From: Myxococcales bacterium | Lineage (GTDB): Bacteria > Myxococcota_A > Polyangia > Polyangiales > Polyangiaceae | Reading direction: 5' to 3' | NCBI GenBank assembly: GCA_023248745.1 | Contig: JAHFDZ010000022.1 | Location: 1-37,946, forward strand | DNA: 37,946 nt | In this document: positions 1-37,946 of the stretch, piece by piece | Numbering within the stretch: position 1 is the first letter of the stretch | Layout: the number at the start of each line of letters is the position of its first letter | Translations under genes and position numbers: made by a program | Notes under the pieces: generated by a model | Seen by the model: only the letters and a program-made list of their open reading frames with translations | The model's database searches: none | What the model was told of the DNA's origin: nothing

Positions 1-1200
1 CGAACGCTCTGTGCTCTCTTCCCACTCTTCGTGGCATGTTCGAATTCCCCGGCCGCGGTTGATGCGAGTGTTGTAAGCGACGGATCACTCGCAGACGCCT
101 ATTCACTCGATGCCATAAGCGATGCCGGTGCGGATACAAGCGCCGACGCACAAGCAGATGTCGACGCGCAGGCTCCTGCCGACGCAAAGGCGGATGTGGA
201 CGCGCAGGCTCCTGCCGACGCAAAGGCAGACGTTATCGTCGACGCTGCGACGCCGACGTTTCTCTCGGGGACCTACTACCTCGAACCGTTCGGCACCCAA
301 CGCGGAGGAACCATTCGAGAGCTCAGTGGCAAGCTCACCCTCGCGCCCACGATCACGGGCATCGGCTTTGACGTGAACCCCGAGTTCATCGTGTCGACCG
401 ACAATGCGAGCACGCTTCGACTTACAAGTGCGCTCGGTGTTACGACGACGCTTACCGTCAAGGGTCTCTACGCGATGGTGCGTCCCGCGTTTTCGCCCGA
501 CGGGAAGTTTGTCGCCGTGCAGGCTACCGAGACGGCCGTCAACCCACCCAATCCTCCCGAGTACCTGACGATCTACAAAGTGAACACAACCACCGGCGAC
601 TGGACCAAGCTTGCGCCTGCGACGACCACGAAGCTCTCAGGCAATGAACTGCCCGAATGGTTTTCGGACGGTAAGCGCGTTTCGTTTCAGGGAATTGAAA
701 GCGACTGCAACATTCTTCGCGTCATCAACCTCAGTCCTCTGCAGACGTTGCTGACGATCAACAGTGGCGGCACAACCGGATGCTTTCAGTCGTCCGCGCA
801 GACAGGTCCTCGCTTTCACATGACGGTGAGCTCCGACTCGAAGAAGCTCTTGAGCGTCGGTCAAATGCAAACTTTCGACGCCGATACAGGTGCTCTCTTG
901 AGCGACATCCGTACACAGGTTCTCAATGAACTGACCGCGGCAGGCTATGCGCCCGACACGCGATTTTCGGGTCAAGGCAACGGCGGCACATTTCCGCTCG
1001 ATGGAACTTTCGCGAGCGGCGACAAGGAGATCATTTTCGACGGCGCGGTCTCAAAGAATGGCACCTATGGCGTCGTTCTTTGCACCATCAAGACCGATGG
1101 CACCGGGTTCTCGATCCTAAAGGGACCTCTCTCGGTGGACCCGTCGTTTTCGAACAACCACAATTTCTCGCAGGTCAATCCGACCGCGAAAAATTGGTAG
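1..1200 (+). CDS. Beta-propeller lipoprotein, 5' end outside window
   Basis: The frame is open from the first base. It begins inside a lipoprotein signal peptide whose hydrophobic core ends in the lipobox FVAC (Cys at codon 13 of the window), so the true start lies upstream; the GTG at 31 is inside the signal and is not the start. After the Cys comes an Ala/Asp-rich linker with a 12-residue tandem repeat, then a beta-rich body with TolB/WD40-like propeller signatures (FSPDGKFVAVQ, EWFSDGKRVSFQG). It is probably an outer- or inner-membrane-anchored periplasmic or surface protein. No catalytic motif is visible. It ends 122 bases before the convergent AraC-type gene. The function is unknown; the lipoprotein and propeller calls are firm to moderate. 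Confidence 0.8.
   Translation, partial: RTLCALFPLFVACSNSPAAVDASVVSDGSLADAYSLDAISDAGADTSADAQADVDAQAPADAKADVDAQAPADAKADVIVDAATPTFLSGTYYLEPFGTQRGGTIRELSGKLTLAPTITGIGFDVNPEFIVSTDNASTLRLTSALGVTTTLTVKGLYAMVRPAFSPDGKFVAVQATETAVNPPNPPEYLTIYKVNTTTGDWTKLAPATTTKLSGNELPEWFSDGKRVSFQGIESDCNILRVINLSPLQTLLTINSGGTTGCFQSSAQTGPRFHMTVSSDSKKLLSVGQMQTFDADTGALLSDIRTQVLNELTAAGYAPDTRFSGQGNGGTFPLDGTFASGDKEIIFDGAVSKNGTYGVVLCTIKTDGTGFSILKGPLSVDPSFSNNHNFSQVNPTAKNW
157..228 (+). repeat. Two tandem 36-bp in-frame repeats
   Basis: Two direct copies of a 36-base unit (157-192 and 193-228) differ at only two positions and encode DVDAQAPADAKA twice. They lie in the linker just after the lipobox, so copy-number change would alter linker length in whole-residue steps without shifting frame. 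The near-identity suggests recent duplication. Confidence 0.9.
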
Positions 1201-1322
1201 CAAACCGACACAGGTCACGCGCTCCAGGATGGTCTGTGGTGTCAGTCGCCGCATCGACGATAAGAAAGCGAATCCGAAAAGAACGCTGCGAGGACGTGAG
1301 TGTTGTTCACGCAACGCGCCGG

Positions 1323-2345
1323 CTACGAACGCTTCGCACCCATGGTCACGCGGTAGCGTCTGGGCGTTTCGCCATGCCAGCGTAAGAACGCACGATTGAA
1401 TGCGCTCTGATCCGAGAAGCCAAGCAGGTAGGCGGCTTGTCCCAGACTCAGCATCGGATCGGCCAGATAGATCCTTGCTTGTTCGCGACGCACTTCGTCG
1501 GCGACGGCGGCAAACGTCGTTCCTAGACTTTGCAACTTCCGCTGCAAGGAGCGCGATGACATCGCGAGCTTCTTCGCAACCATGCCCAGGTTTGTGTCGT
1601 CGAAGCAATGCAGAATCTGCATTCGCACGCTTGCGAGAAACGGCTCCTCGGTGCGAAACGAAGTAAGGGCGGCATCCGCTTTCTCTTCGACGATCGCGAG
1701 GAGCGTTGGGTCTGCCGCGAGCATGGGGGCAAGCAGTACCGCTGCGTCGAATGTGAGCGTGTGATCGGCTGCGTTGAACGTGACATTGGGACCAAAGATC
1801 TGATGGTGAAGCGACGGATCGTCTGGTGGTGCGTGCGCAAATGATGCAGCTTGAGGCACAAATGGTTGCCCTGTTGATTCTCGGACGAGGCGCGTGATGT
1901 TCGCGAACATGAATTCAATCGTGGGCCGCGGCATGGGAAGCCCCGATTCGCGCGGTGGATGGAGCAGCGTCACACGGTCTTCATTCTTGACGATGACGGT
2001 CCGTGCGTCGTCCTGCACGAGCCGTTCGTAACGCAACGCGCGCGGTATTGCCTCCCCAACGTTCGCGCTGGCGCGCACGATGTAACCAACGACTACCTCT
2101 TGGTAGGGGCTTACGGCGGCGGAGAGACGAAGGCCAAAATTCTCATCGCCGGTGAGCCTCGTGGCGGCGCCCCAAAGATCGATCATCGTTTCGACGGGAA
2201 CTCGTGCATCGCGATCGTTCAGCGTCTCCTGCGTTAGGGCAATACCTTCGAGCAGCTGCTGCATTGGGATGCCCAGTGCACCCGCCCCCGTGACGACCAA
2301 GCGTGCCATTGGGGCCGCCACCGTCTTGCCGCTAAGCGACTTCAT
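1323..2345 (-). CDS. AraC-family transcriptional regulator (340 aa)
   Basis: The N-terminal part (about residues 15-200) resembles the arabinose-binding-like domain of AraC regulators of the OruR/ArgR-like group. The C-terminal part holds the two AraC helix-turn-helix motifs: LGMVAKKLAMSSRSLQRKLQ near 253-272, and LSLGQAAYLLGFSDQSAFNR near 299-318, followed by the typical GETPRRYR end. The ATG at 2345 is chosen because the longer frame would need a TTG at 2417 and would run into the upstream gene. It lies 31 bases downstream of the four-TM protein gene on the same strand, so the two are probably co-transcribed. The ligand and targets are unknown. Confidence 0.9.
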   Translation of the reverse strand: MKSLSGKTVAAPMARLVVTGAGALGIPMQQLLEGIALTQETLNDRDARVPVETMIDLWGAATRLTGDENFGLRLSAAVSPYQEVVVGYIVRASANVGEAIPRALRYERLVQDDARTVIVKNEDRVTLLHPPRESGLPMPRPTIEFMFANITRLVRESTGQPFVPQAASFAHAPPDDPSLHHQIFGPNVTFNAADHTLTFDAAVLLAPMLAADPTLLAIVEEKADAALTSFRTEEPFLASVRMQILHCFDDTNLGMVAKKLAMSSRSLQRKLQSLGTTFAAVADEVRREQARIYLADPMLSLGQAAYLLGFSDQSAFNRAFLRWHGETPRRYRVTMGAKRS

Positions 2346-2376
2346 CGAAGGCAGTCTATCTGAGACCGGGAGAACC

Positions 2377-2850
2377 TCACACGCGCCGTTCACCAAAAAC
2401 AAACCGCACAAGTGCAATGCCGCTCACCTTCGCGACGAGGAGAGAGACAATGAGACCCGTGCCCCACCGCGCGAGAAGCGTGCGATCGCAGTCAACACCT
2501 AAGTCGAAGGCGCTTTCCCACGTGTGGCCAATGAACGCGACGAAGGCTGCTCGCATGAAGAGTCCTCCAACAAACGACCCGAGCGCGCCTGTCCAGAACG
2601 CGCGCGCGCGAACAGGAACTTTTCGCATCTTGGTCACGCGTAGTCCAACGTCGACGACCGCCGTGAGCGAGGCAAACAACATGCTGAAAAAGAACGCTGC
2701 CACAATGCCGAGGAGCAGCGATAGAACGCGACCGACAACGCCGACACCATGCACGAGGCAAGAGAGCACGGTCGTCGCCTCGGTGACCAAGAGTACACCA
2801 GCAAAAGTTGGCCATAGCCAAGCAAGGACGGAGCGGTTTTCCTTCGACAT
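2377..2850 (-). CDS. Four-TM integral membrane protein (157 aa)
   Basis: The start at 2850 is fixed by a strong GAGGAGG ribosome site about 7 bases upstream; a longer frame to 2970 lacks one. Four hydrophobic spans are visible, roughly at residues 9-30, 36-64, 85-110 and 128-150. The third contains GSFVGGLFMRAAFVAFIG and the fourth ends in a short basic tail. There are no catalytic motifs and the family is not recognised. The gene lies directly upstream of the AraC-type regulator and is divergent from the secreted protein gene at 3082; a transport or signalling role linked to the regulator is possible but unproven. Confidence 0.75.
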   Translation of the reverse strand: MSKENRSVLAWLWPTFAGVLLVTEATTVLSCLVHGVGVVGRVLSLLLGIVAAFFFSMLFASLTAVVDVGLRVTKMRKVPVRARAFWTGALGSFVGGLFMRAAFVAFIGHTWESAFDLGVDCDRTLLARWGTGLIVSLLVAKVSGIALVRFVFGERRV

Positions 2851-2867
2851 CGCGATGAGCCTCCTCA

Positions 2868-2892
2868 GGTAAGCAAGGCTTAGACGCTTACC
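2868..2892 (-). promoter_or_regulatory. Inverted repeat next to the ribosome site of the four-TM gene
   Basis: A perfect 7-bp inverted repeat, GGTAAGC with an 11-base loop and then GCTTACC, abuts the GAGGAGG ribosome site of the gene starting at 2850. It could be an operator (for example for the neighbouring AraC-type protein) or an mRNA leader hairpin that modulates translation. Only the sequence symmetry supports it. Confidence 0.35.
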
Positions 2893-3081
2893 CGACTCCA
2901 GCGATTCATTGTGGGTTGAGACGTAGAATTCGAAAAATTCCACGTGCTTGCATTGCGCGGTGAGCGCCATCGCTGCGGGCGCGACAGGTCAACGGTGTGC
3001 ATCCCCATGAACCCATCAGGGTCCAAGGACCGTCGATCAGAATTTCTAGATCTCGCTTCGTTTTGGAGCGTTAGAAGGAGC

Positions 3082-3591
3082 ATGTTCCGATTTCGATTCG
3101 TCATGCTTATTGCGGTTAGCATCGCGGCTTTGCCGAAAGCCGCCCATGCGGGCTCCCAGGAGTTCATTCGCGCAAACGTTGACGGCGCCAAACGATCCAA
3201 GACCGAAGCCACCGCCCAAACGATCGAAGCCGGCGCGGACTGCAACGGATATACCACCGTGGAAAGCAAGGACCGCATGCTCGTCATCGTCGTCCAGAAG
3301 GCCACGAAGCCCGGCACCTATGGTTGCGCCTTCTACGATTTCAAGTCGAGTGCCCACGCTTATCAAGGAATCGCAGGGACGTGCAAAGCCACGATCACAC
3401 GCTTCGGTCCCGTAGGCTCGCATATCGTGGGTACGGTGAGAGGCACGTTGGCCCAGTTAGACTCCCCTTCGTTCGCGGGGGACTTCAGAGTTCGTCGCGT
3501 CGGAAGCGGGCACTGCTCTGGACCGACGCGGCCGCCGCTCCACGCAGCGACGGTTGCGACCGACGCTCGTGCAAGAAATCGGATACGATAA
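3082..3591 (+). CDS. Secreted protein of unknown function (169 aa)
   Basis: The ATG at 3082 begins a clear Sec signal peptide (basic MFRFRF, hydrophobic core, cleavage after KAAHA near residue 20). The AAGGAG immediately before it is only one base away, so the ATG at 3103 is an alternative start that would shorten the signal. The mature part has four Cys residues (in DCNGY, YGCAF, GTCKA and GHCSG), consistent with disulphides outside the cytoplasm, and beta-rich hydrophobic runs (MLVIVVQKA). No known family is recognised. It is transcribed divergently from the four-TM/AraC pair and convergently with the DUF1176 gene. Confidence 0.7.
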   Translation: MFRFRFVMLIAVSIAALPKAAHAGSQEFIRANVDGAKRSKTEATAQTIEAGADCNGYTTVESKDRMLVIVVQKATKPGTYGCAFYDFKSSAHAYQGIAGTCKATITRFGPVGSHIVGTVRGTLAQLDSPSFAGDFRVRRVGSGHCSGPTRPPLHAATVATDARARNRIR

Positions 3592-3632
3592 CTTTGCTTG
3601 TCGCGACGCTGAACTCGACTTCGGTCGATGGT

Positions 3633-3649
3633 CTGCATGCCTCATGCAG
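3633..3649 (+). terminator. Hairpin between convergent genes
   Basis: CTGCATG-CCT-CATGCAG forms a 7-bp stem with a 3-base loop, 41 bases after the stop of the secreted protein gene. No good T-run follows, so termination here is only a possibility. Confidence 0.3.
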
Positions 3650-3757
3650 GTCAATTTCCGCGTTGTTTTCGGCGCCGGAAATAGCGCGGACTGCCATTAT
3701 TTATGGGGTCTCATGAGCAAAAGTCCGGAAAATGGTCGCAGCGAAGCCAAAGAAGCT

Positions 3758-5089
3758 TCACGGCTTTCGTCGGCATTGCGGGAGCGACCCGCCCGCAGTC
3801 TGCGAGCGGTCGCACACCATGGGGCGCTTTTTATCCTCGTGGGTGGCCCATGGCGTGTCGGCACGAGGATCTTTGCAGTCAGAATCGTCAACGCACACCA
3901 CGCCACAGTTGGCGCGGCTGTCATTGTTGAAGACGCAGCCACCTTGGGCGCCCGTGCCGTCGCTCAAACAGATCTCTCCACGCGAACAATCCTTCGAGCG
4001 CTTGCAAATGCCATTGGTTGACGCCTTGAGACAATAGCCGCCGCGGCTGCACGTCGTGCCCGGCGTGCGGCATGTTGTGGTGCAGCGCTCGATGCTTTGA
4101 CATTCCTTTTCAGGGCGTGCTGAACAGCGAAGAACCTCGCCGTTGCTTGCGCTCGCACCCAGCGACGGGTGATCGATTCCGCAGCAAATCGCACCGGCCG
4201 CGCACGTGGATGAGTCGTTGCAAAGCGCAAGATGTGCGTTCGCGCCGCCGCACAACGCGTCTGCGGCATCGAGGAGTTTGCTTTTGCCATCGGACGTTGA
4301 GACCTCGATCGTCTTGAGGGAAGGCGTCCTTGCCACGCACCGCTTGTTGGTGTTGTCCGGCGCTGCGCAACAAGCTTCGGTGTTGGCGTCGCACGTCGCG
4401 TTCCCGCACTCGAGTGCGGCTTTGAGTGGTACGACGGGCCACTTGCGTGGGTCGTTGTGATTCCCCGTGCTGTCATTGCACACGTCTCGCGCACGAAGCT
4501 CGAGGAGCGACAGGCCATCGCTTACGAACCGATACGTTGCCAGAAATCCGCAGTCACCGAGCCCGCGCGATTTGTGCGCCACCTCAAGGTCGCCCCCATT
4601 GGTTCCCTTTGAAACGAGGCCAAACGTTTCCGGCTCGTCGTACTTGGGTGGCAACGGCAAGTGTACGAGTCTTCCCTTGGGTGGCGTGGTCGATTCGTCC
4701 CATAGCGCAAGGAGTTGCGACGGCTGATAGGCGCCCGCCGCGCAACCGATCGAGACGACAAATGTGTGCGGCGCGACCTCGAAAAATTCGAGTTGAGCAT
4801 CGCTCGTGTTGGCGCGCGTTTTTGCGAAGGCCTCTTCGCATGAGTCAGACCACTTGAGCTCAGCCTTCCACCGTGCGCGATCGGCGCGCGATCGCGAGGC
4901 CGTCGAGAGTAAAGGCGGTAACGGCCGCGCTGCTGCGGCAGGCGTCGCGCTCTTGACTTGAGGCGCATTTGAAACTGTCGCCTCAAGAGGGACCGCGCGC
5001 TTGCCGGGCTCGTTGCAACAGGCAAGTGCCATCGGCACCGCGAGAATGGAACAAAGTTCGAAGTATTTCGAAGATAAGACCGCGCGCAT
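3758..5089 (-). CDS. DUF1176 lipoprotein with Cys-rich C-terminal half (443 aa)
   Basis: The start is set by an ideal AGGAGG site 5 bases upstream of the ATG at 5089. The signal peptide ends in MALACC (Cys at 24 or 25), so it is probably a lipoprotein. Residues about 75-222 match the DUF1176 pattern: scattered substitutions around QLLALWDES and the diagnostic SRGLGDCG (174-181), then LLELRARDVC and a closing DPRKWPVV. After this the protein turns into a Cys-rich tail of about 210 residues with spaced C-C pairs (ACCAAPD, AICCGID, CTTTCRTPGTTC, CVDDSDCKD) resembling the disulphide-rich stalks common in myxobacterial surface proteins. The role of DUF1176 is unknown. Convergent with the gene ending at 3591. 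Confidence 0.82.
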   Translation of the reverse strand: MRAVLSSKYFELCSILAVPMALACCNEPGKRAVPLEATVSNAPQVKSATPAAAARPLPPLLSTASRSRADRARWKAELKWSDSCEEAFAKTRANTSDAQLEFFEVAPHTFVVSIGCAAGAYQPSQLLALWDESTTPPKGRLVHLPLPPKYDEPETFGLVSKGTNGGDLEVAHKSRGLGDCGFLATYRFVSDGLSLLELRARDVCNDSTGNHNDPRKWPVVPLKAALECGNATCDANTEACCAAPDNTNKRCVARTPSLKTIEVSTSDGKSKLLDAADALCGGANAHLALCNDSSTCAAGAICCGIDHPSLGASASNGEVLRCSARPEKECQSIERCTTTCRTPGTTCSRGGYCLKASTNGICKRSKDCSRGEICLSDGTGAQGGCVFNNDSRANCGVVCVDDSDCKDPRADTPWATHEDKKRPMVCDRSQTAGGSLPQCRRKP

Positions 5090-5320
5090 GGGAACCTCCT
5101 AAGTAAAGACGCCAGCGCTCGCGTGTATCTTCCCCGGTCGTGCGCGTGCGTGGGGTGTAGTGACCGACGACCCTCCATAGCGCAAGCGAACCGAGAGCGA
5201 TGCTTCGTCGAGCTCTTCGCTCCTGTTGTCGTGAAAGAACACGAGAAACGCCATCGCAACCATGCCCGAACCATTCGAGAAGCCAAATCGCTGCGCCTGG
5301 GCTAATGGGCACACGACTTG

Positions 5321-6862
5321 ATGCGCGCAAGAAGTCGGCAAACGGCAATCGAATGGATCGCCTTCGTGCTCAGCGTGGCGCTCTTTGCCTATCGCGTGCG
5401 GCTTTCGTGGAACGACTCTGTCGACGACGTCTACATCTACGTCCGCTACGCGCGAAACTTCGCCGAGCACGGTCAGCTCGCATTCAATCTTGGCGACCCA
5501 GTAGAGGGATTCTCAAGCCCCATATGGATGCTCATGCTGGGTGCACTGTGGAAGTTTGGAGCGGTGGGGCTAACCCCTGCGCGCGTGCTCTCGGTCCTGT
5601 GCTCAATGGCAACAATAGTTGTTTCATTTAAGACGCTTCGCGCACTGAAGGTGCAATGGGCGTCGCTTTGGATTCTTGCGGTGATGTCGCTCGACTGTGA
5701 CTTGGCGCGTTGGGCGGTGTCGGGCATGGATACGCCGCTCTTGGCGCTCGGCTTTTCGTGCGTGCTGCTCGCTGCAGCGTTGGAAAAGGTTCGTTTGCTC
5801 GCCGTGACGATTGGCGTACTTCCGTGGCTGCGTCCTGAGGGGCTCTTCGTCGGAGGCGTATTGGGCGTCTTGCTGCTCGCGCATTCACAGACGAGGCGCG
5901 CCGCATGGCTTGCGATTGTTCCCGTTGCGTTGCTTGTCGCGCTTCGGCTTTCCATCTTTCGCGATCTCTTGCCCAACACGTTTTACGCAAAGATGACAAC
6001 GAGTGGAGAGCGCGTGTATTCGGGTTTCACGTACGTGTGGACGTTCATCACGCGACGGCCCGCACTCACGTTGCTCGGTGCGTTTGCGATGACACAAGGT
6101 CTTCGCAGCTCGCTCGCCGCACGCGTGGCAATTGTTACTACAATCGCTACATTTGTCTTCGCGTGGTCGGCCCACGGCGATTGGATGGCCAACCATCGAT
6201 TTCTCGTGCCGACGCTCGCGTGCCTTCTTGTCGCGGCAGCGACGCTTCAAAAATGGGTCCCGATCGCGCTTGTTGTTCTGTGCGCTGAGACCTTCGCTTC
6301 GACGAGGCGACGACTCGATCAAGCGTGGCGTGGCGACGAGGCGGTTGCCGATGCACTTGTGACACTGGTGCCTGACGCAATTGTGAAGCCCGAACCTCTC
6401 GATTGGATGCCGAGCCACATCCTTCGTAACCTCTCGTATTACGTGATGCCCGGCGAAACGGTTGCACATGTCGACATGGGACAACTTCCGTACGTGATGC
6501 ACGACGTTAAGTTTCTTGACGGTTTCGGTCTCGTCGATCGCGATGTTGCCAAGTTCACCTACTCGCCGACCGACGCCAAGAGGAAGCGTGTGGCCGACGT
6601 GTTCTTTCAGACGAGCCCATCGGCCGCAGTGTTGGTGGTGAAGAAAAGTGACGAACATCCGGTCACGCTCGGGCAGATGGCGTTCTTTTCTGATCCGCGT
6701 TTCTCAGAGCGCTATCGCGAACAGTCGCGGGTCGGGACCTGGGGCGGCAATCTTTGCGTGATCTTCGTGCGCCGCGATCGCACGGCTTTCGATGAGCCCA
6801 CTGCAAAACGGAACGAGGAGCATTGGCTGTCGGCGGTTCCAGACGTGCGTTCGACGTTGTGA
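5321..6862 (+). CDS. GT-C fold membrane glycosyltransferase, AftB-like (513 aa)
   Basis: A polytopic membrane protein with roughly ten hydrophobic segments in its first 330 residues and a soluble C-terminal part. The first loop carries DDVYIYVRYARNFAEHGQL followed by an EGFSSPIW stretch. This is the paired-Asp motif and downstream signature of GT-C enzymes of the mycobacterial AftB arabinofuranosyltransferase type, which use polyprenyl-phosphate sugar donors at the outer face of the inner membrane. The second Met (ATG at 5321) is preferred over the TTG at 5318. There are no neighbouring sugar-pathway genes, so donor and acceptor cannot be inferred. It ends 13 bases before the convergent DUF1801 gene. 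Confidence 0.78.
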   Translation: MRARSRQTAIEWIAFVLSVALFAYRVRLSWNDSVDDVYIYVRYARNFAEHGQLAFNLGDPVEGFSSPIWMLMLGALWKFGAVGLTPARVLSVLCSMATIVVSFKTLRALKVQWASLWILAVMSLDCDLARWAVSGMDTPLLALGFSCVLLAAALEKVRLLAVTIGVLPWLRPEGLFVGGVLGVLLLAHSQTRRAAWLAIVPVALLVALRLSIFRDLLPNTFYAKMTTSGERVYSGFTYVWTFITRRPALTLLGAFAMTQGLRSSLAARVAIVTTIATFVFAWSAHGDWMANHRFLVPTLACLLVAAATLQKWVPIALVVLCAETFASTRRRLDQAWRGDEAVADALVTLVPDAIVKPEPLDWMPSHILRNLSYYVMPGETVAHVDMGQLPYVMHDVKFLDGFGLVDRDVAKFTYSPTDAKRKRVADVFFQTSPSAAVLVVKKSDEHPVTLGQMAFFSDPRFSERYREQSRVGTWGGNLCVIFVRRDRTAFDEPTAKRNEEHWLSAVPDVRSTL

Positions 6863-6875
6863 GGCGTGCAGCGGC

Positions 6876-7388
6876 TTACGGAACCCACCCGGGCAACGCA
6901 GCCGCTTGCTGCACCCACTTTGTCATCTGTGTGTCGTCGCGCGTGTCGCTTTCGCGGATGTCGAGGTAGCGCACGTCTTTGCTCTTGCTCGGCCCCGGCG
7001 GGATGGGTCGCAGTGACGTGCCGCGGAAGAAAGTCACCTTGACGTAATGCGTGAAGCAGTGGACGCCGAGAAACCAGCCCTTGCCGTCGATGCCGTAGAA
7101 CGGCGAGTTCCACTTCACGGCCTTGTGAACGTTGGGCACGCTGCGCACAATGAGCGCGTCGAGCCAGCGGCAGGCGTCGCGCTTCCAACCCGGCACCGCG
7201 GCGATGTACGCCTGCACCGGGGCGTTCCCGTCGGCCTTCGCAATTTGCGGATTGCCACCTGTGAGGAGTTTTGGTGACTTGGCCTCACGCGCACCCGGCT
7301 TGGATTTAGTGGCCGCTGCCTTCGGTGTGGACTTGGGTGTGGAGGCCGACTTGCGCGGCTTGCGTGAGCGCGATGTTTCCTTCGTCAT
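6876..7388 (-). CDS. DUF1801 (YdhG-like) protein with basic N-terminal tail (170 aa)
   Basis: Residues about 55-168 match the DUF1801/YdhG fold: VQAYIAAVPGWKRDACRWLD, then VHKAVKWNSPFYGIDGKGWF, then VKVTFFRGTSLRP and a DVRYLDIRE strand. The first 45 residues are Lys/Ser/Thr/Ala/Pro-rich, like a histone-H1-type tail, and may bind nucleic acid. The core family is small and cytoplasmic with poorly defined function. It lies 71 bases downstream of the GNAT gene on the same strand, so the two are probably co-transcribed. Confidence 0.88.
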   Translation of the reverse strand: MTKETSRSRKPRKSASTPKSTPKAAATKSKPGAREAKSPKLLTGGNPQIAKADGNAPVQAYIAAVPGWKRDACRWLDALIVRSVPNVHKAVKWNSPFYGIDGKGWFLGVHCFTHYVKVTFFRGTSLRPIPPGPSKSKDVRYLDIRESDTRDDTQMTKWVQQAAALPGWVP

Positions 7389-7459
7389 GGTGCCTCGTTC
7401 AGTGGGTGCGTGGCGTGCTTACGAAGTTCTTTCGAGCAGCTCGAAGAGCCCATCATGTC

Positions 7460-7978
7460 TCATGGTCCAACCCACAGCGCCATGTAGACGTCGTCCAAAT
7501 AGCGATCGGGCCCCAACTTCAGTCGCTTGATCTTTCGTCCCTCTTCCACAAATCCAAAGCGCTTGTAAAGCGCTATGGCCCTCTCGTTCGAAGATCGCAC
7601 TTGCAGTTCGATCTTTTCGAGCGCCGCATTCGATACGGACCACGCGATCAATTCGGTCATGAGCGTCTTGCCGTACCCCATGCCTTCAAAGCCTTCATGA
7701 ATGGCAATCGTGAGGCGCACCACGTGGGCAGTCACCTCCAGATCGAGCGGATCCAGCAGGGCATGACCGACGATGCCGCCTTTGTCTTCAACGACCAGAT
7801 AGATGCCCGAATTGCTCTTACTGAGTTTCAGAATCTTCTCTCGGAAGGCCTCGTCTCTCAGCTCGTGCGGTCTTGAGGCGAGTCTCCCAGGGAGCTTTGC
7901 GATTGCGCGCTCAGCGTCGGCGAGTTTCTCCGCGTCTGCTGGTAGCGCCTTTCTGATCGAGCAAGCGTCAGGCGGCAT
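7460..7978 (-). CDS. GNAT family N-acetyltransferase (172 aa)
   Basis: A single GNAT domain filling the protein. Motif A is seen as VVRLTIAIHEGFEGMGYGK (86-104), with the acetyl-CoA pyrophosphate loop EGMGYGK, and motif B as NERAIALYKRFGF (131-143). Acetyl-CoA-dependent acetylation of a small molecule or protein amine is expected; the substrate is unknown. The end of the protein (LGPDRYLDDVYMALWV) is typical of RimI/PhnO-like members. It is the first gene of a probable two-gene unit with the DUF1801 gene. Confidence 0.92.
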   Translation of the reverse strand: MPPDACSIRKALPADAEKLADAERAIAKLPGRLASRPHELRDEAFREKILKLSKSNSGIYLVVEDKGGIVGHALLDPLDLEVTAHVVRLTIAIHEGFEGMGYGKTLMTELIAWSVSNAALEKIELQVRSSNERAIALYKRFGFVEEGRKIKRLKLGPDRYLDDVYMALWVGP

Positions 7979-8066
7979 GCCCTTCGATTACCACTGCCGC
8001 GATACGCGGTCGAAGTTGACATGGCAGCGCGGATTTAGCCGCTCTCTGAGATCGTCCTCGCGCCCA

Positions 8067-8189
8067 TCATGTCGACATGTTGTTGCCTACCCAGGTGCCG
8101 CTATGCACCCAGCCCTTGTCCTTCGCGTCCTTCGCCTTCGTGTCGCTCGGCGCACCTTTGTAGTACTTCGAGGTGACCCTATAGGTGGT
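8067..8189 (-). pseudogene. Possible C-terminal remnant of a lost gene
   Basis: An open stretch of 40 codons bounded upstream by an in-frame TGA at 8190-8192 and with no usable start codon. Its translation (TTYRVTSKYYKGAPSDTK, later GWVHSGTWVG) looks protein-like, with alternating charged and aromatic residues, rather than the Arg/Ser/Pro-rich shadow typical of this GC-rich DNA. It may be the tail of a decayed gene. The parent family was not recognised, and chance is a real alternative. Confidence 0.25.
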
Positions 8190-8191
8190 TC

Positions 8192-9229
8192 ATGATGTCC
8201 AAGAGTGCAGACGAGTGTTTGATTGCGCGGCGTCTCAGAGTGCGTGCCTTCGTGGTGGCGAGTGCGTGCGTTGTTTTCAGCGCGTGTGGTGCGCGCACGT
8301 CACTCGGTCTCGGCAATACGGACGGTTCGAGCCCAGCGCTCAGCGATGGCGGCGATCCTCTCGCGGGGCTGTCGATCGTCCTCTTTGGTGGGGTTGGCGA
8401 TTCGGCGACGCCACTGCGTGATACGTGGACTTGGCACGCAGGCGGACGATGGACGCTCGAACATCCTCTGAACGCGCCGCCTGCAAACATTGGGATTGTT
8501 GGCACTTCGCTGAGTGACGGCTTCCTGCTCTTCACGGGCGCCGCTGACGGAAGTCGTGGCACAACGTGGTTGTGGAACGCTGCAAACTGGACGCAACTGA
8601 ATCCGACGCAACAGCCGCAATCGCGAACCGGCGCAACGCTCGTACCGATCGCGACGGGCGCAATGTTGTACGGCGGATGGGGCAATCCGAATCCGTCGCT
8701 CGTCGAATCAACGTGGACGTGGAACGGCGTACAATGGACCAACGTGCCGTTGCCTTCGACGTACCCGACCGCTTGGTACGGGGCGAGCGCTGTGCCGTTG
8801 AACGGCACGGTGTTTCGCTTTGGTGGCGTGAACAATGCGTTTGCGATCACGAACGAGACGTGGGTCCACGAGACGACGTGGCGGCGTGTCGCGCCCTTGC
8901 ATGCACCGACACCTCGCAATCACGCGTCGATGTTCACGTGCAACGGCGTTGTCTATCTGTTCGGCGGGCAGACGATCAACGGACCGATTGGCGACATGTG
9001 GACTTGGAACGGCAGCGATTGGACCGAGCTGCATCCGTCGCCAAGTCCGTCAGCGCGCGCAGGTGCCGCCGTTGCGTCACACGCCGCGATGGGCGTCCTG
9101 TTCGGTGGGGGAGCAAACAGCAAGCTTCTTTCCGATATGTGGACATGGGACGGCACGCGTTGGACCGAGCAAACAGGCACCGGACCGAGCGCCCGCATCG
9201 GTGCTGTCATGGGTGCGTTGCGTGAGTGA
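8192..9229 (+). CDS. Kelch-repeat lipoprotein (345 aa)
   Basis: Two ATGs in tandem (8192 and 8195) follow an AGGTGG site; the second is nearly as good a start. A basic N-terminus and hydrophobic stretch end in the lipobox FSAC (Cys 32). The rest is a Kelch-type propeller: repeated FGG turns (LFGGVG, FRFGGV, YLFGGQ, LFGGGA), each followed by a W-rich strand such as DTWTWHAGGRWT, DMWTWNGSDWTE or DMWTWDGTRWTE. About five to six blades can be counted, which would close one propeller. It is probably surface or periplasmic and used in protein or carbohydrate binding. There are no catalytic residues. Confidence 0.88.
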   Translation: MMSKSADECLIARRLRVRAFVVASACVVFSACGARTSLGLGNTDGSSPALSDGGDPLAGLSIVLFGGVGDSATPLRDTWTWHAGGRWTLEHPLNAPPANIGIVGTSLSDGFLLFTGAADGSRGTTWLWNAANWTQLNPTQQPQSRTGATLVPIATGAMLYGGWGNPNPSLVESTWTWNGVQWTNVPLPSTYPTAWYGASAVPLNGTVFRFGGVNNAFAITNETWVHETTWRRVAPLHAPTPRNHASMFTCNGVVYLFGGQTINGPIGDMWTWNGSDWTELHPSPSPSARAGAAVASHAAMGVLFGGGANSKLLSDMWTWDGTRWTEQTGTGPSARIGAVMGALRE

Positions 9230-9262
9230 TCCGAACGTTGACGTGCTGAAGTAAGAAATGTT

Positions 9263-9280
9263 CTTGACCAACTGGTCAAG
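9263..9280. terminator. 18-bp palindrome between convergent genes
   Basis: CTTGACCA-AC-TGGTCAAG is an 8-bp perfect inverted repeat placed between the convergent stops at 9229 and 9309. It could act as a bidirectional terminator hairpin. There is no strong T-run, so an operator-like protein-binding palindrome is the alternative. Confidence 0.4.
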
Positions 9281-9308
9281 GAAGTTTGCTGATGTCGGCC
9301 GGCAATTC

Positions 9309-11228
9309 TTACGGGGTCATCGCAATTCCGCACTTCGATTGCAGGTATGCGCCGCCGGCCTGAAGGTCACCTCGGTAGGGTTTCGAATCGCTTGTGTACT
9401 GTTCAACCACGGGGCGATTCAACGGATCGAGCTGATTGGACGCGTCCCAAGCCATCGCCGCGTAGAAGGGCGTTGTGTACGTGTCGTAGAGCTGCACGAT
9501 TCGGCCCCACGATGTGGCGATCTCTTTCGGTGCGACCTTGTTGCCGTCTTTGACGAGCTTGACGTGCTTTGTCCACGTGGCTTGGAACTCTGTCGGATGT
9601 CCCTTCGCGTACGTGATCAGATCGGCCGACGTTTGGGCCATGGGCGCGACGACTTTGCAAAAGTTCTTCGTCGGATCGTAGTTGGAACAAAACGTCTTGC
9701 GCGAGTAGCCCTTGATCTCGCCGCCCGATCCGGTGTCCCAACCTGTGAACGCGAGCGTGAGGACTGGTTTCACTTTCACGACGTCGATGGGAAGCGGAGT
9801 TCCGTCAGGGCACCTGCAGTCATCGACAGCGCAAAGCACGGCAGCGCCGATTTCTGGAGCATACGTGTCGAGCCCCGCAGAATCGGCAAGCCGGATTCCA
9901 CCGCCTTCGAGATTGAGCGCGAGGATCTCGGCCGAGCCTGCGATCTCGAAAACGTCGGCGCCGCGGGGATCGATCACGAAGACTGCGCTGCCGCCTTCAT
10001 CGATTGTCCTGGTCACCTTCAAGGCTTCGATCTCGTCGGGTACGCCTGATCCTGCCGTGGTCCATTCACTTCCGCGCGCTTTCTCTCGGGTCATGGATGC
10101 TGCCCAGCTGCGCTTGAGAACGGCGTTGACCGGATCGATCATGATCTTGAACGAATCCGAGTTCGTCTTCGCCGTGAGGAAGGTGGACATGAGCGGCCAT
10201 ACGGGATTTCCGAGGTAATTCACCTCCGAGAAAAAACCTTGCGCCGTGTAGGCCCGCGCGAAGAGATCGTGGTTGGGCTCCGTGAACCATCCTATCCAAT
10301 ACACGTCGAGATCCGGTACGCGCCCCACCACCTCGTAGGCCACCCAATTGGCGGTGCCCTCCGCCGACCAAGCCAAAAATGCTTTGTTGCGCCAGGCCTT
10401 GAGTCCCATGACCTGCGCTTGGAAGCAGTGGAACGCTTCGTGAGCAAGGGTGTGGCGCAGGCCGCCGTCGCTCGCAATAATCCGTGGTGCGATTTTCACG
10501 CGACAGGTGGCGACCGGTCCTGGATCCGCTTCGATCAGGGGCTTGGCCATCTTGGCTTCGTTCGCGGTGAGAGGAATCGTGTGCGCGCGCACGCCGGGCT
10601 TGCCTACAAACTCGGCAACCGTTAGCGCGATCGTCGGACTCAGCGCGATCCCCAGCTTTGCGGAGATGAGCGCGACCTCTTCGTTAAATTTCTGCAGAAC
10701 TTCTTTTCGCCGAGCCTCGAGTTGTTCGGGCGTGAGTTTCGCCGGCTCGTCGCGCGGCGCGAGTCCGGACCCGAACTTGATGGGCGCGTCCTTGGGTTGC
10801 AGCGACCCATTGGTCGAAGTGTCCTCAGCCAGCGCTTGGGCGGTGATCGCCTGTTCTTCAAAAGTGAGCTCGTTCCAATACGCGTGCATGAGTCGAATCG
10901 CGTGACAGGCCGCGAGTGCGCCCGAGTCGTGCCCGGCGGCTTCGGCCTTCGCGGGGTCGGCACCGGTGGGTACCGTCACGTTGGGAAGTTGCGCGACGGT
11001 CAACGAGAAGGCCTGCTTCGTCTGCTCGAGCGTCCACACTCCGTCCTTCGGAGTCGCTGCGACAATTTTTTCCCACGCGGTCGTGAGATCGCCAGGCGTA
11101 CCGCTTTCGGCACCTGCATCGCCGGTGTTGCTACTGCCGCCGTCGCACGAAGCGATCGCGCCGACAGCCAACGCGATCACTGCTGCAAACGCGCGGGGGG
11201 CGCGCGTCCTCTCGCGATTTCGTTCCAT
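9309..11228 (-). CDS. Putative zinc metallopeptidase (gluzincin-like) lipoprotein (639 aa)
   Basis: The signal peptide ends in lipobox IASC (Cys 28), followed by a Gly/Ser/Asp linker. Residues 258-270 contain HTLAHEAFHCFQ with an HExxH zinc motif (HEAFH, 263-267). 23 residues later, WSAEGTANWVAYE supplies E290, placed like the third zinc ligand of gluzincins (peptidase MA clan), where an E-G-x-A-x-W pattern is usual. A helical region precedes the motif and a beta-rich segment and several Cys follow it. The enzyme would act in the periplasm or at the surface; the substrate is unknown. No close family is recognised, so activity is inference from the motif. Confidence 0.78.
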   Translation of the reverse strand: MERNRERTRAPRAFAAVIALAVGAIASCDGGSSNTGDAGAESGTPGDLTTAWEKIVAATPKDGVWTLEQTKQAFSLTVAQLPNVTVPTGADPAKAEAAGHDSGALAACHAIRLMHAYWNELTFEEQAITAQALAEDTSTNGSLQPKDAPIKFGSGLAPRDEPAKLTPEQLEARRKEVLQKFNEEVALISAKLGIALSPTIALTVAEFVGKPGVRAHTIPLTANEAKMAKPLIEADPGPVATCRVKIAPRIIASDGGLRHTLAHEAFHCFQAQVMGLKAWRNKAFLAWSAEGTANWVAYEVVGRVPDLDVYWIGWFTEPNHDLFARAYTAQGFFSEVNYLGNPVWPLMSTFLTAKTNSDSFKIMIDPVNAVLKRSWAASMTREKARGSEWTTAGSGVPDEIEALKVTRTIDEGGSAVFVIDPRGADVFEIAGSAEILALNLEGGGIRLADSAGLDTYAPEIGAAVLCAVDDCRCPDGTPLPIDVVKVKPVLTLAFTGWDTGSGGEIKGYSRKTFCSNYDPTKNFCKVVAPMAQTSADLITYAKGHPTEFQATWTKHVKLVKDGNKVAPKEIATSWGRIVQLYDTYTTPFYAAMAWDASNQLDPLNRPVVEQYTSDSKPYRGDLQAGGAYLQSKCGIAMTP

Positions 11229-11314
11229 CTCCCGAGGTTATTCTGGTTTCCGAAGACGGGGACAGTAGGCCGTGACGATCATGGAGGGCAAGGTGCGGAT
11301 CAGTAAGGCACTGC

Positions 11315-11333
11315 GCCCTTCGATTCGAAGGGC
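11315..11333 (-). terminator. Perfect hairpin at the stop of the 563-aa lipoprotein gene
   Basis: GCCCTTCG-ATT-CGAAGGGC is a perfect 8-bp stem with a 3-base loop whose first base on the minus strand is the last base of the TAG stop codon. The position is ideal for terminating the lipoprotein gene. No T-run follows, so it may instead protect the mRNA 3' end. Confidence 0.45.
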
Positions 11334-13024
11334 TAAAGGCTGGGGACGCCGGTCCAGACGCGATAGGAGGTGCGCTTGTCGTTGTTCGGCATGATGACCA
11401 CAGCGTTCGAATGTCCTTCGCTGTTTTGCGGCGCGATCTGAATGAAGGGCTTAGACCCCGTGGTATCTCGGCCGAGCACTTCGATGTCGCGGCCATCAGG
11501 GCGGAAGCGCTTGATCGTCGTCATGTTTGAACGGTAGGACCCTGTAAGCAGCGCGTTGCCGTCGCTGCCCGCAGCGAGATTCGGGTCTTGCTGCGGGTCC
11601 AAGCTTTTGATGATCGACCCATTGGCTCCGATGACAAAGGCCGCACGCTCGGTCGACGGAGCGTTCGTCGGGGTTGGTGCGCTGACGAAGCGATCGCCAT
11701 TTACGAAAACGGTGCCCGTGTTGCCGATCCACATCGGAACGACCGGGCCGTCAAACCACCCGAGCGGGCGCGGTACGGTATGGTCATCTAAGTTGACCAG
11801 CTCGAGGCCATAGTACTGATTGATACACGAGCCCCCGCGAAGTGTGCATCCTGCATAGGCCGTCGTGGTGACGAAGCGCCCGTCTCGCGACATCGTGTTT
11901 GACAACACGTTTCCGAGGTTTTTGATCTCGCGGCCATGCGTATCGACGACAACGCTTGCGCCGTCTCGCGACAGAAGCCACCGCCCGCCCTCTTCGGCGC
12001 CGTCGAGAAGCGCGCCATCGACGGTGGTTTCGCTCCCATCTTCGGCGAAGAGCCACGTCGATTTCGAATCGAGCGACAGAGCCATCGCGCCTTGCGTGAG
12101 CTCGAGTTTGGTTTGCGGGAAGGTGCCAGCGTACGGAAAATTGTACTTCTTTGTGATCGATTTACCCGTGCGCAGTTCTATCGCCTGAAAGTTGTAAGCA
12201 CGCCCACAGAAGGCGTCGCCTCGGCAGTGTTCGAAGAGCACATGTAGCGCAATCGCCCAGCCGCCTGCACCGCTCGGCAAACGCCAATGCGACGTCACCA
12301 TTTGGTCGCTTCGCGTTAGTGTCGGCTTGTCGCTCGGTATGGTGCTGACCTTCCAGTTGAGCGATGAAGTAAATAATGTTGATAATTCGCTGTTGGCGTC
12401 GCTCGGGAAAAAGAGCCAGTTCGCACTCGCATTTTCAACAGATGGGATCATCCCCGTATCGAGTGAGGCAACGCGCGCGCCTGTGACAACGTCGTAGACG
12501 TTGAGTGTGGGCGATTCTCCGCCGACGTCCGATGTCCAATAGTGCGGCTTCTCGTTGACGCTGAGCCAGCCTGTCGCCTGAAAGCGGCCCACTGGCAGTG
12601 CCAGCTCGCGCGTAAGGGAAGTTGCGCGTTCGAACAGCGAAGCGTGTCCGTTTGTGTTGATGAACGTGAGGTGCTCACCATCCCCCGAGACGCGCACGTG
12701 TCCCGTTGCGCTACTGGCGCGAGCAACTGCGGGTAGCGATTCACCGGCTCTCAGAATGCCGACAAGATGGTTGACGGAGTCGTAGAAGCCGACGTCGCTG
12801 CAACGATTGACGTTGGTCGACGCGAGATCACTGAATTGGCTCGCGAATGCCATCGTCTTGCGGGATTCGCAGCCCGTGAGGGCAGCGACGTTGACGCTGA
12901 TCGATGCGTCTTCGGTACTTGCGCGCGGCAGTGAATCGCTCAGTGACGAACGACCTCCGCAGCTGACGACCGTGAAGAGCGCTAAATGTGCACAGAAGAG
13001 GCGAAGTGGCTTGTGCGTGATCAT
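11333..13024 (-). CDS. Beta-propeller-like lipoprotein (563 aa)
   Basis: The ATG at 13024 begins a compact lipoprotein signal with lipobox VVSC (Cys 22); it has an AGGA-type site about 10 bases upstream, and the longer frame to 13144 would bury the signal. The mature protein is beta-rich with repeated WD40-like or TolB-like turns (HVRVSGDGEHLTFINTNG, LSRDGASVVVDTHG, TMSRDGRFVTTTAYAG). Six or more Cys residues suggest disulphides. No enzyme motif is present. The next gene upstream on this strand is the small Cys-rich lipoprotein at 13155, 130 bases away, so co-expression under the BlaI-type boxes is conceivable but not shown. Confidence 0.78.
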   Translation of the reverse strand: MITHKPLRLFCAHLALFTVVSCGGRSSLSDSLPRASTEDASISVNVAALTGCESRKTMAFASQFSDLASTNVNRCSDVGFYDSVNHLVGILRAGESLPAVARASSATGHVRVSGDGEHLTFINTNGHASLFERATSLTRELALPVGRFQATGWLSVNEKPHYWTSDVGGESPTLNVYDVVTGARVASLDTGMIPSVENASANWLFFPSDANSELSTLFTSSLNWKVSTIPSDKPTLTRSDQMVTSHWRLPSGAGGWAIALHVLFEHCRGDAFCGRAYNFQAIELRTGKSITKKYNFPYAGTFPQTKLELTQGAMALSLDSKSTWLFAEDGSETTVDGALLDGAEEGGRWLLSRDGASVVVDTHGREIKNLGNVLSNTMSRDGRFVTTTAYAGCTLRGGSCINQYYGLELVNLDDHTVPRPLGWFDGPVVPMWIGNTGTVFVNGDRFVSAPTPTNAPSTERAAFVIGANGSIIKSLDPQQDPNLAAGSDGNALLTGSYRSNMTTIKRFRPDGRDIEVLGRDTTGSKPFIQIAPQNSEGHSNAVVIMPNNDKRTSYRVWTGVPSL

Positions 13025-13154
13025 CTTGATACGTCCTATCGTGCACGAGTTTGTGATCGCTAGAGTTTCCGCGCGCAACTGAGCAAAGCGGCGTCCTGGG
13101 ATCGCAGGAGTCCACCGTCTTGGTTCGGGTACGGCCTCGAGCACGTGTCCACTT

Positions 13155-13442
13155 CTAACGACTGCGGCACACGTTCTCTATGCAGCCACACTTCTCGGCG
13201 GGCGGTATCGCGTGTTCCCAATCGCAACCGGCGTCGGTCGCTGCCAGTGGTGGCTTACGACGCAGATGCGTGCACGACGCACCTTCCTGACAGGGATTGG
13301 ACACGATGACGCACTCCGTATCTTGCGTGCATCGCGGACACGCGTCGCCCGATGACGGACAGTCGTTGGTGAGCGTCTGCGCGCTGTGGCACGCGGTGAG
13401 CGACCAAAGCGCTACCGCAGAGAAAGTACACGTAAGGCGCAT
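13155..13442 (-). CDS. Small Cys-rich lipoprotein (95 aa)
   Basis: A short signal peptide ends in lipobox LTAC (Cys 18). The mature 78 residues have nine further Cys (DCPSS, ACPRC, ECVIV, PCQEG, SCTHL, GCDWE, CGCIENVC), giving a small disulphide-knotted domain typical of secreted proteins in this lineage. The gene starts only 2 bases from the first of three palindromic boxes that lie between it and the divergent blaI-like gene, so it is a likely member of the same regulon. The function is unknown; a periplasmic or envelope-stress role would fit the context. Confidence 0.75.
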   Translation of the reverse strand: MRLTCTFSAVALWSLTACHSAQTLTNDCPSSGDACPRCTQDTECVIVSNPCQEGASCTHLRRKPPLAATDAGCDWEHAIPPAEKCGCIENVCRSR

Positions 13443-13443
13443 G

Positions 13444-13456
13444 GCTAGTAACTAGC
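13444..13456. promoter_or_regulatory. Operator-like box 1 (GCTA-N5-TAGC)
   Basis: GCTAG-TAA-CTAGC is a 13-bp palindrome just upstream of the start codon of the Cys-rich lipoprotein (13442). Its half-sites match boxes 2 and 3. A repressor bound here would block that gene's translation-initiation region or promoter. BlaI/MecI-family repressors bind comparable short dyads, usually with TACA/TGTA half-sites; here the half-site is GCTA/TAGC. Confidence 0.6.
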
Positions 13457-13465
13457 ACCAAAACG

Positions 13466-13487
13466 ACATGCTAAAAAAATAGCATGT
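13466..13487. promoter_or_regulatory. Operator-like box 2 (ACATGCTA-N6-TAGCATGT)
   Basis: The strongest of three boxes: 8-bp perfect arms around an A6 centre. It lies midway in the 89-base divergent region, so it could control both the blaI-like gene and the lipoprotein gene. Confidence 0.7.
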
Positions 13488-13493
13488 TCGGCT

Positions 13494-13509
13494 TGCTAAA
13501 ATTTTAGCA
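13494..13509. promoter_or_regulatory. Operator-like box 3 (TGCTA-AAATTT-TAGCA)
   Basis: A perfect 16-bp palindrome 22 bases upstream of the blaI-like start codon. It contains TAAAAT (13497-13502), a plausible -10 element, so repressor binding would occlude RNA polymerase and give autoregulation of the blaI-M56 operon. The -10 assignment is inference. Confidence 0.7.
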
Positions 13510-13531
13510 TGTGGGCTATGAAGGTTTCGCA

Positions 13532-13909
13532 ATGACGAAGCCGAGCACCCTTACGCGCCGCGAGCGCGAAATCATGGACATCCTCTATCGCCAAGGACGA
13601 GCGACGGCGCACGAGGTCCTAGAAGGTCTGACCGACCCGCCGAGTTACTCCGCCGTTCGCGCGCTCTTGCGCCTGTTGGAAGAGCGCGGTCACGCAAAGC
13701 ACATCGTCGACGGCCAGCGATACATCTACGCACCCGCCGTGGCCCGTGGAGATGCGCGCAAGACCGCGCTCTCGCATCTCGTCAAAACATTCTTCGCCGG
13801 CTCCACTGAAGAAGCCGTCGCTGCCCTTGTCGACCGTTCGAAGCTCTCGCGCGGGGAGCTCGATCGCCTCTCCGCCATTATCGATCGTGCCAAGAAAGAA
13901 GGACGCTGA
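13532..13909 (+). CDS. blaI: BlaI/MecI/CopY-family transcriptional repressor (125 aa)
   Basis: A winged-helix repressor of the Penicillinase_R family. The N-terminal half holds the HTH: LTRREREIMDILYRQGRATA, then AHEVLEGLTDPPSYSAVRAL, then LLEERGHAKHIVDGQRYIY for the wing. The C-terminal half (KTALSHLVKTFFAGSTEEAV, SRGELDRLSAIIDRAKKEGR) is the helical dimerisation domain where the cognate M56 protease normally cuts. ATG 13532 with an AAGG site 7 bases upstream is chosen over a GTG at 13511 that would overlap the operator region. The stop is one base from the M56 start, so the two genes are an operon, matching blaI-blaR1/mecI-mecR1 architecture. Confidence 0.93.
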   Translation: MTKPSTLTRREREIMDILYRQGRATAHEVLEGLTDPPSYSAVRALLRLLEERGHAKHIVDGQRYIYAPAVARGDARKTALSHLVKTFFAGSTEEAVAALVDRSKLSRGELDRLSAIIDRAKKEGR

Positions 13910-13910
13910 C

Positions 13911-15719
13911 ATGACTTCTCATTTCGATTCGATCTATCGGGTTTCATTGGTGCTTGGTGTTGCCCTTCTCGCGATGCCACTCCTGAAGAGCCAGTCCGCA
14001 GTTGCGCGGCGTCTTGTGCTCTCGGTTGCGTTCGCATCCGTGCTCGTCATTCCGTTCCTGCCCGCGTGGCACGTCGACGCGCCTGTCTATCGTGCGCTTC
14101 TTGCACGTGTCGTGTCCGAGCCGAGCGTCGCGGCGATTGGCGAGCAAGCCGCGCCATTGGCGGCCACAGGGGTTGCGCGATCGATCCACTGGCTGGTGTT
14201 CGCTTGGGCGATTGGCGCTTGCTTCGTCGCCGCGCGATTTCTGGTTGGTCTCGTCGTTGCGCAGCGACTCGTGGGCCGCGCAACATCGGATCCGACTGCA
14301 TGGGAGGCGGCGATCGCAAGCGCCGAACGAGTGACTGGCCTCCGGGCCGTCGTGCGCGTGTCGACCGCGATCGAAGCGCCGGCCGTGACGGGGATCGTCT
14401 CTCCGGTGGTCATCGTTCCCGTTTCCGCTGCGTCTTGGACTGACGACAGAAAGCGCGCGGTATTGCTCCACGAGCTTGCGCACGTGGCTGCCCACGATCT
14501 TGGCGTGCAGGTGCTTGCCACAATCGCGTGCAGTTTGCACTGGTTCAACCCACTGGCTTGGCTCGTGGCGCGGAGGCTGCGGCTTGAGCGTGAGCTTGCG
14601 GCCGACGAAGCGGTACTTCGATCGGGCGTGCGTGCGTCCACTTACGCTGCAGACCTGCTCGCGATCGCAGGAGCGGCGCCAGCGGGAGCAATCGCCATTG
14701 GAGAGAAGCCGCTTCCGAAACGTATCGCCGCGATCGTCGCCGAACGACGTCCGGTCGTTCTCAGCCCAACGGGTGCTTCGGCACTCGTCGTGGGAACTGC
14801 GGCGCTTGCATTCAGCGTGGCGTGCGCGACGAGCGCGGCATCGACGTCGCCAAAGCTCAAAGCGTCACAGGTGTCCGCACGAGCGGTCGATCGCGAGTTG
14901 CAAGCGTTGGCCGATCGCGAGTTAGAACGCATGGTCACCGAATCGAAGGGGGCGGGTGGCACTATCCTTGTGATGTCGCCAAACGGCGACGTGCTTGCGG
15001 ACGCCGGTGGCCATACCGATCGCCTCTACGTTGCGGGTTCGACGATGAAGGCCGTCTTGCTCGCGGCCGCCATCGATGAAGGCGTGGTGACTGAGAGTGA
15101 CGTCTTCGATTGCAGCAACGGCGTACGTTCTGGTCAGGTCATGCGTGACTCAACGCCGCTCGGGAAAGTAGCGTTGCCAGAGTTGCTCGCGAAGTCGAGC
15201 AACATAGGCTTTTCGCAAATATTTGATCGACTTGGCGCTGCTCGTTTGGATCGCGCCCTCCACCGATTTCACTTTGCGACGGCTCCAGAATTTGCCACGA
15301 CGCCTTCGGCTGATTGGAACGGCACCTCATTCGCGATCGGCGCCACGATGAGCACAACACCGCGTCAGGTTGCGCTTGCCTACGCCGCGCTTGCCAACGG
15401 CGGTGATGGCATCGTCACGTCGAGTACGGCCAAGCGCGTGGGCGCGCTCCTCGAAGGGGTTGTCGCAAAAGAGGACGGCACCGGAAAGAATGCGCGCGTC
15501 GCCGGCGTGCGTGTCGCCGGCAAAACGGGCACGTCAGAGTGGACCGCCGCCGACGGAAGCCGACGAAGCTACGCGAGCTTTGTTGGGTACGTTCCCGCTG
15601 AGCGCCCCCGGTACGTGATTTTCGTCGGGGTCGAGGCGGGTCCAGATGCAAGGGTGTGGGGCGGTGGTGCGGCTGCTCCGGTGTTCGCGCGCATCGCCAC
15701 GCGGGCGTTGACGCGCTGA
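13911..15719 (+). CDS. M56 metallopeptidase-penicillin-binding sensor fusion, BlaR1-like (602 aa)
   Basis: Start ATG 13911 is one base after the blaI stop; the longer frame is out of context. Domains in order: three N-terminal TM segments (about 8-25, 34-52, 88-118), an M56 peptidase core with zinc motif HELAH (187-191) and LERELAADEA (225-234), a fourth TM (about 287-305), then an extracytoplasmic penicillin-binding domain (about 335-600). The latter carries all three active-site motifs: S377-T-M-K380, S429/S430-N431 (KSSN) and K538-T-G-T541. Beta-lactam acylation of Ser377 would be signalled through the membrane to the protease, which would cut BlaI. The sensor looks closer to FtsI-type class B transpeptidases (AKSSNIGFSQI, MSTTPRQVALAYAALANGG) than to the OXA-like sensor of classical BlaR1. 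Confidence 0.92.
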   Translation: MTSHFDSIYRVSLVLGVALLAMPLLKSQSAVARRLVLSVAFASVLVIPFLPAWHVDAPVYRALLARVVSEPSVAAIGEQAAPLAATGVARSIHWLVFAWAIGACFVAARFLVGLVVAQRLVGRATSDPTAWEAAIASAERVTGLRAVVRVSTAIEAPAVTGIVSPVVIVPVSAASWTDDRKRAVLLHELAHVAAHDLGVQVLATIACSLHWFNPLAWLVARRLRLERELAADEAVLRSGVRASTYAADLLAIAGAAPAGAIAIGEKPLPKRIAAIVAERRPVVLSPTGASALVVGTAALAFSVACATSAASTSPKLKASQVSARAVDRELQALADRELERMVTESKGAGGTILVMSPNGDVLADAGGHTDRLYVAGSTMKAVLLAAAIDEGVVTESDVFDCSNGVRSGQVMRDSTPLGKVALPELLAKSSNIGFSQIFDRLGAARLDRALHRFHFATAPEFATTPSADWNGTSFAIGATMSTTPRQVALAYAALANGGDGIVTSSTAKRVGALLEGVVAKEDGTGKNARVAGVRVAGKTGTSEWTAADGSRRSYASFVGYVPAERPRYVIFVGVEAGPDARVWGGGAAAPVFARIATRALTR

Positions 15720-15931
15720 AAAGGGTATCCGCGCGGGCACCGATCCCCCTGAGCAATCGCGCGTAGTGCGGGCCTCACAAACCGCAGGTCTCTGATGCAT
15801 ACGCTGCCGAAGCCTCTCGATCGCCGCTGCCGTCGGTCAGGGCGGCTGCGGCAAGTGCCCTTGCGGCCTGCGCCAGAGAGGCAGATTCTCTCATCGGCGA
15901 TGTGTCAAAAAGTGCGCAAAAAGTGGCATTA

Positions 15932-15961
15932 TGGCGATTTACCAGCGCTGGTAAATCGCCA
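15932..15961 (-). terminator. Perfect 30-bp palindrome, probable terminator of the Hint gene
   Basis: A perfect self-complementary 30-mer: TGGCGATTTACCA, then GCGC, then the exact reverse complement of the first arm. It lies 24 bases downstream of the Hint-lipoprotein stop. On the minus strand it is followed by TAATGCCAC and two T5 runs, which fits a strong intrinsic terminator for that gene. Because it is fully symmetric it could also be a protein-binding site or a repeat element. Confidence 0.55.
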
Positions 15962-15985
15962 GGGCTGTGATGCAGCCGCACGCCT

Positions 15986-17386
15986 CTAAGGCAACTTGCT
16001 CGGGCGGAATCCGATGGACTCCCATCGATCGCGTTGCATGTGTCGCCCGGCTTCGGACACTGCGATTTTGTTGTGCACCAAAACGCCGCCGGCGAAATAG
16101 TTGTGCGGCCAGTCGACGGACAGATCGATTACGTCAGCAGCTTGGGCAACTTCGACAGGCGCGCGCTCAAGGCGGTAGGGCGACAGATCAGGTCCAAGCA
16201 AAAGCGCGTTCGCCGAGAGGTCTGCTGCTGGAACGAACTGCTGCCCATCAAACACGGGATGTGACTTCGTGATTTGGAGCGACCCGAGCGAGATCGTTGC
16301 CGCTGCGAAAGCGCGTGTCGTCGCGCGAACGTGGGTGAGCTGTCGCCGCTTTTCGATAGGGTCGAACGCCCAGACGGCGTCACCTGGATGGAGCCGCTCA
16401 ATTGGTGTGGAGCCCGTTGGCGTCGCCACGGCCGTTCCGACCGCGATGCACATGAAATAGCTGCGTCTCTCGGCATGAAGAACGTCGCCCGACGGACTCA
16501 TCACGACTTCGATGAGGTCAGCATTGTTGTGGCCCATCGAAGAAGACTCAGCGTGAACCGAAAACCAGACAACGAGGTTCCCTGCGCGATCCTCTACGAC
16601 AACGTCAGAGGGCGATAGTGGTGCTGCGAGCGGCAAGAATTTCGCCGCCGCTGCTGATGCCCGCGACTTGACGTCTGCCATGGGGAGTCTTGTGGCTGTC
16701 GACGGCTCGATGGTGAGATGCGTGTTAGCGGTTTCGAAAGACACTTTGGGCGTGCCGTCCGAAAACACGAGAGAGCCCGACACTCTTAGTGTGTACTCGC
16801 CGGCCTTGGAGAAGAGATCGGCGGGTCCGCCCTCCCAACTCCACGCTGGAAATCCGCGATGGAATTGAATTCCCTCGGGCCGCACTTCGATGACGAACGA
16901 GGTGTCTGCCGCGAACACTTCCTCGTAGGCCCCGACGCCGGGCTGCGCGCGCACCTTTCGCGTTTGAGCTACGCCACCGGGTCCGACAATCTGCACCGAG
17001 AAAGTATCGAGTGATCGAAATCGGTCAATTTTCTTACCCATGACGAGGTCCGAAATCGTGAGTGGTGCGCCGGACGCCTTGAGCCACATGAACGCAAGAC
17101 CCACGGAATCTTTCACGGTGAGCTTCGAAGCAAAGGCTCGCGCCTTGGTGATGAGTCCCGCTTGAGGCTTGCTTGTTGAAATGTGCTCGGCAAGTGCCGG
17201 AGGCAGAGCGAGCTTTGGTAGACCGGATGCGAGCGGTGGCGTTGCGGCATCGAGTGCGGGCGGCGTCGCGCCGTCGGGTAGGGACGCATTGACGTCAGGC
17301 GCATTGGCTGCAACGGGGGACCCGCAGCGTCCGCACCCCGCGAGAACAAGCGCGGCAAATGACAAGAAGTGAATTCGATTCCGCAT
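15986..17386 (-). CDS. Lipoprotein with C-terminal Hint (intein/hedgehog-type) domain (466 aa)
   Basis: ATG 17386 has an AAGGGG site and lies 7 bases after the methyltransferase stop. Signal peptide with lipobox LAGC (Cys 18), then a Pro/Ala linker and an unknown beta-rich region to about residue 310. Residues 313-440 form a Hint domain: C313-IAVGTAVATPTG (block A), IERLHPGDAVWAFD, a block-B-like TKSHPVF with H376, and the block F/G end WPHNYFAGGVLVHNK with H438-N439. The residue after Asn is Lys, not Ser/Thr/Cys, so full protein splicing is unlikely; N-terminal cleavage at Cys313 or Asn cyclisation, as in bacterial intein-like domains, is possible. A 27-residue basic tail follows. It is the second gene of a pair with the methyltransferase. 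Confidence 0.87.
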   Translation of the reverse strand: MRNRIHFLSFAALVLAGCGRCGSPVAANAPDVNASLPDGATPPALDAATPPLASGLPKLALPPALAEHISTSKPQAGLITKARAFASKLTVKDSVGLAFMWLKASGAPLTISDLVMGKKIDRFRSLDTFSVQIVGPGGVAQTRKVRAQPGVGAYEEVFAADTSFVIEVRPEGIQFHRGFPAWSWEGGPADLFSKAGEYTLRVSGSLVFSDGTPKVSFETANTHLTIEPSTATRLPMADVKSRASAAAAKFLPLAAPLSPSDVVVEDRAGNLVVWFSVHAESSSMGHNNADLIEVVMSPSGDVLHAERRSYFMCIAVGTAVATPTGSTPIERLHPGDAVWAFDPIEKRRQLTHVRATTRAFAAATISLGSLQITKSHPVFDGQQFVPAADLSANALLLGPDLSPYRLERAPVEVAQAADVIDLSVDWPHNYFAGGVLVHNKIAVSEAGRHMQRDRWESIGFRPSKLP

Positions 17387-17393
17387 GGACCCC

Positions 17394-18056
17394 TTAGTCA
17401 GGCTTCGCGAACGCAAGGACGAAACAATCGTTCGAACCCCGCACGCGGTTGGGTTGCTTCGCCGCTGGATTCCAATCGCGTGCGTCATCAGGATTGCGGA
17501 AGAAGTGCCCCTCGGCGACGAGCTCGAAACCTGCTTGCGTAACCTCGTTGCGCACGAAGTCTTCGTCAATTCGGTGCAAACTGATCGCGTCCTCGATTCC
17601 GCTGCCTGGGCGAGCGCTCGAATCGATCACGACGTAGCGGCCGCCCGGACGCAGGGCGCGAAACACGGCTTGGTTCATGCGGGTGCGATCGGCGTGGAGC
17701 CACAGGGCGTCGTGATAAAAAATATTGATCAGCACGAGATCGAGATTGTTCGCTTCGTCGGGTAACGGATCGTCGAGGTCGCGATCGAGTGGCACAACGC
17801 ACGCGTTGACGGGACGTGCAAGCCGCGCAGCCAAAGGCTTCGCTGCAAATCGCTCGAGCACCACATGAACATTGTGCGCGAACACAACGCCCGTTGGCCC
17901 CACCGCGTGCGCCAACAGTTCGGTCGTGTATCCCGTCAGCGCACCGAGTTCGGCAACTCGATTGCCGGGTTGAAGATGCAAAAAGGCGAGGAGCTCCGCG
18001 GGCCTTCGCGCGGCATCCAGTACGAGGTCGTTGGGCAAGCGATCGTGAGCGTGCAT
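17394..18056 (-). CDS. Class I SAM-dependent methyltransferase, COG4798-like (220 aa)
   Basis: A Rossmann-fold methyltransferase: RPAELLAFLHLQPGNRVAEL leads into motif I (VAELGALTGYTTELLAHAVG). LDLVLINIFYHDALW follows as the motif IV strand, then LRPGGRYVVIDSSARPGSG (motif V/VI). The pattern matches the predicted methyltransferases of COG4798. ATG 18056 is chosen because the extension to a GTG at 18185 is Arg-rich and unlike the family. No signal peptide, so it is cytoplasmic; the substrate is unknown. The Hint lipoprotein follows after 7 bases, suggesting co-transcription without an obvious functional link. Confidence 0.87.
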   Translation of the reverse strand: MHAHDRLPNDLVLDAARRPAELLAFLHLQPGNRVAELGALTGYTTELLAHAVGPTGVVFAHNVHVVLERFAAKPLAARLARPVNACVVPLDRDLDDPLPDEANNLDLVLINIFYHDALWLHADRTRMNQAVFRALRPGGRYVVIDSSARPGSGIEDAISLHRIDEDFVRNEVTQAGFELVAEGHFFRNPDDARDWNPAAKQPNRVRGSNDCFVLAFAKPD

Positions 18057-18231
18057 GGTTGTGCGCGAGACTACTCCCCTTAGAACCACAACACGAAAAG
18101 TCTGTGGTCTTACGCATCGAGAGATACGACGCTCGTGACATGCACGAGGCGATCGAAGGCGATCGTGCGACGACGACAAAGCCACACCCAGCTACGTGCC
18201 GCATCTTCGATGCGACACATAGTTGAGCAAC

Positions 18232-18244
18232 CGTCAGGCTGACG
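18232..18244 (-). terminator. Short hairpin downstream of the desaturase gene
   Basis: CGTCAG-G-CTGACG lies about 40 bases past the desaturase stop on the minus strand, with a second small hairpin (CGCATC-TTC-GATGCG) further on. Together they may separate the PaaX-desaturase unit from the methyltransferase unit. There is no T-run and the support is weak. Confidence 0.25.
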
Positions 18245-18283
18245 AGGTTTGCGCGATGAGTGGTGACCTTAGGCGCCACTTTC

Positions 18284-19264
18284 TCACGGTGTCCACGAAG
18301 GTGCAGCGTGCATTTGTTTCAGCACTTGACCATAGTCCGGGGCAAAATTTCGTTCGTTGAACGCACCGCGCTCGCGAAGCAGCCGATGCATCGCCGCCAG
18401 GCGATAGTGCGGAACCGTCATGAGCAAGTGATGCTCGAGGTGATAGTTGACGTTGTGCGGTGCAACCGTGAGTCGGGCGAGCAGCGAGGCAATTGTGGTG
18501 CGTGTGTTGAGTAGCGGATCTTCGGATCGCTCAGTGCATGCGTGTTCTGCCATTGAGCGCACGCGAAGAAAGAGGCCGAACGTCGTGAGGTAGGCGAGGA
18601 ACCAAAGAAGATAGAGCCGACCGTGACCGAGCCAATTCAGGCTAAGCGCGATCATCGCATTCGTAACCACTACAGGACCAATACGCGTCACTGCATTGCG
18701 TGCAATTGCGAGCGGGCTTGGTGAAATGCGCCGCGCTCCTGTGGATGCGGTGTAACTCAGAAACCCTAGGTCCATCGCGATGAGTCCGAAGATGCGACGA
18801 ACGCCTGCGATGCCCGTGATGTCTCGCAGCAGTTTGCGTGCGAGACCACCGCGAGTTGTTGGAAACGGCGTGACAAGACCAAGGTCTGGATCGTCGTCGG
18901 TCCCGGTGCGCGTGTGGTGGCGCAAATGATGTTCGCGATAGCGAAAGAGATCGCTCCAAACGGGTGCGCCGCAAAGCCAATGGCCCGCGAAGTCGTTGAG
19001 CCGGCGCGTGCGGAAAAGCGATGCGTGCGCGCACTCGTGCATCAATACCGCGAGCGCCAATTGCCGTCCGCCAAGCACAATCACAGCGATCGCAATCGTC
19101 AACGGTCCGGGCCACTTCGCAACGAGCGCGAATGAGGCTGCGATGATCGACCACGTGGTGAGGACCGAAACGATGGCGCGGAAATCGGAACGTGTCGTGA
19201 GCGCGCGGATCTCTTCGCGGTCGAGAATAGCAAGCGCGCCGGTCTGCCCTGTCTTTGCTCTCAC
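18284..19264 (-). CDS. Membrane fatty acid desaturase (326 aa)
   Basis: All three histidine boxes of the membrane desaturase superfamily are present: HECAH (76-80), HHLRHH (112-117) and HLEHH (275-279), between hydrophobic spans. The enzyme would insert a double bond into an acyl chain using O2 and a di-iron centre. The start is taken as the GTG at 19264, whose last two bases overlap the TGA of the upstream PaaX-like gene (GTGA) and which has an AGGGAG site 5 bases away; a TTG at 19303 is inferior. The tight overlap implies translational coupling and control by the PaaX-like regulator. Confidence 0.92.
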   Translation of the reverse strand: MRAKTGQTGALAILDREEIRALTTRSDFRAIVSVLTTWSIIAASFALVAKWPGPLTIAIAVIVLGGRQLALAVLMHECAHASLFRTRRLNDFAGHWLCGAPVWSDLFRYREHHLRHHTRTGTDDDPDLGLVTPFPTTRGGLARKLLRDITGIAGVRRIFGLIAMDLGFLSYTASTGARRISPSPLAIARNAVTRIGPVVVTNAMIALSLNWLGHGRLYLLWFLAYLTTFGLFLRVRSMAEHACTERSEDPLLNTRTTIASLLARLTVAPHNVNYHLEHHLLMTVPHYRLAAMHRLLRERGAFNERNFAPDYGQVLKQMHAAPSWTP

Positions 19265-20049
19265 GCGCACTCCCTGTTGGCGTCGCCGAAAAAAGTCGCC
19301 CAAATTGCAACGCCAGTCGCGTCATAAATTGTCGTCATCTCGATCAATTTGCGACGCGCCTCTTCGTCGACCATGGGTGTTGGAAGCAGCGGGTCGAAGA
19401 GAATTGCGTGGATGGCCTTGCCACCCAACGAGAACGCCTCGCGCGCAGCGTCTTCGAACGCAAGCCCCTTCAGCCGCTCGATTCCTGACGCGAGAGCCGT
19501 CGTGAGGGAGGCATACGAATCGTCAAGACTCTGAACATCCCAAAGGCTCTCGGGTGTTGGCTCGAACGGGTCGATATCGCGCATCGCAAACGTCATGGCC
19601 TCTCGATCGAGGCCCAGGCGAAGAAGCCGCGCGCGCAGATACGTTGCGCCCCCTTGCAAGTTGTCGGGTCGCACAAAGAAGCCGGATTGCAGCGCACGAA
19701 AGCCGCACAGTCCGAGTGCACGCAGCTGCCTCCGGTACGCTGTGCGATCGGCATTGGACAGGCCCTTGGTATGGACGGCGATCCACCCACCGTTCCACGG
19801 CACCAAATCTTCGAGCACGTGGCGCCATCGACGCTGAGCCTCGGCGAGCTCTTTCGCTTCGGGGCCGAGTGCATAGACGCCACGTTCTGGCGAGATCAGG
19901 AGCCCTTGCTCGCGCATACGCGTGAGGGTGACGCGTAAGTGGTTTTCAGAAATGTCGAAAAGACTCGCAGCAGCAACGAGCGCACGAACGGCCATCTGCT
20001 GCGAAGGACTCGCCGCGAGCACGTCGAGCAAGATGCGCTTCGCATTCAC
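19261..20049 (-). CDS. PaaX-family transcriptional regulator (262 aa)
   Basis: The N-terminal winged helix (LVAAASLFDISENHLRVTLT, then RMREQGLLISPERGVYALG) and the central/C-terminal PaaX domains (WNGGWIAVHTKGLSNADRTA, LRALGLCGFRALQSGFFVRP) fit the GntR-like PaaX repressor family. The classical member senses phenylacetyl-CoA. Start GTG 20049 directly follows an in-frame TAA, so no longer form is possible. No phenylacetate genes are nearby; instead the gene overlaps a fatty acid desaturase, suggesting that this paralogue responds to an acyl-CoA and controls membrane unsaturation. That role is inference. Confidence 0.9.
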   Translation of the reverse strand: MNAKRILLDVLAASPSQQMAVRALVAAASLFDISENHLRVTLTRMREQGLLISPERGVYALGPEAKELAEAQRRWRHVLEDLVPWNGGWIAVHTKGLSNADRTAYRRQLRALGLCGFRALQSGFFVRPDNLQGGATYLRARLLRLGLDREAMTFAMRDIDPFEPTPESLWDVQSLDDSYASLTTALASGIERLKGLAFEDAAREAFSLGGKAIHAILFDPLLPTPMVDEEARRKLIEMTTIYDATGVAIWATFFGDANRECA

Positions 20050-20058
20050 TTATGGAAT

Positions 20059-20075
20059 GGTACACTGTGAATACC
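20059..20075. promoter_or_regulatory. Possible operator upstream of the PaaX-like gene
   Basis: An inverted repeat GGTA-N9-TACC lies 10 bases upstream of the GTG start. Its place suggests autoregulation by the PaaX-like protein. The arms are short, so support is weak. Confidence 0.25.
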
Positions 20076-20189
20076 GATGCGACAAGTGATGTAATGTTGG
20101 ATCAGGGCCGGCGCATCTAAATCTTAAACAAAACCAAGACCTTGCGCCGTTGGCCCACCGCGGGCCTCGATTCTTCGCATTTCCCTAAA

Positions 20190-20205
20190 CCCTCTTCACC
20201 TGATC
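20190..20205. repeat. Left inverted copy of the GATCAGGTGA repeat
   Basis: CCCTCTTCACCTGATC is an imperfect inverted copy of the GATCAGGTGATGAAGGG found at 20794-20810. A further CCTGATC follows at 20212-20218. The copies flank the four-helix-bundle gene on both sides. Confidence 0.5.
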
Positions 20206-20216
20206 GGCTCGCCTGA

Positions 20217-20250
20217 TCGTGCTCGGATTCCAAGTCGAACCCGAGCACGA
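20217..20250 (-). terminator. 10-bp stem hairpin after the four-helix-bundle gene
   Basis: TCGTGCTCGG and CCGAGCACGA form a perfect 10-bp stem around a 14-base loop, 12 bases past the stop of the four-helix-bundle gene on the minus strand. It is a good candidate for an mRNA 3'-end hairpin, though a T-run is absent. Confidence 0.5.
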
Positions 20251-20262
20251 GCGGCACGGCCT

Positions 20263-20622
20263 CTACCGCATGAGGCCTGTGAGCAAAGCGACGACGCGTT
20301 CGGCGATCGGCAGGCAACGGTCGGTCGCGCCAGACTCAGTGTCGCCTGCGAGCTCGGCAATCTCGACCGCGGCGACCGCTTCGATCGCCTCACCGCGCGC
20401 GATCGCAAACGCACGAGCCTTGTCGGGCCGCGTCACGCGACCGGCGCCCTCGGCAATGTTGAGACACGTGCTCTTCGCCGCACGGAGCGCTTGATCGCGA
20501 AGGTGCGCATCTTTGATGCGTGCTGCGCGTACCGCGAGAAGCAGTTGGACTGCGACTTCGTAGGCGACGAGTCGATGATGAGCCAGCTTTGAACGAGGAG
20601 GAGGTGTGATGGGGCTTTCCAT
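20263..20622 (-). CDS. Four-helix-bundle protein, 23S rRNA intervening-sequence (IVP) type (119 aa)
   Basis: ATG 20622 with a G-rich stretch just upstream gives a 119-residue protein, the usual size of this family. It has the typical pattern LVAYEVAVQLLLAVRAARI, then LRDQALRAAKSTCLNIAEGA with the near-invariant NIAEG, then KARAFAIARGEAIEAVAAVE, and a last helix LPIAERVVALLTGLMR. The founding members are encoded in intervening sequences of 23S rRNA genes; stand-alone copies like this are common and their function is unresolved. A longer in-frame extension to 20817 is not protein-like. The gene sits between GATCAGG repeats and next to an IS element. Confidence 0.85.
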   Translation of the reverse strand: MESPITPPPRSKLAHHRLVAYEVAVQLLLAVRAARIKDAHLRDQALRAAKSTCLNIAEGAGRVTRPDKARAFAIARGEAIEAVAAVEIAELAGDTESGATDRCLPIAERVVALLTGLMR

Positions 20623-20754
20623 GCCCCCCAACGCGCAGGTCGCATGACAGCGACGGGTAAGACGATTGACTATCGCGCGGGAGCTGGCGGGCGACGTGCG
20701 CGCCAAGGCGTGGGAAGCCCCATCACGGCGACGACGATGCTGGTCCACGAAGAG

Positions 20755-20806
20755 GATCAGGATCAGGTGATGAGGGGGATCAGGGCTGAAGGGGATCAGG
20801 TGATGA
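20755..20806 (+). repeat. Cluster of GATCAGG direct repeats
   Basis: GATCAGG occurs four times in 46 bases (20755, 20761, 20778, 20794). Two copies extend to GATCAGGTGATGA (20761-20773 and 20794-20806), spaced 33 bases apart. The cluster lies upstream of the four-helix-bundle gene and a few bases from the IS left end; a related inverted copy is on the other side of the gene. Confidence 0.7.
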
Positions 20807-20819
20807 AGGGATGGCATTC

Positions 20820-20837
20820 CCCCGATTTCGTTGACAC
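20820..20837. repeat. IS left terminal inverted repeat
   Basis: CCCCGATTTCGTTGACAC pairs with the right repeat at 17 of 18 positions and lies 4 bases outside the transposase stop. Confidence 0.85.
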
Positions 20838-20841
20838 CTGT

Positions 20842-21714
20842 TTACGCGACCAAGTCGTTAGCAAAGTCTGCTTCGAACTGGGCGGGTGATTTGTAACCGA
20901 TCGATGAGTGAATACGCTTTCGATTGTAAAAGACTTCGATGTACTCGAAGACAGCAGCTCGCAGTTCGGCTCTGGTTTTCCAGGTGTGTCGATGCACGAG
21001 TTCAGTCTTGAGCGTCGAGAAGAACGATTCTGCGACGGCGTTGTCCCAGCAATTGCCTTTGCGACTCATGCTGGTCGCGATGCCTCGGTTGCACAACGCT
21101 TGTTGATATTCAGCGCTCGAGTATTGGCAGCCGCGGTCGGAGTGATGCAAAAGGCCGCGGGTTGGCTTTCGTATCGACAGCGCCATGTCGAGTGCGCTGA
21201 GCGGCAAGCTGGTGTCGAGGTTTTTTCCTAGAGCCCAGCCAACGATGCGGCGCGAGAAGAGGTCGAGGATTGCTGCGAGATAGCACCAGCCCTCGGCGGT
21301 CTGGATGTACGTGATATCCGTCACCCAGCGCTCGTTCGGTTTCTTCGCCGAAAAGTCTCGCCCGAGCGTGTTGGGGGCATGCTTGTAGTGCGCATCCGCA
21401 ACCGTGGTGATTCGAAAGCGGCGAGTGGGACGCCCCTGAATTCCAAGGGCTCGCATCGAGCGTTCAACACGATGTTTGCCACAGCTCACGCCTTCGGCTT
21501 GGAGCTGCTTGTAAACGCGCGGACTGCCGTATGTGCGCTTACTTTCCGTATGGATGCGTCGCATGCGCTCGTGCAATGCAAGCTCTTGAGCAGTGCTTTC
21601 GCTCTGAGTCCGACTGGCCCACGCGTAGTAACCCTGGCGTGTAACACCGAGCAAACGACACAAAGCAGCGACTGGAAATGATGCCTTCTCCGCCGAGATG
21701 AACGCGAATCTCAC
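20842..21714 (-). CDS. IS3-family transposase OrfB, rve catalytic subunit (290 aa)
   Basis: Contains the HTH_21-like region (KRTYGSPRVYKQLQAEGVSC) and the retroviral-type integrase core with a complete DDE triad: D133 in WVTDITY, D193 in HHSDRGCQY and E229 in DNAVAESFF, with the 35-residue D-E spacing of the family, followed by YNRKRIHSSIGYKSP. The GTG at 21714 overlaps the OrfA stop (GTGA). Upstream its frame stays open back to the A7 run at 21744-21750, so an OrfAB fusion by -1 frameshifting is the expected active transposase. Full length and apparently functional. Confidence 0.94.
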   Translation of the reverse strand: MRFAFISAEKASFPVAALCRLLGVTRQGYYAWASRTQSESTAQELALHERMRRIHTESKRTYGSPRVYKQLQAEGVSCGKHRVERSMRALGIQGRPTRRFRITTVADAHYKHAPNTLGRDFSAKKPNERWVTDITYIQTAEGWCYLAAILDLFSRRIVGWALGKNLDTSLPLSALDMALSIRKPTRGLLHHSDRGCQYSSAEYQQALCNRGIATSMSRKGNCWDNAVAESFFSTLKTELVHRHTWKTRAELRAAVFEYIEVFYNRKRIHSSIGYKSPAQFEADFANDLVA

Positions 21715-22064
21715 TCGCTTTCTTTCGCGAAGAAGGCTGCTGCTTTTTTTAGGATTGCCCGATCCATCTCGAGCGACTCGATTCTCTTGTTGGCGGTCGA
21801 CAGATCGTTGTTGGCAACCGATAGCTCGCGTTCCAATCGCTCGACGCGATCTGCATCACTTTCGTTCGGCGGAATGGGCAACGTTGTTGACGATCTTGTT
21901 TTCTTAGCTGACCTCTTGGCCATATGTACTTTGTACCAGCTCCGAATGGTCCAGGAGCTAACCCCAAGACGATCGGCAACCTGAGGGATGCTTGCGTCAG
22001 ATTCGAGTAGCAACGTTAAGGCGTCGGATTTGAATTGCTCTGAGTAGCGGCGACAGACACGCAT
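21711..22064 (-). CDS. IS3-family transposase OrfA, HTH subunit (117 aa)
   Basis: The N-terminal helix-turn-helix of the HTH_8/IS3 OrfA type (YSEQFKSDALTLLLESDASI, then VADRLGVSSWTIRSWYK) recognises the terminal repeats. A C-terminal leucine-zipper-like coiled coil follows (DRVERLERELSVANNDLSTA, NKRIESLEMDRAILKKA). ATG 22064 has a GGAGG site about 6 bases upstream. The end overlaps OrfB by 4 bases. Confidence 0.93.
   Translation of the reverse strand: MRVCRRYSEQFKSDALTLLLESDASIPQVADRLGVSSWTIRSWYKVHMAKRSAKKTRSSTTLPIPPNESDADRVERLERELSVANNDLSTANKRIESLEMDRAILKKAAAFFAKESE
21744..21750 (-). other. A7 slippery site for -1 frameshift (OrfA to OrfAB)
   Basis: On the minus strand OrfA reads CTA-AAA-AAA-GCA here. 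A -1 slip on this A7 run leads into the OrfB frame, which has no stop between the run and the OrfB start. This is the standard way IS3 elements make their fused transposase. Confidence 0.75.
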
Positions 22065-22082
22065 GAGAAACCTCCATGATGC

Positions 22083-22100
22083 GTGTCAACGGAATCGGGG
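22083..22100. repeat. IS right terminal inverted repeat
   Basis: GTGTCAACGGAATCGGGG is the complement of the left repeat with one mismatch. It lies 18 bases upstream of the OrfA start. Confidence 0.85.
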
Positions 22101-22119
22101 AACCTCAGGTGGGTCGTCG

Positions 22120-22413
22120 ATGCCGGAGCGGATCGCATCGACGAGGACGTTGAACGACCATGAGGCGCGTCGCATCTTGCCGATTTGGCTTGTTGGTAAT
22201 GTTGGCTATACCTATCCGTGGGGGATTGCGAAAAACGAGTACGACGTTCCTGTGAATCGAACGCGGTGGGGCGTTGTGCTGTTCAAATTGCCAGCCGACA
22301 AATTTTGCAGGCAAGTGACCTTCTCCCATACCGAGGAGTACCAAGGCGGCGGAAGCTATGTGCGCGGCAAAGACGTCGTTCTCGACAAGTTGCGCTTTCA
22401 GGCGTGCCAATAA
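22120..22413 (+). CDS. Hypothetical protein beside the IS, possibly 5'-truncated (97 aa)
   Basis: From ATG 22120 the translation is protein-like: aromatic and charged residues in balance, for example LPIWLVGNVGYTYPWGIAKN and FCRQVTFSHTEEYQGGGSYV. The frame also runs back into the IS right end, and only 12-19 bases separate this ATG from the IS, so the original start or promoter may have been lost. No convincing N-terminal half is visible on the other side of the IS. No signal peptide and no known family. It may be a broken gene or an intact small protein. Confidence 0.5.
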   Translation: MPERIASTRTLNDHEARRILPIWLVGNVGYTYPWGIAKNEYDVPVNRTRWGVVLFKLPADKFCRQVTFSHTEEYQGGGSYVRGKDVVLDKLRFQACQ

Positions 22414-22505
22414 GCATCTCTCCTTGGCCTTTTGTGGATGAGCTGAACCGTCACCCGTTATGAGGACGTGCGCGTTGCCTGGTTCGCGAGTACACCCGAG
22501 GCACA

Positions 22506-23447
22506 ATGAAACACCGCATCGCAATGCTCTCGTCGGTCCTCGTGCTCGCAGCCTGCACCGATGGTTCAACTTCGGCAGCTGACGACGTCGAGCAGGCCGA
22601 TCGGAGCTACGTGTCGGGCAACTTCATGTTCAACTTGCAAGGTGTTGCCTGCGGATTTGTGAAGTCGATTTCGGGAGGCGGCCTCACCGAGGAGAAGGTT
22701 GACTCGGGTACGAATTCGAATGTCATCTCCCTCGATTTGGGGAACGACATTTCGTCGCCGGTGGTCGACTGGATCAATGCTTCGTGGAAGAGCGACTACC
22801 AGCGCAAGGATGGCTCGATCGTTGCGGCCGACTTCAACCTGAATGCGAAGTCAGAGCGAGAGTTCTTTCATGCGCTCATCACCGAAACAGGCATTCCGGC
22901 AGCTGACGGATCGTCGAAAGATCCGGCCTACATCAAGCTCAAATTCGCTCCCGAATCGGTTCGATTCAAGGCCGGTGACGGCGCAAGGATCGCGCCTCCG
23001 AAAGACGTCGATCGCAAGGGGTTTGATCCCTCGAATTTTCGGTTCGAAGTGAGCGGCATGAGCACGTCGAAGGTCAATAAAATTGACGCAATCACGATCA
23101 AGCAAACCACAGCGCGTGATTCCGACGCAGGCGTCAAGCCTGTCACCGTCATGCCAGAGGTCACGGTGCACCTGCCTGAGTCAGAAGTGGCAGGTTGGTC
23201 TGCGTGGCTCGATGCGTCGAGAAATGGCCAAGGCGAAGAGAAGTCCGGCTCGCTCGTCTTCCTTTCGAGCAATCGCGAAAAGGAACTCGCACGCGTCAAT
23301 TTTTTCGGTCTCGGCATTTTCTCGATCACCCCCGACAAGGCAGAAGCCAACGACGACAAGGTCAAGCGTGTCTCGGTTCGCCTTCGCCCAGGCGGAATGT
23401 CTCTTAGGATGGCGAGCGCGAAGCCAGATGCCGGTACGGGCAGGTAA
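22506..23447 (+). CDS. Lipoprotein resembling phage tail-tube (gp19-like) proteins, two domains (313 aa)
   Basis: Signal peptide with lipobox LAAC (Cys 17). Residues about 36-155 resemble the T4 gp19-like tail-protein family of phage and contractile-injection tubes: NFMFNLQGVACGFVKSISGG, a WINASWKSDYQRKDGSIVAA stretch, then EFFHALITETGIPAADGSSK and AYIKLKFAPESVRF. The second half (about 170-305) repeats the same layout: FRFEVSGMSTSKVNKIDAIT, a WSAWLDA helix, a GSLVFLSSN strand, FFGLGIFSI and SVRLRPGGMSL. Lipidation means it is envelope-anchored rather than a free tube subunit. No other phage or injection-system genes are nearby. The family match is from memory of conserved patterns and needs a profile search. 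Confidence 0.7.
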   Translation: MKHRIAMLSSVLVLAACTDGSTSAADDVEQADRSYVSGNFMFNLQGVACGFVKSISGGGLTEEKVDSGTNSNVISLDLGNDISSPVVDWINASWKSDYQRKDGSIVAADFNLNAKSEREFFHALITETGIPAADGSSKDPAYIKLKFAPESVRFKAGDGARIAPPKDVDRKGFDPSNFRFEVSGMSTSKVNKIDAITIKQTTARDSDAGVKPVTVMPEVTVHLPESEVAGWSAWLDASRNGQGEEKSGSLVFLSSNREKELARVNFFGLGIFSITPDKAEANDDKVKRVSVRLRPGGMSLRMASAKPDAGTGR

Positions 23448-23478
23448 GTTGACGAATCAGTAACGTGTCCGTTGAGTA

Positions 23479-23500
23479 AGTTCGGCACCGAACTGCTTTT
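23479..23500 (+). terminator. Intrinsic terminator after the tail-tube-like lipoprotein
   Basis: AGTTCGG-CA-CCGAACT (a 6-7-bp stem) is followed by GCTTTT, 31 bases past the stop. Stem plus T-run in the right place make this the best terminator in the window. Confidence 0.6.
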
Positions 23501-23567
23501 CGCGCTAACCGCAGGTCGCCGCGTCGAGGCTTCGGCATGAGGCGCCATCCTGCTTGGGGTCGGGTCC

Positions 23568-25478
23568 TCAGAGCGCCTTCTCAAACTGTAAGATGCGATC
23601 CTCAAGATCGCGCTGTGGAGCCGTGGCGGGGCTTGACGGAGCAGCGCCGGGGCTTGGCGGTGCGGCGTGTCTTGCGCGGGCACGGTCACGGTGCACGTCG
23701 AGCACCAGCGTTGGCGGATACTCGACTTGATACGACGTGCGCAGTTCACGTGCTTCGTGAGGTTTGAGGGTGAGCGTCCAGCGAACGATGCCCTTGATGT
23801 CCGGCTTTTCATTGGGGAGGACCTGGATGTTGCTCACGCGAATGTCAGTGTTCTCAGACACGGGAACGCGCTCTGCGAGAACGAGGGTGATTGGACGGTC
23901 GGACAAATTTCTCGCAGTGGTCACAAACGAGAGCTGCATCCGATTGCGCGTCGTGCGCACGAGCGAGCTTTGCTTTCTGTCGAGCTCGCGCGTGAGCTTG
24001 ACCTCGTCGGCCACGCTGAAAAAGGTAGAGAAGTCCTCGCCCTTCGCAACAAAGTCGACGTTCGTCATGCCGAGAAAAGCACCATCGCGATAACGCGCCA
24101 CACCACCCGGCAAAAGGGGTTGACTCGTCTTGTTGTTCATCTGCAGCGTGACCGCCGCATTGAGCGATTCTTCCGGAGCCGCAATGACATTGCGTTGCGC
24201 TTGAATGCGACTGTTGCCAATGCGCAACCGAATCGGCCGACCGTCCGAACGAACGATCGCTGGATCTTTCGCGACGAAATGAGCTGTGGTTCCGCGCTTC
24301 TGCAAACCTTGAAAAATCTCGACCGTCTTGCTCTGCACCCGCTCAAAGGAAGCGACGTTGTCGGAGTAATACTGTTCGAAGCGTTGGAGCTCAGACGCGC
24401 CGCGCGATGGCGCCTGGTTCATCAGATTCCAGTGGCGGTTCTGCTCCACGTATTTTTGCTGCGCGCTGCTGAAGGACGTGGTCTGTCGGGTGACCGTGCG
24501 CGTGGTCTCTTCGGTTTTGCCGAGCGCCAACATTTCAAGTTCTGGAATGCGCTCGGTATCGGAAGACGATTGCGTCGAGAACGAGAGCTCGCCGTAGCTC
24601 CAGTCTTCGCCCGTCGTCTGGGTTACGACGGCGAAGGAGGTTAGGTCCACCGAGTCGGGTTCTCCGGCGCTGGCCCGTAGCTCGTGCATCGGCTCCCACG
24701 TAGCGCCTGGCGTGGCGTAGGTCAGCGTCAACTTTGCGTTGGTTGCAGCGGTGCCTTGCACCGTCACGAGCACCGTCGTTTCTTCGAGTTTGGTTAGGCG
24801 TCGCAGCTCTTCAAGATTGCGCGCGCTGGCTTCAACGTCGGGTGCGAGCCGATCGCGTAGCGTTTGCGTATTGCGTCGTGAGGCTGCCGTCTTGCGAAGT
24901 GTCTCGCTCACGAAGTCGATCACTTGCCCGTACGTTTCGATTTTGATGTCGCGGGTCGAAACGTCGTGCGTCAGCTTGTCGCGGGAGAAGAGCTTGATCG
25001 AATCGACATAGTCCTTCTGCGCACCAAGAATTGCCAACTCGTCGTCGATCGCGCGGAGTTGTTCGAGAAGCGCTTTGTGCTTCGATTCGACGGTGCGAAA
25101 AGCCTCGTCGCTGGATCGCGCGAGAAAACGACGCTCTACGCTCACGTCCACGATTTTGCCCGCATCGATAGACGCGCGGACGGAACCTTCATCCACCCAG
25201 CTCGGTAGCTTCTTGAAGCGAAAAAGTGTTGGCTCGGTCGACACCGAGACCGATGCCTCACGGTTGACCATCGCGCGATCGGAGTACACGGTCACTTTCG
25301 TGATGCGCGAGGCCACCCCCTTGTCTGCAGGATCTTCGGGCTGATCAGCACCCTTCGCGACAATGGCCGCCAGCAATGGAGCGTTTTGACTCGTGGGTTG
25401 AATCGGTCCGACAGAGGGCTGTGTGCCGGCACATCCCGCGACGGTGGCGAGCGTAGACAAGGCGATGAATATTCTCAT
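23568..25478 (-). CDS. DUF4140/DUF4139 lipoprotein (636 aa)
   Basis: The true start is ATG 25478 (a much longer open frame to 26555 is antisense to other genes). Lipobox VAGC (Cys 16). The N-terminal DUF4140 part carries SRITKVTVYSDRAMVNREAS, VYSDRA being the family hallmark, with a coiled-coil stretch around 125-165. The C-terminal two thirds are DUF4139, with LTYATPGATWEPMHELRASA, VDLTSFAVVTQTTGEDWSYG, and LSDRPITLVLAERVPVSENT leading to a strand ending KPHEARELRTSYQVEYPP. These are secreted or surface proteins of the mucoidy-inhibitor-like group with no known activity. The last 45 residues are Ala/Pro-rich. Divergent from the gene at 25596. Confidence 0.9.
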   Translation of the reverse strand: MRIFIALSTLATVAGCAGTQPSVGPIQPTSQNAPLLAAIVAKGADQPEDPADKGVASRITKVTVYSDRAMVNREASVSVSTEPTLFRFKKLPSWVDEGSVRASIDAGKIVDVSVERRFLARSSDEAFRTVESKHKALLEQLRAIDDELAILGAQKDYVDSIKLFSRDKLTHDVSTRDIKIETYGQVIDFVSETLRKTAASRRNTQTLRDRLAPDVEASARNLEELRRLTKLEETTVLVTVQGTAATNAKLTLTYATPGATWEPMHELRASAGEPDSVDLTSFAVVTQTTGEDWSYGELSFSTQSSSDTERIPELEMLALGKTEETTRTVTRQTTSFSSAQQKYVEQNRHWNLMNQAPSRGASELQRFEQYYSDNVASFERVQSKTVEIFQGLQKRGTTAHFVAKDPAIVRSDGRPIRLRIGNSRIQAQRNVIAAPEESLNAAVTLQMNNKTSQPLLPGGVARYRDGAFLGMTNVDFVAKGEDFSTFFSVADEVKLTRELDRKQSSLVRTTRNRMQLSFVTTARNLSDRPITLVLAERVPVSENTDIRVSNIQVLPNEKPDIKGIVRWTLTLKPHEARELRTSYQVEYPPTLVLDVHRDRARARHAAPPSPGAAPSSPATAPQRDLEDRILQFEKAL

Positions 25479-25595
25479 TGAGGACCACTTATACGGATGA
25501 GACGTCCGAAAGATCTGAGACGGTGCGTTTTTGTCCTGCGAATCGCGGTTCGTTTGCGAGTTGTCGGTCTTTTGCATTCGTGGCAAGGAGTTCCC

Positions 25596-26522
25596 ATGAG
25601 GACTTCTCTTGCTTTTCTTGTGTTTATTGGTGGATGTGGATCGACGAGCGCGACCGCGCCCGGCACTGACGGCGGAGCTGGCAGTGGCACCGACGCCGGT
25701 ACGCAAGCCAACGATCCGACGTCCGTATTGAGCAGTCCCACCTTCGATAGAGGTGGAGGAATCGCGCGCATCTCGTACGTGACGGCAACCAATTTCTCGA
25801 GCGGTGGAGGCATGGGCAATGCGTCGCTCCTGGCGCAGCTCTACGATGTGAGCAATGTAAGCTCGGCGTACTTCAAGACGCCCGAACGCGTCGGGTCGTG
25901 CGACGTCTTGATCATCCCACCTCAAACCCAAATCGGTGGGTCCCTGCCAACGTACGTCAGTGCCGGTGCGTTGCGTCTTGAAGGCGGCGTGAAAGAGCTC
26001 GCGATCGATCTTGATCCTGGAAAGCCCTATTACGCATCCGGATCGTTTGACAGTGCACTGTGGAGCGGTGGCGAAACGCTCAAGTTCACGGCGGCAGGTG
26101 CTGCCATTCCCGCGTTTAGCACCACGGTCGCCGCACCCACGACCATCAGAGTGACCAAGCCCGAGTCGCACTTTCCTGCGGCCGTTCAAGTGAGTCGATC
26201 GAAAGAGCTTGTCACCGAATGGACCGGGACTTCGGCGGGTAGTGTTTTGGTGTCCATTTCGGGTCCGAATCAAGATGCCAATAAGCCCAATTCGTACATC
26301 ACATGCGCGTTTTCGGGTGCTGACTCGCACGCAACGATCCCAGCCAACGTCATGCAACGCATCGACCGAGCGGGGAGCGGGAGCATCAGGGTCAGCACTG
26401 TTTCGGCCGCCGATGTCAGTGCGGGAGACTGGGGCACCATTCGCGTAAGAGCGGAGAGCGAAGCGCTCGAACCCGGTAGTTCGGGTCGGTATGCCGCGAA
26501 CGGCGCCACGATCGCTGACTGA
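25596..26522 (+). CDS. Lipoprotein of unknown function (308 aa)
   Basis: ATG 25596 has AAGGAG 5 bases upstream and begins a very short lipoprotein signal with lipobox IGGC (Cys 14), followed by a Thr/Gly/Ala/Asp linker. The body is beta-rich (ARISYVTATNFSSGGG, LRLEGGVKELAIDLDPGK, SVLVSISGPN) without recognisable motifs; two Cys near 108 and 227 might pair. The metallophosphatase gene follows after 18 bases on the same strand, so the two probably form an operon. Confidence 0.72.
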   Translation: MRTSLAFLVFIGGCGSTSATAPGTDGGAGSGTDAGTQANDPTSVLSSPTFDRGGGIARISYVTATNFSSGGGMGNASLLAQLYDVSNVSSAYFKTPERVGSCDVLIIPPQTQIGGSLPTYVSAGALRLEGGVKELAIDLDPGKPYYASGSFDSALWSGGETLKFTAAGAAIPAFSTTVAAPTTIRVTKPESHFPAAVQVSRSKELVTEWTGTSAGSVLVSISGPNQDANKPNSYITCAFSGADSHATIPANVMQRIDRAGSGSIRVSTVSAADVSAGDWGTIRVRAESEALEPGSSGRYAANGATIAD

Positions 26523-26540
26523 GGAGTTCACGTAAAAGTC

Positions 26541-27551
26541 ATGAAAGTTTACCAACTGGTTGGCGCCCTCACTTTGCTCAATTGCACGTCGACCTCCGGC
26601 GTCGATTCGGGTGTACTGCCTGACTCTGCCGTCCCAGATTCGGGCGCCATCGATGCGAACGGCGTGATCGATAGCGGAGCCGCTGACGCATCGATCGATG
26701 CCGCTGATGCCGCGGTGGTTGACGCGAGTGAAGGTGGCGTTCAGGCGAGCGTGGTCATCGCAGCCGCGGGCGACATTTCAGATGACGTGCTCGCCAACCA
26801 ACAGAAGACTTCCGATCTCATCTTCGGCAAGGGTTACGACGCCGTGTTGCTTCTCGGCGACAATCAATACGAGGCGGGATCTCTCGCGGACTACAAAAAG
26901 TACTACGAGCCGACGTGGGGCAGGTTCAAGTCGATCACGTATCCGGCGCCAGGCAATCACGAATACGGCACGAGCAACGCGACGGGCTACTACAGCTACT
27001 TCGGTACGCAAGCGGGTGCGGCAACCAAGGGGTACTACAGCTTCGATCTCGGATCGTGGCATGTGGTCGCCATCAACACGAACGACGGTTGCAGTGCCGT
27101 TGGCTGCAGCGCAAGCTCTGCACAAGTGACCTGGTTGAAAGACGATCTTCAGAAGAATGCGAAAAAGTGCACGCTCGCGTTTTGGCATCACCCGCGCTTC
27201 AACTCAGGTGCGAGCCACGGCAACTTTACGGGCGCACAAGCATTGTGGGACACCCTTTACGCTGCAGGCGCAGACGTCGTCCTCAACGGCCACGAACACG
27301 TCTACGAGCGTTTCGATCCGCAGGACCCTTCAGGCGTTGCCGATTCACAAAAGGGCATCCGCCAGTTTACGGTCGGAACCGGGGGGCGTGCGTTTTATGC
27401 TTTCGGGACAACTAAGGCGAACAGTGTGGTTCGTCGCTCCGATACGTACGGCATCCTGAAGATGACGCTCAAAGCAGACTCGTACGATTGGGCATTCGTG
27501 CCGATTGCGGGGTCGACTTTTACCGATACCGGATCGGGTACTTGCCACTAA
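26541..27551 (+). CDS. Metallophosphoesterase (purple-acid-phosphatase-like) lipoprotein (336 aa)
   Basis: A signal peptide ends in LLNC (Cys 15; Asn at -1 is unusual for a lipobox), then a long Asp/Ala/Ser-rich linker to about residue 65. The calcineurin-like domain has all metal motifs in order: G77-D78, G106-D-N-Q (GDNQY), G138-N-H-E (GNHEY), the H216-H217 pair (FWHHPRF) and G250-H-E-H (GHEHVYERF). This gives a two-metal phosphoesterase active outside the cytoplasm, with substrate unknown. A C-terminal strand set (GIRQFTVGTGGRAFYAFGTT) matches tartrate-resistant acid-phosphatase-like bacterial enzymes. It is the second gene of a pair with the preceding lipoprotein. Confidence 0.9.
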   Translation: MKVYQLVGALTLLNCTSTSGVDSGVLPDSAVPDSGAIDANGVIDSGAADASIDAADAAVVDASEGGVQASVVIAAAGDISDDVLANQQKTSDLIFGKGYDAVLLLGDNQYEAGSLADYKKYYEPTWGRFKSITYPAPGNHEYGTSNATGYYSYFGTQAGAATKGYYSFDLGSWHVVAINTNDGCSAVGCSASSAQVTWLKDDLQKNAKKCTLAFWHHPRFNSGASHGNFTGAQALWDTLYAAGADVVLNGHEHVYERFDPQDPSGVADSQKGIRQFTVGTGGRAFYAFGTTKANSVVRRSDTYGILKMTLKADSYDWAFVPIAGSTFTDTGSGTCH

Positions 27552-27573
27552 CGAAACCTTCAGTGCGCACCTA

Positions 27574-28491
27574 TTAAAGCGCGTTGACGAACGCAAATGC
27601 CTCTGCGATCGCGGCTGCGTTGCCGGGCATGCTGTGGTGCTCGCCGTTCGGATCTTCGTAAAGTTTTTGGACTGTTCCGCCGTGCTTCTCGACCCAAGCT
27701 TTTGCGCCCGTCATGCTCTTGCATCGCGCCTCGCCCGAGTCGTCGATGTCCTTGGCACCGCAGTACATCCACATCTGGCCACCCGCCATGGCTGTGGTGT
27801 CTCCCTTTGTATCGAGTGCGACCAGATAGTCGGTCGGCTTCGAAGTCGTTGGCCATGCCCCAGCGTTCGCGATCACGCCCTTGAGTCGTTTCTGTCCAGC
27901 GCGATCGCGCGCGAGCACTTCGAATGATTGTGCACTTCCGCGCGAGAATCCAAGGAGGGAAACGTCGGCGGTTTTGGTTCCACACGCGCTGTCCATTTCG
28001 TCAAGAATCGTGACCATCCGTTTGTAGAGCGTTTCGGCGTTGCTGTAGTCATCTGGCGTCGTCTTCCCTTCGTAGTACCAGCGGAGTCCGACGAATGCGT
28101 AGCCTTGCGCGTCGAACGGAGCTTGCCAATCGGCGAACTCGTATTCGGGGGCGCCAGTGGTGCCGTGGAGTACGAAGATGACGCGTCGCTTGCTCGCGCT
28201 GAAGTGGCCCGCGGAAAACCACGCTGCATAGTAGGTATCGTCAATCTTGCGGTAGCCGCCACCTGCGGTCAGGAGTGCGGCACGCTTCTTTGCGTTGTCG
28301 CCGGTGACGACAGGCAAGTCGGTCTCACGCTGCGCGGCGAGCCACGCGTTGCAGGTGCTGGCTGTTGCGGTACTGGGCGGCGCATCGCTCATGACGTCAG
28401 CCGACGCATCCTTCGGCGCGCTGGTCGTCGTTCCACACCCAGAGAGGACGGCAACGATGCATCCCGTGAATTTCATGCGTCGGTCCATCAT
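27574..28491 (-). CDS. Alpha/beta-hydrolase lipoprotein (305 aa)
   Basis: Three Met codons (28491, 28488, 28476) can start a lipoprotein signal with lipobox LSGC (Cys 19 of the longest). The mature protein has the alpha/beta-hydrolase layout: RRVIFVLHGTTGAPEY with the oxyanion HG at 109-110, nucleophile elbow LLGFSRGSAQSF with S183, an acid candidate at D248 or D250 (AKDIDDSGE), and the catalytic His at 285/286 in NGEHHSMPG. It is probably a secreted esterase or feruloyl-esterase-like enzyme. Divergent from the propeller gene at 28619 and convergent with the metallophosphatase gene (22 bases between stops). Confidence 0.87.
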   Translation of the reverse strand: MMDRRMKFTGCIVAVLSGCGTTTSAPKDASADVMSDAPPSTATASTCNAWLAAQRETDLPVVTGDNAKKRAALLTAGGGYRKIDDTYYAAWFSAGHFSASKRRVIFVLHGTTGAPEYEFADWQAPFDAQGYAFVGLRWYYEGKTTPDDYSNAETLYKRMVTILDEMDSACGTKTADVSLLGFSRGSAQSFEVLARDRAGQKRLKGVIANAGAWPTTSKPTDYLVALDTKGDTTAMAGGQMWMYCGAKDIDDSGEARCKSMTGAKAWVEKHGGTVQKLYEDPNGEHHSMPGNAAAIAEAFAFVNAL

Positions 28492-28618
28492 GCCTTATCG
28501 TCGCGTGCGATTGGCCTCGTGACGAGTCCATTCTTTGCGACGCGCTGCGGCGTGGCGCGCGCTTCGATGCGATAGTGTCGTAACCTTTTTTCGCTCGCGT
28601 CATGCTCAACCGACACTC

Positions 28619-29872
28619 ATGAAACCGTTCTCGGTGCTGAAGTTGCTCTCGCTCGTCGCGCTCGTGGTTGGCTTGGGCTCCTGCGCCAATGGGCGGACGC
28701 TTCGCCCCGCGCGCGCTGTCATGGATGCCATCACGCACGTCCCCTTATTGGGCAGTGCGTTTCAGGCCCTGCCTACGCCTGACGGAGCTTGGGTCTTGGT
28801 TTCGCTCACGATGCCCGACGCTGGGTCGCCAGGCATCTCTGTGTACAGGCGGACAGACGGCGGCTTCGCATTCGTGCATCTCGCCGCACTTGATGCCGCG
28901 CCAACGGGCATGGTCCTGACACATGATGCAAAGTTGCTCGTTGTGGCAGCGGGCAATCGACTGGCGTTCCTCGATGTCGAACGGCTCACTGCGGGCACAG
29001 ACGGCGCGCTGCTCGGCTACTTGGACGAACCAACGACCACGAGACGAGGTCTTGGCCGCGTTTATGTAAACGTTACACCCGACGATCAATTTATGTTTGC
29101 CAGCGACGAGCGAGCGCGAACGATCACCGTGATCAATCTTGCGGTCGCCCGAGCGGCGGGCTTCGCGGCGAGTGCGATTGTCGGAAAGATTCCGGTCGGC
29201 AACGCCCCAATCGATCTCGCGTTTTCGCCCAACGCGAAGCTCTTGTACACGACGAGCCAATCGATGCCGTCTAAGTTCGGGTGGCCGATCACTTGCCGGC
29301 CTGAGCGCGCGAGCAAGGACACGGCACCCGAGCACAGTGAAGGCGCGATCGTTATCGTGGACGTGGAGCGCGCCAAAACCGAACCGGAGCATTCGGTCAT
29401 TGGCATTGTGCCCGCTGGATGCAACCCCGTGCGCCTTGTTCTCTCACCTCAAGGTGACGTTGCGTATGTGACCGCGCGTGGGATGGATGCGCTGCTCGCT
29501 TTCGACACTAAGAAGCTACTTGCCGATCCGGCCCATGCACGGATCGGTCACGTGCCTGTGGGCCCATCGCCGGTTGGTATCGCCGTGTTCGATAAAGGAC
29601 GCCGCGTGGTCGTGACAAGCTCCAATCGCTACGCAGGCGACGCAAGTGACAAGCAAGCGCTCTTCGTTGTCGATGCGACGAGAGTGAGCGAAGGTGAAAC
29701 TGCCGTCATCGGTACGATTCCCGCCGGTGCGTTCCCTCGCGAGATGCGCGTGACGGCCGATGGACACACGCTCTTGGTTACCAACTTTAGGTCAAAGACG
29801 CTTCAGGTCGTCGACCTCTTGCACTTGCGGCTTGAGAAGCGACGCAACGCAGGGACTGCCCTGGCTCGTTAG
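28619..29872 (+). CDS. YVTN-type beta-propeller lipoprotein (417 aa)
   Basis: ATG 28619 starts a lipoprotein signal with lipobox LGSC (Cys 22). The rest is a propeller of the YVTN/lactonase type: repeated motifs such as GKIPVGNAPIDLAFSPNAKL, then GIVPAGCNPVRLVLSPQGDV, GHVPVGPSPVGIAVFDKGRR and GTIPAGAFPREMRVTADGHT, each ending in a strand like LLYTTSQ, AYVTARG, VVVTSSN or LLVTNFR. About seven blades fit. Such proteins bind ligands or act as lactonases; no catalytic residues can be assigned. The stop overlaps the convergent DUF2804 stop by four bases. Confidence 0.88.
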   Translation: MKPFSVLKLLSLVALVVGLGSCANGRTLRPARAVMDAITHVPLLGSAFQALPTPDGAWVLVSLTMPDAGSPGISVYRRTDGGFAFVHLAALDAAPTGMVLTHDAKLLVVAAGNRLAFLDVERLTAGTDGALLGYLDEPTTTRRGLGRVYVNVTPDDQFMFASDERARTITVINLAVARAAGFAASAIVGKIPVGNAPIDLAFSPNAKLLYTTSQSMPSKFGWPITCRPERASKDTAPEHSEGAIVIVDVERAKTEPEHSVIGIVPAGCNPVRLVLSPQGDVAYVTARGMDALLAFDTKKLLADPAHARIGHVPVGPSPVGIAVFDKGRRVVVTSSNRYAGDASDKQALFVVDATRVSEGETAVIGTIPAGAFPREMRVTADGHTLLVTNFRSKTLQVVDLLHLRLEKRRNAGTALAR

Positions 29873-30909
29873 CACCGCAGATGAAAATCCTCGCCCATGC
29901 CGAACCACCCATCGACGTTGATGGGCTCGAGGCCTTCGGGTTCAAGGCGTCCTTCGAAGCGACCAAACGGTCCGCGGTAGCGACTATCGATGATGATCGC
30001 GTTTACGCGCACGTCTCCGGGCACCGTTGGTTCGAAACGGAGATCGACGCGGCCCTCGCGATCTTTGATGGACCAGCGTTCATTCGAAGTTCGCGCGTTC
30101 TCGCGTGTGAATTCGACCGCGGGCAAGATGCCAATGCGATCGCCGATCCACGCGCAGTTTTCATTGAAACGCTCGGGGTCGCGGCACTGGTTGCGCGTGA
30201 GGTTGAACCCGTGGCCAACGCCGTTCACATGCGTCGCGCTGGTGACCCAGTCCCACCGCATGACATAGGGATAGTAGCCCTTGTGATCATCGAGCAGCGC
30301 GAGACAGTCGCTCGTTGAGAGCTCGTATTTTTGTTCACCAATCGTGATCTCGCCCTCAACGGGAAACATCCCTTTGTGCGAGTACATGCCGCCTTCGCCA
30401 GGGAATGGAAGACTCACAACTTGCGATGCGCCGAGATCGCAAAAGACGTCTACGTGACCTCGGACCCGAGGCAGATCGCGCGCCTCATCGAGGTCGAAGT
30501 CAACCTCGATGAGGCCTCGCGTGAGCTGATTGCGAAACGTCATGAAGCCACGCTTGTCGCGATAGCTCGTTGTCGAGTCGAGCAACTGGTCGGCCACGCG
30601 GAATGAAAAAGGTCTTAGCTTCCATTCGTGCAAAGTTTTTACGCCGCTTTTGCGGTCGTAGACTTTGGCTTGCAACAGCGACATCAACTTCGCGTCAAAG
30701 AGCGCAACGTTAACGAAGAGCTCCGCGGTCGCAATTTGGAGGGCTTGCCACTCCTTCAACCGCAACTGGCGAATCAGGCGAGGCAAGCCACGATAGCGAG
30801 CGTCAATTAAGTTGACGTGATTGACGGCGGCGTTGAAGCGGCCGAATCGTTGCTGCTCGCGTTCAACCAATCGCGGCGGTGGCGACTCGTAGCGGGAGGC
30901 GGAAGGCAT
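29869..30909 (-). CDS. DUF2804 protein (346 aa)
   Basis: Matches DUF2804 over its length: the N-terminal RFGRFNAAVNHVN stretch, the LPRLIRQLRLKEWQALQIA signature (family hallmark LKEWQ), then VYDRKSGVKTLHEW, SLPFPGEGGMYSHKGMFPVE and the closing FGRFEGRLEPEGLEPINVDG stretch with a final WFGMGEDFHLRC. ATG 30909 is preferred, with a GTG at 30915 as the alternative. No signal peptide is seen, so it is cytoplasmic or peripheral. The family is widespread and uncharacterised, with a lipocalin-like or AttH-like beta fold suspected. Its 3' end overlaps the convergent propeller gene. Confidence 0.9.
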   Translation of the reverse strand: MPSASRYESPPPRLVEREQQRFGRFNAAVNHVNLIDARYRGLPRLIRQLRLKEWQALQIATAELFVNVALFDAKLMSLLQAKVYDRKSGVKTLHEWKLRPFSFRVADQLLDSTTSYRDKRGFMTFRNQLTRGLIEVDFDLDEARDLPRVRGHVDVFCDLGASQVVSLPFPGEGGMYSHKGMFPVEGEITIGEQKYELSTSDCLALLDDHKGYYPYVMRWDWVTSATHVNGVGHGFNLTRNQCRDPERFNENCAWIGDRIGILPAVEFTRENARTSNERWSIKDREGRVDLRFEPTVPGDVRVNAIIIDSRYRGPFGRFEGRLEPEGLEPINVDGWFGMGEDFHLRC

Positions 30910-30959
30910 TCCCACGTCATATCAGGGCTATCTGACGCCCACGATCATTCTGGTACCGC

Positions 30960-33161
30960 TTAGGGCGCCACGGTCAGAATGAGCGAAGCGACGTCGGACG
31001 TTGTCCAATTCGGTGCGCAAGCGACTCCGCGCACGGGTGTTCCGATGCTCGGATGCGACCATACGTAGGGGAAGTTCATGTGTGGCGTCGCGCCCGAAGA
31101 CTCAGCTTTCCACGTTGGGCCTGCTGTCGCATCGCCGCACTGGGTCGGCGGTACGGGGGTTGGGCCGTCTTCGGTGTAATACACAGCAATGCCTGCAGGC
31201 ATTGCCGACGTCGACGAGGTGAGAGCGCCTGAAGCACTGAGCGCGGCATACGAAGTGCCCGTGGTGCTTGTGTTCCAAAGGCCGAACACCACGTGGCCGG
31301 GGGCTGCGCTCGTTGCGGGTGCGGTTGGGCTAAGCGACTCTGAAGCGAGATCGACGCCGAGATTGATGGCGGTTAGTTGCGGATTCGCGGGCAGGCCCGC
31401 TGAGTCGCCAAGGTATGCGGCAAGGTTCAGCTTGAAAGTCCACGTTCCTGGGTTTGCCGCAGAAGAGAGCGCGTCGGGTCTGCACGCCACGACGTTGAAC
31501 TGCCTTCGCTCAGACGCGTTGTAGTCGTTCGCACCCGTGCCGTCCCAGACGGCATACGCAATGGCGGAGCGTGTTCCTTCGGGATCGCGCAGCGAACTCG
31601 CGGGCAACCACACCGTGTTCGTTGTTGAGCCACACGCAAGGCCAGACGATGCGCACGAAGGAACGGCGGCGCTCGTGCCGATGCAGAGACCACCTTCGGC
31701 TGCGGCGCCATCCGTACTTGCGACGCCGCTCGCTTCGCTCTTGAAGAAGAGGTTCAGCGCTTGATGCACATTTCCAAATGCGGGCGCGCTGACGCTCGCC
31801 GTCGCGTTGGACCACAACGTTGGGCTTGGCAGCTTTACTTCGTACGTGACCGACGTCACATCCGAGATCGCGTCGCCAACCTTGCACGCGCGAAGTTTGT
31901 ACTTGGCGTGCCGCTTCAAGCCGTTGAGTCCTTGGCTCGTCAGGCCAACTACGTTCGAGAGGTCGACGGAGTTTGTTGTCGCAACGACGCCCAATAGTGG
32001 AACGCATGTGGACATCACGCCGGTGCTTCCGCTCGTGGTTGCAGGATCGTCGGGAGTGCTGCCGTCGACGGTCTTCGTGATGAGAATTGTTGCGCCGCTG
32101 GCCGCGAGTGCTGAGGGCCTCGCGCCCCAATCGATAGTGCCAGAGGGTAGGTCCGTGATGGGTTGCGCTTGCTTCGTCGCTTGTGGACCCGACACGCTGT
32201 AGAGCGACGTCATGACAGCGGACGGCACGCTGGCGAGGCAGGCGATCGCTTTGATCGTCTGTGTTCCCGGAGCAGGGACAAGCGCGATTGCGCTCGCATA
32301 GAGTTTCGCGCTGGGGTCGCAGGCCGCGCTCAAGCATGCGGGCGTGACCCCGTCGGTTGTGTAGCAAATCACCGCGCCTGATGTGACTGTTGCAAGTGTG
32401 ACGTTGAGTTGAGTTGCCGAGTACGCACCTGTTCCCGGGGTGGCCGTTGGAGCTGTGGGTATTGTGTACGTCGCCTCGACGACGGGCGATGAAAGCGTCT
32501 TTTCAGAATAGGCAATCGCCTTGACCGTTGTCGTTGCCGTGACAAGGAATGCGTCTCCAGTAGAAAGCGTGCCGAGCGTTCGCGTCGGTTTGCCGCCGTC
32601 GATCGTGTAACGGACCGAGTCGCCCGGGGTTCCGGGAAGGATAGAAACCATCAGAGGGCTCGTGTACGTCCCTGTGGCGGGAGAAATTGTGGGAGGCTTC
32701 GCCGCCGGGACCGCTGAAATAACGAGGCTGACGATCCTTTCAGGAGAAATGCGAATGGGTTCAGTGGTGGTCGCAGCGACGGCTCGAAATATGTAAATCA
32801 CATCGATTTCGCGAACCGGGAACGCGTACGGCTGTTTGTATTCGACAGCAAAATAAGGCGAAATTTGCCCGTTGGCGACGGGCGACTCGTCGTTGACCGA
32901 AAAGTAAATTTTCGTTCCCGGCTCCGACGACATCGTGACCGGCGTTGTGTACTCGTACGTGCCTCCACTGGGGGAGATCGTTGGAGCCAAGAGGGCAGAG
33001 GGTGCATCGGGAGAGGCCATGGCATCACCCGAGTCCGGATCCGATTTGCCGGCGTCGTCGACGCTGTAGACGATTCCACCACCGTCATCGGAACAGCTGA
33101 TGGGGGCAAAACCGGCAAGCACCAAGACTACGACCGAGATGTACGTATCGTGCGTGCGCAT
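30960..33161 (-). CDS. Lipoprotein with chitobiase/beta-hexosaminidase C-terminal-type repeats (733 aa)
   Basis: The signal peptide ends in PISC (Cys 23; Pro at -3 makes the lipobox weak), followed by an Asp/Ser/Ala linker. Three CHB_HEX_C_1-type repeats follow at about 59-148, 156-234 and 237-325, each with the pattern PTISPSGGTYEYTTPVTMSS and YFSVNDESP, or VRYTIDGGKPTR, or ICYTTDGVTPA. Part of a fourth similar motif appears near the C-terminus (IAVYYTEDGPTPVPP). The region between is Ser/Ala/Thr-rich and beta-like with several Cys. These repeats are non-catalytic and often bind polysaccharide, so a surface adhesin or carbohydrate-binding role is likely. Divergent from the operon at 33541. 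Confidence 0.83.
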   Translation of the reverse strand: MRTHDTYISVVVLVLAGFAPISCSDDGGGIVYSVDDAGKSDPDSGDAMASPDAPSALLAPTISPSGGTYEYTTPVTMSSEPGTKIYFSVNDESPVANGQISPYFAVEYKQPYAFPVREIDVIYIFRAVAATTTEPIRISPERIVSLVISAVPAAKPPTISPATGTYTSPLMVSILPGTPGDSVRYTIDGGKPTRTLGTLSTGDAFLVTATTTVKAIAYSEKTLSSPVVEATYTIPTAPTATPGTGAYSATQLNVTLATVTSGAVICYTTDGVTPACLSAACDPSAKLYASAIALVPAPGTQTIKAIACLASVPSAVMTSLYSVSGPQATKQAQPITDLPSGTIDWGARPSALAASGATILITKTVDGSTPDDPATTSGSTGVMSTCVPLLGVVATTNSVDLSNVVGLTSQGLNGLKRHAKYKLRACKVGDAISDVTSVTYEVKLPSPTLWSNATASVSAPAFGNVHQALNLFFKSEASGVASTDGAAAEGGLCIGTSAAVPSCASSGLACGSTTNTVWLPASSLRDPEGTRSAIAYAVWDGTGANDYNASERRQFNVVACRPDALSSAANPGTWTFKLNLAAYLGDSAGLPANPQLTAINLGVDLASESLSPTAPATSAAPGHVVFGLWNTSTTGTSYAALSASGALTSSTSAMPAGIAVYYTEDGPTPVPPTQCGDATAGPTWKAESSGATPHMNFPYVWSHPSIGTPVRGVACAPNWTTSDVASLILTVAP

Positions 33162-33263
33162 CGCTTCGAATTACGGCATCTCACCGCGTGGCCGTAAGAG
33201 AACACTGGCCTTCTTCTTGCGCGACTTAGCGATGACCTTATGGGTGCATCTGTTCGCGCCGCG

Positions 33264-33305
33264 CTCCCAAGAAGTCAAAAAAGTTGACGATATCTATCTT
33301 GGGAG
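33264..33305. promoter_or_regulatory. Nested inverted repeats upstream of the chitobiase-repeat gene
   Basis: Outer arms CTCCCAAGA (33264-33272) and TCTTGGGAG (33297-33305) form a perfect 9-bp inverted repeat around an inner palindrome GTCAA-AAAAG-TTGAC (33274-33288). It lies about 100 bases upstream of the 33161 start in the 379-base gap 33162-33540. That gap holds no convincing gene apart from these palindromes and a second box at 33450. It is likely an operator or attenuator. Confidence 0.5.
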
Positions 33306-33449
33306 AGGTGTCATTGATTGGAAAAGTTGTGGCTTGCTCGATTCAGCGGCAGTGAGGAGGGAGCACGTATCCCTACCCGTGTGAAGGCGATACGTTGCGA
33401 AATACTCTGTGCAACGCACGCCGCACGTCGTGAGTTGGCTAAACAAAGT

Positions 33450-33464
33450 GTCAATAAAATTGAC
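33450..33464. promoter_or_regulatory. Second GTCAA-N5-TTGAC box
   Basis: GTCAA-TAAAA-TTGAC repeats the inner motif of the 33264-33305 structure, 77 bases upstream of the small ORF that opens the 33541-37078 operon. The same half-sites and AT-rich 5-base spacer suggest one regulator binding both. Confidence 0.5.
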
Positions 33465-33540
33465 TAAATAGAGTTGCGCCACGGCCGTATTGGCAACCGC
33501 TCTTGATTGATCGGGCGCACGTCTTGCTAGGAGACCCGTC

Positions 33541-33663
33541 ATGAATGGTGTGTCTCATGATTTCGTCGGTTTCGGTTTTGGTAGGCGTGTCGTCGACATG
33601 CCGAACGACATGTCGAGCGCATTGGTTAGAATCCGTGACACTTACAATGAGGATGCTGGATGA
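33541..33663 (+). CDS. Small leader ORF, translationally coupled (40 aa)
   Basis: ATG 33541 has an excellent AGGAG site 7 bases upstream. The frame runs 40 codons (MNGVSHDFVGFGFGRR to RIRDTYNEDAG) and its TGA overlaps the ATG of the next gene as ATGA. The ribosome site and the exact overlap argue that it is translated and couples translation to the CARDB-type gene. No signal peptide, TM segment or family is seen. It could be a regulatory leader peptide or a real small protein. Confidence 0.6.
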   Translation: MNGVSHDFVGFGFGRRVVDMPNDMSSALVRIRDTYNEDAG

Positions 33664-35723
33664 AGATCGCGCACGCGTTTTGCCTGGTCGCACTGACCGC
33701 TTTTGTATTGCCCGTTGCGGCGCCCGCTGCGCCAATACCGGCGCCGGCACTGCCAAAGCCCGGCATCCCGATAGTGGCCCCCGCAGCTGCGAAAGCGGAA
33801 CGCTTTTCGACAGACCTTCAAGGTGTCGTTGTCGGCGGCAACGACGCTGCGCTTGCGAACCATTGCAAATTGGCCTGGAAGTGCGCCACCAAGAAACGTT
33901 CAGTCCGTGGCGTGGCAATCGAGCAAACGGTGGCGATCATTCCGAGTGGTGATTTTGCGCGAGCTGTCTTCATCGTGGCGGGCGACAAGGTCTTGTCGGG
34001 AACGGGCTACTACCGGCGTAAGGACAAGAACCGCGCAACGCTGCTCGCGAAGAGTTACGGCACCGGAAGCAAGAGTTCCAAGGGATCAATTGCGTGGATC
34101 TCTGCGGACAAGAAGAGCACCGCTCAACTCGGGCGCAGCGGGTCATCGTTCAAAATCGTTGCGCTCGAAGAGGCGAAGTCGAAAGGTGCCATTAGCGAAG
34201 CGGCTGCGCAAAATTATCAGATCGGCTTTCCCGTTCTGACGCCAATCACGCTCGTCATTGCGTCGAATTTTGCGATCACGCTGACGGATCACCCATTGCG
34301 TGTTGAACAAAACAGCCTCCTGCAAGAGTGGGTCGAAATTCGTAACACGAGCCGTACAAAAACGGCCGCAACCGAGTTGCGCGCGACGCTCACACGAGAG
34401 GGAGAAAATGCTCCAGTCAACACGCAAACGTTTCCCGTTCCCATGCTCAACCCGGGTGCTTCGCACCGGATCTTCGTGCCGATCTACAATCGCGCGCAAC
34501 GACCCGGAAATTACAGAGCGGAGGTTTCTGTTGGAGGCGCGACGCAAGCCCGTTCTCTTTTGGTGTACGCCCCTGCACCCGATCTCGTAATCCGAGAGGG
34601 CGATGTTCCCGCGACTGCGCAGCCGAGCACGAATATTAACGTGCGCGTCAAAGTTTGGAACAACGGAGGCGTTGCGGCCAATCGTAACTTCAAAGTGCGA
34701 TTTTCGATCGCCGGGCAGGACGCAGTGGACGTTGCGGTCAACGCGCCACTTCGGCCCCAGGCGGACGTTTGGGTCTCTGCGCGTTTGAAGTTCGAACCCA
34801 CGCACGAGGGCGACGCACTCTCGGTTCGCGCACGCGTCATCTCTGACGAAACGTATTTTCAGCATGCCGCCAGTTCCTGGAACGTTCGCGCCGTTATGCC
34901 AGAGGTGGACTTTGCAAACAGCGAAAAGATCACGGCGACCATTCGCGTGAACCGTGTCGAGTGCGAGGAGGAAGACGGTTCCGATTGGGACGACGACTCG
35001 CCATCTCTTTACTACGCTGGCATGCACACCGCGGATCCACACCCGTGGCACGGCCGGCCCTTCCTCATGAACGATGTCGACACGGGCAATCACCGCACGC
35101 TCGGCGAGGATGTTTTTCCGGCGGGCGACCGACGACGAACCGTCAAAACGAAAGAGCGAATCGGGCTCTTTATGTCGCTCTGGGACGAACCTTGGGACGA
35201 GAGTCTCAGCGTCGAATGGGACTACATCACCCGAACGTTCTCCTATGGGTGGATGCGTGATCACGCTGGGCAGACAGTGCAGTTCTCTGAGTTGTTCGAA
35301 GCCGATGATGATCTTCTCGAGATCGGTCACGCAACCTATCGCGTGAAATACCAAGTCACGATTGGCCAAGTCCAAGGAGTCGCCGCGCCCGAACGCGATC
35401 CATCGGTGTTCGCTGATGTCAACGCACCGATCTGGTCGGGTCGATATGCGACTCTGGTCGACGGGCAAGTGGCGACGGCGGAGCTTCGGTATGCTCCGCC
35501 GACCGCAAACTATCCGCAAGGCAGATTTACCGGCACATGGAGCGAGGGCGGACGCAACGAGAGCATCGAGAGCACGCGCCTCATCGGCAATCTTTGGCAG
35601 TTCAAGGTTGGTTCAAAGACCTTCGTTGGATACCTGGTCGGAACGCTGCAGAGGCCGAGCGTGGCCGGCACGATGACGAACAACGGTCATGAAGTTGGCT
35701 TCTCGATGGCGAAGAATTTGTAA
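33660..35723 (+). CDS. Secreted CARDB-type protein (687 aa)
   Basis: Sec signal peptide (MKIAHAFCLVALTAFVLPVA, cleavage near APAA at 24), then a Pro/Ala-rich stretch. An N-terminal beta domain (about 46-170) precedes a region with two Ig-like segments. The second (about 306-408, PDLVIREGDVPATAQPSTNI and KVWNNGGVAANRNFKVRFSI) is a CARDB domain, typical of bacterial cell-surface adhesion modules. An acidic loop (ECEEEDGSDWDDD, about 434-446) may bind calcium. The last 95 residues (from about 592, SGRYATLVDG to GFSMAKNL) resemble the C-terminus of the next gene. The start overlaps the small ORF by ATGA, and the next gene follows after 14 bases. Confidence 0.8.
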   Translation: MKIAHAFCLVALTAFVLPVAAPAAPIPAPALPKPGIPIVAPAAAKAERFSTDLQGVVVGGNDAALANHCKLAWKCATKKRSVRGVAIEQTVAIIPSGDFARAVFIVAGDKVLSGTGYYRRKDKNRATLLAKSYGTGSKSSKGSIAWISADKKSTAQLGRSGSSFKIVALEEAKSKGAISEAAAQNYQIGFPVLTPITLVIASNFAITLTDHPLRVEQNSLLQEWVEIRNTSRTKTAATELRATLTREGENAPVNTQTFPVPMLNPGASHRIFVPIYNRAQRPGNYRAEVSVGGATQARSLLVYAPAPDLVIREGDVPATAQPSTNINVRVKVWNNGGVAANRNFKVRFSIAGQDAVDVAVNAPLRPQADVWVSARLKFEPTHEGDALSVRARVISDETYFQHAASSWNVRAVMPEVDFANSEKITATIRVNRVECEEEDGSDWDDDSPSLYYAGMHTADPHPWHGRPFLMNDVDTGNHRTLGEDVFPAGDRRRTVKTKERIGLFMSLWDEPWDESLSVEWDYITRTFSYGWMRDHAGQTVQFSELFEADDDLLEIGHATYRVKYQVTIGQVQGVAAPERDPSVFADVNAPIWSGRYATLVDGQVATAELRYAPPTANYPQGRFTGTWSEGGRNESIESTRLIGNLWQFKVGSKTFVGYLVGTLQRPSVAGTMTNNGHEVGFSMAKNL

Positions 35724-35737
35724 GGCAAGACAGACTC

Positions 35738-37078
35738 ATGAAAATCACTAGAACGCTCGCAGTTATGTCCGCCCTTGCAGGCTTTTCCACACCGGCGTTG
35801 GCCTTCAATACGGGTGGCCACTTCACCGCAACGCACTCAGGCCTTGCCGCAGCGGGCTTCTCACGTGGCGCGATCAAGTACGCGCAAGTTGCAAACTACC
35901 AGGTCGACTACTGGACCAACTATTTTTCCTGGTCGACGGACGGAGTGCGAAACGAGCGCGCGATCGAGTACTCGCAATACTATCACTTTGACGATCTCCC
36001 AGACGCGAAGTGGGTGGTGCGCGAGTTCGCTTGGCATGAGACCTCAACCAAGCACGCCATCGAGAAAGCGGTGCGCGACAACAAGCCTGGGGATGTGTTG
36101 ATCGCGCTCGGTATTCTCCTCCACTCAACGCAAGACTTTTACGCGCACTCGACGATGGCGGACGTTGACTGGACACGTTGGGTGGGCAAACCCATCGTGA
36201 TCTTCGAAACCCTCCCGGATGACATTCGACTCAACCCAAAGCTCGCGATCAAGACAGGGCGTGCTCACGACTTTCACGACGCGCTCAGACCATCGAGTGA
36301 GAACCAACCTGCGGTGTGCAAAGGGAACTCGCCTGCCGAAGGGTGTTGGCCTCAGCACCTCAAGGAAGCTCACGCGGATCATCCGGAGGTCTGTGCGGGC
36401 AACGCGAAAGTTGAAGTGTGCGGCGTGAACAAAGATTCGTACGAACGACGGGGTCACTTCATCGCGCGTGAGATGGCAGCGGATTCCACGAAGTACTGGG
36501 TCGACAAGGCGCAGCGATGGATCAATAACGATGCCTTTTGGACTCGCGTAAAGACCTATAGCAACGATGAGAGCGCTGGCTGTTGGGATCGCGCCCACGG
36601 TATGTCCGTCTACGCGGGGCAATGGGGGCGATGGAAGCTTCGCGGCGTTGCGCAAAACCTTGGCGTCGCCGCAGAGAACGCTCACGGTTGTGGCGACTTC
36701 TGGCAGGACGAAACGTTCAACGACGTGTTCGTCGCCATGCACCGAGATGTAGATCCGAGCGTGTATCAAGTTCCGGCTCGCACTGGGGCGCAGCGTGGCA
36801 GCTTTATTGGAACTTACGATATGACTTGGGGCACGCTAACGGGTGTTCTCGCGCTTCGCGCCGACGGTGACTTTCGCACCGGCACGTGGACAATCGGAAA
36901 CGAGCGCGTCAAGAATTTACGCCGCGCAAAACCCGACGGCAACGCGTTTGACATCGCAATCGATGATGGTCCAACGGGACGCATTTTTATCAACGGGCAG
37001 AACGGTCTTGCGGGGTTCGTTCGCCTCTCGGGCAACGAACAACGGCCCACCGGCTTCTTTGCGACCAAGCGCAGGTAG
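35738..37078 (+). CDS. Secreted Het-C / zinc-dependent phospholipase-C-like protein (446 aa)
   Basis: Sec signal peptide with cleavage after PALA (near 22). The N-terminal two thirds show the Het-C/phospholipase-C-like helical pattern: H28 in NTGGHFTATHSGLAAAGFS, YYHFDD with H83 and D85, and the key LGILLHSTQDFYAHSTM with H129, D133 and H137. The pattern H-x3-D-x3-H with QDFY(A/S)HS is the zinc-site signature of the Het-C/S1-P1/PLC superfamily. Six or more Cys in the middle suggest disulphides. The last 90 residues (GSFIGTYDMTWGTLTGVLAL to TGFFATKRR) form a beta domain like the end of the preceding protein. Phospholipase or nuclease activity is inference. Third gene of the operon. Confidence 0.85.
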   Translation: MKITRTLAVMSALAGFSTPALAFNTGGHFTATHSGLAAAGFSRGAIKYAQVANYQVDYWTNYFSWSTDGVRNERAIEYSQYYHFDDLPDAKWVVREFAWHETSTKHAIEKAVRDNKPGDVLIALGILLHSTQDFYAHSTMADVDWTRWVGKPIVIFETLPDDIRLNPKLAIKTGRAHDFHDALRPSSENQPAVCKGNSPAEGCWPQHLKEAHADHPEVCAGNAKVEVCGVNKDSYERRGHFIAREMAADSTKYWVDKAQRWINNDAFWTRVKTYSNDESAGCWDRAHGMSVYAGQWGRWKLRGVAQNLGVAAENAHGCGDFWQDETFNDVFVAMHRDVDPSVYQVPARTGAQRGSFIGTYDMTWGTLTGVLALRADGDFRTGTWTIGNERVKNLRRAKPDGNAFDIAIDDGPTGRIFINGQNGLAGFVRLSGNEQRPTGFFATKRR

Positions 37079-37115
37079 TCAACGCAGAACATGCCGAGCA
37101 TTCGCGTTACAATCG

Positions 37116-37655
37116 ATGCCGATGTGGGCTAACTGGGCTGTCACGATCGCGTTTGCCGTTGCAGGGTGCTCGCAGGGCGCGCGCCCGATCGAAAGCGCGG
37201 ACGCCGCGATCCAACTTGACGCTCCGTTCTCTGATGGCGCGATCACGTTTGACGACGACGCGGCGGTCGATGCAAGCGTCGTCAGGTGTGCTTCGGGCAA
37301 TGGCGCCTCGGGACTGTGCATGTCGACAACCGCGTGCGCGGCGCTTGGCGATCACACGTCGGTTCCCAATCACTGTCCTGGACCCGCAGAAATTCAGTGC
37401 TGCACCAAGACTCCGAACGTCGCAGACAATCCGTCTATCCCACCGGGATCCAAGCTGATGGTGCAGGCAGATGTGACCGCTGACATGACAACTTGGGCGG
37501 TCGATATTCTGCACGACCCCGTGCTCTATCCAATGTTCGCGACTGTGAACAAGACCTTCGGCTCGCTCAAGGTGCTCGCACGCGTCGAATGGCATTCGCC
37601 CGATTTTCAAAACAGCGTGGTGCACCGTGGCGTGACTTTGTACGAGCCCATCTGA
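37116..37655 (+). CDS. Cys-rich lipoprotein (179 aa)
   Basis: Starts at ATG 37116 or 37122; signal with lipobox VAGC (Cys 18), then an Asp/Ala linker. A Cys motif follows: CASGNGASGLCMSTTACAAL, later NHCPGPAEIQCC. It has six Cys with the C-M-S-T-T-A-C and CPGP-x-x-I-Q-C-C pattern seen in small disulphide domains preceding lysozyme-like or peptidase domains of secreted proteins. The remaining 85 residues are short and carry no catalytic motif. The gene may be a truncated relative of such an enzyme; the stop at 37655 is clean. Confidence 0.68.
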   Translation: MPMWANWAVTIAFAVAGCSQGARPIESADAAIQLDAPFSDGAITFDDDAAVDASVVRCASGNGASGLCMSTTACAALGDHTSVPNHCPGPAEIQCCTKTPNVADNPSIPPGSKLMVQADVTADMTTWAVDILHDPVLYPMFATVNKTFGSLKVLARVEWHSPDFQNSVVHRGVTLYEPI

Positions 37656-37688
37656 ACCTCAGCCCGATTGGGTCGATGGCCATTCGCA

Positions 37689-37946
37689 TCAACACACAGC
37701 CGGCGCCCGCACGTCATCACGCGGCGTGCGTGCACTAAGCCATCCGATCATGGCGTCGCAAGCAACTTCCCAACCCGGCTCCTCGGGCAGCCAGTGTGCG
37801 TGCTGCGGTAGAAGCAATAGTTCGGCTCCGTAGTGCTTCGCCGTGCTCTTGTTCAGCGCAGCCGATACGATGCGATCGTCCTCACCGCCCACGACGAAAA
37901 TGATCGACGATCTCGAGGCTGCAAAAATTGTGGCGCGTACGCGTGA
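37689..37946 (-). CDS. Alpha/beta hydrolase, C-terminal 85 residues (5' end outside window)
   Basis: The frame is open to the last base of the window, so the gene continues beyond it. The visible part is the end of an alpha/beta hydrolase: IIFVVGGEDDRIVSAALNKS with the acid Asp (GEDD), AKHYGAELLLLPQHAHWLPE with the catalytic His (AHWL, where GHW is usual), and EEPGWEVACDAMIGWLSART. The substrate is not deducible. Convergent with the Cys-rich lipoprotein gene, with 33 bases between stops. Confidence 0.82.
   Translation of the reverse strand, partial: SRVRATIFAASRSSIIFVVGGEDDRIVSAALNKSTAKHYGAELLLLPQHAHWLPEEPGWEVACDAMIGWLSARTPRDDVRAPAVC

Follow-up and report, generated by a model that had tools for sequence, protein, structure and literature searches.

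The window, that is, the whole 37,946-nucleotide stretch of DNA that was analysed, contains two adjacent genes: a blaI-like repressor gene and a receptor gene whose product joins an M56 (BlaR1-type) zinc protease to a C-terminal PBP transpeptidase (TP) domain (Table 1). We designate the receptor M56-TP. The reading frame is open across 13746-15719, and the natural start codon is the ATG located 1 base past the blaI stop codon; because of this one-base gap, we infer that the two genes are co-transcribed. The Pfam matches to Peptidase_M56 (1.1e-30) and Transpeptidase (residues 351-595, 1.1e-39) place both assignments far beyond chance.

Table 1. Features of the blaI/M56-TP locus and operator-bearing genes of related genomes
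Feature	Position	Strand	Remarks
Divergent cysteine-rich lipoprotein-like ORF	13155..13442	-	95 aa
Possible third operator, degenerate GCTAGTAACTAGC	13444..13456	.	Beside the start codon of the divergent ORF; imperfect relative to the consensus
Predicted BlaI operator 1, TGCTAAAAAAATAGCA	13469..13484	.	25 bp from operator 2; conserved upstream of blaI in orthologues
Putative sigma-70-like promoter, TTGCTA-N18-TATGAA	13493..13522	+	Same arrangement at 11 operator loci
Predicted BlaI operator 2, perfect palindrome TGCTAAAATTTTAGCA	13494..13509	.	On the -35 element and spacer of the putative promoter
blaI-like repressor	13532..13909	+	125 aa; Penicillinase_R, 3.5e-26
M56-TP receptor (blaR1-like)	13911..15719	+	602 aa
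Peptidase_M56 domain	13932..14726	+	Residues 8-272
HELAH (HExxH)	14469-14483	+	Residues 187-191, by coordinate
ELAAD (ExxxD)	14592-14606	+	By coordinate
TM4, ending in Ala304-Cys305 (lipobox-like)	14766..14825	+	Model helix 286-305
Class B PBP (FtsI/PBP3)-type transpeptidase sensor	14868..15716	+	Residues 320-602
STMK	15039-15050	+	Residues 377-380, by coordinate
SSN	15195-15203	+	Residues 429-431, by coordinate
KTGT	15522-15533	+	Residues 538-541, by coordinate
G042 metallo-beta-lactamase-fold lipoprotein	L196:6187-7200		Pfam Lactamase_B_2, 7e-12
Operator pair and stand-alone lipoprotein FtsI-type transpeptidase	L212:2959-4223; L213:2523-3814		

The AlphaFold2 model of the receptor (mean pLDDT 84.5) has four hydrophobic helices (residues 2-24, 30-49, 93-123, and 286-305) and a confidently folded C-terminal domain. 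The HELAH motif and the C-terminal STMK, SSN, and KTGT motifs were all found in the translation where the original prediction had placed them, the model shows the four transmembrane segments that it had named, and the translation contains both strings that it had quoted, AKSSNIGFSQI and STTPRQVALAYAALANGG. Alignment with S. aureus BlaR1 revealed that D196 and R271 are the equivalents of BlaR1 D210 and R294; the roles of the M56 protease residues in BlaR1 have been described (PMC9834060). By analogy with the sidedness of BlaR1, the sensor would be displayed extracytoplasmically. No M56 match other than M56-TP turned up in the genome of the window.

The sensor is a class B PBP (FtsI/PBP3) TP domain, far from the sensors of BlaR1 and MecR1 and from OXA enzymes, as the original prediction had proposed for this M56 receptor. 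The catalytic motif set is complete but is not in itself unusual, since S. aureus BlaR1 and a MecR1 carry STYK, SVN, and KTGT; thus, the motifs alone do not discriminate and were rejected as proof of FtsI identity, and the discrimination comes from NCBIfam scores, phylogeny, and fold. The receptor scored 102 bits on the SpoVD, 81 bits on the PBP2, and 63 bits on the FtsI model versus 18.6 bits on the class D beta-lactamase model, and 69.3 bits on blaR1_generic (NF000326), a score that stems from the M56 part only and lies below the 400-bit cut-off. The best PDB sequence match of the sensor was an FtsI/PBP2-type protein (7e-26). PBP3 transpeptidase domains ranked first in the Foldseek search with the sensor model, which superposed on Chlamydia PBP3 with a Z-score of 38.5 (1.9 Å over 281 residues, VIA-align), the highest Z among the class B PBP matches. 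The best 50 fold matches listed were all class B PBPs; BlaR1 sensors and OXA enzymes did not appear among these 50, which is not counted as exclusion. The sensor retains the FtsI segment TPxQVAxAYAALANGG, and it has neither a pedestal domain (the RGxIxDRxG motif is absent from the window protein) nor PASTA domains.

In two trees, the sensor nested inside myxobacterial FtsI as sister to the PASTA-bearing FtsI of family f16 (support 97/96 and 98/94), with the proteins of L132, L135, L141, and L142 nearest to it. Family f16, presumably Nannocystaceae, belongs to the same class as the window's genome. BlaR1, MecR1, and OXA enzymes formed a separate side of the tree (100/100), and the sensor fell outside the class D clade. 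Clustering with BlaR1/OXA sensors, which the original prediction had named beforehand as evidence against itself, was put to an approximately unbiased (AU) test, and a single clade of M56-TP and BlaR1/MecR1 was rejected (p-AU 8e-6). Placing M56-TP, BlaR1, and the class D proteins on one side of a branch could not be rejected at the 5% level (p 0.118), since the class D branch is long and can join the tree close to the stem of M56-TP; this result limits claims on the deep origin of class D, not the kinship of the sensor with FtsI.

The repressor gene precedes M56-TP in every orthologue with upstream sequence examined. The predicted operators follow a BlaI-type palindromic consensus, TGCTA-N6-TAGCA, with two sites in a 25-bp register. 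The second site carries TTGCTA-N16-18-TANNNN in 11/11 operator pairs examined; therefore, a repressor sitting there would mask the spacer along with the putative -35 element. The degenerate GCTAGTAACTAGC is a weak candidate for a third operator and was not seen in the aligned orthologues. Perfect operator matches in the window's genome were confined to positions 13469 and 13494. A wider regulon in this genome was considered and rejected: relaxed operator searches gave scattered matches that did not exceed the reversed-pattern control. The divergent 95-aa ORF has one homologue among the 108 family genomes (54% over 82 aa) and is, for that reason, probably a real gene. It may be an extra operator target; as a conserved target it was rejected, with a single homologue in 108 genomes and an upstream gene that varies among orthologues.

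In the window's family, apparently Polyangiaceae, roughly 10 of the 108 genomes have a full-length M56-TP homologue, and such homologues also occur in a few Myxococcota outside it; within the family, the operon is conserved but patchy. The copy in a Labilithrix luteola MAG (L032) scored identically to that of G004, which makes Polyangiaceae the probable family. All 12 homologues keep (i) the protease residues HExxH, ExxxD, the Asp after HExxH, and the helix-9 Arg, and (ii) the sensor motifs SxxK, S[ST]N, and K[ST]G[ST]. At 37-63% identity, the homologues share the catalytic residues of either domain as well as the operators. Apart from blaI, no conserved neighbours were found among the orthologue loci. 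No protein in the 193 genomes of the class scored above the cut-off of the canonical BlaR1 model; most matches were class D domains without M56. In G001 (L210:1980-2723), which is a sister genome within the genus, the operators and blaI are kept and the receptor is reduced to an 84-codon ORF that joins its first residues to its KTGT end, which is either an internal deletion or an assembly fault.

The tandem operator pair occurred in 10 of the 108 family genomes and in 2 of 379 genomes sampled across the phylum, there in this genus only, a sample that contains few of the other carriers of the pair; the reversed-pattern controls gave 0 in both sets. Owing to this high specificity, the pair is a tool for finding inducible response genes in these bacteria. 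In the orthologues, the pair lies before blaI in the 25-bp register, with the exceptions of G023 (one site degenerate), G550 and G551 (a single site), and G152 (a single degenerate site). Within the 108 genomes, the pairs precede blaI, a lipoprotein PBP (G550 and G551), or a metallo-beta-lactamase (MBL)-fold lipoprotein (G042), save one in G023, which is a short tandem repeat containing CCCGGG. The G042 genome (16.04 Mb) has a second, perfect pair in a 24-bp register immediately before the MBL-superfamily lipoprotein, which is of the Lactamase_B_2/B_3 type and a beta-lactamase only putatively; its homologue in G023 is 60% identical and has no operators. In G550 and G551, a pair precedes a 401-410-aa lipoprotein made up of an FtsI-type transpeptidase domain alone, ~80 kb from the blaI-receptor operon. 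These operator-bearing, resistance-type genes of the relatives are unlinked to the operon; by analogy with the staphylococcal circuit, the MBL-fold and PBP lipoproteins would stand where blaZ and mecA do. In the window's genome, G026, G028, and G022, the pair is limited to the operon itself; no second operator-bearing target was found in the window's own genome, and no beta-lactamase was found among the scanned flanking genes of its operon, where the divergent neighbour is the 95-aa ORF.

In the AlphaFold2 model, the TM4 helix ends exactly at Cys305, and in eight orthologues, nothing from R271 to V354 is invariant in between except A304 and C305. A cysteine at the TM4 end is present in 10 of 12 homologues, preceded by Ala in 9 and by Gly in G152; in the G550 and G551 receptors, a run of alanines takes its place. 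The Ala-Cys looks like a lipobox that closes an N-in/C-out helix, which suggests processing between the protease and the sensor, hypothetically of the LspA type. In S. aureus BlaR1, a signal peptidase cuts the linker at Gly331, which is thought to aid receptor turnover (PMC9834060). Equating Cys305 with this site (Gly331/Gln332) was rejected: Cys305 aligns with Gln327, five residues from the cut, and so it can be claimed only that the two lie in the same linker. Similar TM4-end cysteines were observed in some Firmicutes M56 proteins (L087, L095, L103, and L110).

Taking together the computed domain identities, motif conservation, operator pairs with the genes behind them, and phylogeny, the best explanation is that the receptor works like BlaR1 with an acylable sensor recruited from the divisome, and we consider it likely that blaI and M56-TP form an autoregulated, beta-lactam-triggered two-gene circuit of the BlaI-BlaR1 kind, in which the sensor derives from a myxobacterial FtsI (PBP3) stripped of pedestal and PASTA domains. 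The mechanism of S. aureus BlaR1, which inactivates BlaI directly, served as the template (PMC9834060). In the circuit that we infer, BlaI dimers on the two operators would cover the promoter and hold the operon off; a beta-lactam would acylate the periplasmic sensor behind TM4 at Ser377; the membrane helices would pass the acylation signal on to the M56 zinc protease in the cytoplasm; the activated protease would inactivate BlaI; and loss of BlaI would turn on the operon together with any gene that has an operator pair, which in relatives would be the stand-alone lipoprotein PBP or the MBL-fold lipoprotein. The original prediction, a variant antibiotic or cell-wall sensor, was thus supported in part, with beta-lactam sensing favoured by the BlaI repressor, the BlaI-type operators, and the operator-bearing targets in relatives. 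Some points count against this explanation. The window's genome has its operator pair only at the blaI-receptor operon, and no remote effector was found there; the MBL-fold protein, of the Lactamase_B_2/B_3 type, is only putatively a beta-lactamase and has an operator-free homologue in G023; and BlaI-family repressors can serve other signals too, as CopY does.

A different signal is conceivable. The native reaction of a class B PBP domain with stem peptides yields an acyl-enzyme, and all sensor motifs are intact; the FtsI-type domain could bind stem peptides of the peptidoglycan, or donors linked to lipid II, and report septal wall synthesis or damage rather than an antibiotic. Binding of a peptidoglycan dipeptide has been reported for BlaI/MecI repressors as well (PMC3305447), which fits such a role. 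We nevertheless regard wall sensing as quite unlikely: the domain lacks the pedestal that FtsI has, acylation by every stem peptide would leave the receptor constitutively on, and the operator-linked genes in relatives resemble antibiotic-resistance genes. A proposal compatible with the BlaI-BlaR1-like circuit is that the protein, once induced, would serve as a spare PBP or a beta-lactam sink, with autoinduction sufficient by itself for protection; one gene would supply the sensor, the signal protease, and, after LspA cleavage at the internal lipobox of TM4, a lipid-anchored PBP. The Ala-Cys at the TM4 end, the four genomes in which the operator pair is limited to the operon, and the stand-alone lipoprotein TPs in the same clade (100/99), with this operator pair in front of the G550 and G551 genes, all point in this direction; the missing pedestal domain and the loss of the TM4-end cysteine in G550 and G551 point away from it, and we hold the proposal to be doubtful. 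If it were true, induction would report the antibiotic and at the same time supply a decoy or replacement transpeptidase domain, and some lineages would have split off the lipoprotein PBP under the same operators. That the receptor is an ordinary BlaR1 whose divergent class D (OXA-like) domain merely resembles FtsI is very improbable. The shared SxxK/SxN/KTG motifs, the M56-BlaI context, and the AU test that tolerates M56-TP with BlaR1 and class D would agree with it, but the rejected clade with BlaR1/MecR1 alone, the NCBIfam scores, the class B PBPs that fill the best 50 fold matches listed, and the retained FtsI segment do not. To a decayed or non-functional fusion we likewise give hardly any credence: the patchy distribution and the receptor scar of G001 would fit decay, but the window copy has an intact reading frame and intact motifs, and homologues at 37-63% identity keep both sets of catalytic residues as well as the operators.

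The described BlaR1/MecR1 receptors sense beta-lactams through a class D beta-lactamase-like domain, and no other sensor appears in the papers that our search found; M56 proteins that carry class D sites have been reported in a survey of class D enzymes (PMC9045261). Our literature search found no published description of an M56-FtsI fusion receptor. The window system shares with the BlaR1/MecR1 systems of Staphylococcus and Bacillus (i) the M56 HExxH...ExxxD motifs and the helix-9 Arg; (ii) a C-terminal SxxK sensor; and (iii) a BlaI/MecI-type repressor in the same operon, with two or more operators at the promoter. The four predicted helices and the folded domain at residues 320-602 would fit the four membrane helices and the extracytoplasmic C-terminal sensor of those receptors. 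It differs from them in its FtsI-type rather than class D sensor, in scoring 69 of 400 bits for blaR1_generic, in the operator TGCTA-N6-TAGCA, in the gene order of blaI then receptor, in having no adjacent beta-lactamase or low-affinity PBP gene, and in the lipobox-like Ala-Cys that ends TM4. Since it has no class D sensor, no score at the curated level, and no adjacent resistance gene, we do not file the receptor as BlaR1.

Compared with the FtsI/PBP3 of f16, its sister in the tree (98/94), the sensor has a TP domain of ~40% identity with the same motifs and the RFHF..P segment; in contrast to FtsI, it is fused to M56, has TM4 as its anchor where FtsI has an N-terminal helix, and is devoid of pedestal and PASTA domains, and because the pedestal is absent, the receptor is not an FtsI. 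The stand-alone lipoprotein TPs of other Myxococcota (L143, L145, L120, and L121; G550 and G551) fall in the same TP clade but have no protease, and they carry SVGK, STGK, SSVK, or SVTK in place of STMK. Like mecA-encoded PBP2a, the lipoprotein PBP of G550 and G551 is a BlaI-operator-linked PBP, here in a Gram-negative, and it therefore holds the place of mecA in the circuit; unlike PBP2a, it is a lipoprotein with an FtsI-type TP domain alone. If confirmed, M56-TP would be a penicillin receptor built directly from the target of the antibiotic, the divisome transpeptidase, in Gram-negative soil bacteria. The M56-BlaI module would then take interchangeable acyl-enzyme sensors, and the route from acylation to the protease could therefore be tested by comparison.

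Several other proteins were noted alongside these comparisons. Five Verrucomicrobia proteins (L047:5833-8214, L057:2191-5598, L067:5503-8487, L069:5953-9882, and L077:5626-8958) fuse M56 to an apparently complete class B PBP, with the RGRILDR[NH]G pedestal motif and a TP domain, and a BlaI gene lies just upstream of each. The trees place them away from the window's type, and SxxK is lost in four of the five (ATYS, SAFV, STFM, and ASFS) and kept as STYK in L067; in these fusions, a PBP was probably recruited as the sensor on a separate occasion, and most of them are probably catalytically dead. In the f16 FtsI proteins (L132, L135, L141, and L142), KTST replaces KTGT at the third catalytic motif. 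The Klebsiella plasmid pFRPDR_4 (L160:124-1996) carries an ORF for a stand-alone FtsI-type TP domain that adjoins blaLAP-2 and groups with E. coli FtsI (100/98-99). Elsewhere in the window, positions 20266-20817 of the reverse strand encode a 23S rRNA-intervening-sequence-type protein (PF05635, 2.6e-12).
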